DNA of 64,000 bases from Deltaproteobacteria bacterium (lineage in GTDB: Bacteria > Bdellovibrionota_B > Oligoflexia > Oligoflexales > Bog-1112): assembly GCA_947466225.1 (NCBI GenBank), contig CANIBL010000006.1, positions 1-64,000 on the forward strand, read 5' to 3'. The notes beneath the pieces were generated by a model that saw only the letters and a list, made by a program, of their open reading frames with translations, was not told the origin of the DNA and did not search any database. Position 1 is the first letter of the stretch. Each line of letters begins with the position of its first letter. Shown here in pieces: positions 1 to 64,000 of the stretch. The translations under genes were made by a program, and so were the position numbers.

Positions 1-2
1 AT

Positions 3-122
3 ATTTCCGTTATCGATGTTACCAAAGGCTTTCATGGGCTGTCCGAAATTCTTGTTTATCGCCATAACCTGAAAAAGCGTCTAAAAGCTACTTTCGATCA
101 ACAGCCAAAATTTGTCCCATAA
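3..122 (+). CDS. possible C-terminal end of a gene that starts before the window
   Basis: Reading frame 3 is open from the window edge to a TAA at 120-122 and gives about 39 residues with a mixed, protein-like composition (ends ...DQQPKFVP). No family is recognisable from so short a tail. It could equally be chance. The 78 bases between it and the next gene hold a short 'ggcatgacggga' stretch that also occurs in the REP-like repeats near 17.1 and 17.9 kb, but no other feature. Confidence 0.25.
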   Translation: MSVIDVTKGFHGLSEILVYRHNLKKRLKATFDQQPKFVP

Positions 123-200
123 CCAAAAATTACCAAAGCCCTTGTCCCGAAAAGCTTTGCTTCTTAAACGAACAGCATTGGCATGACGGGAAAAAATTCT

Positions 201-944
201 CTACAGCATCGTCAATCGAAAGTGAAAATGGCCCACGGTCTGTCCATGTAGATCCCCGCAATGTACGCCCATCTCGATAAATTTCCCTACTGCAAGCGCT
301 TCTGCCATTTCGCGCGCCACCAGCCCCCAAAAATCTCGTCGCTCTTCTTCAGAGGCGCGGCGAGAGAAATCCACGATGGTCTTATATTGCCCTGTGGGTA
401 TGATCAACCGAGTGCCCCCGGGGGTAGAAAAACTACGCGAAAAAGGCGTTACTTCGACTCTCTCTACCTTATAGCTACTTGCAGGGTCTTGTAGTTTTTT
501 TACAAACGTTGATTGTGCAATGATGTAGCCAAATGCATGAGGATTGTCACCATCCCGATGTAAGTATCCCGGTTCCGTTCCCTTTTTTGTCGCTTTAATC
601 TGCAACTGAAGAGGCACGGTATTTGCTGGTGAAATCGTATGAAACCCAAACCCAAATGTATCAAAATCATTCGTCTTTGCCATGTCACCCCAAAATTGGT
701 GAAACCACAGCTGAAAGGAATCGTCTACTTTAAGCTTTTGCGCAAACTGCACCATCGTCTCTCGCATATCAAGCGTCAGTGTAGCCACACCATCCATTTC
801 AAGCTTTTGCACCTTAGAAAAACGGGGACTGAACGGAGTCGACCGCACTCCTTCTGGCTGATGTTCTGCTTGACGGGTCTCTACACTGCTACAACCAACA
901 GCCCCAATAACAGCCAATCCCCAGATGCAGTGCACCACTCGCAT
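201..944 (-). CDS. hypothetical lipoprotein
   Basis: The 247-aa product starts with a short basic n-region, a hydrophobic stretch and a lipobox-like AVGC at about residues 15-18, so it is probably exported and acylated at Cys18. The mature part has a few weakly hydrophobic strands and ends GQTVGHFHFRLTML. No domain is recognised. The ATG at 944 has a purine-rich AGGGGGAA upstream. It lies 47 bp downstream of another secreted protein on the same strand, and the two may be cotranscribed with gltX. Function unknown. Confidence 0.7.
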   Translation of the reverse strand: MRVVHCIWGLAVIGAVGCSSVETRQAEHQPEGVRSTPFSPRFSKVQKLEMDGVATLTLDMRETMVQFAQKLKVDDSFQLWFHQFWGDMAKTNDFDTFGFGFHTISPANTVPLQLQIKATKKGTEPGYLHRDGDNPHAFGYIIAQSTFVKKLQDPASSYKVERVEVTPFSRSFSTPGGTRLIIPTGQYKTIVDFSRRASEEERRDFWGLVAREMAEALAVGKFIEMGVHCGDLHGQTVGHFHFRLTML

Positions 945-991
945 GTATTCCCCCTGATTATTACTCTGTCTTTGTAAGATCCGTTTCGATA

Positions 992-3286
992 TCAGAACCA
1001 GACCGCCCCCCCCGGTGACACAGAAGTGGCAGAGTCAGGGCGAAGACCTTCCTTTTCAGCGTGGAGCTTTGCGATTTCTGCGCCCAATGGGGCCAATGCA
1101 TGCAAATACGCAAAAGTAGGAAACACCAAGGGCTGAGAAAAAGAGCCGGAAGTGGATGCACCATCCTTGCTGATTCTCTCTGCTTTCAGATACTCTTTTC
1201 GACAGTTTTTCCATTTTTCCAGTAATGCAGGCCACTGTTGTAGCATCTGAGGTATTTCCATTAATAAGGCAAGATTTTCTTTCGTTGCCTCAATATCATG
1301 CTGTTGTTTCCACATAAAATCAGGAAACGCAAAAGACTGTCGATAATACATCAAAGAATCATGTAAAAGTTGTGCGACATTTTGACTTCCAAGAGTCGCT
1401 TCTGCTACTTCTAATCGCTCTAGCGTGCCTAACACACTGGCCTTTGACACCCATTCTTTGGTCGCATGATAGTGTGCAACCTCTCGTTCCATTTGCGCAA
1501 CCAGCGCCAATGCGTCATCATAAAAGCAATGCCGAATCCATGCCAGCAGATACTCTGCCAATCCAAGACAAACTTCTAGATTATCCGGCCCAGGCGTGCC
1601 CTGATTCACCAACTCCCATGCATGTAGAAAAGCCTTCTGCCCTTCTTGAAAATTTCCATGGGTATATCGCCATAAAATGGCATCTCGTTGAGCCTGCCTC
1701 CATGCTGGCTCTGGCGCTTGCACCACTTCTTGTTGGGCCCGCTCTTGCAGCCGCTGTATCTCTTCTGCAGTCTGCGCCTGTTTTTTGGCACAGTATGCAG
1801 CATATGCCTCGGCTTGAAGCCGCTCTTTTAGCGCTTGTTTTGCCTGTTTTTGTGCTTGCATTTCTTTCCGCACTTTTTCTTGCTCTCCAGCCTCCTCTTC
1901 AAGCAGTTCCTCTCGCGCAACCTCCCGCTCTGCCTCATCGAGAAGGAGGATTGCCTGCTGTAGTCCTTTTTTTCTCTCATGCAGGTACTCGCGCGCTTGG
2001 ATCATAGTTGGGAAATTCATGCGGGAAATTATAAGTGCTTGTTTTATCCATCGGACTTCAGGGGTCGAAATTAGATCGTCTTTCGCACCAAAAGCCTGAA
2101 AGGTTTCCTCTCTCCCATCTTGACGTGTCGCATCATATTGTGCCTGTACCATGGGCAGTCGGCTGTGAACCCACCTTTCGACTTGGAGATAGTATTGATA
2201 AATATTTTGTGCTGGTACCATATCTTGCGGATTTTTCTCCAGGGGAGAGTCTAGGCCCAAATCTATGTAACAAGCAGAGGCAACGCCCACTGATACCGCC
2301 CCCCACGCTGCTGACAGGATCATATTGGGATCAATGGGTTGCTTGTCCCAGTAGGGTGCAAGCAACCCATATGTTTCTGCTACCTGTGCTGCCACTCCTT
2401 CGCTTGTATCCAGCAACAAGGTCTTCCAATATCCTGTGAGCAGAATCATACGGGTGCGATACATATCTGCATCGGAGGAAAATGTTGTTTCCTGCAAAGC
2501 TGGGGCTTTGACAAGAGACAGCAACTGGACCAACGTATCTTGATATGACATAGAGGCCCGACGGGCTTTTTGGCCGCCGGTAGCCGTTTGTGTGAGATAG
2601 TGACGCGTTTGATGCGCGCCACAGGACTGGGGTATCCAACTCAAATGAGCCAAAAAATCGCCAACTTGCGACAGGTAGATGGGTCTAATGCCTGGGTCAG
2701 CAGAAAAACCGGCCTTCTTTAAAACATTCGGGGAGATTTCGGCTAGCTCTACCTCAACTTCTGCAGCAAAGGCCATCCAGGTTTGGATAAAAGAAAAAGC
2801 CCTCTCCAGTTGTCCTGGAATATAGCTTCGTTTTTCCTCTAACGAAAGATCTCTACGTGTCGTTAATTCTATATCAGCTGCAGCAAACGAAAGCTGTTGA
2901 GCTGTTTCCATATACACAGAAATAGTGCCAAAAAATTTTACTTGCGAAGTTGTTACGAGAACTGTTGGGGCTTTCAAGTGTCGCAACTGCACCAATACAG
3001 CCTCACGAAATTGGGCCACGCTTTCCTGAACCAATGGACCGAAGTCATTTTGTTCAGATATCGTTTCCCATTTCATCCGATCTGGCTCCCTCATCATATT
3101 CAGATATACGTCCTTTGCTTTAACCAAGGTCGTTCGAAAAGGGGAACCGCGAAGAACCTGTGTGGCATCGGATGCAGCATCTCGCGCCGGCTTTACTTGG
3201 CTGCCTCTATTTCTCCCTCTACCCGCTTGGGCAGAAAGGGCAAACCCAAAGCAAAGCAACATCGAAATTGTACGTATCACATACAT
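992..3286 (-). CDS. large secreted protein with central coiled coil
   Basis: The product is about 764 aa with a clear signal peptide ending LSAQA at about residue 22, so it should be periplasmic or outer-membrane associated. The ATG at 3286 is chosen because GGAG lies 5 bases before it. The in-frame GTG at 3292 would sit almost on the SD. From about residue 420 to 500 there is a highly charged, heptad-like Glu/Lys/Gln/Ala stretch typical of a coiled coil, followed by helix-rich repeats that might be TPR-like. No catalytic motif is visible. It follows gltX by 44 bp on the same strand. Confidence 0.7.
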   Translation of the reverse strand: MYVIRTISMLLCFGFALSAQAGRGRNRGSQVKPARDAASDATQVLRGSPFRTTLVKAKDVYLNMMREPDRMKWETISEQNDFGPLVQESVAQFREAVLVQLRHLKAPTVLVTTSQVKFFGTISVYMETAQQLSFAAADIELTTRRDLSLEEKRSYIPGQLERAFSFIQTWMAFAAEVEVELAEISPNVLKKAGFSADPGIRPIYLSQVGDFLAHLSWIPQSCGAHQTRHYLTQTATGGQKARRASMSYQDTLVQLLSLVKAPALQETTFSSDADMYRTRMILLTGYWKTLLLDTSEGVAAQVAETYGLLAPYWDKQPIDPNMILSAAWGAVSVGVASACYIDLGLDSPLEKNPQDMVPAQNIYQYYLQVERWVHSRLPMVQAQYDATRQDGREETFQAFGAKDDLISTPEVRWIKQALIISRMNFPTMIQAREYLHERKKGLQQAILLLDEAEREVAREELLEEEAGEQEKVRKEMQAQKQAKQALKERLQAEAYAAYCAKKQAQTAEEIQRLQERAQQEVVQAPEPAWRQAQRDAILWRYTHGNFQEGQKAFLHAWELVNQGTPGPDNLEVCLGLAEYLLAWIRHCFYDDALALVAQMEREVAHYHATKEWVSKASVLGTLERLEVAEATLGSQNVAQLLHDSLMYYRQSFAFPDFMWKQQHDIEATKENLALLMEIPQMLQQWPALLEKWKNCRKEYLKAERISKDGASTSGSFSQPLVFPTFAYLHALAPLGAEIAKLHAEKEGLRPDSATSVSPGGAVWF

Positions 3287-3330
3287 AGACACTCCATAAT
3301 CTCACGATTGAGGTGGTATTTTTTGAAAAC

Positions 3331-4767
3331 CTAGATATTTTGCAAGTAGTTTCGTATGCGAAAGCGCACCATCTCTCGGCCCAGTACTTCCAAGGTTTCC
3401 ACTAGAGGGGGCGAGTCCTTTCGACCCGTTACAATCAGGCGCAAGGGCATAAAGTAGTCCTTGGGTTTCCATTGCAACGACTCTCGATGTTGGTTCAGCG
3501 CAGCCTCGATGGTGGCACAATCCCACTGATATACATCGTCGAGCACGAGCAACAAACTCTCCATGCCTTTCGAAAAATCCGCTTGTGGCATAGAAGTGGG
3601 ACATACACCAAGCCCCTGATAGGATAATGCGCCTGTGAAAAAGAAATCCGCCTTCTCCACAAAAGATTCCCAACAATCCAGACGACTGCGAAGCAGGGGA
3701 TAGAGTTTACGCAAGTATGACTCGGAGAAGACCTCCTCGCGAATTTTCGCCACAAACTCCTCTTCGCTTACTTGCTGCAAGTAGTGTTGGTTGAGCCACA
3801 AGAGCTTTTGCATATCAAAGATGGGGCTACCCAAATGGATCTTCTCCAACACAAATTTTTCCTGCATCTCGGCAACAGTGAAAATCTCTTGGGTCTCCGA
3901 GTAAGACCATCCCATAAGAGCCAGAAAATTGAGCATGGCAGCTGGTAAGATTCCCTTGCGCTGGTAGTAGGTAAGAGACACAGGATTTTTTCGTTTGGAA
4001 ATCTTCGACTTATCGGGATTTCGCAACAAGGGTAGATGCAAAAATACCGGAGCGCTCCATCCAAAAGCCGCATAGAGAAGCACATGCTTCGGCGTTGAGG
4101 AAATCCACTCTTCGGCGCGAATTACATGAGAAATTTTCATCAAATGATCGTCGACCACATTGGCCAAATGGTAGGTAGGAAATCCGTCGGCTTTCAAAAT
4201 GACCTGATCATCTACCTGGTGGTTGTCGATGGAAATCACCCCACGCAACGTATCCACAAAATCGGTCTTTCCTGCTAAGGGGACCTTCATCCGCACCACA
4301 AATGAAGCTTGTGCCTGGAGCTGAGCTTCGACTTGAGGGGCAGATAGTTCACGGCAATGCCGATCATAGCCGGTGGTAAGTCCTTTGGCTCGCTGCTCCG
4401 TACGCACGGTATCGAGACGAGCACTGGAGCAGAAACACCGATAGGCTTTGCCGCTCTCCAAAAGCTGGTGCACATGTTGCACATAGATCGCTTGCCGCTC
4501 AGATTGGCGATAGGGCCCGTACGGGCCCCCGATATCAGGACCCTCATCCCACTGGAGGCCGAGCCACTTGAGACTCGACATAATGTTAGCTTCACTGCTA
4601 GGCTTGGCCCGTTCTCGATCCGTATCCTCGATACGCAGCACCAGTTTCCCGTTGTTTTGCTTGCAAAACACATAGTTAAACAGAGTCGTATAGGCCAATC
4701 CCACATGAGGATCCCCCGTGGGAGAGGGGGCAATGCGAAGACGAATAGGTTGAGTCGGTGCTGTCAT
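3331..4767 (-). CDS. gltX: glutamyl-tRNA synthetase
   Basis: Class I aminoacyl-tRNA synthetase that charges tRNA-Glu (cytosol). The 478-aa length is normal. The N-terminus has PSPTGDPHVGLAYT, a HIGH-type signature (HVGL), at about residue 15-28. The KMSKS-type loop reads KISKR at about residue 258. A cysteine-containing insertion (CFC, later HCREL) near residues 100-130 resembles the zinc-type site of some GluRS. The C-terminal anticodon-binding part is helical. Discriminating versus non-discriminating specificity cannot be told from sequence. The gene is divergent from the barrel-like gene at 4868 across about 100 bp, which must hold both promoters. Confidence 0.96.
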   Translation of the reverse strand: MTAPTQPIRLRIAPSPTGDPHVGLAYTTLFNYVFCKQNNGKLVLRIEDTDRERAKPSSEANIMSSLKWLGLQWDEGPDIGGPYGPYRQSERQAIYVQHVHQLLESGKAYRCFCSSARLDTVRTEQRAKGLTTGYDRHCRELSAPQVEAQLQAQASFVVRMKVPLAGKTDFVDTLRGVISIDNHQVDDQVILKADGFPTYHLANVVDDHLMKISHVIRAEEWISSTPKHVLLYAAFGWSAPVFLHLPLLRNPDKSKISKRKNPVSLTYYQRKGILPAAMLNFLALMGWSYSETQEIFTVAEMQEKFVLEKIHLGSPIFDMQKLLWLNQHYLQQVSEEEFVAKIREEVFSESYLRKLYPLLRSRLDCWESFVEKADFFFTGALSYQGLGVCPTSMPQADFSKGMESLLLVLDDVYQWDCATIEAALNQHRESLQWKPKDYFMPLRLIVTGRKDSPPLVETLEVLGREMVRFRIRNYLQNI

Positions 4768-4867
4768 GGTCGCTCTCGTTATAGGCGTTCGATGGAAACA
4801 AATGTCATACTATTTTTAGCACCGGTTATACAAGGGCTACGCCCAATTTTGCACAGGAGCCGTCTTT

Positions 4868-5581
4868 ATGCGCACCCTATTTTCGGTCCTCAGCCTCATC
4901 TTGGTACCGCTTTCCCTCCTTGCAACCCCCAGTGAATCCGAGACTCACGCAACCCTGCGCAGCTTGAACAGCTGGGGCACTGTGGAGTCTGCTGCCGCCC
5001 ATGGCATTACCGGCTTTCGCCTTGGAGCAGGCATAACAAGCTTTGATGTACCTGAGGCCTCTCAAGCTACTTTTGCCCAAGATACTGGATATACAGGGCC
5101 GGAGGGGCGCGTGTTGTTTCCCAAGCTTCAGGTGACCAAAGGGCTTTGGTACCCCTTTGATCTGGGGCTGGTCTATGGGCAGCTGCAACACAGCGACATC
5201 AGTCAGCTCGGCGGATATTTGCAATGGACCCTCTATGAAGGCCTGGCTCAACCAGCTTTTGCCCTTCGCGGTACCTACAGCCGTATACAAGGATTGCAAA
5301 GTGGAGCCCTTGAAAGTGGGGGACTTTATGCGGTAACCAGCTGGGGGGTACCTTTTGTGACGCTTTTCGCTAGCTATGGCGCTGTGCAGACACGGGGTAC
5401 CGTGCCGGCGACAGAGGCAAACACAGAACCCACAAGCCAAACCTGGTGGCAACCAGAAGCAAGCGTTGGGGCCAATCTCACCCTTCTTCCGCCTTTTGCC
5501 GTACTTGGGATAGAGGCAACCTCCTTGCTGAACACAGGTAATAAACTGATCTTACAAGCCAAGCTCAGTGTCGGATTGTAA
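4868..5581 (+). CDS. small outer-membrane beta-barrel-like protein
   Basis: The 237-aa protein has an N-terminal signal peptide (MRTLFSVLSLILVPLSLLAT). The mature region alternates aromatic and glycine-rich strands (for example LGGYLQWTLYEG and ASVGANLTLLPPFAVLGIEA). It ends LSVGL, close to the alternating hydrophobic C-terminus of outer-membrane barrels. The SD AGGAG lies 8 bases before the ATG. A specific family cannot be named. It is transcribed towards the frameshifted Ig-like lipoprotein gene and stops 20 bp from it, with no convincing terminator hairpin between them. Confidence 0.7.
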   Translation: MRTLFSVLSLILVPLSLLATPSESETHATLRSLNSWGTVESAAAHGITGFRLGAGITSFDVPEASQATFAQDTGYTGPEGRVLFPKLQVTKGLWYPFDLGLVYGQLQHSDISQLGGYLQWTLYEGLAQPAFALRGTYSRIQGLQSGALESGGLYAVTSWGVPFVTLFASYGAVQTRGTVPATEANTEPTSQTWWQPEASVGANLTLLPPFAVLGIEATSLLNTGNKLILQAKLSVGL

Positions 5582-5601
5582 GAGGCTTTTCTCCCCTCCC
5601 C

Positions 5602-6588
5602 CTATTGTTCGACGCAGTACAAACTGTGTACAACTCCACAAGAATAACTCCAGTACGCAATCGTGCTATAGATCCTGGCATAATTGGTCCCTGCTTCTGA
5701 GAAGCCACCTGTGGAAGTCCAGTTGGTACAGGTCGTCGCAAACGTCGTCCAATCCGAATTCAGCCCCGTCCACGAAGGCGAAAATGCCGTAGTACCAGCA
5801 TTGCTGATGGAATTAGTCAGGTAGGGCGGGTCGAGAACAAAAATGCTGGCGGCTGTGGTTATCCCAATCAGAGTCGAGCCATCGAGTTGACCGTACATCG
5901 TATTGGGACGTAAGGGCCAGTCGAGGTTTTCGCTCGCACCACCGCTACAATTGGCTGTGGTACATGCGATACGATTTGATGCGGCTAGCATGGCTTTGTA
6001 CGTGCTCCCATCTGTTGGTTTGCGACTATCTCCACTGCAAATTGCATCTGCACCGCTTAGCCCCCCCATGGATCCATTTGTTGTGCTGAAGGTGACAAAA
6101 ATTCTCTTATAAGCAGCAGTCAGCGTAATGGTGTGACTCCCCGTTCCTGTATTGCCAGCCGCATCTGTGATGCCACTGAGTGCAGTGACAAGAAGGAGCG
6201 TTTGGGCATTGGAGCAAGCCCCCCCGGATAAATTCACGGTTATAGTTGAGGTACCCGATCCACTCACGCTAGAAATTGCAGGCAAAGTTCCGCATGTGCT
6301 GCTGGAGCTGATCGTAAAATTGCTTGTAGTGGCACTTACACTTTTCGAAAATGTAAGTGAAATACTGCTGGGAAAGGAGGTGAAAAATCGCGTATCAGTG
6401 GCAGGATTCGAACTAGAGAAAGTGGGTACCGTGTTGTCCACAGTAATAAGAAGGCTTTCAGGGGAAACTGTGGATAAGTTGCCGACTGCATCTTTGACAG
6501 TGGCTGCATTGACATGCAGGGTCATTGTACCGTTTCCTGTACATCCACTGAGGGAGATTGTAGCCCCTGTGGGTAAAATGGATCCCAC
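5602..6588 (-). CDS. C-terminal half of frameshifted lipoprotein: Ig-like repeat and DUF1554-type domain
   Basis: The frame is open from a stop at about 6724. The GTG at 6588 is only a formal start, and codons between 6588 and 6723 encode protein matching repeats in the adjoining gene part (LSTIAVTFAPSNAG...). The first 150 residues are one or two bacterial Ig-like repeats. Residues about 158-328 (starting KRIFVTFS) match the DUF1554 pattern known from Leptospira surface lipoproteins: GGLSGADAICSGD, YKAMLAASNRIACTTANC, a WTGL...W core and paired cysteines. It probably belongs to one coding sequence with 6686-8191, reading -1/+1 around 6716-6724. Whether the break is real or a sequencing error cannot be told here. 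Confidence 0.75.
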   Translation of the reverse strand: MGSILPTGATISLSGCTGNGTMTLHVNAATVKDAVGNLSTVSPESLLITVDNTVPTFSSSNPATDTRFFTSFPSSISLTFSKSVSATTSNFTISSSSTCGTLPAISSVSGSGTSTITVNLSGGACSNAQTLLLVTALSGITDAAGNTGTGSHTITLTAAYKRIFVTFSTTNGSMGGLSGADAICSGDSRKPTDGSTYKAMLAASNRIACTTANCSGGASENLDWPLRPNTMYGQLDGSTLIGITTAASIFVLDPPYLTNSISNAGTTAFSPSWTGLNSDWTTFATTCTNWTSTGGFSEAGTNYARIYSTIAYWSYSCGVVHSLYCVEQ

Positions 6589-6685
6589 GGTTACCGTACA
6601 ACTCGGTGATCCTGTGGCAACCGTCGTGGTGACCCCACCTCCGGTACTGGTAAGTGGGGTCCCCGTTTCTACTGTGCCTCCTGCA

Positions 6686-8191
6686 TTAGATGGCGCAAAG
6701 GTAACAGCGATGGTGGAAAGTAGTTAAAGAAGGGGCTCCCAGGAAGGCACTTGGGCCTACGGTATCTACTGTATACGTTCGAGTGATTGTTGAGCCAGTA
6801 CCGGAGTTTTCCAGCGTATCTTTCAGCGCAGTCGGATTTACCGCAACAGAGAGAGTTTGCCCATTGGTACAAGAGCCGCCAGAGAGAGAAAGGGTGGCAA
6901 TCATATTCCCACCTCCCATAGTTACAGTTCCTTTTGTAGGCAGGGAAGAACACGTACCGGTTAGGACAAAGTTATCAACTGGTAGGGCATGCATTGCCTT
7001 GCTAAAGGTAGCCAGGATCGAAGTCGGAGTTGGGTTCACATAGCTGGTCGCGGGAAAAAGACTGTCCAGGGTGGGTGCTGTATTGTCTACCGTAATCAGA
7101 GCACTTTCGGCTGAGGTGGCGGATAAGTTCCCGAGTGGGTCCGTAGCGGTGCCTGCATCTACGTGTACGGTAAAAGTACCCGTTCCACTGCAGCCACTCA
7201 AAGTGATGATCGGACTGCTGGGCGTAGTCAGGAGGTCTACAGCCACTGTACAAGAAGGGGTACCTGTAAGGGGGGTCAGCGTAATGCCGCCTCCACTTGC
7301 AGTCAGTGCACTGGTGAGAACAGGGTTGCCTGACGCAGATGCAGCATATTTCACTGTAACTGTCGCAGTATGTAATACGGTAAGTACTGTCGAAGAAGGC
7401 GTCCCCACTGTTGCGAGAGGCCCTGTGGTAGCCAAGGTATACGTATTACTACTGACAGTGCCTGTACCTGCGACACCCGCTGCGCTTGTTACGGTAGTGG
7501 GGTCCAGAGAGACCATCAGCGTCTGCGTGTCCAAACATGTTCCATCAGAGAGAGAAAGGGTTGCCGTAGTACCATCTGTACTCATTGCCACCGCCTGTGT
7601 AGTGGGTAAAGTGGCGCAGGTGCCGCTGAGGGAAAAGTTACTGACAGACAGAGGACTCATTGCTTCACTAAATATTGCGACGATTGTCTTCGGAAGGGGA
7701 TTCACCAGATTGGTTGCAGGCACGAGAGAGGAAAGCGTGGGAGATAGAGCCTCTGCCGTTGCCTGAGAGAAGATGGTGGATACCCCCGTATTTTTAGAGG
7801 CATCTGTGACGAGAATGGAAAAATAGTACAGCGTGTTTGGGGTAAGGGCAGAGACTGTTGTTGAGAGAGTATCTGGTTTTGTGATTCCTCCGTGGATCCA
7901 ATTTTTCCGCAGTATGGCTGGAGATACCTTGATGCCACCGGGCTTTTTCTGGGTGTAGTAAAGCAAATAGGTTAAAGATTTTGATGGATTACTTGTGTCA
8001 ACAGCGGCTCTCCAGTTTACTGTGATAGAAGTGGTTGTCACCTCGGTAAAGGTGATGGAAGAGGCGGCTGTAAGTGCTGCAGTCAGAGCGGCAGTATCTG
8101 TACTGCTGATATGTGATCCACATCTCAGCCCAGCAAAAAGGATAAAGAGGCTACCGATCAGGGAGAGAAACCACTTCCAGGTCACTTTCAT
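6686..8191 (-). CDS. N-terminal half of frameshifted lipoprotein: FN3-like plus Ig-like repeats
   Basis: The product starts MKVTWKWFLSLIGSLFILFA with a loose lipobox (GLRC), so it is probably a surface or periplasmic lipoprotein. It carries one fibronectin-III-like module (about residues 40-145, with NTLYYFSILVTD) and then several about 100-residue Ig-like repeats with recurring ITVDNTAPT/YTVDTVGPS linkers and FSEAMSPL/FSKAMHAL strands. After SAFLGAPSLTT the frame runs into an unrelated tail (FHHRCYLCAI) and stops at 6686. Repeat comparison shows the sequence continues in another frame as STIAVTF. One inserted base near 6720 would restore an approximately 860-aa protein ending in DUF1554. Confidence 0.75.
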   Translation of the reverse strand: MKVTWKWFLSLIGSLFILFAGLRCGSHISSTDTAALTAALTAASSITFTEVTTTSITVNWRAAVDTSNPSKSLTYLLYYTQKKPGGIKVSPAILRKNWIHGGITKPDTLSTTVSALTPNTLYYFSILVTDASKNTGVSTIFSQATAEALSPTLSSLVPATNLVNPLPKTIVAIFSEAMSPLSVSNFSLSGTCATLPTTQAVAMSTDGTTATLSLSDGTCLDTQTLMVSLDPTTVTSAAGVAGTGTVSSNTYTLATTGPLATVGTPSSTVLTVLHTATVTVKYAASASGNPVLTSALTASGGGITLTPLTGTPSCTVAVDLLTTPSSPIITLSGCSGTGTFTVHVDAGTATDPLGNLSATSAESALITVDNTAPTLDSLFPATSYVNPTPTSILATFSKAMHALPVDNFVLTGTCSSLPTKGTVTMGGGNMIATLSLSGGSCTNGQTLSVAVNPTALKDTLENSGTGSTITRTYTVDTVGPSAFLGAPSLTTFHHRCYLCAI

Positions 8192-8422
8192 ACCGATCTC
8201 CTGTCAACGTCGAGCTCAATCTCCATGTGAGTGCCCCTGTTATAGGCCTCATCGGCTTCATGCTGGGAAAGATGACTCACTCGTCTTGAAACATGAGAGC
8301 AGAGGCAATAGCCCCTCCCCTTCTACTAGAAATCTTTCCTCGGCCATGATATACCGCCGTCTGCACCGTTCGGGATGTCGCCAAGTCGCCAGTCTCCGAC
8401 CCAGCTTGAGAGGATATCCCGC

Positions 8423-9778
8423 ATGTCAGCAGTCGCCGATACAATCGAAAAAAAAGTCCACGTAATTTCACTTGGTTGCCCCCGAAACCGAGTTGACTCC
8501 GAGGTTATGCTCGGTAGTCTTATGATCGAGGGTTGGGCCCATATCGAGACTCCAGAGGAAGCTGACGTCATTATCGTCAACACCTGTGGGTTCATTCAAT
8601 CTGCCAAAGAAGAAAGTATCGATACCATCCTGCGCTGCGCTGCCTACAAGGACCAAAATCCAGACATGCGTCTCGTCGTTACTGGATGTCTCACCCAGCG
8701 CTATAAAAGCCGTTTGGTACAAGGCCTTCCCGAAGTTGACCTGTTCATCGGCACCGATGAGTTCTCTCGCATTGCGGAGCTGCTAGAGGCGCCCCCGGCA
8801 AAAGAAAAACTCTTTGCCAAGCGAACCCATTATCTCTACAACGAGGAACTCCCTCGGGTAAATACGCTAACCCCTCATTCTGCTTATGTAAAAATTGCAG
8901 AAGGCTGTCAGCACAACTGTGCCTTTTGCTCTATTCCAGCCATTCGCGGTCGCCTGCGTTCTCGCCCCATCGATAATGTGGTAGCCGAGGTCAAAGGCCT
9001 GGTAGCCAACGGCGTGAAAGAGGTCATCCTCATTGCCCAGGATATTGCAGCCTACGGTCGCGACCACTCTCGCGATGACCTCTTGCCGCTTTTGCAAGCC
9101 TTGGAGGAGGTCGAGGGACTTCAGTGGCTGCGATTACTCTACATGTACCCAGAAAATATTTCCGAGACCTTTTTGGACTTCTTTGCCAGCTCCAAGAAGC
9201 TGGTGCCGTATCTTGACATCCCGGTACAACACGCCAGCAACACCATCTTGGCTAGTATGAAGCGTTGTGTAGACCGAGAGACCCTCACTCACATCTTAAA
9301 GCGCGTACGCACTCGTCTACCAGCCCTTGCCTTACGTACCACCGTCATGGTGGGATTCCCGGGTGAAACCGAAGCAGACTTTGCCGAGCTGCTCGACTTC
9401 GTACAAGAGATGGAGTTCGATCACTTGGGCTGCTTTGCCTACTCCCAAGAAGAAGGCACCGTAGCAGGCCGCATGGAAAATCAAATCGAGGAGGATGTAA
9501 AGAAAGACCGCTTGCATCGCTTGATGGCACTGCAACAAGGGATTTCCGAACGCGTGCTACAACGTCGGTATGCCGATCAACGCTGTGATGTACTTCTCGA
9601 AAAGTGGGATCCGTCCAGCAAGACCTGGCAAGGCCGTCTCTCCACCCAAGCCCCCCAAATTGACGGCATCGTGGATGTGCATGGAGCACCAGAGACTGCA
9701 ATAGTAGGTACAATTGGGCAAATCCAGATCACCGGATGCTCCACCTATGATCTACAAGGCGAGTGGGTCAAGGGTTAG
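8423..9778 (+). CDS. rimO: ribosomal protein S12 methylthiotransferase
   Basis: Radical-SAM methylthiotransferase of the RimO/MiaB family that modifies an aspartate of ribosomal protein S12. RimO is favoured over MiaB by the N-terminal ISLGCPRNRVDSEVMLGSL pattern. The three radical-SAM cysteines are in CQHNCAFC near residue 160, and further Fe-S cysteines sit in the N-terminal UPF0004 domain (NTCGF, TGCL). A TRAM-like tail ends the 451-aa protein. The ATG at 8423 is chosen for AGAGGA 8 bases upstream; the frame is open to 8375 but that part is unlike the family. Its stop overlaps the end of the opposing ATPase gene by 4 bases. Confidence 0.93.
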   Translation: MSAVADTIEKKVHVISLGCPRNRVDSEVMLGSLMIEGWAHIETPEEADVIIVNTCGFIQSAKEESIDTILRCAAYKDQNPDMRLVVTGCLTQRYKSRLVQGLPEVDLFIGTDEFSRIAELLEAPPAKEKLFAKRTHYLYNEELPRVNTLTPHSAYVKIAEGCQHNCAFCSIPAIRGRLRSRPIDNVVAEVKGLVANGVKEVILIAQDIAAYGRDHSRDDLLPLLQALEEVEGLQWLRLLYMYPENISETFLDFFASSKKLVPYLDIPVQHASNTILASMKRCVDRETLTHILKRVRTRLPALALRTTVMVGFPGETEADFAELLDFVQEMEFDHLGCFAYSQEEGTVAGRMENQIEEDVKKDRLHRLMALQQGISERVLQRRYADQRCDVLLEKWDPSSKTWQGRLSTQAPQIDGIVDVHGAPETAIVGTIGQIQITGCSTYDLQGEWVKG

Positions 9779-10902
9779 GACAAGTACGCCACCAATTTTG
9801 TAATGGGAATCACATGAACTCCCTCGCGTGAAAGATACGATTCAAACTCTGTCCCTACGACTTGTAAGAGTTGAGGGGTATTTTTTTGAAAAAATTGCGC
9901 AAACCATTTTAGCTGTGGAGACGGGTTTGTATCCCCGTATTTTGCCTCTACTAACAATCTCGGTATGCCATCTACCATAAAACAAAAATCCACCTCTTTG
10001 CCTTCTTTGGTCCGTAGATAATGAAGGGCCGTTCTTTTTCCTTCTACATCTTCCAACCGATGCATTTCTTTATATAACATGCAAGCCAACAAATTTTCAA
10101 ATCGAGCGCCCGTATTTTCTATTGGAATTTGTCCATTATCGTAAAAATAGTACTTGGGTTCTTTCAAGAGAGATCTGGCAATATTCTTACTCCATGGGGT
10201 AACCGTAAAAATAATGAATAAATTTTCCAATAAGGTAAGCCAACGCTTCACTGTTGTGGCATCACATTCCAGATCACGTGCCAAAGCGGCATATGAAACG
10301 GTAGACCCCACCCTCATACGTAAAAGCTCAATCAGAGTTTCGATATTCTGAATTTGTTTTACATTTTCTACATCCAGTAGATCTTGACGTAGGATAATAT
10401 CCAAATGACTGCGGCGCCAGCGATTGTAATAGGTGATATCATTTGCCAGAAAAGGCTCTGGAAATCCTCCCACTGTCATGAGACGACGAAAGCATTCCCC
10501 CTCGTCCATTTGAGAAGCCAATTCTTTCAAGCAAAATGGATGTAACCGATAGAGAAAATGGCGCCCCGCAAGAGAGTCACCCATTTTTCTTGCGACATCC
10601 AATTTTGCGCTCCCGGTAATCAAAAGACGCGGCAACACCCCTTCCACATCATAAATTCCTTTTATCCAGGATTTCCAATTTTTCATCTTGTGCAGCTCAT
10701 CGAAAATCACAAGATCACTCAACCGATTCCAGTCTTTCTTTTGCACCGCAACTCTATGCTCAGGTACATCATAATTCAGGTATGAATACCGAGAAAAAAG
10801 AGAGCGACTTAGTGTGGTTTTCCCTACTTGACGGGGTCCAGAAAGCAAGATAATTTTTTGGTCCAAATCTTGCTTGATTCGATCAAAAGCCCATCGCTCC
10901 AT
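9775..10902 (-). CDS. AAA ATPase with DUF4143-type C-terminus
   Basis: The 375-aa product has Walker A GPRQVGKTT near residue 22 and Walker B LVIFDELHK near residue 70, as in the AAA_14/DUF4143 family. A helix-turn-helix-like ALARDLECDATTVKRWL follows near residue 225, and a nuclease-fold-like tail has EVDFCFMVDG...LVEAKYG. These proteins are widespread in accessory DNA; their biological role is not established. The ATG at 10902 has AGGAGGGTG just upstream; the frame extends to 11001 without support. A strong inverted repeat lies directly upstream and suggests autoregulation. The gene converges on rimO. Confidence 0.88.
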   Translation of the reverse strand: MERWAFDRIKQDLDQKIILLSGPRQVGKTTLSRSLFSRYSYLNYDVPEHRVAVQKKDWNRLSDLVIFDELHKMKNWKSWIKGIYDVEGVLPRLLITGSAKLDVARKMGDSLAGRHFLYRLHPFCLKELASQMDEGECFRRLMTVGGFPEPFLANDITYYNRWRRSHLDIILRQDLLDVENVKQIQNIETLIELLRMRVGSTVSYAALARDLECDATTVKRWLTLLENLFIIFTVTPWSKNIARSLLKEPKYYFYDNGQIPIENTGARFENLLACMLYKEMHRLEDVEGKRTALHYLRTKEGKEVDFCFMVDGIPRLLVEAKYGDTNPSPQLKWFAQFFQKNTPQLLQVVGTEFESYLSREGVHVIPITKLVAYLS

Positions 10903-10920
10903 TTTCACCCTCCTGAAAAA

Positions 10921-10950
10921 GACTATTCCAGCATATATACCAGAATAGTC
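10921..10950. promoter_or_regulatory. inverted repeat, candidate operator of the ATPase gene
   Basis: GACTATTC and its exact complement GAATAGTC are separated by 14 bases and lie 19 bp upstream of the ATPase start. Two more related half-sites (tgtctattc at about 10952 and gaaatagtc at about 10974) follow. The clustering of the same half-site beside a gene with a possible helix-turn-helix segment suggests repressor binding. This is inference; no promoter was assigned. Confidence 0.5.
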
Positions 10951-10975
10951 ATGTCTATTCAAGGATGGGCACTGA

Positions 10976-11305
10976 AATAGTCTTTCCACAGCAGTAACCA
11001 CTTGTTTTCTCTCTCATATTCACTATCCAAAGAACCAGAAATTCTACCTTGCCAACCGCCCCAACCTTCGATATGATCCCGGTCTACGTTGGCGCATGTC
11101 ACTTCAGATACATGGCAACGAGTGAATCTCCCCGATTCAGGTATCCTCCGTTTTACAGCACATTTGGTTTAGTAGTTGATCGCTTGGCACTTCTTGTTCC
11201 AGCGCAAACCTGTGGTTGTACCTTCATCAAACCCTGATCCCCCTTTGGAAGGATCGCGACTCCAAAACGCATTTTTAACCAACCTTTTTATAGAGAGCTG
11301 TGTAG
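10976..11305. other. intergenic region and presumed rho leader
   Basis: About 330 bp between the divergent ATPase gene and rho hold no plausible gene or tRNA. The rho promoter must lie here, and a long untranslated leader would fit the known autogenous control of rho by attenuation. No hairpin or hexamer pair is clear enough to mark. Confidence 0.4.
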
Positions 11306-12625
11306 ATGGCCAAAGATGCCAAAAAAACGCCAACCCCCGACGAACTATCTGACGTGATCGACCTGAACGAGATCAAAACCCGACGGATTGCAGACGTAAC
11401 GCAATTGGCCCGCGACCTTGGTGTCACTGGTGCCGGTAGCCTGCGCAAGCAAGAGTTGATTTTTGCGCTTTTACAAGCCCAAGCCGAACGCGGCGGAGCC
11501 ATTTATGGCGCCGGTGTATTGGAAACCTTGCCAGACGGATTTGGCTTCCTACGCGCTCCCGATTACAACTATCTGCCAGGGCCTGATGATATTTACGTAT
11601 CTCCCTCCCAGATTCGCCGATTCAACTTGCGTACCGGAGACACCGTTGCCGGTCGTATTCGTCCGCCTAAAGAGAGCGAGCGATATTTTGCCCTCCTAAA
11701 GGTAGAAGTCGTCAACGAGGAAGAAGCCAGTCAAGATGGCGACAAGTTGATCTTTGACAACTTGACCCCTCTCTATCCGATGGAGAAGTTCAACCTCGAG
11801 TATTCTCCGAAGATTTACTCTACCCGTATCATTGACATGTTGATTCCCATCGGAAAAGGTCAACGCTCCCTCATCGTGGCACCGCCGCGTACCGGGAAAA
11901 CCATTCTGATGCAACAGATCGCCACGGCTATCGAGCGCAATCACCCCGAAGTCACCTTGATCGTATTGCTCATCGATGAGCGTCCGGAAGAAGTGACCGA
12001 CATGGAGCGCTCCGTAAAAGGGGAAGTGATTAGCTCCACGTTTGATGAGCCAGCCCAACGCCACGTACAAGTAGCGGAGATGGTCATCGAGAAAGCCAAG
12101 CGTTTGGTGGAACACAAGAAGGACGTCGTGATCCTTCTCGACTCCATCACTCGATTGGCCCGTGCCTACAACTCCGTGGTACCGCCATCCGGTAAGATTC
12201 TCTCTGGGGGGGTTGACTCCAACGCCTTGCATAAGCCAAAGCGTTTCTTCGGAGCTGCGCGTAACATCGAGGAAGGCGGATCCCTCACGATTATCGCCAC
12301 AGCCTTGATCGAAACCGGCTCTCGTATGGACGAAGTGATTTTCGAAGAGTTCAAAGGTACTGGTAACATGGAGCTCCACCTCGACCGTAAGATGGTAGAG
12401 AAGCGCCTGTACCCAGCCGTAGATCTCAACAAGTCGGGTACCCGTAAAGAAGAGCTCCTTCTGCCGAAGGATGTCCTCAACCGTATGTGGATTCTGCGTA
12501 AGCTGTTGCAACCCCTCAATACTGTGGATGCTATGGACTTCCTGCTGAATAAACTTGACAAACACGAGACAAATGAAGAATTTGTCAATTCCATGAACAC
12601 CAGTAACGTTGGCGGCGCTCAATAG
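11306..12625 (+). CDS. rho: transcription termination factor Rho
   Basis: Hexameric RNA-dependent ATPase/helicase that ends transcription at Rho-dependent sites. The 439-aa protein has the N-terminal Rho helix bundle (about 20-65), the cold-shock-like RNA-binding fold ([17 protein letters not shown], about 70-130) and the RecA-like motor. Walker A is PPRTGKTIL near residue 195, followed by [16 protein letters not shown], and the R-loop region reads [16 protein letters not shown]. The start ATG at 11306 has only a weak GAGAG upstream. The gene leads a cluster with rpmE, prfA and prmC, an arrangement seen in many proteobacteria. Confidence 0.97.
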
Positions 12626-12680
12626 AGACCAACCCTGTAAGGCACTGACTTTACAGGATGCACATATAAAGGATGCAAAG

Positions 12681-12884
12681 ATGAAACCGAATATTCACCC
12701 TTCTTACACAGTCAGCCACGTCGTTTGTGCCTGCGGGAACAAATTCGAAACCCGTTCTGTAAACCCTGAAATTCGCGTGGAAATCTGCAGCGGTTGTCAC
12801 CCATTCTTCACCGGTAAGCAAAAGCTGATCGATACCGCTGGACGAATTGAGAAGTTCAAGAAGAAGTATGCCCAACCAGCATAA
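12681..12884 (+). CDS. rpmE: 50S ribosomal protein L31, zinc type
   Basis: The 67-aa protein starts MKPNIHPSY, typical for L31. The four-cysteine zinc pattern is present as CACG and CSGC, so this is the Zn-binding paralogue rather than the zinc-independent form. The C-terminus has the conserved HPFFTGKQK. An AAAGGATG element precedes the ATG; the open frame reaches back to 12609 but that stretch is not L31-like. It lies 55 bp after rho and is followed by an intrinsic terminator. Confidence 0.95.
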
Positions 12885-12934
12885 TTCCATGGAACTGACG
12901 GTAGTGCCGTTAAGAATAATGATCGTGTAAAAGG

Positions 12935-12967
12935 AAAAGGGGGCAACTATTCGCCCCCTTTTCTATT
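12935..12967 (+). terminator. intrinsic terminator after rpmE
   Basis: AAAAGGGGGC and GCCCCCTTTT form a 10-bp stem with an 8-base loop, followed by CTATTTCT. Position and shape fit a Rho-independent terminator (or partial read-through attenuator) between rpmE and prfA. Confidence 0.8.
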
Positions 12968-12985
12968 TCTGGGGGAGTCTCTCAC

Positions 12986-14056
12986 GTGTTGGACAAGTTA
13001 CAAGAGATTGAGCGCCGCTTGATCTCCATCGAGGAATCCCTTTCTCAGGGTGCTTTGGCTCCGACTCAGCTGGTGCAGTTGAGCAAGGAACGCGCCGAGA
13101 TCGAGCCCATGGTGGAGGCCTATCGCCACTATACGGCCCTGCTCACAGAAAAGGCCCAGCTGGAAGAGATGCTCCAGGGCAAAGACATGGACCCGGACCT
13201 CAAAGAGATGGCCCAGGAAGAGCGCATTGCCCTAGAGGAGTCCCTCAAGACCTCAAAGCAAGCCTTGTTGGTTCTTATGCTGCCGCCAGATCCCAACGAT
13301 AAGAAAAACGTCATCCTGGAAATCCGCGCCGGAACCGGGGGGGATGAAGCCGGCCTCTTCGTAGCAGATCTACTGCGCATGTACATCCGCTACGCCGAGT
13401 CATGTCGCTGGAAGACAGAGCTCTTAAGTGCCCACGAGAGCACCAAGGGGGGCTACAAAGAGGCCATTCTCCACATCGAAGGCAACGAGGTCTACAATCG
13501 CCTCAAGTTCGAAAGCGGTGTACACCGCGTTCAACGGATCCCAATTACGGAGGCCCAAGGGCGCATCCATACCAGCGCTTGTACCGTAGCCGTGCTCCCG
13601 GAAGTAGAAGATGTGGAAGTCGAGATCAACCCAGCGGACTTGAAAATCGATACTTACCGCTCTAGCGGTGCGGGGGGACAGCACGTAAACACCACGGACT
13701 CTGCCGTGCGCATCACCCATATGCCCACCGGCGTAATCGCCGAGTGCCAAGAAGAGCGTTCGCAGCATAAGAACCGGGAAAAAGCCATGAAGATGCTGCG
13801 AACCCGAATTTACGACCAGCTGCAAAGCGAGCAAGATCGCGTACAACGCGAAGACCGTAAGCAGCAAGTGGGTAGCGGCGATCGCAGCGAACGAATCCGC
13901 ACCTATAACTTTCCCCAAGGCCGGGTTACCGATCACCGGGTGAACTTGACCCTGTACCGCTTGGACGCAGTCATGAACGGGGATATGGGAGAAATCCTGG
14001 ATACCCTTGGCGCCCATCACACCGCAGAACGCTTGCAGCAAGATCAAGAACCATGA
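12986..14056 (+). CDS. prfA: peptide chain release factor 1
   Basis: Releases finished peptides at UAA/UAG codons. The 356-aa length is normal. RF1 identity is shown by the codon-recognition tripeptide PIT in VQRIPITE (RF1 has PxT; RF2 has SPF). The catalytic GGQ lies in GAGGQHVNT near residue 230. The start is GTG at 12986 with GGGGGAG 9 bases upstream. The TGA overlaps the prmC ATG (ATGA), so translation of the factor and its methyltransferase is coupled. Confidence 0.96.
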   Translation: MLDKLQEIERRLISIEESLSQGALAPTQLVQLSKERAEIEPMVEAYRHYTALLTEKAQLEEMLQGKDMDPDLKEMAQEERIALEESLKTSKQALLVLMLPPDPNDKKNVILEIRAGTGGDEAGLFVADLLRMYIRYAESCRWKTELLSAHESTKGGYKEAILHIEGNEVYNRLKFESGVHRVQRIPITEAQGRIHTSACTVAVLPEVEDVEVEINPADLKIDTYRSSGAGGQHVNTTDSAVRITHMPTGVIAECQEERSQHKNREKAMKMLRTRIYDQLQSEQDRVQREDRKQQVGSGDRSERIRTYNFPQGRVTDHRVNLTLYRLDAVMNGDMGEILDTLGAHHTAERLQQDQEP

Positions 14057-14970
14057 CCGCACAACCCCCTGTTGAAACCGGGCCCAAAACCAACTGGACG
14101 CTTCGCGAGATGCTCCTCTGGGCCACCGGATACTTAGAAAAGAAAGGCTCCCTCTCGCCACGTCTCGATGTAGAGCTTCTCTTGGCACATGTGCTACACG
14201 TGCCGCGTATCCAGCTCTATGTGCAGTTTGAACGGGTGTTGCAGGCTTCCGAGAAAGACCAATTTCGCGGGGTCCTCACGCGTCGCGCCCAGGGAGAGCC
14301 CATCGCCTATATTTTGGGGACCAAGGGGTTTATGTCCCATACCTTCGCGGTGAACCCCCATGTGCTAATCCCTCGCTCGGATACAGAGTGCCTGGTAGAA
14401 GCCGTACTTCAAGACCATGCCGCCATCACCACCCCCTTGCGCATCCTGGATGCGGGGACCGGCAGCGGCTGCATCCTGCTCTCACTTCTCAAAGCGCGCC
14501 CCCAAGATCATGGCATCGGCTGGGACATCAGCCCAGGGGCCTTACAAGTAGCGCAGCACAATGCCCAGCTTTTGGAAATTCCCACCACGCAGCTGGCCTT
14601 GCACCTGCGAGACATGAGTCAAGCCGAGTCTTGGGCTACAGAGACCTCCGTGCAAATCCTCGTTTCAAATCCGCCATATATTGCGCCCGAGGAAGAAAGC
14701 GAGCTTTCCCCCAGCGTGCGCAGCTATGAGCCACGGGAGGCTTTGTTTGCCCCAGACTCTGGGGTATTCTTTTATAAGAAGATTCAAGCCCTCGCCGGAA
14801 ACCTCCTCGCCCCTGGAGCCAAGGTCTATCTGGAGATGGGACACTTGCAATCTGGATCTGTCGTCGAGATCTTCTCTACGCCGGCTTGGTGCGATACACG
14901 ACTTATACCCGACTTACAGGGGATTCCCCGGGTGTTGGCGACGACCTATACTGGAGTCCCCCCTCGATAG
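14053..14970 (+). CDS. prmC: release-factor glutamine methyltransferase
   Basis: SAM-dependent enzyme that N5-methylates the glutamine of the GGQ motif in RF1/RF2. The 305-aa protein has an N-terminal helical domain, the SAM motif ILDAGTGSGCILLSL near residue 133 and the catalytic NPPY in LVSNPPYIAPEE near residue 200, which defines the HemK/PrmC family. It overlaps prfA by 4 bp, placing it beside its substrate gene. Its stop lies 8 bp before the next start in the same operon. Confidence 0.95.
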   Translation: MTAQPPVETGPKTNWTLREMLLWATGYLEKKGSLSPRLDVELLLAHVLHVPRIQLYVQFERVLQASEKDQFRGVLTRRAQGEPIAYILGTKGFMSHTFAVNPHVLIPRSDTECLVEAVLQDHAAITTPLRILDAGTGSGCILLSLLKARPQDHGIGWDISPGALQVAQHNAQLLEIPTTQLALHLRDMSQAESWATETSVQILVSNPPYIAPEEESELSPSVRSYEPREALFAPDSGVFFYKKIQALAGNLLAPGAKVYLEMGHLQSGSVVEIFSTPAWCDTRLIPDLQGIPRVLATTYTGVPPR

Positions 14971-14977
14971 GAGTCCC

Positions 14978-16084
14978 ATGATGACACAATCCCCCATTCC
15001 CAAGTCCGTTGACTGGGTATTGGCTCGACGATTCGTCCTGTTCTGCTCGGTGTTTCTCGTCGGGTTTTTTCTGGTAGGCCTCCTGTTTCACCCCATGTGG
15101 GTGCCTATTTTTGTCGGCATGTTCATCAGCTACTTGCTGCTTCCATGGGTGGATCGATTCGGCAAAAACGGAGCCCAACGGGTCTGTGGTATTTTGGGAT
15201 TTTTGCTACTTTTTTATACCGCTGTCACCCTGCTTGCCATCTGGGGATTACCAGAACTCTATACCGAGTTATTTTCCCTCACGCGCCGTATCCCGGCTGT
15301 GTACCATACACTGCTCACCAAATGGGTACCGTGGGTCCAAAGCTTTTTGATCTCTTCTGGATTTTTCAGTCCCAAGGAAATCAACACGTTCTTTCTGGAA
15401 TGGAAAGAGGCCTTGCAGCTCGTAGATCGCGCTCAACAAGCCCTGACCACGCTCTGGAGAACAGTACCCAATGTACTCGGCACCGTATTAAATCTGTGCC
15501 TGATTCCACTTGTAAGCTTCTTTCTCCTGCAACATTATCATCGGATTCAAGACCAACTACGGCAATATATCCCCGATGATTTGCGTGGCCCCTTGCGGAT
15601 CTTTGGTACACGCGTGGATCAAACCATTCGCTCTGTTTTACGAGGACAAGTCACCGTAGCCTTCTTAGTAACCCTTTGCTACCTGATCGGGTTTAGCCTC
15701 ATTGGTCTACCCTCTGCCCTCACCATCGGACTGATTGCGGGGAGTTGTCGCTTGATTCCCTACCTGGATGTTGTCGTCGGAGGCGTGTTGGGGTTACTCG
15801 TGATATTGTCGGATTTTCATAGCATCAGCCAAGTGGTCTCCTTACTCGTGGTTTTTATCGTGGTGCAATCCCTGGATGGTATGCTCATTACCCCTCGAAT
15901 CATTGGAGAGCGCATCGGACTGCATCCCATGATCGTAATTCTTTCGATTTTGTCTTTTGCGCAATGGTTTGGCTTTTGGGGCGTTTTGCTTGCAATTCCC
16001 AGCATTGCCTTGCTGAAAGTATTGTGGGTAAGTGCAGCTCCCTTTTACTGGGCCTCGGCCTTTTTTGTACGGAGAGAAAAATGA
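14978..16084 (+). CDS. AI-2E/PerM family membrane transporter
   Basis: The 368-aa integral membrane protein has a paired TM hairpin at the N-terminus (about 17-60), another TM near 80 and four to five TMs at the C-terminus (about 215-355). The soluble middle part and the closing GLPSALTIGLIAG...IPYLDVVVGG and P(R)IIGERIGLHPMIVI segments are typical of the AI-2E transporter (PerM/UPF0118) family. Substrates in this family vary, and some act as Na+/H+ antiporters. The ATG at 14978 follows TAGGAG; an adjacent ATG at 14981 is also possible. It overlaps the next gene by ATGA. Confidence 0.88.
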   Translation: MMTQSPIPKSVDWVLARRFVLFCSVFLVGFFLVGLLFHPMWVPIFVGMFISYLLLPWVDRFGKNGAQRVCGILGFLLLFYTAVTLLAIWGLPELYTELFSLTRRIPAVYHTLLTKWVPWVQSFLISSGFFSPKEINTFFLEWKEALQLVDRAQQALTTLWRTVPNVLGTVLNLCLIPLVSFFLLQHYHRIQDQLRQYIPDDLRGPLRIFGTRVDQTIRSVLRGQVTVAFLVTLCYLIGFSLIGLPSALTIGLIAGSCRLIPYLDVVVGGVLGLLVILSDFHSISQVVSLLVVFIVVQSLDGMLITPRIIGERIGLHPMIVILSILSFAQWFGFWGVLLAIPSIALLKVLWVSAAPFYWASAFFVRREK

Positions 16085-17094
16085 AATTCTATTGGCTTAT
16101 CAGCATACTCTGCGTCAGTGCTTGTAGTTATCGCGACACCGAGCAAGAGCCACTTCTGCAATCCCCCGTAAAGCCCATTTTTTTTGACCCCCCAACAAAT
16201 TCTCATGTGGGATTTGATGTAGATGGCGTGTTGCACACCCATGTCTGGTATGGACGCAATGCCAAAGGCGAGCTAGGGCAATTTCATCCTTTAACCGCTC
16301 ACAACGAAAATTTTTCTGCTAGGGGACGAAACCCTGCAATAAAAGCGCTCGCAACTGAATGGGGCACAAAGAACAACACCTTTTCCCTCGTGACACACAA
16401 TCTGGCTTTCTGTAGCGCACCAGAAGCAGAAAAAGAACATTTTCTTGCGGAAAGTGGCCTTCCTTCTACTCTCTCTTCCGCAAGCTGCATTTCGAATCAA
16501 CAACCAAAGTCAAAAACCATCAAGAAAGAAAAAATTACTGCTTTCGTAGACGACAGCCCTATAGTCCTACAAGAAATCGCCTATGGAGCTCCCGCAGTAC
16601 GCCTATATATGGCCTTTCCCCATCACCAAGCCGTGGCACCCTACGCACATCGGAGCCCATTAGAAATTGAACGATGCGGTATGGTGCTGGTTTCTCAAGA
16701 TGCCGCATCAAAAAAAAATCAGGTTCTCTTGCAACACGATGCAATGACAAAGCGATGGAAAATCCCATCTGGAGATTGTGATGCCACACTCAATCGACAT
16801 AAAGCATGCACAGAAGCGACACCTTGTGAAGATCCCGTCACCGCTACTTTGCGTATTTTTCAGCAAGAGCCGGGAATTTCCACTCCGATCCAACTCTCTA
16901 GCGCCCCTCGTCTGGAAGTGCTCCATGTGGATTCATTATTTTTGTTATTGGTGAAAGTTGCGGATACGGTTGTAAACCCTGGCTTTCAATGGTTTACGGT
17001 TAAAGATTTGAAGGACAAGAAAATGAAGCCGGATCTCAATCCTCATGTCTCACTTTTGATTCACGAATATGAAGGAAACTGGAAGTGGTTGTAG
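16081..17094 (+). CDS. lipoprotein with HAD-like and Nudix-like parts
   Basis: The 337-aa product has a short signal peptide with lipobox SAC at about residue 16, so it should be an anchored periplasmic lipoprotein. Residues about 40-190 recall the HAD fold: HVGFDVDGVL carries the DxDG nucleophile motif and ITAFVDDSP resembles motif IV. Residues about 200-337 resemble a Nudix domain (VLLQHDAMTKRWKIPSGDCD), but the Nudix box is degenerate (RIFQQEPG instead of REUxEExG). Both parts are assigned by motif only. It is translationally coupled (ATGA) to the perM-like gene. Such a fusion in a lipoprotein is odd. Function unknown. Confidence 0.7.
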   Translation: MKFYWLISILCVSACSYRDTEQEPLLQSPVKPIFFDPPTNSHVGFDVDGVLHTHVWYGRNAKGELGQFHPLTAHNENFSARGRNPAIKALATEWGTKNNTFSLVTHNLAFCSAPEAEKEHFLAESGLPSTLSSASCISNQQPKSKTIKKEKITAFVDDSPIVLQEIAYGAPAVRLYMAFPHHQAVAPYAHRSPLEIERCGMVLVSQDAASKKNQVLLQHDAMTKRWKIPSGDCDATLNRHKACTEATPCEDPVTATLRIFQQEPGISTPIQLSSAPRLEVLHVDSLFLLLVKVADTVVNPGFQWFTVKDLKDKKMKPDLNPHVSLLIHEYEGNWKWL

Positions 17095-17095
17095 G

Positions 17096-17275
17096 ATCGA
17101 AGGAGATGCCCGTACGGCCCAAGCGGCCTGGGCATGACGGGAAAGGCCCGCGCCTCGCTCTATGCAGTAGCTTCTTCAAGCAGCGTTCCGTCATCCCCAG
17201 CGACCGAAGGGCGCGTCGGGGATCCCCCTCGATCGAAGGAGATGCCCATACGGCCGAGACGGCCTGGGCATGACG
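17096..17275. repeat. REP-like palindromic repeats
   Basis: Two copies of a palindromic unit (GAAGGAGATGCCCNTACGGC followed by GGCCTGGGCATGAC) lie at about 17098-17139 and 17232-17273. They are separated by a 'gtcatccccagcgacc...ggggatcccc' unit. Both unit types recur at 17.9-18.1 kb, and the second recurs at 53.5 kb. No gene is credible between 17095 and 17381. Confidence 0.75.
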
Positions 17276-17381
17276 AAATGGGTCTTTTCATTGGCGATGA
17301 GTGTAGAGTCCCCATAGAAATTTGACTTCATACCCCCCCCCTGTTATCATACACACATATGCACACGCCCTGGAGAATCAG

Positions 17382-17621
17382 TTGCCAGTTGTGATCAAAT
17401 TCAAAAACATCAAGATATATGTTTATCCAAAAGACCATCTACCCAAACATGTTCATGTAATTGCCCCCTCTTGGGAGGTGAAAGTCGAAATAGATTCGCA
17501 ACATATTTTACATATAAAAGGAAAAATCACGAGCCGTGAATTGAAGTTGGTTCTTTCTGTTGTACAAGAACACAAAAAAAGACTTGAGGACGCATGGTAT
17601 GAATATCAAAAAGACAACTGA
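17382..17621 (+). CDS. DUF4160-type small protein
   Basis: The product is about 79 aa. LPVVIKFKNIKIYVYPKDH and LPKHVHVIAPSWEVKVEID match the DUF4160 pattern (short basic strand pair with PxHVHV). The proposed start is TTG at 17382, with GGAG 6 bases upstream; the frame also opens at TTG 17322 but that extension is proline-rich and unlike the family. It overlaps the following BrnA/CopG-like gene by 23 bp, the layout of a toxin-antitoxin pair. DUF4160 proteins are often found beside small antitoxin-like genes, but their activity is not established. Flanked by repeats on both sides. Confidence 0.72.
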   Translation: MPVVIKFKNIKIYVYPKDHLPKHVHVIAPSWEVKVEIDSQHILHIKGKITSRELKLVLSVVQEHKKRLEDAWYEYQKDN

Positions 17622-17937
17622 AGGCTGGGAATACCAAGGCATGATCTTTATTTCCAAAAAAGATGCCGAACAAGCCAAAAAAAATGACCAAGAAGGCATT
17701 GGTGTAGGACTGACAAAAAGCCAGTTTGAAAAAGGCAAGCAACGAGTCAACATGTGGGTTGACATAGATGTACTCGACGAAATCAAAAAGAGAGCTGACA
17801 ACCAAGGACTGGGCTATCAAACCCTCTTGAATAAATCGTTACGAGATACATTTTTGTCGGAAAAAACGGCCAGAGTGGTTGATTTGAAAATCTCTGAATT
17901 TAAAAAAGTAATTCGGGATGCCCTCCGCTCTGCTTGA
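17599..17937 (+). CDS. BrnA/CopG-like putative antitoxin
   Basis: The 112-aa protein starts MNIKKTTEGWEYQGMIFISK. Its middle has VNMWVDIDVLDEIKKRADNQ and GLGYQTLLNKSLRDTF, which resembles the ribbon-helix-helix region of BrnA-type antitoxins (D-x-D-V-L-D and GYQTLIN). The N-terminal half contains repeated lysine/aspartate stretches and could bind the partner. It overlaps the DUF4160-like gene, suggesting coupled expression and autoregulation. The BrnT toxin normally paired with BrnA is absent. Moderate confidence in the fold, low in the pair's function. Confidence 0.68.
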   Translation: MNIKKTTEGWEYQGMIFISKKDAEQAKKNDQEGIGVGLTKSQFEKGKQRVNMWVDIDVLDEIKKRADNQGLGYQTLLNKSLRDTFLSEKTARVVDLKISEFKKVIRDALRSA

Positions 17938-17943
17938 TCGTGG

Positions 17944-18135
17944 GAGATGCCCATACGGCCTTCGGCCTGGGCATGACGGGAAGGGGGCCACGCTCTCTAC
18001 GCAAGAGCACGGCCCTCGCATCTTCGAACAGCACCCCATCATCCCCAGCGACCGTAGGAGCACCCCGTCATCCCCAGCGACCGTAGGACCACCCCGTCAT
18101 CCCCAGGCCGCCTCGGCCGTCGGGGATCCCCCTCG
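17944..18135. repeat. REP-like palindrome and 29-bp tandem repeats
   Basis: A GATGCCCATACGGCC/GGCCTGGGCATGAC palindrome (17945-17976) is followed by about 2.6 head-to-tail copies of a 29-bp unit beginning CACCCCRTCATCCCCAGCGA (18032-18060, 18061-18089, then partial). The block ends in a GGGGATCCCC palindrome (about 18122). The tandem copies are contiguous with no spacers, so this is not a CRISPR array. Confidence 0.75.
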
Positions 18136-18146
18136 AATCAATCCCC

Positions 18147-20312
18147 TCACTTGCCCTGTAGTTCATCCAGCTTAAGCTGAAGCAAGGTAAGATTGGCACC
18201 TAAAATTTCCAATCGGATATCCTCCGCTCTTTCATAGGCATTTTCTCCCGCAGTTTGCAACGCCTGTACTTGAGGATCCGGGGTAGTACCTGCTAAGTCC
18301 ATTTGAGTCGCAGAGAGAGCTGCAGTAAGAATCCCAGCTACAATCATTCCAACTCCCACCAGCGTTCCAGCAATGTTAGTGCCTCTGCCTGGTGATTTTA
18401 CCCTTTCTGTAGATTTTTGCGCAACGTACTCACCTGTGGCACTCTTAGACTTCGATATTGTTGCTGGTTTTTCGCCGACCTTATAGTTAGGTGACGGTTC
18501 ACCATTGCCTGGAACGGGAGACCCTGACTTAGAATGCCAACTTGGAGTCGGCGAAGGCTCATGAATCTTAATTTGGACTTCAGCTAAGGCGTTCTTAAGA
18601 CTAGCCTCTGCTTGAGCCAATCGAGTCTCTTGTAGACTTATTTTTGCATCCAACGTTACATCCATCATCCCTGCAATTCTCTGTAGCTCTTTGGATGGGC
18701 TGTTCATCTGAGCACCACCTTTCGTACCTGGAGCTTCATATAGCTTAAGATCTGACTCAAATTGTAGTTGTAAATTTTGTAAAAATTTTATCCTCTCACT
18801 ATTCCAAATTCCTTTATACTGAACCTTATTACTTTGCTTAATTTTATCAACATGATCCTGTAATAATTTCTTACGAATATTTTCCTCTGCAGCTACAATT
18901 ACGTTATGGTATTCAGACATCATCATTTTCAAAAAATTTTTATTCGCCCGCACATCCCCCTGCGAACCAAATGTATTTGCAAATCGCCCAGATTCGACAA
19001 ATTTTCCGATTTCACTATTGAGTCTTGCTTTCGACTGTTTCATTTTTTGCAATTCTTCTAGTCTATTCTTTTCAACAGCTACCTTTTCCTGAAGGATTTT
19101 TATATCGTCAGGAGGTAGTATCTCTACATGTTGTAATAAATCATATTGGTGCGGCTCCGCATAAACAGCCTCACCCTTGTTGAGATGGTTGTATCCATCA
19201 CCACTGATAGTCTCATAGGTTGGGTTAGAAAAAGCACCAATACTTCGAGGTTGAAATGACCTATACTCATAGGTTGGGTTAGCAAAACCTACCCGCCTAC
19301 CTGTAGCTTCAACAGATCCTGATGCCAGTCTTTTCCCATAGACAAAGGCAACAACAGCACCCATGGCAATCAACCCAATACCTGTTGTAAACACACCGAT
19401 TTTAGCATCGGACCAGCCCCCACCCCCACTTTCAGGCGGCGTTTCGGTTGGAGGCGTTTCGACCAACACATTCGTATTGTCATCTGTGGGGTTGGTATTT
19501 TCTGCGATCTGAGAATCCGTGTCCACATCTGTAGGATCTGGAGGCACTGTCGCAACCAGTGTATCTGTATCTGTTCCCGTTTCGGTATCTGTTGGGGGAG
19601 TTAACTGGGTTAATATATTATTTTGCAACAGTTGTGCGCAGGTAAACTCTCCCATATTGATAAAATTTTGTAGCAGAATCGAGTAGGTGTCTTTTCCTGC
19701 CGCTTGATCCGGGTGCGCGGTAAGATACGTATTGATCTGACCTTGCAAATCCGTACATGGCTCTAGATATTTCTGTAGTCCATCATGAACACCTCCAATG
19801 GCAGTCTTCCATGCATCATCAGGATTCTCTTTCGCTTGAAAGTACGGCGCTTGACTCCAAGTACCGCAAAGTTTCGATACATCGAGTGCATTTTCTGGCT
19901 TTACACAAGCTCGTACTTGTACAAAGGAGTGCCCAATCGGGGCATTGGGAAAATAATGCTCCGGCGCAATAAAAACTTCTGCATTGTCCACCTTGGGAAA
20001 ACAAAGTGGACTTGGCGACGTATCCTGGCAAATACTGAGCTGCAAAAAATCCGCTCGAATATCTGGCTCTACAGTAAGGTATACGATCTGCTGAGTTCCG
20101 ATATTGACTGGTTGAACCACAAGATTCGTAGCTGTAAGTTCATCACCCGGCACTTTTGGCTTAGGGGGCAAGTAGGCGATCGTAGGATCGATGGCATTGG
20201 AAACAGTAGGCGGTGTTACGTTTTCTTGGATAGCAACACCACCGCCCCCTCGGGATTTTAAACAAGAGATCAAGGACAGCAGCATCAGTGCCACGAGGGA
20301 GACATGGGGCAT
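18147..20312 (-). CDS. large lipoprotein with two internal TM segments
   Basis: The 721-aa product has a signal peptide with lipobox LISC (Cys near residue 17). A Thr/Asp/Pro-rich linker (about 230-300) precedes a hydrophobic segment (IGVFTTGIGLIAMGAVVAFVY, about 305-325). A charged coiled-coil-like region spans about 400-600. A second hydrophobic segment (IAGTLVGVGMIVAGILTAAL) is near residue 660. A short motif, (F/Y)xNPTYE, occurs twice (about 348 and 366). No family recognised. The topology is strange for a lipoprotein and suggests an envelope-spanning structural role. Divergent from the GT-C gene across repeat element A. Confidence 0.72.
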   Translation of the reverse strand: MPHVSLVALMLLSLISCLKSRGGGGVAIQENVTPPTVSNAIDPTIAYLPPKPKVPGDELTATNLVVQPVNIGTQQIVYLTVEPDIRADFLQLSICQDTSPSPLCFPKVDNAEVFIAPEHYFPNAPIGHSFVQVRACVKPENALDVSKLCGTWSQAPYFQAKENPDDAWKTAIGGVHDGLQKYLEPCTDLQGQINTYLTAHPDQAAGKDTYSILLQNFINMGEFTCAQLLQNNILTQLTPPTDTETGTDTDTLVATVPPDPTDVDTDSQIAENTNPTDDNTNVLVETPPTETPPESGGGGWSDAKIGVFTTGIGLIAMGAVVAFVYGKRLASGSVEATGRRVGFANPTYEYRSFQPRSIGAFSNPTYETISGDGYNHLNKGEAVYAEPHQYDLLQHVEILPPDDIKILQEKVAVEKNRLEELQKMKQSKARLNSEIGKFVESGRFANTFGSQGDVRANKNFLKMMMSEYHNVIVAAEENIRKKLLQDHVDKIKQSNKVQYKGIWNSERIKFLQNLQLQFESDLKLYEAPGTKGGAQMNSPSKELQRIAGMMDVTLDAKISLQETRLAQAEASLKNALAEVQIKIHEPSPTPSWHSKSGSPVPGNGEPSPNYKVGEKPATISKSKSATGEYVAQKSTERVKSPGRGTNIAGTLVGVGMIVAGILTAALSATQMDLAGTTPDPQVQALQTAGENAYERAEDIRLEILGANLTLLQLKLDELQGK

Positions 20313-20374
20313 AGTAACTCCTTATTTTTTCACACTCACGTGAGGTGAATTTTTTTACTGGGGCACCAGCTTAC

Positions 20375-20881
20375 TGGGGCACCAGCTGCGCAGGTTCCCC
20401 AGACCCCTCCTTGCAAGCACTGGGAGAGTCGGATGGTGAGAGGGTATGAAAATAAGGCCAAGGCCGGCGCTACGATCGGATCCCCCCAACTCTCAAAATC
20501 GCAGATCAAGCTCACGTCATGGACACCAAGTTCTGTGGCTGCGATTTGTGACCCGTTGGGCCCCTCCGATCTGCTGCCCTTGACCTTATTTTCATACCCT
20601 CTCACCATCCGGTTCTTCCCTGCGCAGGGGGAGAAGCAACCAGAGCTTGGGAAAGAATCCGAGATAAGACACGGGCAGCCAGACAGAAGGGGCCCAACGG
20701 GTCACAAATCGCAACCAAGAGTGGAGGGGCCTTGACGAGAGCGCTGCCTGCGATTTTGAGAGTTGGGAAGATACTGTCTGAGCGCCGACCGTGTCTCCTC
20801 ATCGGATTCCTTTCTATGCTCTCGTTTCTCTCCCAAGTCTTGCAAGGAGGGGTCTGGGGAACCTGCGCAGCTGGTGCCCCA
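20375..20881. repeat. large composite palindromic element, copy A
   Basis: The 507-bp non-coding element starts with TGGGGCACCAGCTGCGCAGG and ends with its inverse; the terminal inverted repeat runs on through ACCCCTCCTTGCAAG. Inside are two arms. Arm 1 has a 33-bp stem (from GGATGGTGAGAGGG, one mismatch), then GATCGG/CCGATC, then TCAAAATCGCAG/CTGCGATTTGTGA around a loop. Arm 2 has an imperfect stem with a CAGACAG-type inner stem and a different loop. A CCCTGCGCAGGG palindrome sits between the arms. The first 16 bases of the left end are tandemly duplicated. It lies between divergent genes, next to their promoters. Confidence 0.85.
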
Positions 20882-20956
20882 ATAAAACCTTCAGCTCACG
20901 CCCCCCCATAAAAATGATATGCTAGGGAAAAAGTTTTGTACAGGAGGCCCCCCACC

Positions 20957-22597
20957 ATGAATGTAACCGAACTCTTGCAAAATATCTTTTTGCACACCTC
21001 GTACTACTTTATGTTTGCGATGTTACTCTGCTGGGCATGGTCCGCTTGGCAAGAGTGGAACACCACCATCTCTCAGCCTCGCATTTTCCTGCGCACTCTA
21101 CTCGTGGGCATCATTACCGCGGCTATACTGACTGCAATCATATGGAAAGGCGTAGGCCCGAGTTACAAAGTTCTGAGCGATGAAAGCAACCTCATGGGGG
21201 TGGCGCGCTCTATGTTCCTCGATCGAACGGTAAAACACGTACTCACAGGGGAATATTACTACGACAATCTCTGGCCCCTCTCCGTCGACGTACCAAAGCG
21301 CCCGTTCATCTATCCCCTGTTGGTATCGTTTTTCCACCTCATCTTCGGCTACTCCATCGACAACGGGTTCTATGTAAATGGAGTCACCCTGTTTCTCTTG
21401 CTATGCTGGACTTTTGCCGTTTGTGCTTCTCTTGGCGGCAAATGGGTAGGCATTGCAGCTCAAGTCTTGGTCGCTGCACAGCCCATTGTGGGGATTGCGG
21501 CAACATCAGCTGGCTATGACATACTGTCGCTCTTTCTCCAAATGATCCTGCTCACCTCTATGTGGCAGCTCTTGCAACGGGTTACCCCCCAACGATTGTT
21601 GTTTCTCTGGTGGACCGGCATGGTGCTTGCCAATGTTCGATATGAAACGATCCTATTTTTACCCTTTTTATTTGCTTGCTTATGGTGGTGGGGTCTTCTG
21701 AAATGGCAAGATATACGCGTCTATAAATGGCACTACTTTTCTGCCCCCTTGTTTTGTATTTCACGAGCCTTACAGATGTATCTCAAAGCCGGTACCTATG
21801 AAAATCCTCCCGGGGTGCCAGTACTGGGCTGGGTAAATTTCGTCAAACATGCGCCAATTTTTCTCCGCAATTTGTTCGACTTTACCTTCACCTTGCCTTA
21901 TGCCACCATCCTCACACTTTTTGCATTGGCCGTACTCGCAACGGAGCTTGTTTGGACTCTAGTTGCTCGCTACCGCAAGGCGCCACCGCGTTGGGAACAG
22001 CGAAACCTTCGATTTGCTTTTTCGGTATTCGGGGTCGTAGTAGGCGGATTGATTATCTATCTCAGTCATCACTTTGGTCGGTATGAGCACCCCACCCAAG
22101 CTCGCTTGTTTATCATATTTGCTGCCGCCACCAGCGTGATCCCGTTGCTTGCCTTGCGATGGGTATCCTCGATGCATCTGGATCGAGCCAAAAAATGGAG
22201 CCTGGTGATAGGAGCGATATTTTTCACCCTCTACTTCCCCATTGCTGCTGAGGGTCGTTTTGTGAACCGACTCACCGGCATTCGTACTGCCAATGCAACC
22301 TTGCACTTCTTTCGTTCTCTAGGCCTTCACAACATTCTCATCGTAGCTGACACCCCAGGGCTCTACGTCGTAGAGAATTTTGGCTCAGTAAACTTTCAAT
22401 ACGCCCGTCAGAATGAAGCTCGCGTGCTGAACAACCTAAAGCGCCGGTTGTACCAAGAGATGTTCTTGGTAGAAACCGTGGACTATGGCACCAACAAGGT
22501 AAAAGAAGGTGGCTTGCCTGGTACTACAACAGAACCGGTATATACATTTCAACTCTCTGCTACAGAATTTATTCGCATCAGTCGCGTACTTCTATAG
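20957..22597 (+). CDS. GT-C type membrane glycosyltransferase-like protein
   Basis: The product is about 546 aa with roughly 11-13 predicted TM helices. After the first TMs a periplasmic loop contains LSDESNLMGVARSMF, resembling the acidic DE/DD motif in the first loop of GT-C enzymes of the PMT/ArnT type. These use polyprenyl-phosphate sugars at the outer face of the inner membrane. The C-terminal 120 residues are soluble. ATG 20957 follows AGGAGG; the frame is open to 20936. Acceptor and sugar are unknown. A GT22-like protein at 44.4 kb is a second GT-C enzyme in the window. The FHA-GGEEF gene follows after 15 bp. Confidence 0.72.
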   Translation: MNVTELLQNIFLHTSYYFMFAMLLCWAWSAWQEWNTTISQPRIFLRTLLVGIITAAILTAIIWKGVGPSYKVLSDESNLMGVARSMFLDRTVKHVLTGEYYYDNLWPLSVDVPKRPFIYPLLVSFFHLIFGYSIDNGFYVNGVTLFLLLCWTFAVCASLGGKWVGIAAQVLVAAQPIVGIAATSAGYDILSLFLQMILLTSMWQLLQRVTPQRLLFLWWTGMVLANVRYETILFLPFLFACLWWWGLLKWQDIRVYKWHYFSAPLFCISRALQMYLKAGTYENPPGVPVLGWVNFVKHAPIFLRNLFDFTFTLPYATILTLFALAVLATELVWTLVARYRKAPPRWEQRNLRFAFSVFGVVVGGLIIYLSHHFGRYEHPTQARLFIIFAAATSVIPLLALRWVSSMHLDRAKKWSLVIGAIFFTLYFPIAAEGRFVNRLTGIRTANATLHFFRSLGLHNILIVADTPGLYVVENFGSVNFQYARQNEARVLNNLKRRLYQEMFLVETVDYGTNKVKEGGLPGTTTEPVYTFQLSATEFIRISRVLL

Positions 22598-22612
22598 AAC
22601 CAAGGGGCACCC

Positions 22613-23518
22613 ATGAGTCCAAATGAGGAAGAAAAAACCGTTATTGCCACCCTCAAAGACCGAATACCGACACCACCAAAACCGGAGGGTAATCCCCCTT
22701 CCTTTATTCAATACACAGGCGAAGCGGTGGGCAAGCGCTACTTGCTGGTTAAAGAGCTCACCTCCATCGGTCGAGGGGCCCAGATGGAGCTGTGCATCCC
22801 GGAAGCAAGCGTTTCCCGTCATCATGCTGATGTGACGCTACAGGGCACGCAGGTACGCTTATCTGATGCTGGAAGTGCCAACGGTACCTACGTAAACGAG
22901 AAGCTGCTAACAGCGGCTACTGTACTACAAGATCAAGATATGGTGCGCTTGGGGACCGTGGTACTGAAGTATATGTCAGCAGAGAACCTAGACGGTTGGG
23001 TCCACGATAAGATGCATCGCCTCTCCACTGTTGACGGTGGCACCGGCATCTATAATAAGCAGTTTTTGCTTGATGCGTTGGAGGCAGAGTGGAGAAAGGC
23101 AAAATCCACTCACGATCTCACCTTGCTCTACTATGACTTGGACCATTTTAAGCGTGTGAATGATACCTATGGGCACAATGCTGGGGATGTTGTCTTGCGA
23201 GAAACGGTGAATGCCATCCGGCCTCTTCTCAATAAGTACCAACTCTTTTGTCGCTTTGGGGGGGAGGAGTTCGTGATCTTATTGCCGCAAACTCAGCTGG
23301 CAGCAGGCAAACAACTAGGGGAAATCTTGCGTGCAACTATGGCGGCATGCGATATCAAGTTGGAGAAGGACGGTGCTGCCATCATACATCGACAGACTCT
23401 CTCCATGGGAGTAGCGCAAATGAGCCCGACTATGTTGGCACCGAGAGAGTTATTGGAAGCAGCAGATCAGAAGCTGTATACAGCAAAGCAGGGGGGACGC
23501 AATCAGGTGGTAGGGTGA
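22613..23518 (+). CDS. FHA domain-GGEEF diguanylate cyclase
   Basis: The 301-aa protein has an FHA domain at about 45-120, with the phosphothreonine-binding signature residues in IGRGAQMEL, SVSRHHADV and GSANGTYVN. A GGDEF domain spans about 150-300. The active site reads FGGEEF (near residue 215), and the metal/nucleotide part has YYDLDHFKRVNDTYGHNAGD, so it should be an active c-di-GMP synthase. No RxxD inhibitory site is seen just before GGEEF, so product feedback is probably missing. It may be switched by a Ser/Thr kinase acting on a partner. Probably cotranscribed with the GT-C gene upstream. Confidence 0.93.
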   Translation: MSPNEEEKTVIATLKDRIPTPPKPEGNPPSFIQYTGEAVGKRYLLVKELTSIGRGAQMELCIPEASVSRHHADVTLQGTQVRLSDAGSANGTYVNEKLLTAATVLQDQDMVRLGTVVLKYMSAENLDGWVHDKMHRLSTVDGGTGIYNKQFLLDALEAEWRKAKSTHDLTLLYYDLDHFKRVNDTYGHNAGDVVLRETVNAIRPLLNKYQLFCRFGGEEFVILLPQTQLAAGKQLGEILRATMAACDIKLEKDGAAIIHRQTLSMGVAQMSPTMLAPRELLEAADQKLYTAKQGGRNQVVG

Positions 23519-23536
23519 TACTTTATGGAAAATCAG

Positions 23537-23929
23537 CTATGGGGTAATCACCGTAAAACCAATTTGCGCAGCAAGTTTGGCTTGCTGATGATCTGCAGTG
23601 GCAAACAGCAGGTCTTTTCCGGATGGATCCAAAAAATAGGCACAAGCAAGATGATGCAAATGGGCCCCTCTACAATAACCCAACTCCAAAATTTTCATGC
23701 AAATGCTTTCTAACTCTGGGATCTCAGACACAATATTGACCAGATGCACCTGACGAACCAATAATGGCAGCGCCACCCCTTCCCGCTTACCTACAGCCAA
23801 TAACTCTGAAATCAACAATTGATGGCCAAACCATTGCATCCCTTGCAAACGCTTGTACATACCTTCATACAGGTTTTGTTTCAGCAAAAGCCCCACTAGA
23901 ATTGAAGTATCGAGGTAGCACGCTGTCAT
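23537..23929 (-). CDS. PIN-domain toxin, VapC-like
   Basis: The 130-aa protein starts MTACYLDTSILV, the first acidic residue of a PIN nuclease. Further acidic positions (SELLAVGKRE and FATADHQQAKLA with the typical AxxxG tail) complete the active site of VapC-type RNases, which cut tRNA or rRNA when not held by the antitoxin. Its start overlaps the antitoxin stop by 4 bp (ATGA). It converges on the FHA-GGEEF gene with a 19-bp gap. Confidence 0.85.
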   Translation of the reverse strand: MTACYLDTSILVGLLLKQNLYEGMYKRLQGMQWFGHQLLISELLAVGKREGVALPLLVRQVHLVNIVSEIPELESICMKILELGYCRGAHLHHLACAYFLDPSGKDLLFATADHQQAKLAAQIGFTVITP

Positions 23930-24213
23930 TTCGGCCCCCCCTCCTTCTCATCGTCGCGAGATTGGAGAAATCTCTCCACAACTCCCTCTATATTTGCAAT
24001 GGGCTGGAGCATAGATTCCGTTGCAGGTTGGATCATACCTCTCATCGTTAGTTCTTTGACTCGATCCGAAAAATTTTCGGATTTTTGATACAATATGATC
24101 TCAAATTGGGGCGTACCACGATCTGAAATGATCACAGTCTCTCCCTCTTTAACAAGCCGCAACAACTGAGAAAGCTTCGCTTTTACATCATAGATGGAAT
24201 AAATATGTCGCAT
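23926..24213 (-). CDS. Phd/YefM-type antitoxin
   Basis: The 95-aa protein starts MRHIYSIYDVKAKLSQLLRLVKEGETVIISDRG. The motif pattern (DVKAKLSQLL, then GETVIISDRGTP) is the Phd/YefM DNA-binding fold. The C-terminal part should wrap the PIN toxin encoded next. A GGAGGTGTC element precedes the ATG. As in other Phd-family pairs, the antitoxin probably represses its own promoter, and the toxin gene is translationally coupled. Confidence 0.87.
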   Translation of the reverse strand: MRHIYSIYDVKAKLSQLLRLVKEGETVIISDRGTPQFEIILYQKSENFSDRVKELTMRGMIQPATESMLQPIANIEGVVERFLQSRDDEKEGGPK

Positions 24214-24280
24214 GACACCTCCCTTTCCTATATTTTGCTATGTCTAGTCAAGTTAGTCAAGTCGAGGAAGGAAGGAAGGG

Positions 24281-24311
24281 TATGGGAAAACTCCGCAGGC
24301 GGTTTCCCATA
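24281..24311 (-). terminator. inverted repeat after rsfS, possible terminator
   Basis: TATGGGAAA and TTTCCCATA are separated by 13 GC-rich bases and lie 10 bp past the rsfS stop. On the minus strand there is no U-tract after the hairpin, only CCCTTCCTTCC, so it may be a weak or Rho-assisted terminator or an mRNA 3' stabiliser. Confidence 0.35.
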
Positions 24312-24320
24312 GAAAAAAAA

Positions 24321-24656
24321 CTACAGCTCGACCATCGAATCTGGCCACAGGCTCTCAATGGCATAGTAGTTGCGAATATCACGCAAAAATACATGCACCA
24401 TCAAATTCCCATAATCCATGAGAATCCATTGCCCGGTTTGGGCCCCTTCGATGGCGGCCGGGCGAATGTTGCCCTGTACCTTGCAAGCATCTGCAATGCT
24501 TTCGGCAATGGCGCGGGTTTGGCGGTCATTTTCGCCTGAGCAGATCAACTGAAAGTCACACAGATCCGACTTCCCTGCCAATCCTTGCAGAACGATGTCG
24601 CTGGCTTTTTTGGTTTTCGCAGCTTCTGCTGCAATTCTGGCTAGGTCTAGACTCAT
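24321..24656 (-). CDS. rsfS: ribosomal silencing factor RsfS
   Basis: The 111-aa protein of the Iojap/RsfS family binds L14 on the 50S subunit and blocks subunit joining when nutrients are low. Typical segments are present: KKASDIVLQGL near the start, DFQLICSG, and WILMDYGNLMVHVF near residue 80 followed by YYAIESLWPD. The ATG at 24656 overlaps the nadD stop (ATGA). Upstream codons to 24752 are nadD sequence in another frame and were excluded. Last gene of the rplU-rpmA-obgE-nadD-rsfS cluster. Confidence 0.93.
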   Translation of the reverse strand: MSLDLARIAAEAAKTKKASDIVLQGLAGKSDLCDFQLICSGENDRQTRAIAESIADACKVQGNIRPAAIEGAQTGQWILMDYGNLMVHVFLRDIRNYYAIESLWPDSMVEL

Positions 24657-25270
24657 GATAACGGTCCTTCCGGAAGTAAAACATGCCAACTGGCGGGAAT
24701 CTCTTCCCCCGTGGCCAACGCCTTGCGCACCCAGGTACTCTGGGCAGGGCAATACGCATTATGCAAAAACAATATTCGCTCGCGCGCTTGTAGTTCTGTA
24801 GCGACTTTTTCCAACATTGGCAACTCATTGCCATCGGAATATCGACACACCACCACCAACTCTGCGTTTTCTATGATCTTTTTTGGCTGATCCCATTTCT
24901 GAAAATGCGCGAATTGGTCACTGCCCAGGAGCAGTTTGCAGTCAGCTTGAGGAAAATGCGCCCGAAAGTACTCCACCATCTGCAAGGAGTAGCTCGGTAT
25001 CGGCAAATCCTTCTCCACCGCCGAGACCTGTACCCGGTCTCCCAATCCATGGAGGGCCACAAAGCGCTCACATAGCGCTACACGGGCATCAAAAGAAAAC
25101 AGCGGATCCTTGATCCCGCAGGGGATTTTGGGGGGCATATACGCTGGGATCATCCAGAGCTGTGCCCGCGGAAAGGCTGCTGCCGCCTCTTGCATGCACA
25201 ACAAATGCCCTGCATGTGGCGGATCAAAAGTTCCCCCGTACAGAATGATCTGTTCGGGAGAATGACTCAC
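24653..25270 (-). CDS. nadD: nicotinate-nucleotide adenylyltransferase
   Basis: Adenylates nicotinate mononucleotide in NAD synthesis. The 205-aa product has the nucleotidyl-transferase signature GGTFDPPHAGHL near residue 13 (HxGH type). GSDQFAHFQKW near residue 110 is typical of NadD, which distinguishes it from CoaD. The start is GTG at 25270, which overlaps the obgE stop (GTGA). The ISSTxIR-type C-terminal segment is replaced by AQSTWVRKALATGEEIP, still in the expected place. Confidence 0.93.
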   Translation of the reverse strand: MSHSPEQIILYGGTFDPPHAGHLLCMQEAAAAFPRAQLWMIPAYMPPKIPCGIKDPLFSFDARVALCERFVALHGLGDRVQVSAVEKDLPIPSYSLQMVEYFRAHFPQADCKLLLGSDQFAHFQKWDQPKKIIENAELVVVCRYSDGNELPMLEKVATELQARERILFLHNAYCPAQSTWVRKALATGEEIPASWHVLLPEGPLS

Positions 25271-26277
25271 AGCAACTCCTGCAACCGCTCATACAATCGC
25301 ATCTTCAAAGCCGCGACCCCTTCACCGGTAGCCCCAGAAATGCTCACGACTTCGTAGCCTAGCTTTTCTAGTGCTTCCACCTGGGTCACCCGCTCTTCTG
25401 CGGACAATAGATCAATTTTATTGAGCACGACAATTTTGGGCTTGCCTGCCAAATCAGGTGAGTATGCTTGCAACTCTTTTTCTAAGATCGGTAGCGCGAC
25501 CTCTGGTGCATGGATAAAATCCATGCAACCCAACAGATACACGATGAGGCGGGTGCGCTCCAAATGCTTTAAGAATTGGAAGCCAAGGCCCTTGCCTTCA
25601 CTCGCCCCTTCCACCAGTCCCGGAATATCCGCCATCACGTACGTCGGTCCAAAAGGCTCGTCGTCGCGCACCTGAATCACACCCAAATTGGGCGTAAGTG
25701 TAGTAAAGGGATAATCCGCGATTTGCGGTCGCGCAGCGCTCATCTGGCTCAACAGCGTAGACTTACCAGCATTGGGAAACCCAGCAAGACCAATATCGGC
25801 CAAGACCTTGAGCTCCATGTGCAGCATACGCGTTTCGCCCTTTTTGCCCGGCAGCATCATATGAGGTGCTTGTCGGGTCGAGGTAACATAGTGCAGGTTT
25901 CCATACCCTCGTGCACCGCCAGCCGCTACCAGCAACCGTTGGCCTGGCTCCAAAAGCTCGCCCAAAATCTCGCGAGTATCCGCATCAAGAACCAAGGTTC
26001 CCAGGGGAACTGGAATGATACAAGGATCTCCGCAACGACCGGTGCAGTTCTTAGTGCCACCCTTTGCGCCATGTTCAGCGAGATACAATTTGCGGAAACG
26101 CAAGGCATGGAGGGTATTGAGCTGGGGGTCGGCTTCGAGGAATACATCCCCGCCGTTCCCCCCGTTGCCACCATCAGGTCCGAGCTTGGGCAAGTTACGT
26201 GCTCGCTTGAAGCACAACATTCCGTCGCCCCCGTTACCGGATTGGACTCGAATCTCTATGGTGTCGATAAATTTCAT
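25267..26277 (-). CDS. obgE: Obg family GTPase
   Basis: The 336-aa ribosome-associated GTPase has the glycine-rich Obg fold at about 1-158 ([12 protein letters not shown]). The G domain carries G1 GFPNAGKST near 166, G3 [16 protein letters not shown] near 212 and NKID near 285. A C-terminal OCT domain is absent, as in the shorter proteobacterial ObgE. It acts in 50S maturation and stress signalling. It overlaps rpmA by ATGA, the usual neighbour. Confidence 0.96.
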
Positions 26278-26537
26278 GGGGTTGGAGCAGTGATCACGTG
26301 TACCTGACGTTTATCTTTGCCAAGAGCCTGATACGTAACGATACCGTTTGCTTTTGCGTACAAGGTAAAGTCTTTTCCTGTGCCGACGTTCACGCCTGCA
26401 TGAAAAGAGCTACCCACTTGACGAATAATGATGGCGCCAGTTTGCACCGCTTGTCCGCCGTATACTTTAATACCGCGACGTTGGGAGTTTGAATCCCGAC
26501 CGTTCTTGGTACTACCCCCTGCTTTTTTGTGTGCCAT
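26274..26537 (-). CDS. rpmA: 50S ribosomal protein L27
   Basis: The 87-aa protein starts [20 protein letters not shown], the conserved L27 N-terminus that reaches the peptidyl transferase centre. There is no Firmicute-type cleavable N-terminal extension. The body has [10 protein letters not shown] and [12 protein letters not shown]. It is 41 bp after rplU and overlaps obgE by 4 bp. Confidence 0.97.
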
Positions 26538-26578
26538 GTTAACACCCTTCTCTATCTACCGGCCCCAATTCCATTGAA

Positions 26579-26887
26579 TTAGGCCTGGATGGTTTCAATC
26601 TCGATCACAGTAACGGGTTGGGCATGTCCGTAAGATTTTTTGTGGTTTTTTCTGCGTTTATACTTGAAAACCAAGATCTTAGGATTGCGCTTTTGCTCTT
26701 TGATCACCGCATGCACAGCAGCATTGGCTACCGTTGGGGCGCCAAATACCGGCGTCTCGCCGCCCAGCATCAATACACGATCAAAAACAACCTTGTCCCC
26801 TGCTTTGCCTTCAAGACGATCGATGACAAGGGATTCACCTTGTGCAACGCGATACTGATGGCCCCCTGCTTGAATCACTGCATACAT
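26579..26887 (-). CDS. rplU: 50S ribosomal protein L21
   Basis: The 102-aa product starts MYAVIQAGGHQYRVAQGE, typical of L21, and ends with the basic KYKRRKNHKKSYGHAQPVT region that binds 23S rRNA. The ATG at 26887 is chosen by family alignment; the upstream frame to 26962 is not L21-like. Leads the rplU-rpmA-obgE-nadD-rsfS group. Confidence 0.96.
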   Translation of the reverse strand: MYAVIQAGGHQYRVAQGESLVIDRLEGKAGDKVVFDRVLMLGGETPVFGAPTVANAAVHAVIKEQKRNPKILVFKYKRRKNHKKSYGHAQPVTVIEIETIQA

Positions 26888-26974
26888 AGCGCAAAAACCT
26901 CTTAATAAACGGAATACTCGGGAGGAGTAATAAAAAAATTTGACATGACAATATCTATGCAATACCCGGAATTG

Positions 26975-28153
26975 TCAAGGTGAAACACCACAACGGCCCC
27001 ATTTTGCCGCGATTCTGTCGTACAAAACAGCAAAGCCCCCATTTCCCAGTACATTTACGAGAGTGGTCAACGAATCCAGCAAAATATCGAGGGCTACCAC
27101 GATCGCGATCATTTCCGGGGTAAAGTGCAGATATTTCTCTAAAACCGGCATCATAATAAAAGTAGACCCCCCTGGAATGGCAGCAGCAGCAAACCGCGAC
27201 AGGGTCAATGAACTCGCCATGATCAAAAAGGGTACCAGCTCTGGCATCGGGAAGTTAAACATTTTCATCACAGCCAAAGCCAAGATAATCATGTTCAAGC
27301 TATCACCCATCAGGTGAATGTTTACTGTGGTAGAAATCGAAAGTTCAGCATGACCCGAGTTCTGGGTATTTTTAGCAGCAGCCTCCAAGCTCAACGGCAA
27401 TGCTGCCGCACTGGAACCTGCACAGAAACCCAAAATTCCAGCTGGTACTACATTTTTCAGACCGACAATCGCCTTACGCAACGAAAAGCGAAAACTCACC
27501 CAATAGAGGAGGAGCAAGTAGGAAGCCTCCACCAGCAAGATGGTACCCAGCACCCACCCCAGTTTCGCCACTAATACTGAGAGCACACCTTGATACAATA
27601 AGTCTAAGGTGAACCCAAAGACCAACAAGGGAAAGACGGGAAGAAAGATACGCTGTAGCAAGAACAACAAGATGCGATTGCCTCGCTGGGTACACGCAGC
27701 AAATCTCACTGGCGCAAGCCGAGAGAGCATGGGAGCGAGCACCAAGCTTCCGAGCAACAGGTACTCGTTACCAAACGGCAAGAGTTGCACGTTAAAGCGC
27801 CATAACGCCTCGAGCCCCGTGCCGGCGGAAGAAGCCGGTAGCGCCAAATGAATCAAGGAAAGCAGCGGCATACCGAGTGTATAGGAATACAACGACCCCA
27901 AAATTCCAGACAGAAAAACAGCAACGAAAAGCCCCCCAATCACAGTTCCCCAGCTGGCCCCTCGTTTTTGATTTTGTAAAAAAGCGTGGAAGATACTGAG
28001 GACGATCAAGAAAGGCACGACCATCACCATGGCATCCTTCACCGCAAGCCCCAACGTGTAGAAAAGCTGGGTGAAAAAGGGAGGGAGAAAATGAAACGAC
28101 AGAACAGCTGCCACAATGGCAAGCAATAAGCGAATGGGCAACGATACTTTCAT
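26975..28153 (-). CDS. dicarboxylate/amino acid:cation symporter family protein
   Basis: The 392-aa protein has 8-10 hydrophobic helices. It looks like a DAACS (SLC1/GltP/DctA-type) carrier: a GFCAGSSAAALPLSLEAA segment near residue 255 matches the serine-rich re-entrant loop, and STTVNIHLMGDSLNMIILAL matches the NMDGT region (here HLMGDS, altered). The late AAIPGGSTFIMMPVL and DILLDSLTTLVNVLGNG segments fit the second loop and the final helix (family D...R/T-x-x-NV). Substrate is unclear because the NMDGT motif is changed. It sits 45 bp from repeat element B. Confidence 0.82.
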   Translation of the reverse strand: MKVSLPIRLLLAIVAAVLSFHFLPPFFTQLFYTLGLAVKDAMVMVVPFLIVLSIFHAFLQNQKRGASWGTVIGGLFVAVFLSGILGSLYSYTLGMPLLSLIHLALPASSAGTGLEALWRFNVQLLPFGNEYLLLGSLVLAPMLSRLAPVRFAACTQRGNRILLFLLQRIFLPVFPLLVFGFTLDLLYQGVLSVLVAKLGWVLGTILLVEASYLLLLYWVSFRFSLRKAIVGLKNVVPAGILGFCAGSSAAALPLSLEAAAKNTQNSGHAELSISTTVNIHLMGDSLNMIILALAVMKMFNFPMPELVPFLIMASSLTLSRFAAAAIPGGSTFIMMPVLEKYLHFTPEMIAIVVALDILLDSLTTLVNVLGNGGFAVLYDRIAAKWGRCGVSP

Positions 28154-28198
28154 GGCGTCTTTCTTTTCTTATTCTTTCTTTTTTCGTAACTCGCTATT

Positions 28199-28700
28199 TT
28201 TCGGAACCAGCTGCGCAGTTTCCGAACCTCCTTGCTGAGGAACGGGAGAGAAACGAAAGCTTGGGGAAAAAGCTCATGAGGAGACACGGCCGGCGCACAG
28301 ACAGAATCTTCCCACCTCTCAAAATCGCAGATTGGACTTACTTCATGGACAGCAAATTCTGTGGCTGCGATTTGTGACCCGGCGGGCCCCTTCTGTCTGG
28401 CTGCCCGTGTCTTATCTAGGCTTTTTTCCCAAGCTCTCGTTTTATTCTCCTCTTTGCAGAGGAAAGATGCGGATAATAAGATAGTCGGAGATACGACCCA
28501 GGGCAGCAGATCGGAGGGGCCCAACGGGTCACAAATTGCAGCCAAGGGTGTAGGGACCTTGACGAAATTTTTGCCTGCAATTTTGAGAGGTGGGGGGATC
28601 CGATCGTCGCGCCGGCCTTGGTCGTATCTCCGACTATCTTATTATCCGCATCTTCACCTCCCTGGCAAGGAGGTTCGGAAACTGCGCAGCTGGTTCCGAA
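28199..28700. repeat. large composite palindromic element, copy B
   Basis: This 502-bp copy starts TTCGGAACCAGCTGCGCAGT and ends with the inverse; the terminal repeat includes GAACCTCCTTGC. Arm 1 carries CAGACAGAA/TTCTGTCTG and the first loop kind (TTCATGGACAGCAAATTCTG). Arm 2 carries GATCGG/CCGATC and the second loop kind. The arm 2 outer stem (GCGGATAATAAGATAGTCGG and complement) is long and nearly perfect but differs fully from the matching stems of copies A and C. The central TCCTCT/AGAGGA hairpin replaces the palindrome of copy A. It lies between lepB and the symporter gene, which share a strand. Confidence 0.85.
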
Positions 28701-28721
28701 AAAAACATCCAAAAAAAAGCA

Positions 28722-29423
28722 TTACTCCAATTTTTTACCAAATCTGTCAGTCCGTAATTTTGGCAAAAACCCTTCGGTTTGCGAATCTAAAGAAAGGTAA
28801 ACCCAGAGAGCCTTTCCCTTGATATTCTCTCGCGGCACAAATCCCCACATGCGGCTATCAGCGCTATTATCTCGGTTGTCACCCATGAAGAAATAATGGC
28901 CTTCTGGCACAGTCCATTTCTGCGTAAGTGTGACTGATGTATGTGGCAAGCGTTGCACTGTATAGGTTTTACCAAAAGCCGTCTCTTGGTACTGGCCCCC
29001 TTCCGTCACCAATCGCATGGTCTCATAGGGATCTGAAATAGAGGTTTGGAACCGAATGTCATTGACTGTGATGAATCCATCCGTCACTTCGATTTTATCC
29101 CCCGGAAGACCGATCAACCGCTTCACATAATTGATGGAGGGATCGAGCGGGTAATCAAACACCACGATATCTGCCCGCTGAGGATCTCCAAAATGCTTAA
29201 TCTGAATATTGGTAAATGGTACGCGCAAATCGTAGGCCATCTTATTCACAATGAGACGATCCCCTGGCTCAATATTATGAGCCATAGATCCCGTAGGCAC
29301 GGTGTAGTTGGCAATAAAAATGGATTTAAACGCAAATACCCCGAGTACAATCAGCGCAATGTGAATGCCTTCTTTGATCCATTTCTTCATCTGAGATTCT
29401 GGTTGGTTCATACTGATACTCAT
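28722..29423 (-). CDS. lepB: signal peptidase I
   Basis: Inner-membrane protease that removes signal peptides from exported proteins. The 233-aa product has one N-terminal TM (about 18-36), and the catalytic Ser lies in VPTGSM (near residue 43). The Lys is in NYVKRLIGLPGDKI (near 93), and the box E motif GDNRDNSADSRMWGFVP follows near residue 180. ATG 29423 overlaps the dapB stop (ATGA), an unusual coupling of cell-wall precursor and secretion genes. Only one TM suggests the shorter form of the enzyme. Confidence 0.95.
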   Translation of the reverse strand: MSISMNQPESQMKKWIKEGIHIALIVLGVFAFKSIFIANYTVPTGSMAHNIEPGDRLIVNKMAYDLRVPFTNIQIKHFGDPQRADIVVFDYPLDPSINYVKRLIGLPGDKIEVTDGFITVNDIRFQTSISDPYETMRLVTEGGQYQETAFGKTYTVQRLPHTSVTLTQKWTVPEGHYFFMGDNRDNSADSRMWGFVPRENIKGKALWVYLSLDSQTEGFLPKLRTDRFGKKLE

Positions 29424-30109
29424 GCAAGGCCCTTTTCTGTAATTTCAACCTGATCCAAGGTATAATATCCGACTGTCTGTTTTTGTAGCCACGTCATCAA
29501 CCGCAGTGCCCCTTGCGCATAGACCATACGAGAGAGGCTCTGATGACACAACGTCAACCGCTCCTGGGGCCCCAAAAACTCGATGGTGTGCTCCCCAAGT
29601 CCCTCCCCTCCTCGCACCGAAGCAATAGAAGGATTCAAAGACCCTAGCTGCTCTGCAAGATACAGCGCTGTGCCACTGGGTGCATCCTTCTTGTTGCGCT
29701 GGTGGATCTCTCGCATCTCCACATCAAACCCAAGAGATGCCAACACCTTGGCTTGTCGCAGCAGTCGCGATAGCACCAAAATGCCCAAAGAACAATTGGG
29801 TGCATACAACACCCGATGTCGTAGGCTGACTTCCCGCCAAGCCTGCAGCTGGGCTTCGGACAATCCGGTCGTACCCAACAAAATCCAAAGCGGAGTCTCC
29901 ACCTGTTGGACAAACGCCAATAAAGCTGCGTTACCCGCAGCTGAAGAAAAATCTACGATGGAGGTTGTAGAGGCCAGGGAAGCTGCCGTCAGCGGCTGTT
30001 CCGACGCGCTCCCCCCTGCGTACCAGAAAGTTGGGGCGGATTCTAGTGCTTCTTGCAGGGCCCGGCCCACTTTTCCCTGACAACCGTGAATCCAAAGCGG
30101 TGTTTTCAT
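29420..30109 (-). CDS. dapB: 4-hydroxy-tetrahydrodipicolinate reductase
   Basis: NAD(P)H-dependent second committed step to diaminopimelate and lysine. The 229-aa product is shorter than the usual 265-270 aa. The nucleotide-binding loop reads GCQGKVGRAL instead of the common GAxGRMG. The active-site region EIHQRNKKDAPSGTAL (near residue 145) and the APNCSLGILVL segment are conserved. It starts directly after the dapA stop (ATG next to TAG) and overlaps lepB, forming a dapA-dapB-lepB operon. Confidence 0.92.
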   Translation of the reverse strand: MKTPLWIHGCQGKVGRALQEALESAPTFWYAGGSASEQPLTAASLASTTSIVDFSSAAGNAALLAFVQQVETPLWILLGTTGLSEAQLQAWREVSLRHRVLYAPNCSLGILVLSRLLRQAKVLASLGFDVEMREIHQRNKKDAPSGTALYLAEQLGSLNPSIASVRGGEGLGEHTIEFLGPQERLTLCHQSLSRMVYAQGALRLMTWLQKQTVGYYTLDQVEITEKGLA

Positions 30110-31012
30110 CTAGGCCACACTTTCTAGGGAAAATTCCCGTACCGCCTCTGCAATTCGTTGTGCAACCTCAGAGGCAACGGGTGCCAAGGGAGTTCTAACC
30201 TCATTGCGACACAGCCCTTTTGCCGCAAGGGCCGCTTTAATGGGCGTTGGGTTGGTATCGCATTCGAGCAGATGCATAAGGGGCAGCAGCTCACGATAAA
30301 TCGCACGTGCACGTTGCGTATCCCCACAGGAGAAGGCCCGGTCCATCTCTACACAAGCTTCTGGAAATACATTACTTATGACGCTAATCCAGCCGTGACT
30401 ACCCACGGCACGACTGGCCAAAAATGTAAGGTCATCCCCTGATAAAAGGGGCTGCGCAGAGATTTGCGCAGCCCGTGACAGCAATACCATATCTCCACTA
30501 GAGTCTTTAAACATCGCAATATGTGGCAACTGAGAGAGCAACCCAAACTCTTCTACCGTTAAGCGTCGCCCCGTACGACTGGGCACATGGTAAATACAAA
30601 TTGGGGCGTTTACTTCTCGCCCTAGCGTTTCATAGTGCCGAATCAACCCTTGGGTATTGGGTTTTACGTAAGGCGGCGTCACCACCAGCAGACTCTCAGC
30701 CCCTGCCTCAATTGCAAGCTTGGATAACTCCACCGTTTGCCCGGTGTGGCTCAACCCCGTACCCGCCATAAGGCGTATTCGGCCTTGTAAAACTGCATGG
30801 GCGCGTCGAATCACAGACAAGCGCTCCTGCATACTGAGCGAGGCCGACTCACCGGTAGAGCCGATGACCACGACACCGGTAACACCGGCAGTTACTTGCC
30901 TTTCAAGACAGACATCCAAGGCCTGCCAGTCGATGGAGCCTGTTTCATCAAAGGGGGTGACCATCGCGGTCCAAACGCCGGTTGGGATCAGAGGATTTTT
31001 GGGTTGATTCAT
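30110..31012 (-). CDS. dapA: 4-hydroxy-tetrahydrodipicolinate synthase
   Basis: Aldolase that condenses pyruvate with aspartate semialdehyde in the DAP/lysine route. The 300-aa TIM-barrel protein has GSTGESASL (pyruvate-binding loop, near residue 47), the tyrosine of YHVPSRTGR (near 140) and the Schiff-base lysine in AMFKDSSGD (near 167). The start overlaps the upstream 478-aa gene by 65 bp, which is more than usual, but the TGVWTAMVTPF start is standard for the family. asd, the preceding enzyme, is at 52 kb. Confidence 0.95.
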   Translation of the reverse strand: MNQPKNPLIPTGVWTAMVTPFDETGSIDWQALDVCLERQVTAGVTGVVVIGSTGESASLSMQERLSVIRRAHAVLQGRIRLMAGTGLSHTGQTVELSKLAIEAGAESLLVVTPPYVKPNTQGLIRHYETLGREVNAPICIYHVPSRTGRRLTVEEFGLLSQLPHIAMFKDSSGDMVLLSRAAQISAQPLLSGDDLTFLASRAVGSHGWISVISNVFPEACVEMDRAFSCGDTQRARAIYRELLPLMHLLECDTNPTPIKAALAAKGLCRNEVRTPLAPVASEVAQRIAEAVREFSLESVA

Positions 31013-32384
31013 CGGTAGTTTCTTTTTTGCGAGTGAGATCTTTTTTTGTGGTGACTGACTTTGGCGCTATCTCATGAAAAGGGATATCCGGTTGCAACTG
31101 CAACGCATCGCTCTTGGGCAAGGTTTTAACCCCACACCCCCACATTCCAATTACCAGGAATCCGAGGGAAAGGAGAACTGAAAATCGCTCGAGAAGAGAA
31201 GCAGCAGAAGAGAGACATCTCTCTTTCTCCCCAGCGCTCTCCCTGCGAATCGAGGCCGATTGCGCGTGCTCCTGAAGCTGCTGTAAACATTGAGGGGATA
31301 GCGCTACATGAATCTGCCCCAGTTCACCAGGTAGAACCTCATGAGGCGAAATACCATGGGTGACACAATACCCCAACAGGGCTTGCACCGCAGCGCGGGC
31401 CCGCTCCAGAGGCACCCCCTCACCCATCAACGTATCCCATAGGCGACGCTCTACTGCACGTGAAACAGGCACTTTTCCTAGCTCCACGCTCCCTTCTCTG
31501 CTCATGATCTCTAGAAGAGTGGCTTGCACCTGCCCCATGGCATCTTGCATACGCAAAAACCCCACTAAATAGGATACGCGCACCTGCTCTTGCTCCAACA
31601 GCCCCGCTTCAGGCGAAACCGCCACTCCCTCCATCTGCTGAATAGCCACGCGCAGCCCCCGGTAGTGGGCCCAACATACACCGTTGACTCCGAGTGCACC
31701 ATGGGGAGAGACTCCCATGCGCAGCAAAACGGCCTCCACCCAATCCGTAAACCTGCGATAGATGGCCACCAACTCTTGATGGGCGTGCGTTACCCAAACC
31801 ACGGAGAAAAGCCGGGTTTCCACCTCCTCAAAACCCAATGCCTCCGCCAACTCTTGATCTGCGCGTACCTCTTCTGGCAAAGCGCCTGCAAGTGCATGCG
31901 GCATCCAACGCGCCATCTGCCCCGCTACCCGCTGAAGCCCCTTGCACCCTTGCTCTATAGCATGCGCTAGCTCCAGCAATACCTCTGCATACCCGGCATC
32001 TCCCTCTACCCCCTGTTGTGCATAGCAAATAAAGGATCGAGTCAGGTGAGCCGGCACTTTTTCAGAAAGAGCTGCACCAAAATGACGCCACTGTTGCATC
32101 GCCTCTTGCAAGAGCGGACGCAACGTTAGATGAAAAAAATTCTGGGAAATTCGATACGCCCCATACCGGACCTGTAAGAGTGCGACAAAGTCACACTGTG
32201 AAATTGCCGCCTCCCATGGAGAGTCAGAGGGAGAGCGAGAAATAATGGAAAGAAAGTCTCTCACATCCTGCACATAATGAGGGGATAGGAGACCCCGACG
32301 AGGCAGGACCTCTGCAAAAGCTGCGAGAAAGCGCACCCCATCCGCATCATCGATTTTTTTTCGATACGTGGGCAGCCCTGTCAT
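30948..32384 (-). CDS. degenerate ArgH-like protein fused to an LptM-like lipoprotein tail
   Basis: The 478-aa protein is helix-rich. Residues about 270-390 (VPVSRAVERRLWDTLMGEGV onward, then VQALLGYCVTHGI and the ELGQIH...LSPQCLQQL end) resemble the C-terminal helices of argininosuccinate lyase, but the GSSxMPxKxN signature is missing, so it is probably not an active lyase. From about residue 410 a hydrophobic stretch with WGCGVKTLPKS resembles LptM-type lipoproteins (GCGxKxPLY) often found beside lysA/dap genes. I see no separate start for that part. Overlap with dapA suggests coupling. Both resemblances are weak and need profile searches. Confidence 0.5.
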   Translation of the reverse strand: MTGLPTYRKKIDDADGVRFLAAFAEVLPRRGLLSPHYVQDVRDFLSIISRSPSDSPWEAAISQCDFVALLQVRYGAYRISQNFFHLTLRPLLQEAMQQWRHFGAALSEKVPAHLTRSFICYAQQGVEGDAGYAEVLLELAHAIEQGCKGLQRVAGQMARWMPHALAGALPEEVRADQELAEALGFEEVETRLFSVVWVTHAHQELVAIYRRFTDWVEAVLLRMGVSPHGALGVNGVCWAHYRGLRVAIQQMEGVAVSPEAGLLEQEQVRVSYLVGFLRMQDAMGQVQATLLEIMSREGSVELGKVPVSRAVERRLWDTLMGEGVPLERARAAVQALLGYCVTHGISPHEVLPGELGQIHVALSPQCLQQLQEHAQSASIRRESAGEKERCLSSAASLLERFSVLLSLGFLVIGMWGCGVKTLPKSDALQLQPDIPFHEIAPKSVTTKKDLTRKKETTDESTQKSSDPNRRLDRDGHPL

Positions 32385-32440
32385 GTGGTTCTCCCTATAT
32401 TGTTACGTCACATATACAGCGTGACAGTTTTGTTATTGGA

Positions 32441-32491
32441 GAACCATCTTATTGGGGAAACTGCGCAGCTGGTTCCCCAATAAGATGGTTC
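32441..32491. repeat. solo end-palindrome of the large repeat family
   Basis: The 51-bp palindrome has arms GAACCATCTTATTGGGG and complement around the core AAACTGCGCAGCTGGTT, the same core that bounds the three large elements. It may be a deletion remnant (like a solo LTR) or a minimal element. Outside it TTATTGG and GGTTCCCCA are partly repeated. It sits between the ends of two minus-strand genes. No U-tract follows on either strand, so a terminator role is doubtful. Confidence 0.75.
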
Positions 32492-32510
32492 CCCAGGGAA
32501 AAAACAAGTA

Positions 32511-34088
32511 CTAGAAATTCAGCACCAAATACGTTTGCAAGAGAGTCTGGCCCAGTGGATGATGATCCTCGTCAATGCGCCACGCATCCCCTGGCATCAA
32601 ATAGCCAGCACTCACACCCCAGTCCATGCCCTTGTCGATATGCATCGAATATGTGGCATCGAGCTCATATCCCAAGGTAGATCCATAATACCCAACCTTT
32701 TTGGTGGTCTGGTTATTATAGTAGGTATGCACTTCATCGGGCATTTTTTCATTCAAGGCAGCATACACCAGCCGAGTCTCAAAATTCCCGTACTGCATGT
32801 TCTCGTATCGGTACCCCAAGGTATACACGCTGGCATTCATCACACGAGTGGAATCAAAGGCTCCATCTACCGCAAGGTCATCGATATCGGGACGTCCATT
32901 AAATAAAATCAACGCAGGATGAAAATTTCGGTTGAAACTCATGGCCTTTGTCGATGCAGTACGTTGTTGATCCCCCACTGTGGCATCTGCCCCGGAGTAA
33001 TACCCTTGAGCAGCACCCGGCGCATAGGTAAAGCCCGTGAAAAGCACATGACGAATCAGATCCCCTTGGTGATAGCGATCCGGTCCGATTTGACGACCCG
33101 ATTGAGAGAAAACCCAATCCAAGCCTACTGTTCCCCCAATGGAGTCCATCTTATTCACCGCAACATCGTTTTGGTCCTGTATGGCACCCCCAAAGCGCGA
33201 CACATTGGGATCCCCGGTTTTTCCTAACCGCAAGAGAACCTCAGAGCGCAAAGAAAAGCGCCCCAAATAAAAACCCGAGTACAAGTCAATAAAAGTTAAA
33301 TCGGTACTCGTACCGCCAGAATCCACACTGGCAGAGCTCAACTTGGCAACATATACCCCCACCTGCTTTGAAAAGGCAGAGGCAGTGAATTGAGACGCAC
33401 GATCATCCAACTCGATGGTGAAGTACAATTGATTCAGAACCCCACCGCGGCTATTGGGCCCTTGTACTTGTGAAACCTCGTCTTTAGCCCCCGGCAACAC
33501 AACGCTAGACCCCGTCTCAGATAGCTGGTCAAAACCGAGAGTAAAGCCTAAATTCTGCGCCTTTTGCATATTCACATGGCAGCTCACCCCGTCGAAGGTA
33601 CTGGCAGAGGTATCAAAAGGCGTGTGCCCAGCATCCAGAAAGAGCCCCATACCCCACTGGCGATCCCGGCGACCGATATCGAGCAGACAGTACTCAAATG
33701 CATGTTGCGCGTATAATTTGGTGATCTGCGGGGTGTATTTTTTATACCCCGGCTCAGAAGTATCCTGATTGGAACCTACACATTTTTCATCGGATCCAGC
33801 CCGACAAGAAGTGGGTTTCGCCGTATCTCCCATATAAGCAGCACGGGGATCATCAAAGACTCGCAGTTCAGAAAAGAAACTGGATTTCTCGCTGGCACGC
33901 CCTTCGAGTTCTAAACGAAAGGTTTGGTCGATGGCGCGATACGTACCTCGCTCAGACGAAGCCCCGGGATTGGTGCGAAGCTCGCCACGCGCCCCATAGA
34001 ACCCTTTTCCATCCAGAAAAAAAGCCCAACCGGTGCTAGAAAGCCACCCAGCCACAAGAGCCGTCGTGAGTCGTCCATATTTTCTCAT
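32511..34088 (-). CDS. outer-membrane porin-like barrel protein
   Basis: The 525-aa product starts MRKYGRLTTALVAGWLSSTGWA (signal peptide) and then shows many amphipathic strands (RLELEGRASEKSSFFSELRVF, FETRLVYAALNEKM) ending TYLVLNF with a C-terminal aromatic, as expected of an outer-membrane barrel. ATG 34088 overlaps the ymdB stop (ATGA). The frame extends to 34193 without support. Paired cysteines near residues 85-95 and 140-150 could form loop disulfides. It may be an alginate-export or LbtU-type porin, but I cannot decide. Confidence 0.75.
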   Translation of the reverse strand: MRKYGRLTTALVAGWLSSTGWAFFLDGKGFYGARGELRTNPGASSERGTYRAIDQTFRLELEGRASEKSSFFSELRVFDDPRAAYMGDTAKPTSCRAGSDEKCVGSNQDTSEPGYKKYTPQITKLYAQHAFEYCLLDIGRRDRQWGMGLFLDAGHTPFDTSASTFDGVSCHVNMQKAQNLGFTLGFDQLSETGSSVVLPGAKDEVSQVQGPNSRGGVLNQLYFTIELDDRASQFTASAFSKQVGVYVAKLSSASVDSGGTSTDLTFIDLYSGFYLGRFSLRSEVLLRLGKTGDPNVSRFGGAIQDQNDVAVNKMDSIGGTVGLDWVFSQSGRQIGPDRYHQGDLIRHVLFTGFTYAPGAAQGYYSGADATVGDQQRTASTKAMSFNRNFHPALILFNGRPDIDDLAVDGAFDSTRVMNASVYTLGYRYENMQYGNFETRLVYAALNEKMPDEVHTYYNNQTTKKVGYYGSTLGYELDATYSMHIDKGMDWGVSAGYLMPGDAWRIDEDHHPLGQTLLQTYLVLNF

Positions 34089-34930
34089 GTTGTACTGTCT
34101 CCCACTTGATTCATATCTGACATCTTCCAACGAAAGCGAGCGACATGTCGGCAGTGCCCCGTTGCTTGATCCACATCCGCTACCAGAAAACAAAACCAGG
34201 GATCTTTCTTCGAAGGCTCAAATTTCTTCGAAGGTTGATCCAAAAACCGGCGCAACGAGTGCTCAGTTTCAATTCCAATCACCGAGTCGTAGGCGCCTGT
34301 CATGCCAAGATCTGTGACAAACCCGGTCTTCTCCGCAAAAATTCGCTCATCGGCTGTAGGACAATGGGTGTGCGTGCCATAGAAGAGAGAAACGCGGCCT
34401 ACGGCGTATTGGGCCAATGCCTGCTTCTCACTCGAGGTCTCTGCATGGAAGTCTACAACGCGCACCTTCACTGCAGGCGGAATCTGCTGCAACACCCGAT
34501 CCAGAGTCAAAAAAGGACACCGATTCTCTCCCTTCATAAATACGCGACCCAATAGATTAATCACCGCATATCGACACCCGGAGGAGGACTCTTTGACGAC
34601 AAATCCCTCGCGCGTTTCCTCAACGTTATACATATTTGCAGGGACAAGCAACTCGCGATATTTCGACTTATAGGTGTATATTTCCTTCTTGTCGGCCCAA
34701 TGATTACCCGTGGTGATCACATGGATCCCACTGTCTTGCAGAAACTGCTGCAAGACTTTTTCTGTGATACCAAAACCGCCCGAGGCATTTTCTCCATTGG
34801 CGATGATGATATCTGGCATAAATTGGTTTTTGGCCTCTTGCAGCCCGATCTCCAAGCACTCCCGCCCGGCTCGCCCCATAATATCGCCAATGGCGAGGAT
34901 CCTGACCGTAGATTCTCCTTTAGGTTGCAT
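34085..34930 (-). CDS. ymdB: YmdB-type metallophosphoesterase
   Basis: The 281-aa protein has the calcineurin-like motifs of the YmdB/TIGR00282 group: RILAIGDIMGRAG (about 9-21), IIANGENASGG, TTGNHWADK, VDFHAETSSEK and GTHTHCPTADER, ending with TDLGMTG. YmdB cleaves 2',3'-cyclic nucleotides in Bacillus and works beside RNase Y. The gene directly follows rny here, with an 11-bp overlap, so the association is conserved. The first ATG at 34930 lies inside the end of rny. Confidence 0.93.
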   Translation of the reverse strand: MQPKGESTVRILAIGDIMGRAGRECLEIGLQEAKNQFMPDIIIANGENASGGFGITEKVLQQFLQDSGIHVITTGNHWADKKEIYTYKSKYRELLVPANMYNVEETREGFVVKESSSGCRYAVINLLGRVFMKGENRCPFLTLDRVLQQIPPAVKVRVVDFHAETSSEKQALAQYAVGRVSLFYGTHTHCPTADERIFAEKTGFVTDLGMTGAYDSVIGIETEHSLRRFLDQPSKKFEPSKKDPWFCFLVADVDQATGHCRHVARFRWKMSDMNQVGDSTT

Positions 34931-36506
34931 AATCCGTGTACTTGCTTTCTCGTAGTACCGTCACTCTCACTTGCCCAGGGAAGGTCAAATTTTTGCGCAG
35001 TTTGGTTGCAATTTGGTTGGCCAAATCCCGAACGTCCTCATCGGTGATACCCTCCTTAGAAACCAAGGCGCGCACTTCTCGACCAGCCTGCAAAACATAG
35101 GCCTGATCAATACCCGGAAAGGATTTGGCTATCTCTTCCATATCAGTGAGACGTTGAATGTAATTCTTCATGAGCTCTTTACGTGCCCCAGGACGATTTT
35201 CTGACAGCGAATTTGCTGCCCCCAAAATCACGGCCAAGGAAGAGGCATTGGTAAGATCATCCGCATGATGCAAGCGAATGGCATCCACGATGTCCTCTTG
35301 CTCCCCATACTTTGCACACAAGTCAGCACCCAAATCCGCGTGGTTCCCTTCTACCTCGTGATCCAAGGCTTTACCGATATCATGCAACAAGCCAGCTCGC
35401 TTTGCCTTTTTCGGATTTTCCCCCAACTCTGCCGCGATCATACCGCAGATTTGTGCGGTCTCAACAGCATGCTGCAATACGGAATGCACACCGGTGCTGC
35501 GATAGCGCAATTTTCCCAATAGGGACACAATCGCAGGATGGAGATCAACTACACCGGTATCAAAAGAGGCTTGCTCTCCATACTCCTTGATGATCGTATC
35601 AAACTCTTGGGTGACCCGTTGTACCGTCTCTTCAATTCTTGCAGGATGAATCCGACCATCGGAGATCAGCCGCTCCATGGTTTTCTTTGCTATCTCTCTG
35701 CGGTACGGATTAAAGCAAGAGAGGATCACCGCCTCCGGCGTATCATCTATAATCAAATCGACCCCAGTGGCCTGTTCCAAGGCGCGAATATTGCGACCCT
35801 CGCGGCCGATAATGCGCCCTTTCATTTCCTCATTGGGTAAGGTGACGACACTCACTGTAGCTTCATTCACATATTCATTGGCAAGACGCTGCACAGAAAG
35901 ACTCACAATGTGCCGTGCCCGATGGTTGGCTTCTTTGCGCGCTTCCTCTTCGATTTTGCGAATCGAGTGCTGCGCTTCTTTGCGGGCCTCTTCCTCTAGC
36001 GAAGCCACGAGCTCTTTGCGCGCTTCTTCCGCTGACATACTGGCCACTTTTTCGAGGGCCTTTTGATGTTTTTCGAGGGATAGCTCATACTCTGCGATGA
36101 GACGAGTTTTATGCTTTTCATCGAGAGCCAACTTGGTCTCTCGTTTTTTCATTTTTTCTTCGCGCTGGTCCAACAAGGTAATCTTGCTATCGATGGACTG
36201 CTCGCGCTGTTGAATTTTTCGCTCTACTTTGGAGGACTCCGCCTTACGTTCTCGCGCTTCCTCCTCGAACTGTTTTTTACGTTGTTTGGATTCTTCTTTT
36301 GCCTCTTTGATGGCAGATTTGATAATCCCATCGGCTTCGCGGCGAGACTCTTCCAAAATTTTCTTGGATTCACTCTGCGCCTTTTCAAAGGTCATCAGCA
36401 CTTTTTTCTTGTGAAGAAAAAATCCCGCGAACAAGATCGTCAACAACGTACCAACGGCGATAACTAAGATCGCTTCTACTACACTCACTGTAACTCCCTT
36501 GAACAC
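34920..36506 (-). CDS. rny: ribonuclease Y
   Basis: Membrane-anchored endoribonuclease that starts mRNA decay. The 528-aa protein has one N-terminal TM (about 10-30), a long charged coiled coil (about 35-215), a KH domain with RIIGREGRNIRALE near residue 235, and an HD domain with LLHDIGKALDHE near residue 378 followed by NHADLGADL. The presence of RNase Y is common in Firmicutes, spirochaetes and deltaproteobacteria-like groups, not in gammaproteobacteria. Confidence 0.96.
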   Translation of the reverse strand: MFKGVTVSVVEAILVIAVGTLLTILFAGFFLHKKKVLMTFEKAQSESKKILEESRREADGIIKSAIKEAKEESKQRKKQFEEEARERKAESSKVERKIQQREQSIDSKITLLDQREEKMKKRETKLALDEKHKTRLIAEYELSLEKHQKALEKVASMSAEEARKELVASLEEEARKEAQHSIRKIEEEARKEANHRARHIVSLSVQRLANEYVNEATVSVVTLPNEEMKGRIIGREGRNIRALEQATGVDLIIDDTPEAVILSCFNPYRREIAKKTMERLISDGRIHPARIEETVQRVTQEFDTIIKEYGEQASFDTGVVDLHPAIVSLLGKLRYRSTGVHSVLQHAVETAQICGMIAAELGENPKKAKRAGLLHDIGKALDHEVEGNHADLGADLCAKYGEQEDIVDAIRLHHADDLTNASSLAVILGAANSLSENRPGARKELMKNYIQRLTDMEEIAKSFPGIDQAYVLQAGREVRALVSKEGITDEDVRDLANQIATKLRKNLTFPGQVRVTVLRESKYTDYAT

Positions 36507-36685
36507 GCCATATCATCATCTCATTTCATGTATACAACCAATCAACTTGAAAAGACTTCTTCATCGGCGATAGGTATATTATGCCAGCAGGTCAATGCCC
36601 TTGCCATACATAAGCAAAAAACACATGGGAGTAAAGCAGATAGACATGATTCTCACGTTGCGGCTTAGAACCAATCGCCTCCAAA

Positions 36686-36724
36686 AGAAAACCCCGGGAT
36701 GCTATTTTGCATACCCGGGGTTTC
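36686..36724 (-). terminator. intrinsic terminator after pal
   Basis: On the minus strand GAAACCCCGGG and CCCGGGGTTTTC form a perfect GC-rich stem with a loop of about 14 bases, followed by TTTTCTTTTGG. It lies about 45 bp past the pal stop and should separate pal from rny. The remaining bases 36510-36680 must carry the rny promoter, but no clear hexamers were picked. Confidence 0.85.
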
Positions 36725-36767
36725 TCGCGAGAATCGATCTGAAAGGTCGAAAGAAACTCGACAGACC

Positions 36768-37253
36768 TTACTTGCTGGTGAACTTGAATTCAGCGCGACG
36801 GTTTTCCGCGTGAGCTTCTTCGTTGTGAGCTGTATTAGCCATTTTTTCTTTGCCGTAGCTGATGGTGCTTACTGTGCCAGCATCTACACCAAGATTAACC
36901 AAGTAGTCGCGAACAGCGGTCGCTCTGCGGTTACCCAATGCGAGGTTGTACTCAACAGTACCTCTTTCATCGCAGTGGCCTTCAATTTGTACATGTGTAC
37001 CTGGCTTCGCGCGAAGGTATTCTGCCACTTTTTGTACTTGGGCTTCTGCAGCTGCATTGATCTGAGACAAATCGAAACCGAAGTGTACCACTTCAGCCGG
37101 CTCTTGCATGTTGTGTGCATCAGAAGGCGTTGTAACAGCAGTCGTTACTGGCTCTTTTACTTGGTTATCGTCACCAGAACAACCGGTGAACAATAGACCA
37201 AAGCCCAATGTTAGGGAGCAAAGGACAGACGCGGATTTTTTCTTGAGCAACAT
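36768..37253 (-). CDS. pal: peptidoglycan-associated lipoprotein Pal
   Basis: The 161-aa product has a signal peptide with lipobox FTGC (Cys near 25) and an OmpA-C domain. FGFDLSQINAAAEAQV and VQIEGHCDERGTVEYNLALG are the classic Pal peptidoglycan-binding pattern, followed by GNRRATAVRDYL. Pal ties the outer membrane to the cell wall with the Tol system. No tolB or ybgF is beside it, so the gene is apart from the usual tol-pal operon. ATG 37253 is chosen because the upstream frame is not signal-like. Confidence 0.95.
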   Translation of the reverse strand: MLLKKKSASVLCSLTLGFGLLFTGCSGDDNQVKEPVTTAVTTPSDAHNMQEPAEVVHFGFDLSQINAAAEAQVQKVAEYLRAKPGTHVQIEGHCDERGTVEYNLALGNRRATAVRDYLVNLGVDAGTVSTISYGKEKMANTAHNEEAHAENRRAEFKFTSK

Positions 37254-37385
37254 TCGATATCTCCTAAAAATTACGTGATGATACATACCGTCATCGTTGG
37301 TTACGTAGTGGGCGATTATTCCACAACACCTGGCTGATGGCAACGGATTTTCGATAAATCCCGGTCTTCATGAGCTGGAAAAGGT

Positions 37386-37413
37386 AGAGTATCCAAACTA
37401 CAGGGTTTTTCAA
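37386..37413 (-). promoter_or_regulatory. candidate sigma-70 promoter of pal
   Basis: On the minus strand TTGAAA (37408-37413) and TACTCT (37386-37391) are 16 bases apart, about 130 bp upstream of the pal start. The rest of 37254-37450 shows no gene. Confidence 0.35.
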
Positions 37414-37451
37414 GTCTTGTTTTTTGTTGAAGGGGTGTTTTCTCTTTTTCT

Positions 37452-37950
37452 TCGGAACCAGCTGCGCAGTTTCCAAACCTCCTTGCTAGGAGCTTGGAGA
37501 GTTGGGTAAGACAAAAAATCGGAGATAAGACCAAGGCCGGCGCGACGATCGGATCCTCCCACCTCTCAAAATCGCAGGCAGAGTTTTCGTCCAGGCCCCA
37601 CTATTCTTGCTTGTGATTTGTGACCCGTCGGGGCCCCCCGATCTGCTGCCCTTGGTCTTATCTCCGATTTTTTGTCTTACCCGCGTCTTCCCTGCAAAAA
37701 GGAGAAGAATACGAGAGCTTGGGAATAAATCCGAGCATGAGACGCGGGCAGCCAGACAGAAGGGGCCCAACGGGTCACAAATCGCAGCCACGAATTGGGT
37801 GTCCATGACGTGAGCTTGATCTGCGATTTTGAGAGGTGGGAAGATTCTGTCTGAGCGCCGACCGCGTCTCCTCCTAGGATTTTTTTCCAAACTTTCCTAT
37901 CTATCCATTTTCCGGCAAGGAGGTTTGGAAACTGCGCAGCTGGTTCCAAA
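37452..37950. repeat. large composite palindromic element, copy C
   Basis: The roughly 500-bp copy starts GGAACCAGCTGCGCAGTTTC and ends with the exact inverse; the terminal repeat is about 33 bp, through AAACCTCCTTGC. Arm 1 has a perfect 32-bp outer stem (from GGTAAGACAAAAAATCGG) with GATCGG/CCGATC and loop kind 2. Arm 2 has CAGACAG-type pairing and loop kind 1. Read from the other strand, its order equals copy B. No open frame in it has a start site or composition worth calling. It lies between pal and the exonuclease gene. Confidence 0.85.
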
Positions 37951-37978
37951 AAAAGAGCAGAAAAAGAAAACAGAAAAA

Positions 37979-38695
37979 CTACAACACCCGGTATTCTTGA
38001 AAATCCTGCCAGGTTTCAAGATCCTCCGCTTCTTTTTCCAGTAGGCGATGAAAGACCTCTGCTGTCACCTTTACGTCACCGATGGACCTGTGGCGCGCCT
38101 CGAACTGCAGCCCATAATACTGAGCCAAGGTATCCAAGTTCTTACGCTCCAAGGCCGGCAAAAGACTGCGCGCCATCTTCAGGGTACACAAAACAGGCCA
38201 TTCTATACCCATACCCAACCGCAACCCCGCCTCTCGAACGAACCCAATATCAAAGGTCGCATTATGCGCCACCAAAATACCGCCCTGCATCCATTGCAAA
38301 AACTGCGGAAGCACCGTTTCAATGGACGGCTGCCCATGCAGCATCTCTTGGGTAATACCGCTGATTTTAGAGGCTTGAGCAGAGATTACTTGCTTGGGAC
38401 ACACTAAGGTTGACCACTCGCCAACCAGCTCCCCCCCGAGATACTTTTGGGCCCCAATTTCCACAATCTCATCGAGAGCATCATCCAACCCGGTGGTTTC
38501 CAAGTCAAAGAAGACCAGCAGCGTACTGCGAATGTCCGTGGTCAACGTCGGCGCATAGCGCACCAACTTCTGCAACTGGAGATCCCCGCCACCGGCTTTT
38601 CCCTCTCCATCACTCTCCCCTGTGGGGAAAAAAACATCTTGAAACATGGAATATTGCAACAAACTCACAAGCGCCTCTTTCTCTGCTTCAAACAC
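37979..38695 (-). CDS. DnaQ-type 3'-5' exonuclease
   Basis: The 238-aa product contains a DEDDh exonuclease domain from about residue 60: FFDLETTGLDD (Exo I), LVAHNATFDIGFVREAG (Exo II) and RHRSIGDVKVT (Exo III with His and Asp). This resembles the proofreading epsilon subunit of DNA polymerase III or related RNase T-like enzymes. The first 55 residues are not part of the domain. A second ATG at 38647 is an alternative start. It overlaps the end of the CFI-box gene by 31 bp. It could be dnaQ or a repair paralogue. Confidence 0.85.
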   Translation of the reverse strand: MFEAEKEALVSLLQYSMFQDVFFPTGESDGEGKAGGGDLQLQKLVRYAPTLTTDIRSTLLVFFDLETTGLDDALDEIVEIGAQKYLGGELVGEWSTLVCPKQVISAQASKISGITQEMLHGQPSIETVLPQFLQWMQGGILVAHNATFDIGFVREAGLRLGMGIEWPVLCTLKMARSLLPALERKNLDTLAQYYGLQFEARHRSIGDVKVTAEVFHRLLEKEAEDLETWQDFQEYRVL

Positions 38696-40014
38696 AACCA
38701 GCCAGCGCTGCCCAGTAGCAATAATAAAATCGATAGTTCTACCGCAGAAAGCCCCATAACATTCTTCAAGAGAAAAATCCCACCAGCAGGTACCAATAAC
38801 GCAACGTATAGCATACTGCGCAATACGGGTGCCGTGCTAACATAATTGGCAAACGGTTCACTGGTCCGATAGTACCAATGCACAAACAACCGGCCCAACC
38901 GAAAGGGTTTTAAGAGGTGATCCCGGCCCCATCGATAGGTATCTGCTACAGAGCTATATTTTCCGTGCGTGGCAGACACCACAAAACAACGAGGGTCTCC
39001 GGCTTTTGGGAGATCATCGGAATTTTGCACATCAGATACCAAGAAGTTTTCCATAGGCGTTACCTGCTTACACTGTGGCACGGTGGAGTTCTCAAACTGG
39101 TAGATCACGGTATACGTTTTATCTAAGTCCAACCCAGTAAAACTCGCCATACCGCTTGCTATCGTGAAGGACTTAGCTTTTACCAGGGCTTGGTTTTGCG
39201 CTGTCAGCAGGTATGCATCCCCAGCCCCTAAGCAGGTAACACAGTTTGGCGTATCCGCATTGACATTCACTGTACAGGTGGTTGCGGTATCGTTACCGGC
39301 TGTATTATCCACGAGTTTTCCATCCAACGTACCGGTAAAGGCTGGGTCTACCACAAGCATGGCGTAATTGCTTACCGCTTGCGTATTGCCATCTGTCCCC
39401 GTTACGGGCGCTACCGTTGTAGGACAGGTCAACAGGATTCCTTTATGAATCCCAATTGGTTGTGAGCAGGTCGTGGCTGCCTTAGGCTTCGCATAGAGCA
39501 CAGATAATGTTTGGGTTACCCAGTTGGAACTCCCCGCAAACTGCACGCGTACCGTTACTGTCTTGACACCGGTATCCTGTACTTTCGCGATATCCCCCCC
39601 ATTATCCGTATTGGGAACAATGGTGGCTGTATAGGACAAGTTGTAGGTGGCATCATCGTTGGTGGTATAGCTTACATCGCTACTATCATCCCAATAAAAG
39701 TACTTATTTCGACCTGAGATGGGTTGGTTCGGCGTATGCAAGACAGGATTCACATCCGCCTGCGCTCCGGATCCGCCCCCGGATACATTTCCCAATGCAA
39801 TCTCCAACATATTCAGCAATGAGACTGAATCACTTGGATTTTTCACCTTTGTCGGATCCACATTGGACACGCTCACCGTCACACTGATCGAAGTACTCCC
39901 TACCTGCCCCGTTACCACCACATTCTCGGCCCGCAGAGGCACACTCGCCAGCAACAGACTGATACAACAAACAAAATTCGCCACCATTCGCCTACCCACC
40001 CTATTCCCCCCCAT
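38665..40014 (-). CDS. secreted protein with CFI-box-CTERM-like end
   Basis: The product is about 449 aa with a basic n-region and signal peptide ending SVPLRA. A beta-rich extracellular part follows with many paired cysteines (TTCSQPIGI, TCTVNVNADTPNCVTCLG). Near residue 350 the sequence CFVVSATHGKYS then RDHLLKPFRLGRLFVHWYYRTSEPFANY matches the pattern of the CFI-box C-terminal sorting-like domain (CFIATAAYG...FVxxYYxxSPxLA). Two C-terminal TM helices and a basic KQRKRRL end complete it. The CFI cysteine box is altered (CFVVSATHG). A start at 39987 is also possible. Confidence 0.72.
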   Translation of the reverse strand: MGGNRVGRRMVANFVCCISLLLASVPLRAENVVVTGQVGSTSISVTVSVSNVDPTKVKNPSDSVSLLNMLEIALGNVSGGGSGAQADVNPVLHTPNQPISGRNKYFYWDDSSDVSYTTNDDATYNLSYTATIVPNTDNGGDIAKVQDTGVKTVTVRVQFAGSSNWVTQTLSVLYAKPKAATTCSQPIGIHKGILLTCPTTVAPVTGTDGNTQAVSNYAMLVVDPAFTGTLDGKLVDNTAGNDTATTCTVNVNADTPNCVTCLGAGDAYLLTAQNQALVKAKSFTIASGMASFTGLDLDKTYTVIYQFENSTVPQCKQVTPMENFLVSDVQNSDDLPKAGDPRCFVVSATHGKYSSVADTYRWGRDHLLKPFRLGRLFVHWYYRTSEPFANYVSTAPVLRSMLYVALLVPAGGIFLLKNVMGLSAVELSILLLLLGSAGWLCLKQRKRRL

Positions 40015-40169
40015 ACAATTGGAAAGATCTCGCACTGCGGAATTTTCTATGCTACACTGCCCCTCTTTTCGGGAATAGTAGAATGTGTTTTGCTGCATCG
40101 CAGAACCTTCTTTCTTTCATTATTATGTAAGTGATCTTGTACCTATTTGAGAAAGGGGAAACCTACACC

Positions 40170-40436
40170 ATGGCCGTAAGCATCCGCCTACAACGCAAAG
40201 GCTCCACTCATCGCCCATTCTACCATTTGGTTGCCACCGACAGCCGTAATGCACGAGATGGCCGTTTTATCGAAAAATTGGGTCACTACGATCCTACGCG
40301 TCATCCATCCGTAGTGGAAGTGAATGCCGACCGCGTTCAATACTGGTACAGCAAGGGCGCTCAACTTTCCGATGCCGTAAAAAGCTTGGTAAAAGTACAG
40401 AAGATCTCCCTTACTCGCACCTCTGCTTCTGTCTAA
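40170..40436 (+). CDS. rpsP: 30S ribosomal protein S16
   Basis: The 88-aa protein starts MAVSIRLQRKGSTHRPFY with the S16 pattern and later GRFIEKLGHYDP and ADRVQYWYSKGAQLSDAV. ATG 40170 has AAAGGGGAA upstream. It leads the rpsP-rimM-trmD operon. The KH-domain gene often between rpsP and rimM is missing, as in proteobacteria. Confidence 0.97.
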   Translation: MAVSIRLQRKGSTHRPFYHLVATDSRNARDGRFIEKLGHYDPTRHPSVVEVNADRVQYWYSKGAQLSDAVKSLVKVQKISLTRTSASV

Positions 40437-40477
40437 TTTTGAAGTCCCCTGTGTATACCCCATCATCTTCATCAGAT

Positions 40478-41026
40478 ATGACCTGTATTGGCGGCATTGG
40501 CCGTCCTCATGGGGTTCACGGGGATTTTTCCCTTACGGGCCGGCGCGCATTGCTGTGCTTGAAACCAGCCGATGAATATCCCGCTCACTTGGGGGCCTCC
40601 CCAAAAGAGGGTCGCGCGGTAACCATCTTGCGCCATCAGATCCTGCAAGGACGAGATGTTCTCCACGTGCGCGAATTGTCTGATCGCACGGCAGTAGAAG
40701 CCCATGCCGGCACGTCCCTTTGGATGCATGCTCGTTTCTTCGCTGATCCCAATGCGCCCTGGACCGGTTGTACGGTGTTTGATGCAGCAGGTGTTTCCCT
40801 CGGAGTAGTACGAGATATCGTAAACCATGGGGCCACGCCCAATGCCCAGATTGAGTCCCCCGCTGGCGATTGGCTCGAAGTTCCCTTTGTGGAAAGCTAC
40901 TTCCGTTTGGATGCAGCCCAAGCCAAAACTTCGAAGCAGGTTCACTTGACGGTAGAAGCGGAGATCCTGGAAGACCTATGGGATCGCGCCTCTACGAAGA
41001 CACCTTCATGCAACGAATCACCGTAA
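40478..41026 (+). CDS. rimM: 16S rRNA processing protein RimM
   Basis: The roughly 182-aa protein helps mature the 30S head and binds S19. The start MTCIGGIGRPHGVHGDFSL is the conserved RimM N-terminus. The PRC-barrel half has WTGCTVFDAAGVSLGVVRDI and DWLEVPFV. No SD is obvious before this ATG; TTG 40439 in the same frame is possible but would add 13 unsupported residues. The end overlaps trmD by 19 bp. Confidence 0.92.
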   Translation: MTCIGGIGRPHGVHGDFSLTGRRALLCLKPADEYPAHLGASPKEGRAVTILRHQILQGRDVLHVRELSDRTAVEAHAGTSLWMHARFFADPNAPWTGCTVFDAAGVSLGVVRDIVNHGATPNAQIESPAGDWLEVPFVESYFRLDAAQAKTSKQVHLTVEAEILEDLWDRASTKTPSCNESP

Positions 41027-41700
41027 TCACCCTGCACCCCCATGTATTCGAGGCTTACGGGCAGTTTGGCGTCGTACGACGCGCGGTTCAACTAGGCGCT
41101 ATCGATCTACGCTTCGTGCAACTCCGAGACTTTGCCATCGATCGACACGGCTCTGTGGACGATCGCCCCTACGGCGGTGGAGATGGCATGGTGCTGCGAC
41201 CGGAGCCACTTGCGAACGCAGTAGAAGCACACCGCACACCCAACGCCCACATCATCGCATTTAGCCCTGGTGGCACCCACTGGACCCAGCCTTGCGCGAC
41301 TCAGCTTCAAACAGAAGGCCGAGATCTCATCCTCCTATGCGGCAGATTTGCTGGCATGGATCAGCGGTTCCTTGACCTCTACGTAGAGACCCAAATCTCC
41401 CTCGGGGATTTTGTGCTGTCCGGCGGAGAAATTCCTGCGCTTGCTATCCTCGATTCCTTGGTTCGCGGATATCCCGGGGTCCTCGGCCATGCAGATAGCG
41501 CTACGCAAGATTCTTTTGCCAGCGGCATGAACTACGGCCTTGAGCATCCTCTCTATACACGCCCTGAAATTTTTGCGGGCCTCGAAGTACCCCCTGTGCT
41601 ACGCTCAGGGGATCATGCTGCTATCGATACGTGGAGAAAAGAACAAAGCGAAGCGATGACCCGCAAATATCGCGCAGATTTGTTGCCTCCCAAAACATAA
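41008..41700 (+). CDS. trmD: tRNA (guanine-N1)-methyltransferase
   Basis: The 230-aa SPOUT enzyme methylates G37 of tRNAs and prevents frameshifting. Conserved segments are DDRPYGGGDGMVLRPEP (near residue 50), LLCGRFAGMDQRFLD and DFVLSGGEIPALAILDSLVR with RGYPGVLG. rplS, often the next gene, is absent and uppP follows after 9 bp. The ATG at 41008 lies inside rimM, coupling the two. Confidence 0.96.
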   Translation: MQRITVITLHPHVFEAYGQFGVVRRAVQLGAIDLRFVQLRDFAIDRHGSVDDRPYGGGDGMVLRPEPLANAVEAHRTPNAHIIAFSPGGTHWTQPCATQLQTEGRDLILLCGRFAGMDQRFLDLYVETQISLGDFVLSGGEIPALAILDSLVRGYPGVLGHADSATQDSFASGMNYGLEHPLYTRPEIFAGLEVPPVLRSGDHAAIDTWRKEQSEAMTRKYRADLLPPKT

Positions 41701-41709
41701 GGCCGCCTC

Positions 41710-42501
41710 ATGGACCTCTCTGTCGCCATTTTGCTTGGTATCGTGCAAGGTATTGCGGAATTTTTGCCCATTTCCAGCTCCGGACATCTCCTGCTCTTCG
41801 ATCATCTGCTCGAGGGAAAATCCCTTTCCCTGCATATGAATATCGCGCTTCATTTGGGGACCCTACTCGCAGTGTCGCTCTATTTCTTCTCCGACTGGTG
41901 GAGAATGCTGATGGCGCTGATCGCCAAGTTTCGACACAAGACCCCCTCTTTTGAAGCCGACACCTTATTTCCTGCCCTTGTCATCGGGTCGATTCCCGCT
42001 GGGATTTTGGGACTCTTGTTTGACAAGCAGATCGAGGCGGTCTTTCACAACCCCCATCACATTGCCATCCCTCTCATCCTAGTGGGGATCCTCATGTGGG
42101 CTGTAGATCGCCACTACCCTGCGCACAAAACCTTGGAACAAGGCTTGAACATTCGCCAAGGACTATGGATCGGCATCGCCCAATGTTGTGCGTTGATCCC
42201 CGGGGTCTCCCGCAGCGGATCCACGCTCACAGCCGGGCGCTTTTTGGGATTTTCGAAAGACAGTGCAGCACGCTTTTCTTTTTTACTGGGCACACCCCCC
42301 ATGGTGGCCGCTGTGCTGCTGCATATCAAAGGCGTAGGGCAGGCTCTCACAGATTCGCATTTTCAGGTTGGTGTACTCGCATCTTTTATCGTGGGACTGG
42401 CAAGCATCCACTTCTTACTTGCCATGCTGAAACGCTATAGCTTGTTTCCCTTCATGGTCTATCGAGTGGCACTGGGGATTGGGATCTTGTTGTGGCTGTG
42501 A
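41710..42501 (+). CDS. uppP: undecaprenyl-diphosphatase
   Basis: Integral membrane enzyme (BacA family) that recycles the C55-PP carrier for cell-wall synthesis. The 263-aa protein shows the two signature regions: AEFLPISSSGHLLL near residue 17 and PGVSRSGSTLTAGRFLG near 165. About eight TMs. Placement beside trmD is not a known conserved neighbourhood. Confidence 0.95.
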   Translation: MDLSVAILLGIVQGIAEFLPISSSGHLLLFDHLLEGKSLSLHMNIALHLGTLLAVSLYFFSDWWRMLMALIAKFRHKTPSFEADTLFPALVIGSIPAGILGLLFDKQIEAVFHNPHHIAIPLILVGILMWAVDRHYPAHKTLEQGLNIRQGLWIGIAQCCALIPGVSRSGSTLTAGRFLGFSKDSAARFSFLLGTPPMVAAVLLHIKGVGQALTDSHFQVGVLASFIVGLASIHFLLAMLKRYSLFPFMVYRVALGIGILLWL

Positions 42502-42533
42502 AACTGTTTGTCTACAATGATATCCATAAAGCC

Positions 42534-44348
42534 CTACCAACAAAGACAGAGAAGGTCTGCACTCATTCCAGTGCAAGATGCTCCTGCAAATCCCGCTAAA
42601 AAACGAGATGGCACCGGGGGGGTTCTGCCGCCACTCTCCTCATCCTCGCTTGTGCTATCGTAATATCCTCCTTGTCCAGATGCACTCCCGGTCCAACCTG
42701 TACAGTTGTAAGCAGAAGCGAAAGCACCTCCTGAGAGGGTCCCCGTCCAAAAAACCGTTGTGCTACCACCTAGTATAGTTTGCAATCCCACCACTCCCCC
42801 TCCATTACAAAAAGAACCAGTCGAACAAGGGCCCACTGTACTGGAAATGAGATCGGACCAATTTGCGGCAATAGATACATCACTGGTATTGGCAATTGGG
42901 ATTGAAGTAGGGAACTTCCCATTTCCTGTTCCATACTGTGTAGGAAAATTGCCGATATAATCGGAGTTGGTCACACTCAAAAATGCGTGCGTATAGTTAC
43001 AGTGCAAGGAAGAGTAGCTTGCCGCTTTTTTTGTAGCACAAAAGGCATCTGCACCTAAACGTCCATTTGCCGTTCCATTTCTCAAATCCCCAGTGCGAGT
43101 ACTTCCTTGGGCAAACATATACATCAAGCCAGAGGTAGCCTGAGAGGTCATCGTATAGGCACTTTGGTTTCCAGCTTGATCCTGTACCAGCACATTAAAA
43201 TAGTACGTGGTATTCGGCGCAAGATCAGCAACAGCTAGTTCGATGCCGTTGGTCGTTACACTTCCCACAGGCGTACCATTGGCGAGGGTATGTGCCACTG
43301 TATCAATATTGTTCGAAGTAGAGGAGTACAGTTGGAACTGCAAATTCGCTTGAATTGTACGGTCATCGGTTACAGCACTCAGCCTCCCTCTTACCGTCAC
43401 GCTTGTTGTACCCACAGAAGAAAACAAAATCCCAGCTAAAATTGGATCTACAACAGGAGCGGTTGTATCTGGAGTTTGAAGAGTCGTATTAGCAGCCTTT
43501 GTATACACGCCTCTGTTTCCTGCCGCATCAGAAACCACTACGTTCACATAATAGGTGATATTGGGCGTAAGACCGACCACGGCAAGTGAAGCACCTCCAG
43601 CCGGCACAGAACCTTGAGTAGACAGATTGGCAGCATCAATAGCAGACAGCGTTGCAACCTCACTCTGGGTGGTAGAAGCGAACACTTCGTATGCCAAGTT
43701 GGCTGCCGATGTTACCTCATCTGCAGCTGCCGTCCAAGTTACGGTAAACCCCGTAGTGGTCGTACTGCTAAAAGCCAAGATCCCACTGTTTCCCGGTACT
43801 GGAGGGGTTAGATCTAGGATGGCTGTGGCCGCAGTCGCCACATCATACAGGGTGATATTGCCTGCTTGATCTGAGACCATCACCATGAAGTAATATGTGG
43901 TGTTGGGATCCAAGCTCTGTATATCCACCGTCGTAAGAGCGGTTGTCGGAGCTCCTACCTGCGAGGCTTTTGAAGCACCTTGCCAATCTGCTTGTGTCGT
44001 CAGGCTTGAAGTAGATTTGTACACAAGATACACAAGATCTGAATCAGGCGTTACAGTATCTGTAGCCGCTATCCACGTCAGGGTGACGCCTGTGGTAGAC
44101 ACAGCAGAAACGAGTACTCCACTGGAGGATAAAGCAGGAGCTATGGTATCCACAGGTACTGTTGTTGTCACGGTCGTTGTTGTTTGAGTTGCAACCTCTA
44201 CCGTAGAGGTTGCTGTAGCTGCAGTAGCAGGCTTTGCCTTTATTGCATCTGCAGCTGTTGGTGCCGATTTGGATTCCCTGCCGCAATTAGCTAGAAACAA
44301 AAGTGAAAGACCGAACCACACCTTCTGGCCTACATATGAATTGCACAT
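42534..44348 (-). CDS. lipoprotein with three FN3 modules and DUF1554-like end
   Basis: The 604-aa product has a signal peptide and lipobox LANC (Cys near 22). ATG 44348 has GGGGGAAAT in front. A Thr/Ala-rich linker leads to three fibronectin-III-like repeats (about 65-370), each with NTTYYF.VMVSD-like or ITYYVNVVVSD-like strands. From about residue 385 a C-terminal part with LGADAFCATKK, HCNYTHAFLSV and W/C pairs resembles DUF1554. It is a second member of the same surface class as 5602-8191, but with FN3 repeats. The extreme end (SADLLCLCW) is Cys/Trp-rich. Confidence 0.8.
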   Translation of the reverse strand: MCNSYVGQKVWFGLSLLFLANCGRESKSAPTAADAIKAKPATAATATSTVEVATQTTTTVTTTVPVDTIAPALSSSGVLVSAVSTTGVTLTWIAATDTVTPDSDLVYLVYKSTSSLTTQADWQGASKASQVGAPTTALTTVDIQSLDPNTTYYFMVMVSDQAGNITLYDVATAATAILDLTPPVPGNSGILAFSSTTTTGFTVTWTAAADEVTSAANLAYEVFASTTQSEVATLSAIDAANLSTQGSVPAGGASLAVVGLTPNITYYVNVVVSDAAGNRGVYTKAANTTLQTPDTTAPVVDPILAGILFSSVGTTSVTVRGRLSAVTDDRTIQANLQFQLYSSTSNNIDTVAHTLANGTPVGSVTTNGIELAVADLAPNTTYYFNVLVQDQAGNQSAYTMTSQATSGLMYMFAQGSTRTGDLRNGTANGRLGADAFCATKKAASYSSLHCNYTHAFLSVTNSDYIGNFPTQYGTGNGKFPTSIPIANTSDVSIAANWSDLISSTVGPCSTGSFCNGGGVVGLQTILGGSTTVFWTGTLSGGAFASAYNCTGWTGSASGQGGYYDSTSEDEESGGRTPPVPSRFLAGFAGASCTGMSADLLCLCW

Positions 44349-44377
44349 ATTTCCCCCACTAAATGCGACAACAGGTT

Positions 44378-45937
44378 TTACTGCATTGATCTGGTAGAAG
44401 ATCCCAGAGGAGATGCGATATTCTCTCCAGATCCCTTCTCTCCGCAATGGTACAGCGTACGGTTCAATCCACCTTCCGTATATTTCCGAACCCAATCTAT
44501 ATTCTCAGCCAGCCAAATAAAAGGAAGCGGGGTAGATCGATATCGATCTGTCAATATCATGCACCCTTGACTTGCTAGTTTTCGATCAAGGGTGTCCGTT
44601 TCTATCGTATATTTATTTCGTAAAACAAAAATATCCGGACGAGAGGGGGGCAAATACGCTAGATTAAAGATCCGCAGCCTTTTGATATTTGCATCCAACA
44701 GTGGCAGCGTATAAATACCATATCGGCTCGGAGCCAAGGTGTAGACCGTAAGCGGCCCGCTTCCACGAAATCGTTGCAACTCCTGCAACAAATACATATC
44801 ACTTGGCCCAATGGGGAAGAAAACACTGCCCATCAAATAGTAAATATTAACACCTACCCAAAAGAGTCCCATGATGTGCAGTATTTTTGCCCGCGCCAAT
44901 ACCTTCACCCAAGAAGACCATGCCTCACTTAGCTCAAACAAAAAAATGGGGAAAAAATACAACAGAGGAAATAGCACAAATCGCAACTCCTTATGCGGAA
45001 TCACCGAGTGAATCACAACAAAAGGCACAAACATCCAGGTCAATAAATGCGAGGGTTTCCATACAAAAAATGCCAAGATGGTAGCGAGAACAATCCAACC
45101 AAGCGGGTAGAAATTCTCTACAAATAACTTCGCATAGCCCCACATCGGGCTCACACCAAAACTAGAAGCTTTTCCATGCAGCAAGTTGGTAGCAAAATAG
45201 CGCCAAGGGGTGAACACCCACTCCCCATATCCCCATCGATCACTGAGCAAAAAAATCCCTGTTGCTACAAGTGCACTCGCAATGCAAGTCCACAAACGAG
45301 GTGACAGCAGGTTTCGTTTCTCTTGAAACATCCAAAGCCATGCAACAAATCCCGCAACCCAAATTCCTGACTGAAAACGCACGACAAAAGAAAACCCGCA
45401 CAAAATTCCATATAAAACATAGGGCCACAGTCGTATACGATCTCGCGCAGAGGTTGCCCAATAGGCACCCACCAGCGACATGCATCCAATTGCGGCAAGA
45501 TTATCGGAGGAAGTCCGCACGAGAAAACGAGGTAATAAGCCAAAAGAAAACGCCACCAATAAAAAAACAAGAGAGGAAGTTTTTGTGGCAGTGCGCAACC
45601 GAATGAATTGGTAACACAAGAAAATGTAGGCACACCCCCCTAGAAAACCCGTAAGAAAACGAAAGCTTCGGATGTAGTCAGCAGGTGTGATTACGCCAAA
45701 AATTGCTTCTATGGGAAAACTGGAGAGCCAGTATAGAAAGGGCTGCAACCAGGGGCGAATCTCATCCCGGTACTCCCATTTGAGAGTAGAACTTGGGATA
45801 AAGCCCTTTTTATACGCAAAGAAATCAATAATTTGACAATGTTCATCCAGATGAAAAAATCCACAGCTATACCAGGCAGCCAGGGCGACAAAAGAAAAGA
45901 AAAGAGTGGTCCATCCAACTCGAAGTGATACACCCAC
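44378..45937 (-). CDS. GT22-like (Alg9/PIG-B type) membrane mannosyltransferase
   Basis: The 519-aa polytopic protein has an early loop FHLDEHCQIIDFFAYK and WEYRDEIRPWL, close to the HPDEYxQ/TWEW..RS pattern of GT-C family 22. HKELRFVLFPLLYFFP near residue 320 matches the HKExRFI motif of the same family. About ten TMs. Such enzymes use dolichol/polyprenyl-phosphate mannose in glycolipid building. The start is GTG at 45937 with GAGGGGG upstream. Lipid or glycan target unknown. It is 22 bp downstream of the hydrolase gene. Confidence 0.8.
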   Translation of the reverse strand: MGVSLRVGWTTLFFSFVALAAWYSCGFFHLDEHCQIIDFFAYKKGFIPSSTLKWEYRDEIRPWLQPFLYWLSSFPIEAIFGVITPADYIRSFRFLTGFLGGCAYIFLCYQFIRLRTATKTSSLVFLLVAFSFGLLPRFLVRTSSDNLAAIGCMSLVGAYWATSARDRIRLWPYVLYGILCGFSFVVRFQSGIWVAGFVAWLWMFQEKRNLLSPRLWTCIASALVATGIFLLSDRWGYGEWVFTPWRYFATNLLHGKASSFGVSPMWGYAKLFVENFYPLGWIVLATILAFFVWKPSHLLTWMFVPFVVIHSVIPHKELRFVLFPLLYFFPIFLFELSEAWSSWVKVLARAKILHIMGLFWVGVNIYYLMGSVFFPIGPSDMYLLQELQRFRGSGPLTVYTLAPSRYGIYTLPLLDANIKRLRIFNLAYLPPSRPDIFVLRNKYTIETDTLDRKLASQGCMILTDRYRSTPLPFIWLAENIDWVRKYTEGGLNRTLYHCGEKGSGENIASPLGSSTRSMQ

Positions 45938-45959
45938 AATGCCCCCTCATAAAATGGGG

Positions 45960-46751
45960 TTATTTCATGGATTGTATCACAATATTCGCCAACTCTTGCG
46001 GATCCTCTACAGGCAGTTCATGTCCCCCTCCATCGATGGCTATGATTCGACTATTGGGCAACAGCTGTCCCAGCTGCAGCGAGTTCTTGGGAGAGACAAA
46101 CCGATCTTCGGTTCCATAGAGAATATGACTGGGGATCGATAGGGTTTGCATCTCTTTTGATGCTTGAAACTGGGTAGCAGCATAGAAGTGCCGAAAAATC
46201 ACCCAGGAGGATAGCGCCCCCACTTGCCGCTCCAACTCTTTCCACTCGCGTTGAATGTCCTGCCTGCGAGCAGTAGATACACGAGAGCCTACAGATACAG
46301 GCAAAATCTTATCCAGCCATTGCTTCTTCCATACCGCACTCTTCAGCATGGCTACCCAAGCATCTGGCTCGAGTCGCCTTTGTCCCAACCCACCAATCGA
46401 GCTATTCAAGATGAACTGACTCTCCACCATATGGGGATAGTGCGCACTTAAACACAGCGCAACCATGCCGCCCAAGGACAATCCAAGTAAATGTATTTTT
46501 TTGATATGCAAGGACTGCAGGAGGGAAAAAGCCTCTTCCGCCAACTCTGGCACAGAGGTAGCGCCTTTCCCCTTGGAAAGACCCGTACCGAGAAAATCGA
46601 GGGTAATCACCCGAAAATGCTGCGCCAAAAGGGCATCAAGCCCATACCAATGGCGCAGGTTTCGGGCCAACCCAGGCAACAATAAGAGAGGGGGGCCCTT
46701 TCCCTTCTCTTCATAAAACAAGGAACCTCGAGGCAGTTGAATTTGTGGCAT
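45960..46751 (-). CDS. alpha/beta hydrolase
   Basis: The 263-aa cytosolic protein has the nucleophile elbow GLSLGG near residue 92, an acid in GTEDRFVSP near 205 and the final histidine in DGGGHELPVEDP. It is an esterase or lipase-type fold without substrate clue. ATG 46751 has GGAGG 5 bases upstream; GTG 46763 in frame is less favoured. Neighbours are ihf and the GT22-like gene on the same strand. Confidence 0.88.
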   Translation of the reverse strand: MPQIQLPRGSLFYEEKGKGPPLLLLPGLARNLRHWYGLDALLAQHFRVITLDFLGTGLSKGKGATSVPELAEEAFSLLQSLHIKKIHLLGLSLGGMVALCLSAHYPHMVESQFILNSSIGGLGQRRLEPDAWVAMLKSAVWKKQWLDKILPVSVGSRVSTARRQDIQREWKELERQVGALSSWVIFRHFYAATQFQASKEMQTLSIPSHILYGTEDRFVSPKNSLQLGQLLPNSRIIAIDGGGHELPVEDPQELANIVIQSMK

Positions 46752-46768
46752 GCGCACCTCCACCCAAA

Positions 46769-47083
46769 TTATACCGCTTCTTCTACCAGCTCCTCCCCGT
46801 TCATCACCGCACGAAATCGTTCTGACGGGTGAAATACCACCACCTTACGTGCTGTGATCTCAATTTTTTGTCCGGTATGTGGGTTACGGCCTGGACGCGC
46901 TCGTTTGCTCTTCACCATCCATTTTCCAAACCCAGAAATCTTGACAGACTCTCCGTTTTCTAGCTCTACCTTCATCTCTTCTAGGACGGTTTCCAATAGT
47001 TCCTTGGCTTCGCGCAACGAACAATCGAGGTGTACCTGTATGTCGTCGGCCACTTTTTCTTTCGTTAGGGTGGGAGCTTTCAT
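46769..47083 (-). CDS. integration host factor/HU family DNA-binding protein
   Basis: The 104-aa protein matches IHF/HU: TLTKEKVADDIQVHLDCSL N-terminus, LENGESVKISGFGKW, and the DNA-bending arm GRNPHTGQKIEITARKVVVF. The arm and the GRNP(H/K)TG pattern favour an IHF-alpha-like role (site-specific bending), though HU variants cannot be ruled out. An AGAGG element precedes the ATG. It sits 17 bp upstream of the hydrolase gene and may lead that transcript. Confidence 0.92.
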   Translation of the reverse strand: MKAPTLTKEKVADDIQVHLDCSLREAKELLETVLEEMKVELENGESVKISGFGKWMVKSKRARPGRNPHTGQKIEITARKVVVFHPSERFRAVMNGEELVEEAV

Positions 47084-47150
47084 GCTGAACCTCTTTATTT
47101 TTATATTCTATCTGATCATATGTACGGAGCGCTGGGCATAACGTGTAGAA

Positions 47151-47177
47151 CATGTTGGCTGAGAAGTCAAACATGTG
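47151..47177. promoter_or_regulatory. inverted repeat upstream of the IHF-like gene
   Basis: ACATGTT and AACATGT lie about 14 bases apart, roughly 70-95 bp before the IHF-like start. This could be a regulator site, possibly autoregulatory, but no promoter hexamers were assigned. Confidence 0.3.
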
Positions 47178-47212
47178 TATGGTTTCCCGCTTTTCCCCGT
47201 AAAAACAGATGA

Positions 47213-48481
47213 TTATAAAATCACTCGCAAAGACAAAAACACCAGCGTTTCCACATGATAAGTATGTGGGAAGAAATCAAAGGCTGTAACAGAAGCAATT
47301 TCATAGAGTTCGAGCAGTTGTCCCAAATCTCGCGCCAAGGTAGTCGGGTTACAACTGACATAGGCAATGGAAGGGATTCGAAGGCGGAGCAAGTGTGGCA
47401 CCAGCTCTTTCATCCCACTGCGAGGCGGGTCCACCAATAGATAATCAAAACGCGCCACTTTTTGTTCTCGTAGATACCGCTCTGCATCCTGGGCTACATA
47501 GGTCATCTGCCGCCAACCATGGGTCGCAGCGGTATGCTGGGCTGCTCGAATGGAGTCTGCACTGAACTCTACCCCTGTGACCTCGATTCCCATCTCAGCA
47601 AACTGCAGGGAGAAATTACCCGCTCCGCAATATAGATCCAGCAACGAGCGAGGTTTTTTGCTTTGCACATGCTCGGCAATACGCGCCCGTACGATCTGAT
47701 TTTGCGCTGTGGTAATCTGCTGGAAAATCCCCGGCAACGTGAAGGTCGTCGCTTTATCTCCTTTCTCAAAAACAAAGAAAGGCGGCTTCTCCCCTTGCAT
47801 GCCAACCCACGCCACTCTGGGATGTGCTGCCAACTGGGCCCGCAATGGTTCAACCCAGGTATAGGGTTTCTCAATGGGCTCTAGTAAAACCAGCACGGTG
47901 GGCTCGGCCTTCTCTCCCGCAATTTCTTGAATCTGACAGCGAAATTTTTTGTTCCCATCCGGCAATTGCATCTTCGATAAAGCGAGAACGACCTCATTAA
48001 TCGGGGTACTTGCCACTTGACACCGAGAAATCGGCACCAAGTTGTGAGAGGCAGAAGCAAAAAATCCGACTTGGATCTGTCCCGTCGCCCCTACATGCCC
48101 TCGCAGCAAAATCCGATTGCGATATCCAAGCAAAGCGCCACTTGGCAGAAACTCCACGGGAGGCAATGCTGCGATTTTCCCAATCCGCTGCAGCGAGTCT
48201 TCTACAAACGCTTTTTTCCACGCAGTTTGGTGGGCATAGGGAGCCTCAAGCCACTGGCACCCGCCACAGGTAGCAGAATATTCACAAGGAGAAGACTGTC
48301 GCAAGGGAGATGGCTCGAGAATGCGCATCAAGGTAGCTTCTAAAAACCGACCTTTGTCCTTTTGAATTTCGACTTCACAGCGATCTCCAGGCAAGCCGCC
48401 TTCCCAGAAGACCACACGCCCATCTTCGCATCGCGCCAGGCTTTTTCCCGGAAAAATCAGTTTTTCTATAACGAGGATCAT
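47213..48481 (-). CDS. RlmD/TrmA-family RNA uracil methyltransferase
   Basis: The 422-aa SAM enzyme has an N-terminal TRAM domain (VIEKLIFPGKSLAR), Fe-S cysteines in CEYSATCGGCQW near residue 70, the SAM motif LLDLYCGAGNFSL near 285, DPPRSGMKE near 362 and the catalytic cysteine in AYVSCNPTTLARDL near 385. This pattern fits RlmD (23S rRNA m5U1939), RlmC or TrmA-like proteins. The Fe-S cluster supports RlmD/RlmC-type. ATG 48481 chosen; the longer frame to 48577 is not family-like. Confidence 0.9.
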   Translation of the reverse strand: MILVIEKLIFPGKSLARCEDGRVVFWEGGLPGDRCEVEIQKDKGRFLEATLMRILEPSPLRQSSPCEYSATCGGCQWLEAPYAHQTAWKKAFVEDSLQRIGKIAALPPVEFLPSGALLGYRNRILLRGHVGATGQIQVGFFASASHNLVPISRCQVASTPINEVVLALSKMQLPDGNKKFRCQIQEIAGEKAEPTVLVLLEPIEKPYTWVEPLRAQLAAHPRVAWVGMQGEKPPFFVFEKGDKATTFTLPGIFQQITTAQNQIVRARIAEHVQSKKPRSLLDLYCGAGNFSLQFAEMGIEVTGVEFSADSIRAAQHTAATHGWRQMTYVAQDAERYLREQKVARFDYLLVDPPRSGMKELVPHLLRLRIPSIAYVSCNPTTLARDLGQLLELYEIASVTAFDFFPHTYHVETLVFLSLRVIL

Positions 48482-48599
48482 AAGAGGGAACTCCGTACAA
48501 AAGAGGGGGGAATTGTACCGGGGATCCTTGCTACTGGCGAGCGGAAAGCATCCGGTGTTTTTTGCCTGGTAGTTCAAGCACTTTGATGCCGATAGGGGG

Positions 48600-49733
48600 A
48601 TGATGCTTATACGCGGGGGTGGTGTGCGATTGTCTTTTTTCTACATCGGCCTTGGACTACTCCCCCTTCTGGCCTGGGGCAAGACCAATCAACCGTTCTA
48701 CGAGGATCCCTTTGACCTCGCATCTGGAGGCGCATCCCTTACATGGGCTACCCAAGAGGGTATTCTCATTTCAAACCCTGCCTTGCTTCCCTATGGCGGG
48801 ACCCTTTTTCGGTGGGCAGGGGAAAAGACCACAGTATCGGCTGGAAAAGACTCCATCGCCATCGCGCAAAAAATGGCAAATGGCACCAATGTCACCAAAG
48901 ATACCCCAAGCACCCAAGCCTTACTTGATACGCTCTTTGACTCGCCTGTACATGTCGGCCTCTCGCAAGCCCTGAGCCTGATCACCAACAACGGAGGCTT
49001 TGCCGCAGTCACGACACAAGAGCCAGATGTACGTGCTTGGAAATATGGAGACCCAGAAACAGGCGCCGGTACCCCTACGGTACAAATTCACGGAGAATCG
49101 TATACAGGGGGCATAGGCAGCCTGGCAGCCCATATAGAAGGGCTACCTCTTTCCTTGGGCGTATCCGCAAAATATGTCTTGGTAAAAGATTTCAGATCCA
49201 GCCTCGAATTGGTCGATCCTCAAGCAGTTCAACAATTTTCTGACACATTCTCCAGCATGGTGCGACCCAGTGGATTTGGTCGAGGGATGGGACTGGATGC
49301 AGGTAGCTTGCTTTTCCTACAAGGCAGCGCAGTGGATTTTCGCCTTGCCAGTACGGTCACCAACATTGGAGGTGTTGCGCTACAAGGCAGCACCACCCCT
49401 GCCTCACTTCCACAATATATGAGTGCAGGTGCAGGGATTACCTTCCACAATGAGCTCGATGCCTTGCATCTGGCTGTAGATGTTCGCGATCTAACCAATG
49501 TGTATCACGACCCCACCTTTAAGAGAATCTATGCAGGGGCCAAACTACTACTGCGCCGCTATATCGGCCTCGGTGTCGGGCTTTATCAAGGGCATATTTC
49601 CTATGGAGGGGAAATTGATCTGTGGATCTTTCGGTTGGCAGCCAATTCCTATACCCGCGAATATGGAAACGCCCCGGGGGTTGATCCTCGCCCTATTTAC
49701 AGCATTTCTCTCAGCATAGGGATTACCCTATGA
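48600..49733 (+). CDS. outer-membrane barrel protein, PorV/FadL-like
   Basis: The 377-aa protein has a signal peptide (FFYIGLGLLPLLAWG) and a mature start with DPFDLASGGASLTWATQEG and NPALLPYG. This is the pattern of PorV/UPF0164-type barrels (ARAxGMGGA...NPAG). The C-terminus ends ISLSIGITL. Overlap by ATGA with the next lipoprotein gene, which overlaps an ABC1-kinase gene, shows a three-gene operon. GGGGGATG precedes two tandem ATG codons (48600 and 48603). Confidence 0.8.
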   Translation: MMLIRGGGVRLSFFYIGLGLLPLLAWGKTNQPFYEDPFDLASGGASLTWATQEGILISNPALLPYGGTLFRWAGEKTTVSAGKDSIAIAQKMANGTNVTKDTPSTQALLDTLFDSPVHVGLSQALSLITNNGGFAAVTTQEPDVRAWKYGDPETGAGTPTVQIHGESYTGGIGSLAAHIEGLPLSLGVSAKYVLVKDFRSSLELVDPQAVQQFSDTFSSMVRPSGFGRGMGLDAGSLLFLQGSAVDFRLASTVTNIGGVALQGSTTPASLPQYMSAGAGITFHNELDALHLAVDVRDLTNVYHDPTFKRIYAGAKLLLRRYIGLGVGLYQGHISYGGEIDLWIFRLAANSYTREYGNAPGVDPRPIYSISLSIGITL

Positions 49734-50467
49734 AGAAATATGTTCTACTCAGTTCGCTATTTCTCCTGCAATGCTCCAAAATGGGCCTAGAATGTGCCGG
49801 TACATTAGAAGAGGAACAAAAAACGGCATACTGCACGGAAAAATCACCGGATGAAAGATCCATGTTGGCCATGAAGCAAGGAAATTTCTCCTTGGCGCAA
49901 ACCCTCTTAGAAAATCTGATTCACAGTGAACCAACGTCGTATTTTCGTTACCCTCGTCTTGCCGCGGTTTATGCAATACAAGCCGGTTTTATCCTCCTAG
50001 ATGCAGATATCACCAAAATTTCTGGCACTGGATTTTCCACCCTTACTCATCTATTTCCCTCCCCCAAAGGAGAGAGTCGCAGCGCCTTTCAAAAGAAGAT
50101 GGCGAAGATGAACGCAGCTAAAACGCTTCTCTTACAAATGCCTGAAGTAGAAAGAACCAGCGGGAAAACATCCTATGGCGCAAGTGCCCAGTTCCAACTT
50201 ACCGTATATTTAACAGCGTTTGCCGCTATGACGCTGAACCAATTTTTCTCCGCTGATGGACAGGTTGACCCGACTTTGTTACAAACGCTGAGCGCAGAAG
50301 ATGCGGTGAATATCCTAGGGAGCTTGGTGCAAGCCGCACAAGCTTCAGGAAAAATTTCTCCGACGCTTACGCCAAAAATTCAGGAGGTGCTGGACGAAAT
50401 CGACCAAGCCAACGGAGAAAGTAGCCAGCAAAAAATACAAGATTTTATCCAGAGCCATGCATCATGA
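49730..50467 (+). CDS. hypothetical lipoprotein of barrel operon
   Basis: The 245-aa product has a very short signal peptide (MKKYVLLSSLFLLQC) with lipobox-like LLQC. The mature part has four helices or more (SLAQTLLENLIHSEPTSYFRYPRLAAVYAIQAGFILLD) that may be TPR-like, then a hydrophobic helix (LTVYLTAFAAMTLNQFF). No family is recognised. Coupled to both neighbours by ATGA, so it may work with the barrel upstream. Confidence 0.75.
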   Translation: MKKYVLLSSLFLLQCSKMGLECAGTLEEEQKTAYCTEKSPDERSMLAMKQGNFSLAQTLLENLIHSEPTSYFRYPRLAAVYAIQAGFILLDADITKISGTGFSTLTHLFPSPKGESRSAFQKKMAKMNAAKTLLLQMPEVERTSGKTSYGASAQFQLTVYLTAFAAMTLNQFFSADGQVDPTLLQTLSAEDAVNILGSLVQAAQASGKISPTLTPKIQEVLDEIDQANGESSQQKIQDFIQSHAS

Positions 50468-51861
50468 AAAAATCCCCCCCCTCCGATCCCCTAGAAAAAA
50501 TCAAATCGAGTGGCCTGTCTCGAGGTCTATCCCTTCTTCAACTGACGGTCTCCAGCGGCAGTAGCTTGATGGGACTTAAAGTCGGCGACCTTTTCTCTTC
50601 CAAAGAAAATCGGAAAAAGCGCTTTGATACCTTTCTGGGTAAACAAGTTTTTCAACTCGTAGAAGAACTTGGGCAACTCAAAGGCAGCATCATGAAAGCG
50701 GGACAACTGCTATCCGTATATGGAGAGCATTTTCTACCTCCAGAAATAAACGAAATCCTACGAAGCCTGCAATCCAAAGGCCGGCCTGTGGTCTGGCGTG
50801 AGATGCATCGCGTGCTGCTACAACAATTGGGAGAAGAGAAACTACAAGAACTTGAAATCGATACAACCCCCATTGGAGCCGCCTCCCTCGGGCAGGTCTA
50901 TAAAGCAAGATGGAAAAAAAACGGGGCACTCTTGGCCTTGAAAGTACAGTACCCTGGTGTGGATCAAGCCATCGACAGCGATTTGAAAGCGCTACAAAAA
51001 ATTCTTTCCTTTTCCCAACTCCTGCCAAGTCGAGCCGGATTTGATGCGCTCTTTCAAGAGATTCGCATGTTGCTTCACTACGAAGTGGACTACGCAAGAG
51101 AGCTTCAAACCATTTGTACCTATCGGAAGTGGTTGACCTCCGACCCTCGATTCATTGTGCCCCAAGTATACCCAGAATTTTCAGGGCCTCGGGTGCTTGC
51201 CATGAGCTATGAAGAAGGACTCGATGTGGAAGATCCTTCTATCCAAGCCCTATCTCAAGAACGCAGAAATCGACTGGCGCTATCGGCCATGGATCTCATG
51301 TTTCGAGAAATTTTTGTGTGGAAAACCGTGCAAACGGATCCCCACTTTGGCAATTTTCGGATTCGATTGAATGAAGCGGGGCAAGATCAATGGGTGCTAT
51401 TGGACTTCGGCGCGGTTCGGAAATTCCCGGCTCGATACATAGATCCCTTCTCGCGTCTGGTTCGAGGTTCTTTACATACGGATGTACAGGAAGTCATTGC
51501 AGCCGGCACAGAACTCGGTTTTTTGCGTCCCGAAGATTCTGAGACTGTACTCGCACTTTTTTGCGATCTCTGCCTGACGGCAGTAGAAGGCTTTGAACCT
51601 GGCTATGAAAGTCCCTCAATAGATGGAAGTGATGCAGGCAAAACACCCTATCTATGGGATCAGAGCGATTTGATATCTCGATTAACCAAACTTGCAAAAG
51701 ATGCAATTTTTGCCTTTCGCCTACGACCGCCGCCTCGAGAGGCGTTGTTTTTAGATCGAAAAATGATGGGGACCTATACCCTGCTGGTCAAATTGGGATT
51801 ACAATTTGGTCCCAGAAAATTGCTGCTCCAATACGTGGATCCCATCAAAAAATCAAAATGA
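50464..51861 (+). CDS. ABC1/UbiB/ADCK-type atypical kinase
   Basis: The 465-aa protein carries the diagnostic KxGQ motif (GSIMKAGQLL near residue 75) and the AxASxGQVYKA loop, here GAASLGQVYKA near 140. It also has ALKVQYPG with the lysine, a helical insert, TDPHFGNF near 292 and LLDFGAVRKF near 315 (DFG). Members help ubiquinone synthesis or lipid homeostasis. The A-rich nucleotide loop (AASLGQ) is the family trait. Overlaps the lipoprotein gene by 4 bp and asd by 9 bp tail to tail. Confidence 0.93.
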   Translation: MKKSPPSDPLEKIKSSGLSRGLSLLQLTVSSGSSLMGLKVGDLFSSKENRKKRFDTFLGKQVFQLVEELGQLKGSIMKAGQLLSVYGEHFLPPEINEILRSLQSKGRPVVWREMHRVLLQQLGEEKLQELEIDTTPIGAASLGQVYKARWKKNGALLALKVQYPGVDQAIDSDLKALQKILSFSQLLPSRAGFDALFQEIRMLLHYEVDYARELQTICTYRKWLTSDPRFIVPQVYPEFSGPRVLAMSYEEGLDVEDPSIQALSQERRNRLALSAMDLMFREIFVWKTVQTDPHFGNFRIRLNEAGQDQWVLLDFGAVRKFPARYIDPFSRLVRGSLHTDVQEVIAAGTELGFLRPEDSETVLALFCDLCLTAVEGFEPGYESPSIDGSDAGKTPYLWDQSDLISRLTKLAKDAIFAFRLRPPPREALFLDRKMMGTYTLLVKLGLQFGPRKLLLQYVDPIKKSK

Positions 51862-52860
51862 CAATATAGCCTCTGCGATTTCCACTGCATCGGTAGCTGC
51901 ACCTCGACGCAAGTTATCTGAGCATACCCACAACTGTATACTACGAGCCCGAGACAGATCCCTTCGCAGACGCCCTACCCAGACCTCATCCGACCCCACG
52001 ACTTCGACCGGGGTTGAATAATGATTTGGACTGATTTTTACCGACGGCGCAGCACGTAAGGTAGCCAGAATCTTTTCTATCTCAACCTCACAAGAAAATT
52101 CCAATTGAAGCGCAATAGAATGTCCAATTAATACAGGGACCCGCACGGAGGTCGCAGAAATTTTCAGCGATGGATCTACAACTTTTTTTACTTCTTCTAT
52201 AATTTTATATTCTTCGAAGGTCATACCGTCAGGACGAATATCGCCCACTTGTGGGATTACATTAAACGCAATCTGCCGAGGAAAAATCGTGCGCTCATAG
52301 GAAGAACCTCCGAAACAAGCTTTTGTCTCTGCTATACATTCATCCATTGCCGCTTTTCCAGCACCTGCTGTGGATTGGTAGGTTACTGCATCGATATGTA
52401 TAACACCAAACTTTTGATGCAAAGGCGCTACTATCGTAGAGATGGGAGAGGCCAAGCAGTTAGCATGAGCATAAAGTTTTTGCTTTTGTTGCACCAACTG
52501 TACATTCACCGGAGGAATGATCAAAGGCACAGTTGGATCCAATCGATACTGCGAACTTGAATCCACTACATAGGCACCAGCCTTCAAAGCTGTTGGAATC
52601 CACGTCCGAGAGACAGGGGTCTCCGTAGTAAAAATACATAGTTGGGTATCAGAAAAACTCGATGATGTGGTTTCTTCTACGTGAAAAGTATGCCCGCCAA
52701 GGGTAAGAGACTGCCCCTTGGAACGGGACGATGCGTATAGGCAAAGCTGCTGAGGGGATGCCAAGTTACGGGCCAGCAACATCTCCACCACTGTACGACC
52801 CACATTTCCCGTTGCGCCAATAATGGCGATTTTTGACGCTTGCATCCTTGCGGTATTCAT
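51853..52860 (-). CDS. asd: aspartate-semialdehyde dehydrogenase
   Basis: Makes aspartate semialdehyde, precursor of DAP, lysine, methionine and threonine. The 335-aa product has IGATGNVGRTVVEML near residue 12 and the catalytic cysteine in YAHANCLASPIS near 131. EEYKIIEEVKKVVD lies mid-protein and VPVLIGHSIALQLEF (with the histidine) near 245. It feeds dapA and dapB at 29.4-31 kb. The stop overlaps the ABC1-kinase stop on the other strand. Confidence 0.95.
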   Translation of the reverse strand: MNTARMQASKIAIIGATGNVGRTVVEMLLARNLASPQQLCLYASSRSKGQSLTLGGHTFHVEETTSSSFSDTQLCIFTTETPVSRTWIPTALKAGAYVVDSSSQYRLDPTVPLIIPPVNVQLVQQKQKLYAHANCLASPISTIVAPLHQKFGVIHIDAVTYQSTAGAGKAAMDECIAETKACFGGSSYERTIFPRQIAFNVIPQVGDIRPDGMTFEEYKIIEEVKKVVDPSLKISATSVRVPVLIGHSIALQLEFSCEVEIEKILATLRAAPSVKISPNHYSTPVEVVGSDEVWVGRLRRDLSRARSIQLWVCSDNLRRGAATDAVEIAEAILSF

Positions 52861-53133
52861 CGTGCTGTGACTCCCAGTGGAAGAAAGTAGAAAAACAATC
52901 TCAAATCAATTTCCAAATCGAGAAATGGCTCAATCCTGATGGTCCCTACTTCAATGCAAGGTCTGATAATGAGGTGCTGTTCCAGATAAAGAAAACACCT
53001 GCAGCGAACTTTTCTCAGGATCGAGAATCCAACAATATGGAACTCGGGCTTTCTCTAAAAGCACCCTTTTATATTGGGTATCTTGTATCCAATATAAAAA
53101 AGTATCTCACAGAACCAAAAAAGTGTAGCTCAA

Positions 53134-53472
53134 ATGGGAGCCTTGGCAAAAGTAGGCAGACTCTTTTATAAAGTGCTGTCGCATCACCTACGAGACTGGT
53201 ATCGCATCACAGGGAGTTCTGGATACGTGGTACCGTTTTTCCACCCGGATCACTTCAATCGAGAGTTCAAACGTACAGCAGTAGCTGCAAGAGTGCCCAA
53301 GATTCGGTTTCACGATCTACGACATACCTTCGCTTCGCATTTCTTGGTGGGAGGGGGAAATATCTATGATCTACAGAAGATTTTGGGGCATTCCACAGTA
53401 CAGATGACAGAGAGATACGTTCACCTAATTCCATCTCATTTACAGGGGAAAACTGAAGTGCTGGGATTTTGA
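53134..53472 (+). pseudogene. truncated tyrosine integrase
   Basis: The 112-aa frame matches the C-terminal catalytic half of a Xer/phage-type tyrosine recombinase. It contains HDLRHTFASHF (Arg and His), LGHSTVQMTERYVHL (second His, Tyr nucleophile in ERY) and, earlier, SGYVVPFFHPDHFNREFKR. The N-terminal SAM-like domain and the first catalytic Arg region are absent. Upstream 52861-53133 has only short frames. It ends about 145 bp from the initiator tRNA gene. I read it as the remnant of an integrated element. Confidence 0.7.
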
Positions 53473-53477
53473 TTTCT

Positions 53478-53522
53478 AAGGAGATCCCCGACGCTCACTT
53501 CGTTCGCTGGGGATGACGGAAA
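53478..53522. repeat. REP-like unit
   Basis: GGAGATCCCCGACGCTCACT to GCTGGGGATGACGGAA is an imperfect palindrome of the same 'GGGGATCC.../GTCATCCCC' family as at 17.2 and 18.1 kb, in the opposite orientation. It sits just after the integrase remnant. Confidence 0.6.
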
Positions 53523-53569
53523 GCTGGCAGCTGACCTGTCTTCGAGTTCTAACAACAACATTCATAACA

Positions 53570-53602
53570 AAAAAGCCCCTGAAAATTTCTTCTCAAGAGC
53601 CT
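53570..53602 (-). terminator. intrinsic terminator of the tRNA gene
   Basis: On the minus strand GCTCTTGA pairs with TCAGGGGC (with two G-U pairs), loop about 10 bases, followed by six T. It lies 16 bp past the tRNA CCA end. Confidence 0.7.
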
Positions 53603-53617
53603 ACTATAACAGCGTTT

Positions 53618-53694
53618 TGGTAGCGGGGGTAGGATTTGAACCTACGGTCTTCGGGTTATGAGCCCGACGAGATACCAGACTTCTCCACCCCGCG
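53618..53694 (-). tRNA. initiator tRNA-fMet (CAU)
   Basis: The 77-base cloverleaf has an acceptor CGCGGGG pairing with CCCCGCT except for a C1-U72 mismatch. The D arm is GAGA...TCTC, the anticodon arm TCGGG CTCATAA CCCGA, the T arm GTAGG TTCAAAT CCTAC, and the end ACCA with CCA encoded. The unpaired 1-72 position and the three G-C pairs next to the anticodon loop are the marks of the initiator tRNA rather than elongator Met or Ile-CAU. It has its own promoter and terminator on the minus strand. Confidence 0.93.
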
Positions 53695-53707
53695 TCAAGG
53701 AACCCCC

Positions 53708-53735
53708 AGAATAGCCTGATACAGAATAAAGTCAA
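53708..53735 (-). promoter_or_regulatory. sigma-70 promoter of the initiator tRNA
   Basis: TTGACT (53730-53735) and TATTCT (53708-53713) on the minus strand are separated by 16 bp, and GGGGG-TTCC follows before the tRNA 5' end. The -35 hexamer contains the TGA stop codon of the permease gene. GATACAG/CTGTATC arms flank the -35. Confidence 0.65.
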
Positions 53736-55072
53736 GTTTTTTCTGTATCAAAACAAATTTTTATCCGCGAATGGGACCCCATATACCCCATACCAAGGCC
53801 CCCAGCGCAAAGAAGCCCTCCATAGATCAAAGCCAAATTTGGATAGTAATACACCAAACAACACAGGGAAGTACTACTGGTGATCAAGGCGACAATCGCA
53901 GTATATGGGAAAAAAGGTGTGCGAAAAGGCCGATGGAGCGCCGGCTTTTTTCTGCGCAACTGCCACAATGCCACCGTCGACAAGAGATACAATGTAACTG
54001 CACCAAAACAAGCCAAAATGATAATTTGCGCGGTCTTGCCTGTTACCAAGGCACAAATCCCCACACACATATTCAAAAGCAGTGCCCAGACCGGCGTCTT
54101 GGTTCTCGGATGTAATCGCCCAATCCGCGCGGGCGCAAGCCCTTCGCGACCCAATTCAAAGGTAGCGCGACCAGCGGCCAAAATAATCCCATGAAACGAG
54201 GCTACCAGCCCAAAAATCCCGATCATAACCAGAAGATGATAAAAGAGAGCATTTTCCCCCATGATCGCTTTTAAGGCGAGAGGCAAAGGAGAGTCTGAAG
54301 GATTGCCTGCAGCATCAAAGACAATCCACTCCCACCCCTTGACGCCAATCGCAGAGACAAAAGTTAGCCCACACAAAATCACCAGCGTAACCATGGCAGA
54401 AGAAAACCCCAGGATGATATTTCGTTGAGGGTTTTTTGTTTCTTCTGCCACATTGGCAATCCCTTCTATGGCAAGAAAAAACCAGATTGCAAAGGGAATT
54501 GCCGGCAAAACCCCAGCCCATCCATGTGGTAGAGCATTGGCAACCAAATTTTTCATCTGAAAATGCGGCAGGGCAACATAGGCAAAAAGCACCAGCTCGA
54601 TTACAGCAACCACGGTAATCCAAAGTTCAAAGGTTGCAGCCAGACGCACACCCAAACAATTGATCCCGGTAAAAATAAAATACGTTCCAATGGCAAGGGT
54701 CAATGTCGAGATTCCAGGGAAAAATATATGGAGATAGGCGCCAATGGCAGCTGCAATTGCAGGGGGGGCAAAAACAAATTCAAAAAATTGCGCCAAACCT
54801 GCCAACATCCCCCATTTGGGGCCCATGGCATTTTTCACATAGATGAAACATCCACCTGCTCGCGGATACAAACAAGCCAGTTCTGCATATCCCAATGTGA
54901 AACTGACATACATGGCGATCACCCAACAGGTTGCCACAGCCAGCCCCAATGTCCCCCCTTGTTCCAACCCCAAATTCCAACCAAAATACATCCCACTAAT
55001 TACATATCCAACACCAAGCCCCCAAAGAGACAGAGGCCCCAGGGTTTTTTCCATTTTGGGTTCAACAGTCAT
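53732..55072 (-). CDS. ethanolamine/amino acid permease (APC family)
   Basis: The 446-aa, about 12-TM protein starts MTVEPKMEKTLGPLSLWGLG. VGYVISGMYFGWNLGLEQGG and ELACLYPRAGGCFIYVKNAMG match the ethanolamine permease (Eat-type) pattern of the APC superfamily, which imports ethanolamine or amino acids by proton or exchange coupling. ATG 55072 has GAGG 7 bases upstream. No ethanolamine ammonia-lyase or microcompartment genes are nearby, so substrate is uncertain. Follows the nucleosidase-like gene by 10 bp. Confidence 0.86.
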   Translation of the reverse strand: MTVEPKMEKTLGPLSLWGLGVGYVISGMYFGWNLGLEQGGTLGLAVATCWVIAMYVSFTLGYAELACLYPRAGGCFIYVKNAMGPKWGMLAGLAQFFEFVFAPPAIAAAIGAYLHIFFPGISTLTLAIGTYFIFTGINCLGVRLAATFELWITVVAVIELVLFAYVALPHFQMKNLVANALPHGWAGVLPAIPFAIWFFLAIEGIANVAEETKNPQRNIILGFSSAMVTLVILCGLTFVSAIGVKGWEWIVFDAAGNPSDSPLPLALKAIMGENALFYHLLVMIGIFGLVASFHGIILAAGRATFELGREGLAPARIGRLHPRTKTPVWALLLNMCVGICALVTGKTAQIIILACFGAVTLYLLSTVALWQLRRKKPALHRPFRTPFFPYTAIVALITSSTSLCCLVYYYPNLALIYGGLLCAGGLGMGYMGSHSRIKICFDTEKT

Positions 55073-55082
55073 AGGAGGTCCT

Positions 55083-55691
55083 CTATGTACGCGTGGATAG
55101 AATATGGTCTCGAATAAAAGCGGAGGTGATTTTAGCTGCTGCTTGAAAATTTTCTTTCCACTGTTTGCGACCATCCGCCCCCACTTGATTGGTAATGGCA
55201 AGCAAAACGTGCACACTCTTAGCTACAGATAACAAATTTTTTGCACACACATAGAGCTCGATATTTTCTGCCAGTTGTGCCGATTCGATTTGAAATTTTT
55301 TTTGAATCTGAGGATGGATAAAGTCAGAGATTGAAATGGTTGGACCACATAGCAACGTATAGACAGGTAATCCTGAAACTGCTTTTCCTGGCATGAGTGA
55401 GTAGGAAGATTCGACACCTTCGATAGATTCAGCCAGTTTCGCTCGTTCACACATCGGCAACCAAATTAGTCGATCTGTTGTAATAAGCGATACCCCAGAA
55501 AAAGCAGACCAACTTCCACAGGTGCCCACAAGCCAAACGTCTTTTCCTTCTGCTGCAGAAAGAAAGGCACCTTCTCTTCGAGCGGCTTCGATTGCCCCAA
55601 TGCCAAATGTAAAAAAAGATACAAATGGATCTTGTGAAAAATCTACACGCAATGGTGCAATTTCAAATGTGGCAGCGGAGGCAATGAGCAT
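55083..55691 (-). CDS. nucleoside phosphorylase-fold protein (MqnB/MTAN-like)
   Basis: The 202-aa product starts MLIASAATFEIAPLRVDF, like futalosine hydrolase (MqnB) and MTA/SAH nucleosidases. It contains VWLVGTCGSWS (GTCG loop), a SGLPVYTLLCG segment near residue 115, AENIELYVCAKNLLS for the MEG-like region and LLAITNQVGADGRKQWKEN near the end. The normal MExxA motif is AENIELY, altered but plausible. It could be MqnB in the futalosine menaquinone route. ATG 55691 is preferred over 55745. Confidence 0.72.
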   Translation of the reverse strand: MLIASAATFEIAPLRVDFSQDPFVSFFTFGIGAIEAARREGAFLSAAEGKDVWLVGTCGSWSAFSGVSLITTDRLIWLPMCERAKLAESIEGVESSYSLMPGKAVSGLPVYTLLCGPTISISDFIHPQIQKKFQIESAQLAENIELYVCAKNLLSVAKSVHVLLAITNQVGADGRKQWKENFQAAAKITSAFIRDHILSTRT

Positions 55692-55835
55692 AGAGTCTCC
55701 TAACAAAAAGGAGCACTCTTTTACCATAAACAAAATTCCAGACAAAATGCTTTCTTTGCTTTTCCCTCGAATTACGATAGGACAAGATCAGATCTTTCTC
55801 ATATACTTCGACCCCATTTCCCCGAGGAGCAAGAG

Positions 55836-57617
55836 ATGCTGCAGCCCATACAAAGCCTCTGTTGGATTCTTTTGTTTTTTACAACTGGATTGGTAGAAGC
55901 TGCAAAAAAAGTTCCCTCTCCGAAAGAAATAGCAAGAACACCAACTCAAATTGAAGCCATCACTCGGTGGCGAGATTTACCTGGCGGAAACTATGTAATG
56001 GGCTATGGCCCTCATCCGGTAGATACTGAAAAAGAAGTAGCACTGGCTGTCTATGACAAAACCTTTCGCAGTCTTTTATCACCTGGATTTATGAAAAAAA
56101 GTTGGCTTTTTGCCTTTGGATATGAAAGCCGAGGTCTCTCGAACATGGCACGAGAGTTACGTCGAAGCCATAAAAAAACCGGGGCGATTGTAGAAGAAAC
56201 TTTCGAAGAATTTATTGACGAACTTCAAAACACCAAAACCACCATTGTTTTTAAAAAAGGATTTTGGAAAGATCGTTACTGGAAGTGGAAGCCTGATCGA
56301 AAACCAGATTCATCAGGACCAGATCCGGAGGTAATTTATCTAGCTGATATAGATGTTGCAGCCATGATGCATAACAGTAAAAGCTTTAAGAAAGTAAAAA
56401 GAAAGCTGCCACTTGTTGTATCCAACCAACTAACAGAAGAGGATACAGAGGATATTATCTCCGCCCTACAAGAGGCCAAATTGGTACGATTGCCATCAGG
56501 AGAATATTGCTATGAGGGTGGTAATATCGAGGTGGCATCTCCCCCAGTCAAAATTATCGACATCATGGGAAAATACTCTTCCTATCGATGGGCTTTGAAA
56601 TATGCCGTATCTTCCATGGTACTCAAAAGTGCAATCAATGCCATCCCTTTTTACGGCCCTCCGCAAGCGGCAGTATTCACCATGGAACGCGTATTTAACC
56701 TAATTGAAGCAGTCTATCTCATTCGTCATGGAATGGCCATCAGCTTGGCATTAGAAGCCCTAGAAGGGAATAGCCGCTCTCCTTTCTACGGACAACTCAC
56801 TCAACAAGAATTAGAAGATGCGGTCTCCTACCTGTTACTCAGTCGCACCATGATTTCTAGTTTAATTATAAACGCCACTGGCCAGGAAAAAGTCTTCTAT
56901 CACTTTTGGAAATTCGCACAAGAAAAAAAACAAGAGTGTTTAAAAGCATTGAAAAAGAGAGGCATCGAAGTATTTCCTCTTGCCAATAGCTTCTATGCTG
57001 TCGGAAAAAAAGAGCGAAAAGACGGAAAAAAAAGCATCAAAGTTTATTCTTTATTAAAAACCAAAGTTTTCCGACCAGGTAAGCCGATCAATGTGGTAGA
57101 TTTTGATCATTCTCGCGCAGAATACCGAACACGCAATACGATGGAAGGAATCTTAGCTGCTATGAGTTTTATCGCAACTCCCGTCGTAAATGTAGGCTCC
57201 CCACTCAAGCTGATTTACAAGGAGGGATTTATTCGCGAAGTACATCGACGTCAAATACAAGAAGGGGGATTTCGCAGCTTGTTGTTACATCATCCCCATG
57301 ATTTTTTTGATGCACTCTCTCAAGCGGGATATGACACAGCAGAAGAGTGGCAAGTCTATTATATGCGCGCCTTGGGTATTGTAGAAGACAGGGAAATTAA
57401 TCCGTTTGATCTTAAAGCAGTAGAACATGCACACTGGAGAAAGAAAGTCGAAAATTGGATCTCCAAAAAAGACCCAACTTACATCCCAGAGCCCTTTGTC
57501 TTACCAACTTTACTACAAGAAGTAGCGAAAAGCACGGAAGGGAAAGATTTACAGACAGTTGGCTTTGAGATGGAGGAAGCCGCTCCTGACGAAACGCCCC
57601 TAGAAGAAACCTCGTAA
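55836..57617 (+). CDS. novel secreted protein
   Basis: The 593-aa protein has a signal peptide (SLCWILLFFTTGLVEAA). A basic, mixed alpha/beta mature part follows with FGYESRGLSNMARELRRSH near 95, a hydrophobic patch near 270 (INAIPFYGPPQAAVFTME) and a C-terminal acidic tail (EMEEAAPDETPLEETS). No known family is seen. It is flanked by convergent and divergent genes and stands alone, so context says little. The end overlaps the MBL gene by 18 bp. Confidence 0.7.
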   Translation: MLQPIQSLCWILLFFTTGLVEAAKKVPSPKEIARTPTQIEAITRWRDLPGGNYVMGYGPHPVDTEKEVALAVYDKTFRSLLSPGFMKKSWLFAFGYESRGLSNMARELRRSHKKTGAIVEETFEEFIDELQNTKTTIVFKKGFWKDRYWKWKPDRKPDSSGPDPEVIYLADIDVAAMMHNSKSFKKVKRKLPLVVSNQLTEEDTEDIISALQEAKLVRLPSGEYCYEGGNIEVASPPVKIIDIMGKYSSYRWALKYAVSSMVLKSAINAIPFYGPPQAAVFTMERVFNLIEAVYLIRHGMAISLALEALEGNSRSPFYGQLTQQELEDAVSYLLLSRTMISSLIINATGQEKVFYHFWKFAQEKKQECLKALKKRGIEVFPLANSFYAVGKKERKDGKKSIKVYSLLKTKVFRPGKPINVVDFDHSRAEYRTRNTMEGILAAMSFIATPVVNVGSPLKLIYKEGFIREVHRRQIQEGGFRSLLLHHPHDFFDALSQAGYDTAEEWQVYYMRALGIVEDREINPFDLKAVEHAHWRKKVENWISKKDPTYIPEPFVLPTLLQEVAKSTEGKDLQTVGFEMEEAAPDETPLEETS

Positions 57618-58256
57618 GAAAGGATTTGTTTTTTTTTCTTTGTACACGGTGGTATTCGGCCCATGCCCAGGAATGCAGGTAGTCTCTCCCGGCAGAGGCA
57701 AAATACGCTGCTGAATGGAACGTAGCAATACTTGTTGATCCCCGCCGGGTAAATCGGTTCGACCGATGGAATTGGCAAACAACGTATCACCAGAAAATAG
57801 GACCGGCTGCTCCAAAGCATCGCAGTAAAAACTGCAAGAACCCGGCGTATGGCCTGGTGTATGGAGTACTTGCAAGATGCCAGGTGTTTGAGAAGAAAAT
57901 CCGATTTGTTCTTCATTCTCCATCCAAGCGTCCACATCCTCTATCTCTGTATCAACAGAAATACCAAACAATAGACCTTGTTGCGCCAAGGCTTCGTATA
58001 AAAAAAGATCTCCTTTATGAAGATGCATCGTGGCTTTTGTTGCCCGTCGTACGGTGTTGGATTGCCCAATATGATCAAAATGCGCATGGGTATGGATGAG
58101 CTTGCGCACTTGTAAATTTTTACTTTGGATTTTTTTCAGTAGATAGAGCGCATCATTTCCAGGGTCGATGACCAATGCCTCTCGTGTCTCCGAGTCATAT
58201 AGCAAAGAACAATTACACCCCAAAGTACCAACAGGAAAACTTTCAAGAACCAGCAT
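57600..58256 (-). CDS. metallo-beta-lactamase-fold hydrolase (glyoxalase II-like)
   Basis: The 218-aa protein has HTHAHFDHIG near residue 53, the VLHTPGHTPGS segment near 118 and FSGDTLFANSIGRTDLPGG near 140. IPGHGPNT comes near 200. This arrangement is that of hydroxyacylglutathione-hydrolase-like MBL proteins (YcbL type). ATG 58256 is chosen (LVLESFPVGTLGCNCSLL is the family start). It overlaps the helicase end by 14 bp. Confidence 0.9.
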   Translation of the reverse strand: MLVLESFPVGTLGCNCSLLYDSETREALVIDPGNDALYLLKKIQSKNLQVRKLIHTHAHFDHIGQSNTVRRATKATMHLHKGDLFLYEALAQQGLLFGISVDTEIEDVDAWMENEEQIGFSSQTPGILQVLHTPGHTPGSCSFYCDALEQPVLFSGDTLFANSIGRTDLPGGDQQVLLRSIQQRILPLPGETTCIPGHGPNTTVYKEKKTNPFLRGFF

Positions 58257-61200
58257 GAGCAGGAATCTCCACAAAAGAGCAAGAATTGGTAAACCAGACA
58301 CCACACCGAATCGATTTTTCCGGCCGATACCGCGCCACTGCTATACGATATAAATTTAACTGCGCTTCATGAGCTGCGACATCTGGATCCCCGGTAGTTT
58401 TATACTCGATAACCCAACAGAAAGTTGGGTGTTCAATAAAGACATCCAGCCTGGCGCGAATCCATTTTGTCTCTTCAAGCGACAAAAGCTCCATCTCTGG
58501 CACAACCTCCTGTGCACCTTGAAATAACGTACGCCAAACCGGATGCGCACAGGTTCGGCGAATTTCACTACAAGCTGTAGAAAATACTTCTTTCCAAGAG
58601 GATGAGGACAACGAGAGAGACTTTCCCTGCGGTGTGAACTGCACCAATCGAAACCAATTTCGCTCAAAATCCCACTCTCGCCGTAGGGCCGCTCGTTGTA
58701 ATGCCCCATGAATAAAGGATCCATAAAGAGCCTGTAGCTCCGGATGCAGATCCTCTCGCCGGGTTTTTCTCCGCATGACCGCCACAGGGCGTATCATCTG
58801 AACCGCATCCGGAAGCAATGTACTTCCGGCTCTTCTGGTAAATAACGGAAATTCTGTTGTAATGGGAACAGGCAGAGCCTCTGGAGGCACTTCACACCTC
58901 ACATCCGTGACCTCCCATATACGAGCAGACCCAACTCGAAGAACCTCCACAGGAAGTGCACGCAATAAGGCTCCATAAAAGCCCTCACTACGACTATGAG
59001 GTTCATGGGCACTGATCACCAAATATTGACTCGCCCGTGTAAGTGCAACATAGAGCAACCGAATCGCTTCCTCTCGCTGCTGGGCGGCTTGCATCTCCAA
59101 GCGATGTTGAAACTGAAGACAAGTTTGAGGTTGCTGGTCTTTTCGCCCTACATACGCAAGACCCGGCTGTGGATGCTTCAACTTAAGCCAATAGCGATCT
59201 TCCTTAAACCAAGACTCACCTGTTTCCACCACACAAACCAAGGGAAACTCCAACCCCTTCGACTTATGAATCGTCATTAGTGTTACAGCTTCCGACTGCA
59301 CATTGGCACTGTGCACATATCCATATTTTTGCCATTTTTCGATTTCCTGTAGCAATCCAACCAGCGAGGAACCACATTTCTTTTCTTGCTCAAAAGCCAG
59401 CTCTAAAAATTTTTCTAAATTCCGAAGAGCCAACCGAGCCTCTGAAAATGAAAGCTGAGCCAGATACGACTTCTCTGCTTGGAAAGATTGAATGGCTTGT
59501 CGAATCATTTGGTGCGGAGGCAATAAGAAAGCCTGCTTTTGCAACTTACCCAAGATTTCGCCTCGCACCGGATCTTCCCCACGGTACCAGGACAACATAG
59601 AAGCGGCTGTAGCATCAGCAGAAGCCGAAAGAAACGACAACGCCTCCCGATCCGAAACACCCCCCATTGGACTGCGCAAGAAAGTAAGCAGCGCAATTCG
59701 GTCTGTGGGTACAACCAAAAACCGTATCAAAGCGACCATATCTTGGATTTCAGTACGCAAGAATAGGTTTTGATTTTCTTCGCGCCGAAAAGCAATCCCC
59801 CGCTTCTGCAACGCTTCTGCAAAAACAGCAGCGTGGGTGCTATTTCGATACAAAATACAGCAATCATTGGGCGTGAGGACTCTTGTCTGGCTCGATTTTC
59901 GGCTCACGACCAAATCTTGTCGCTCGAGGGCTTGCTGGATCTGATCCGCAACGAATTCCGCTTCTTGCTCCAAGGGAGACTGAATTTTTTCCGCAGATTT
60001 GGTAAACAACTCGCTCAATACAATGCGCCCTTGATTGGGCATGGGAAGCGGAATGGCAGCACTACGATGCGTCGGGCAGAGGGGGTCCAACTCTCCTGAA
60101 AAAACCCGATTCACATATTCACAAACCAAGTCCACAGAGCGAAAGCTTTCATCCAGAGATAGCTCTTCATGTTCAAATGCCAGCAACTTCTCTCGCGCTA
60201 AGGTGAGTACATAGGGGTCGGCTTCTCGAAACCCATAAATGGATTGTTTACGATCTCCCACCACAAACACACTAGAAACACCGGGACGATCCTCTGTGGC
60301 ATTGGCACCTGACAGCAACTCTTCCATCAGTTTTTCAAAGATGGACCATTGCAAATGGCTCGTATCTTGAAACTCATCCATTAGGAGATGCTGCAGCGAT
60401 TTGTGAATCACCCACGTCGCACCCGCTGCTTCTTCATTGTGGTGAATCCGATAGCAGGCTTGAGTCAAATCGGAGAATTCACATAAGCCCTGCTGCAATT
60501 TCAACTGATGACAGCAGCGCTGCCAGGCTTCGTAAAATTGTTGTAAAATATGATTCACTACATCCAGTGTTTCATATTTTTTCCGATCTAAAAAAGATTG
60601 GAGCTGAGACTCAACGTACTGAATCGAGTCTTGCAAAGACTCCCGCTTCTTACCTCGAAATACGGTACCGCTGACGCCTCCGCTCTGGGTAATCATACGA
60701 CTACTCAAAATCGCATCCAGCGTCCCTTTTTCTAGGGCAGCCAAATATACATCCGGTTGCCCCGTTTGGCATGCAAGTGCCCGTACTGCAGGCAAGAGAG
60801 ACGCGCAAAATTCGGCTTCAGTTTTCCTCTCGTGGTGGCTGTGTTGCAGATGAGAAAGAAAAGGTGCCTCTCCTCGTTGCTTTCTTTCCCACAAAAACGT
60901 CTGATGACGATGCATAGCAAGAAGTTGTTGCTCAAGTTGCAACGGCCCCTGCCCTGTAAGTAAGACCCACTCCTGCAAGAGAGTCCCGCACTCTTTTGGT
61001 GCCCACTTCGGTTGAAAGAGCTGACGCCAGGCTTGTCGATGAATGGCTTCCATTTCATGGATTTCGCCAATTCGAAACGGATGCGGCAACTGCGGATCAT
61101 GTTGTGTACCACACCCCGCTTCCCACGGAAAGCGGCGCACCCACTCGTGGAAAATGGCATCAATGGTGGAAATTTTTAGCAATTGGGTAGAGGCTAGAAT

Positions 61201-61512
61201 TTTTTGCGCGGTTTCCATGGGACTACGCGGTGGAGGTAAACGCCCTCGATGGGGGGCATAGAAAGAGTCTAATGCATGCGAAAATTCTGCTTGAAAGTCT
61301 GGCTGGGTCCAAAGTGCAGCAGCATCAGACAAAATGCGCGCTCGCATTTCATTCGCAGCTTTTACCGTAAAAGTTAAGGTTAAGATATGAGATGGGTCGG
61401 CGCCTGAAGCCACCAAATAAAGAAAACGACGACTCAGTTGGTAGGTTTTGCCACTACCGGCAGAAGCTTGCACAATAAAGCTACGATACGGATTTTGCGC
61501 CTCGATCCCCAA
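58243..61512 (-). CDS. RecB/AddA-like helicase-nuclease
   Basis: The 1089-aa UvrD-family protein should process double-strand DNA ends. Motif I is ASAGSGKT (about 16), motif II LLMDEFQDTS (about 378) and motif III VGDRKQSIYGFREADPY (about 415). Motif V is MTIHKSKGLEFPLV (about 747) and motif VI LLYVALTRASQ (about 822). The C-terminal PD-(D/E)XK nuclease has RARLDVFIEH and WVIEYKTTGDP near 1030. The start is an unusual TTG (61512) with weak SD. No AddB/RecC or RecD gene is nearby. Confidence 0.88.
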   Translation of the reverse strand: MGIEAQNPYRSFIVQASAGSGKTYQLSRRFLYLVASGADPSHILTLTFTVKAANEMRARILSDAAALWTQPDFQAEFSHALDSFYAPHRGRLPPPRSPMETAQKILASTQLLKISTIDAIFHEWVRRFPWEAGCGTQHDPQLPHPFRIGEIHEMEAIHRQAWRQLFQPKWAPKECGTLLQEWVLLTGQGPLQLEQQLLAMHRHQTFLWERKQRGEAPFLSHLQHSHHERKTEAEFCASLLPAVRALACQTGQPDVYLAALEKGTLDAILSSRMITQSGGVSGTVFRGKKRESLQDSIQYVESQLQSFLDRKKYETLDVVNHILQQFYEAWQRCCHQLKLQQGLCEFSDLTQACYRIHHNEEAAGATWVIHKSLQHLLMDEFQDTSHLQWSIFEKLMEELLSGANATEDRPGVSSVFVVGDRKQSIYGFREADPYVLTLAREKLLAFEHEELSLDESFRSVDLVCEYVNRVFSGELDPLCPTHRSAAIPLPMPNQGRIVLSELFTKSAEKIQSPLEQEAEFVADQIQQALERQDLVVSRKSSQTRVLTPNDCCILYRNSTHAAVFAEALQKRGIAFRREENQNLFLRTEIQDMVALIRFLVVPTDRIALLTFLRSPMGGVSDREALSFLSASADATAASMLSWYRGEDPVRGEILGKLQKQAFLLPPHQMIRQAIQSFQAEKSYLAQLSFSEARLALRNLEKFLELAFEQEKKCGSSLVGLLQEIEKWQKYGYVHSANVQSEAVTLMTIHKSKGLEFPLVCVVETGESWFKEDRYWLKLKHPQPGLAYVGRKDQQPQTCLQFQHRLEMQAAQQREEAIRLLYVALTRASQYLVISAHEPHSRSEGFYGALLRALPVEVLRVGSARIWEVTDVRCEVPPEALPVPITTEFPLFTRRAGSTLLPDAVQMIRPVAVMRRKTRREDLHPELQALYGSFIHGALQRAALRREWDFERNWFRLVQFTPQGKSLSLSSSSWKEVFSTACSEIRRTCAHPVWRTLFQGAQEVVPEMELLSLEETKWIRARLDVFIEHPTFCWVIEYKTTGDPDVAAHEAQLNLYRIAVARYRPEKSIRCGVWFTNSCSFVEIPAHAGS

Positions 61513-61538
61513 CGTAATTACCCGCCTACCATCCGTTT

Positions 61539-61796
61539 TTACAGAAGAGCTCGCTCATTTTCATTTGCTGCATATGGAAATACCTCAGCATAAATCTTCT
61601 GATACAGCTTCTGTACATGTACAACTGGGGCATCTTGTGACAATAAGAAATCGGCTTGTTGCCCCGATTCCGAGACTTGCCAGAACACATCGAGCCGCAA
61701 CACCAATTCCATGCTGCCATGTCTTTCCTCCGGATTTTCCACCCGAGTGAAAGACAAACTCACGGATCTACCCAGCAACAAGTACTTGTGAATCAT
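61539..61796 (-). CDS. small hypothetical protein
   Basis: The 85-aa product starts MIHKYLLLGRSVSLSFTRVEN, with AGGGCG before the ATG. There is no signal peptide. A mixed strand/helix pattern ends NENERALL. It lies 15 bp downstream of the Lys-rich tail gene and 26 bp before the helicase start, in a tight same-strand run. No homologue is recognised; I call it from context and the SD. Confidence 0.5.
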   Translation of the reverse strand: MIHKYLLLGRSVSLSFTRVENPEERHGSMELVLRLDVFWQVSESGQQADFLLSQDAPVVHVQKLYQKIYAEVFPYAANENERALL

Positions 61797-61811
61797 GCAA
61801 CGCCCTGTGCA

Positions 61812-62273
61812 TTACACCTTCTTTCTTCCTGTTTTTTTTGTAGAAGAATTTGCGGTGGTTTTAGAGGCCATTTTAGAAACAGGCGGTTGCGCTTTTTTTA
61901 CTGCAGGGGCTTTTTTGGCACCACCAGCAGCAACCGTTTTTTTCTTTTTTTCTTCTCCTGTCACAGACTCGCTATCGGCTGCAACAAGGGTCTCTGTTGC
62001 CGCCTGAGAGGCATCTGCCTCCGGCAAAGAAACATGCTCCTGGATGTTTTGAAACAAGCGAGGCCATAATGTATTGTCTTTACGCAACCAAGCTTCGAAG
62101 AGTTTACGCGCCGGTCGATTGATCAACGCCTCTTGCAAAAAGTACTCACTGAACGCTTTTGGTTCCGTCAACGTACGCAACACCCGTGTGTAGGTAGGTA
62201 GAATCAAAATTTCAGAATTACGGGCACGCAAAATAACATTCTCATTGCGGCAATAAATTTCCACAGGCAACAT
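61812..62273 (-). CDS. small protein with basic Ala/Lys-rich tail
   Basis: The 153-aa protein has an ordinary N-terminal 90 residues (LPVEIYCRNENVILRARNSE) and then a tail rich in Lys, Ala, Thr and Ser (KKKKTVAAGGAKKAPAVKKA). The tail is like that of histone-H1-type or HU-extension tails that bind DNA or RNA. ATG 62273 has GGAGAG 7-8 bases upstream; a TTG at 62288 in the same frame has no support. Fold of the N-terminal part unknown. Confidence 0.65.
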   Translation of the reverse strand: MLPVEIYCRNENVILRARNSEILILPTYTRVLRTLTEPKAFSEYFLQEALINRPARKLFEAWLRKDNTLWPRLFQNIQEHVSLPEADASQAATETLVAADSESVTGEEKKKKTVAAGGAKKAPAVKKAQPPVSKMASKTTANSSTKKTGRKKV

Positions 62274-62299
62274 CGATAACTCTCCCAATAAAACACAAC

Positions 62300-63061
62300 T
62301 TACGTCTTTTTTCTCGACTGACAGTTTGCCTCTGCTCCAGAAAAAGCGCCTTCGCTTTCTAGCACAGCTGCCGCCCGATGGCGAGCCCGAAACCCTCGAA
62401 AGGGGAGCTTTTGCCCGGGTTTTTGGTTATATCCCACCACTTCTTTTAGGAAGAATCCCTGAAAAAACTGTGTCATTCGCAACCAAGCCGCCTCTTGTGC
62501 GGCCTCAACCTGCAGGTTCTGGCAATCGATAAGCAGATTCCAATGAGAATGCCACAAGCGAAGATTGTTGAGCAATTTATCCTTCAACACCTGGATTTTA
62601 TCTGCAGAATCGATCACGACAGGGTCGAGAAAACGAAGCTCCATGGCGTGCGTCTGGAAATGGTTATCAAATTGGATACTCGAACGAAAATCCTCTGATA
62701 ACCGCACCCTCTGTCCGCGAATGCCCAGCTGTACGCGCGCTTCTTCTTCCTCCGCGAGAACCGGAAAGGGGAGCCACCCATGGCCTTGGGCAGCCGCAAA
62801 CCCAATACCCACAATTTTTTGCAAAAAAAGGCCCTTCAGCAGGGTAAAAAACCGCGCTAAATCCGCCTGCAAAGAGTCTGTTGCGATGGTCAAATTAGAA
62901 CAGTCTACCAATGCCTTGTAAGGGGAGTGCCACGTTTTGAGCGCCAAAAGCCACTCGTTTTTCCACTGCAGCACATCTTCTCGGGTCTGTAAAACCACAG
63001 GTTCTGCAAAGCACACAAAAAGCACGCGCTCTTGGTAGTTGGATTCAAAGGTAAGTTTCAT
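62300..63061 (-). CDS. internally duplicated protein of unknown function
   Basis: The 253-aa protein consists of two similar halves. Each begins with a strand pair ending in a P-V-V motif (VCFAEPVVLQTRED; ELRFLDPVVIDSAD). It continues through WH(S)xxxxLxDCxNL (LVDCSNLTIA; LIDCQNLQVE) to a FxxGxFLxxVVG segment (GLFLQKIVGIG; GFFLKEVVGYN). The 'DCxNL' and helix pattern recalls STAS-like folds but without proof. The start ATG 63061 overlaps the upstream stop (ATGA). Confidence 0.7.
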   Translation of the reverse strand: MKLTFESNYQERVLFVCFAEPVVLQTREDVLQWKNEWLLALKTWHSPYKALVDCSNLTIATDSLQADLARFFTLLKGLFLQKIVGIGFAAAQGHGWLPFPVLAEEEEARVQLGIRGQRVRLSEDFRSSIQFDNHFQTHAMELRFLDPVVIDSADKIQVLKDKLLNNLRLWHSHWNLLIDCQNLQVEAAQEAAWLRMTQFFQGFFLKEVVGYNQKPGQKLPFRGFRARHRAAAVLESEGAFSGAEANCQSRKKT

Positions 63062-64000
63062 GGTGGTAAAGAAGCTGTGGGGGAACTTGTTTTCAGCACC
63101 TCTTGTATGGCTTGCCGAAACTGATCTAGATTGGATCCACGGTACTCTCTTCCGTTGATCCAAACGCTCGGTGTCCCGCGAACTCCTACTGTGTCTCCCA
63201 AACGAATGTCATCATGAATCTTACCTAGAACACTTTGATCTTGAAGACAAGCGGTGATTTCATGGGAAGAAAGGCCCACAGCCTTTGCCCACTTTTCTGG
63301 TTGCCCCACCGTAAGCTGCGCTTGCTGAGAGTACACCAGATCATGAAAGGCCCAGAAAGCTCCACGTTGCCCTGCACATCGAGCCAGCTTAGCTAGTGCA
63401 CAGGCGTGTTCATGTAACGGAACCTTCATCTGAGGGTTGCAACTCATATCTAGGGGATAGCTGTGGAAAACTACCTGCACCCGACCTGAAAATTCTTCGC
63501 TGATTTGCTGCAAGGTTTCGCTCATGGACCGGCAGGCAGGGCATTGAAAATCCGCAAACTCGGTAATCACTACCTCCGCTTTCTCGGTTCCTTTGCGATA
63601 GTCTTCGCCATACCCAGAAAAGGCAGAGAGGGAAATCGGGATGTCTTTCTTTTCTTTCCCAAGTAAAGAAAGCATGGCGGGAGGCGTAGAAACCACAGCC
63701 GCGATCTGAGTATGCGGCTCATGAAGAAAAGCATGATACGACACCGGCAGTAAAACCAAAATCACCAGAGCTGGGCAGAAGGGCAACCACCAGTTCTGTA
63801 TATGTCGAAGTTCAGAGCCAAAATCTTTTCTTACGCCCCAAATCAGCACACCTTGCAATATCACCACCCCATAGATTGCAATGCAAATCATGCAGTACGA
63901 ACCCAGTCGGAAAATGGAAATTCCCGCCAATAATGCGGCACATCCAATCCCCACCCACACGCCAACCCCATAAGGCGGGATCCATCGCGACTCTGGGCGA
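63058..64000 (-). CDS. VKOR/DsbA-like fusion, N-terminus outside the window
   Basis: The reading frame is open to the window edge. The visible N-terminal part has TM segments with YCMICIAIYGVVI, a C-x-x-C membrane motif as in vitamin K epoxide reductase (VKOR) domains. The C-terminal 180 residues are a DsbA/thioredoxin fold with CPAC (ADFQCPACRSM) near the genomic position 63530 and the cis-Pro loop GVRGTPSVWING. The fusion would make and re-oxidise disulfides in the periplasm. Position 63960 is not necessarily the start. Confidence 0.82.
   Translation of the reverse strand, partial: RPESRWIPPYGVGVWVGIGCAALLAGISIFRLGSYCMICIAIYGVVILQGVLIWGVRKDFGSELRHIQNWWLPFCPALVILVLLPVSYHAFLHEPHTQIAAVVSTPPAMLSLLGKEKKDIPISLSAFSGYGEDYRKGTEKAEVVITEFADFQCPACRSMSETLQQISEEFSGRVQVVFHSYPLDMSCNPQMKVPLHEHACALAKLARCAGQRGAFWAFHDLVYSQQAQLTVGQPEKWAKAVGLSSHEITACLQDQSVLGKIHDDIRLGDTVGVRGTPSVWINGREYRGSNLDQFRQAIQEVLKTSSPTASLPP

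Follow-up and report, generated by a model that had tools for sequence, protein, structure and literature searches.

A hairpin unit with a mirror-image tail at the ends of a 500-bp two-armed intergenic repeat in the Oligoflexales

Intergenic copies of a ~500-bp element in an Oligoflexales genome end in short hairpin units in which three tracts vary in step, namely a purine tract (R), its complement (Y) and, 3 nt further on, a tail that mirrors Y. This terminal unit, with its three-strand (mirror) covariation, is the new part of the analysis. An initial annotation had read the element as structured DNA or RNA that might be mobilised in trans, an interpretation that is borne out in part but that overlooked the end unit, which also occurs solo, with the same covariation, in two other genera. 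We consider it probable that the family is a lineage-specific, non-coding and non-autonomous DNA repeat of the REP/BIME type that acts through DNA structure. More tentatively, evolution may be maintaining an intrastrand DNA triplex made up of R, Y and a mirror third strand at 3 nt, probably as the recognition structure of the enzyme that spreads the repeat, in which case the 500-bp element would be an elaborated form.

Plan and copies of the 500-bp element

The window (the whole 64,000-nucleotide stretch of DNA analysed) contains copies A (20376-20880), B (28202-28698) and C (37453-37948), each within a few bases of where the initial annotation had placed it. The plan described there is present in all three, with terminal palindromes containing TGCGCAG and two arms, each consisting of an outer stem, an inner stem (GATCGG or CAGACAG) and a TCAAAATCGCAG/CTGCGATTTGTGA stem beneath the loop. 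The canonical order is terminal unit, GATCGG-type arm, short centre, CAGACAG-type arm and inverted terminal unit, the CAGACAG-type arm being an inverted and diverged relative of the GATCGG-type arm. One arm of each type, in this fixed order, was found in every well-preserved full copy, and copy B is inverted relative to A and C. In the predicted fold, two inverted units cap a core of ~430 bp made of two long hairpin arms, giving a two-armed cruciform. Folding energies of copies A, B and C lie 17 to 20 s.d. below those of dinucleotide shuffles, and the terminal inverted repeat of copy A (20371-20428/20828-20885) is 93% complementary. The features in the window are:

20376..20414, plus strand: copy A, left terminal unit; R = GGGG, core CACCAGCTGCGCAGGTT, Y = CCCC, 3-nt linker AGA, mirror tail CCCC, TCCTTGC (sequence and unit scan)
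20422..20619, plus strand: copy A, GATCGG-type arm, long hairpin (fold; covariation helices 2-5)
20627..20837, plus strand: copy A, CAGACAG-type arm, a long hairpin with the opposite orientation to the first arm (fold; covariation helices 7-11)
20842..20880, minus strand: copy A, right terminal unit, inverted (sequence and unit scan)
24270..24308, minus strand: armless solo unit; R = GGGA, loop pair C-G, Y = TCCC, 3-nt linker ATA, mirror tail CCCT, decayed TCCTTCC (fold; unit scan)
28202..28235, plus strand: copy B, left terminal unit; R = GG, 3-nt linker GAA, tail CC, TCCTTGC (sequence and unit scan)
28243..28457, minus strand: copy B, CAGACAG-type arm (fold; orientation comparison)
28462..28654, minus strand: copy B, GATCGG-type arm (fold; orientation comparison)
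28665..28698, minus strand: copy B, right terminal unit (sequence and unit scan)
32431..32500, minus strand: solo hairpin core, R = GGGG, without tail, nested in an outer copy whose loop it forms (CTGGGGAACCATCTTATT/AATAAGATGGTTCTCC) (fold; unit scan)
37453..37486, plus strand: copy C, left terminal unit; R = GG, 3-nt linker AAA, tail CC, TCCTTGC (sequence and unit scan)
37495..37690, plus strand: copy C, GATCGG-type arm (fold)
37700..37905, plus strand: copy C, CAGACAG-type arm (fold)
37915..37948, minus strand: copy C, right terminal unit (sequence and unit scan)

Just outside copy A, its left end is partly duplicated at 20350-20375 (ACTGGGGCACCAGCTT), and similar partial ends border several other copies (loci L007, L009 and L037). 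A separate interspersed palindromic repeat (GTCATCCCCAGCGACC...GGGGATCCCC) occurs at 17095-17275, 18027-18123 and 53475-53526, and one copy of it sits inserted in a one-arm element at locus L117.

The window's genome (G000) is a MAG of an uncultured Oligoflexales-type bacterium (Bdellovibrionota), with 2.12 Mb in 70 contigs and a completeness of 92.8%. A search of this genome returned 107 matches, read as ~14 full and ~30 partial or contig-edge copies, so that copies are present outside the window. Several contigs begin or end within a copy, and the true copy number is therefore higher than that counted. All full copies with both flanks resolved are intergenic, lying 15-260 bp (mostly 15-110 bp) from the next open reading frame, and their neighbouring genes are arranged in tandem, convergently or divergently, with no preference. 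The description of the element as non-coding, intergenic, repeated and structured is thus supported, and a protein-coding reading was set aside because indels between copies do not preserve the frame. Shorter forms in the same genome include one-arm elements, small elements with 100-230 bp between units, and solo units. In the one-arm elements, deletion junctions fall in a 9-bp direct repeat (CTGCGATTT), for which simple repeat-mediated deletion suffices, and an origin by loop-to-loop deletion was therefore rejected.

The terminal unit and its mirror tail

Among 43 genomes of the order, the unit was found in 3, which belong to a single GTDB family. Besides G000 (~75 places), it is present among the relatives only in G003 (JACPKR01, a Deltaproteobacteria bacterium from groundwater; ~200-220 places) and G005 (JAGNWK01, an Oligoflexales bacterium; ~60 places), both of them uncultured bacteria, which represent two further genera. 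The arm module was not found in other GTDB genomes, a set in which the source genome itself and its closest neighbours may be hidden.

Units aligned from the three genera share the plan R - AACCA N CTGCG N' AGTTT - Y - 3 nt - tail - TCCTTGC, with a length of ~39-45 bp. R and Y form the stem of a hairpin whose loop, CTGCG, is closed by a covarying N-N' pair, seen as all four Watson-Crick combinations (G-C, C-G, A-T and T-A). R consists of purines, Y is its complement, and the tail is the parallel complement of R, i.e. the mirror image of Y, and of equal length, while the linker between Y and the tail is constant at 3 nt. The mirror is exact for R = GG, GGG, GGGG, GGGA, GGGGA, GGAGG (6 copies), GGGAGA, GAGGGA and GAGAGA. 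Among the asymmetric R types, the tail is an exact mirror in 5/5 and a direct repeat in 0/5, a base order with a chance of 1 in 90,000 given the composition; the alternative in which the tail directly repeats Y, and could replace it as pairing strand, fails on this comparison. Over all 37 different combinations, including those that have decayed, the parallel match was 0.656 versus 0.508 ± 0.025 when shuffled, with no excess of antiparallel matches. Shuffling within genomes gives a less extreme contrast (0.543 ± 0.026, the maximum of 2000 shuffles being 0.663 against the observed 0.656), and relatedness therefore matters to this score: copies within a genome are related, and the counts are not independent events.

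Neither copying nor Watson-Crick pairing can produce a mirror relation, which is instead what one would expect to see if a third strand lay along R in a predicted triplex. The building block would be the 39-45-bp hairpin unit with its mirror tail 3 nt on, able to lie along R in the pyrimidine motif on one strand and in the purine motif (G.G-C, A(T).A-T) on the other, and the structure may form in single-stranded (lagging-strand) or supercoiled DNA. The commonest pairing in G003 is GGAGG with CCACC (168 copies; CCTCC in 6), which on the complementary strand places GGTGG against GGAGG. In purine-motif triplexes, either T or A may face an A-T pair (PMC4666352). As CCACC against GGAGG breaks the pyrimidine motif, most G003 copies fit the purine motif (T.A-T) only. 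In many G000 units R is only GG, and a triplex of the resulting 2-3 triads would hardly be stable alone.

The unit resembles the TM_ECO/BoxC/PIT sequences of E. coli and its relatives (PMC4666352), which likewise combine an R:Y hairpin with a third strand exactly 3 nt away, are intergenic, occur in many copies and in inverted pairs of two sub-types, and carry T in the third strand opposite A. Judged by its sequence geometry, the third tract of the unit is similarly able to lie on the purine strand, with a 3-nt second loop. Holder et al. (2015, PMC4666352) found TM_ECO of E. coli, with its N3 second loop, to fold stably as a triplex in vitro. Of the 23 entries in their Table 1, 22 have a third strand as long as the duplex of three or four G-C pairs, these copies not being independent. 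However, the TM_ECO/BoxC sequence (CCCTCNCCC-N3-6-GGGNGAGGG-N3-GGGNGAGGG) is not matched by the unit consensus, whose third strand lies on the opposite side (topology of class I/III rather than class II). In addition, the R of the unit varies freely with its tail, the loop is fixed as CTGCG, the sequence is unrelated, the host belongs to the Oligoflexales, and the unit is also built into the 500-bp two-armed element and a MITE.

Counts of intrastrand triplex motifs exist for many bacterial genomes; in the work of Holder et al. (PMC4666352), their formation in vivo was not shown, and the only role suggested for them was a link with genomic instability. If the triplex reading holds, three covarying strands in a natural repeat family would constitute comparative evidence for an intrastrand triplex that is evolutionarily maintained. 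The triple-strand match may persist because an enzyme that spreads the repeat in trans recognises or tolerates the structure. As the third strand changes in step with the duplex, strand swaps can ask whether the mirror matters, and to which protein.

Pairing in the long arms

Covariation was counted on 12 full copies, in which 95% of cells were paired and 49 pairs had changed on both sides. The 136 two-sided cells compare with 45.6 ± 5.6 in shuffles (none of 500 reached 136) and with 14-29 when partners were slid, confirming the earlier proposal that pairing is kept while sequence changes. The accompanying statement that outer stems differ wholly between copies was correct as to divergence with retained pairing, but "wholly" was an overstatement: GATCGG-arm stems have a mean identity between copies of 76% (minimum 61%) and are 93% paired within a copy, while CAGACAG-arm stems have 87% identity and are 81% paired. 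The family shows that REP-like hairpins can be built up into far larger (predicted) cruciform elements.

In the outer helix of the GATCGG-type arm, nearly all changes are two-sided and one-sided G-T cells are few. Across the outer stems and termini, G-T (32) and A-C (41) mismatches are about equal in number, and the two arms lean opposite ways with no overall excess of G-U, so that G-U bias lends no support to an RNA reading. That changes in the GATCGG-type arm are two-sided and lack G·T intermediates points to upkeep at the DNA level, by selection and/or hairpin-templated correction, rather than to one structured RNA. Template switching within hairpins is known to create and keep hairpins (PMC8794818), and two-sided changes together with a balance of G·T and A·C are what DNA-level upkeep that includes such switching would give. 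Repeated copying of a hairpin had already been named in the initial annotation as the alternative to selection on structure, and it fits the scarcity of one-sided intermediates in this arm.

Carried to its limit, this argument would make the covariation a mutational by-product only, with template switching symmetrising long quasi-palindromes in an element that has no function. We regard that as rather unlikely: it explains the Watson-Crick pairing of the arms and the two-sided, largely intermediate-free changes of the GATCGG type, but not the mirror tail, since copying cannot yield a parallel complement, and the inner arm sequences are almost invariant across copies. On the preferred reading of a repeat that acts through DNA structure, arm pairing would be kept largely by hairpin-templated correction, with some selection.

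Mobility and breakage

In G003, the unit forms the right end of a MITE of 143-147 bp with terminal repeats that start with GTAA (GTAATGCGTAAGCCACTTGGGG). The other end is another hairpin of the same plan, preceded by a G-rich tract and TTT, and exact target duplications of 8-9 bp flank 9/25 copies, whereas 600 mismatched flank pairs gave no duplication of this length. This MITE is present in ~110 copies (119 forward and 102 reverse end matches; L123-L142, e.g. L136:13387-13533), and both of its internal hairpins are planned as third-strand tract, TTT and purine arm. The position of the unit in an element with target duplications points to a cut-and-paste transposase in that relative, and the GTAA end and 8-bp duplication are reminiscent of the IS66 family.

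The 500-bp element could itself be a MITE or foldback of a cut-and-paste (DDE) transposon, with ends that are simply terminal inverted repeats for an ordinary transposase encoded elsewhere and with hairpins that are incidental. It shares with MITEs its inverted ends and lack of coding capacity, and IS66 transposases are present in G005. We nevertheless consider this explanation unlikely, as the terminal repeat of the G003 MITE is unrelated to the ends of the G000 element and is not present in G000 or G005, no target duplications were evident around 23 G000 elements (3 matches versus 1.4 expected), neither an IS66 transposase nor an IS1 gene was found in G000 or G003, and a simple terminal repeat needs neither a mirror tail nor a covarying loop pair. 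IS1 and IS66 transposases were accordingly rejected as mobilisers of the G000 element. Solo units in G005 gave 29 six-mer flank matches versus 16 expected, a count confounded by truncated tail repeats.

Like REP, BIME and REPIN sequences, the unit is a short, intergenic, mismatched palindrome that occurs singly or in inverted pairs at high copy number. The element could be REPIN-like and be moved by a REP-associated tyrosine (HUH) transposase that works on hairpins in single-stranded DNA. This would fit the bulged palindromes and the lack of target duplication, and Y1 proteins are encoded in the relatives G003, G005 and G006. However, G006 lacks the unit despite its Y1 proteins, no GTAG-type tetranucleotide was seen at the foot of the hairpin, and no RAYT gene was detected in G000 (92.8% complete). 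The only Y1 transposase detected in that MAG is a 147-aa TnpA adjoining a TnpB-like reading frame in an IS605 arrangement (L056, G000:C16:38871-39236), with an end hairpin of its own that is unrelated to the unit and with neither a unit within 1.5 kb nor a unit motif in its surroundings. These findings make movement by such a transposase quite improbable. The long arms between units and the mirror tail also distinguish the family from REP/BIME/REPIN. The RAYT/IS200 link suggested in the initial annotation did not find support, and an IS200/IS605 derivative was rejected, its ends being unlike those of the resident IS605. A phage or plasmid satellite was also rejected, as searches of viral, phage and plasmid collections gave no similar sequence. 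That the element is a transcribed, structured RNA, either a small RNA or a cis-regulator, is highly improbable, for although copies A-C fold very stably as RNA and many copies lie close to genes, the element occurs in all gene arrangements and both orientations, its arms differ in the direction of their mismatch bias, and an Rfam scan of the window matched only a tRNA and no family for the element.

For the 500-bp form, neither a mobiliser nor an empty site was found, and we therefore infer its mobility from dispersal only; no unit pair at transposon distance was noticed among the places listed, in an assembly that is broken at repeats. As a non-autonomous DNA repeat, it would be kept and spread via its single-stranded or extruded form, with mobility provided in trans.

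Breakpoints of deletions and duplications lie at hairpin loops or in short direct repeats. Many units in G005 and G003 are followed, ~6 to 30 nt downstream, by a truncated repeat of their own 3' part, and truncated units in G003 break preferentially at the hairpin loop. The clustering of truncations at loops, along with partial units nested around others, suggests that unit hairpins form in the cell and that breakage or mis-copying occurs at their tips. Downstream of units there are tandem partial duplications, whose left breakpoints cluster in the loop between CTG and CGCAG (L136:6306-6440, L123:5655-5760 and L108:4587-4720). At L109:4660-4800 in G005, a GGGGG-type unit has apparently been inserted in the loop of an older GGGAGA-type unit, the two halves of which flank it.
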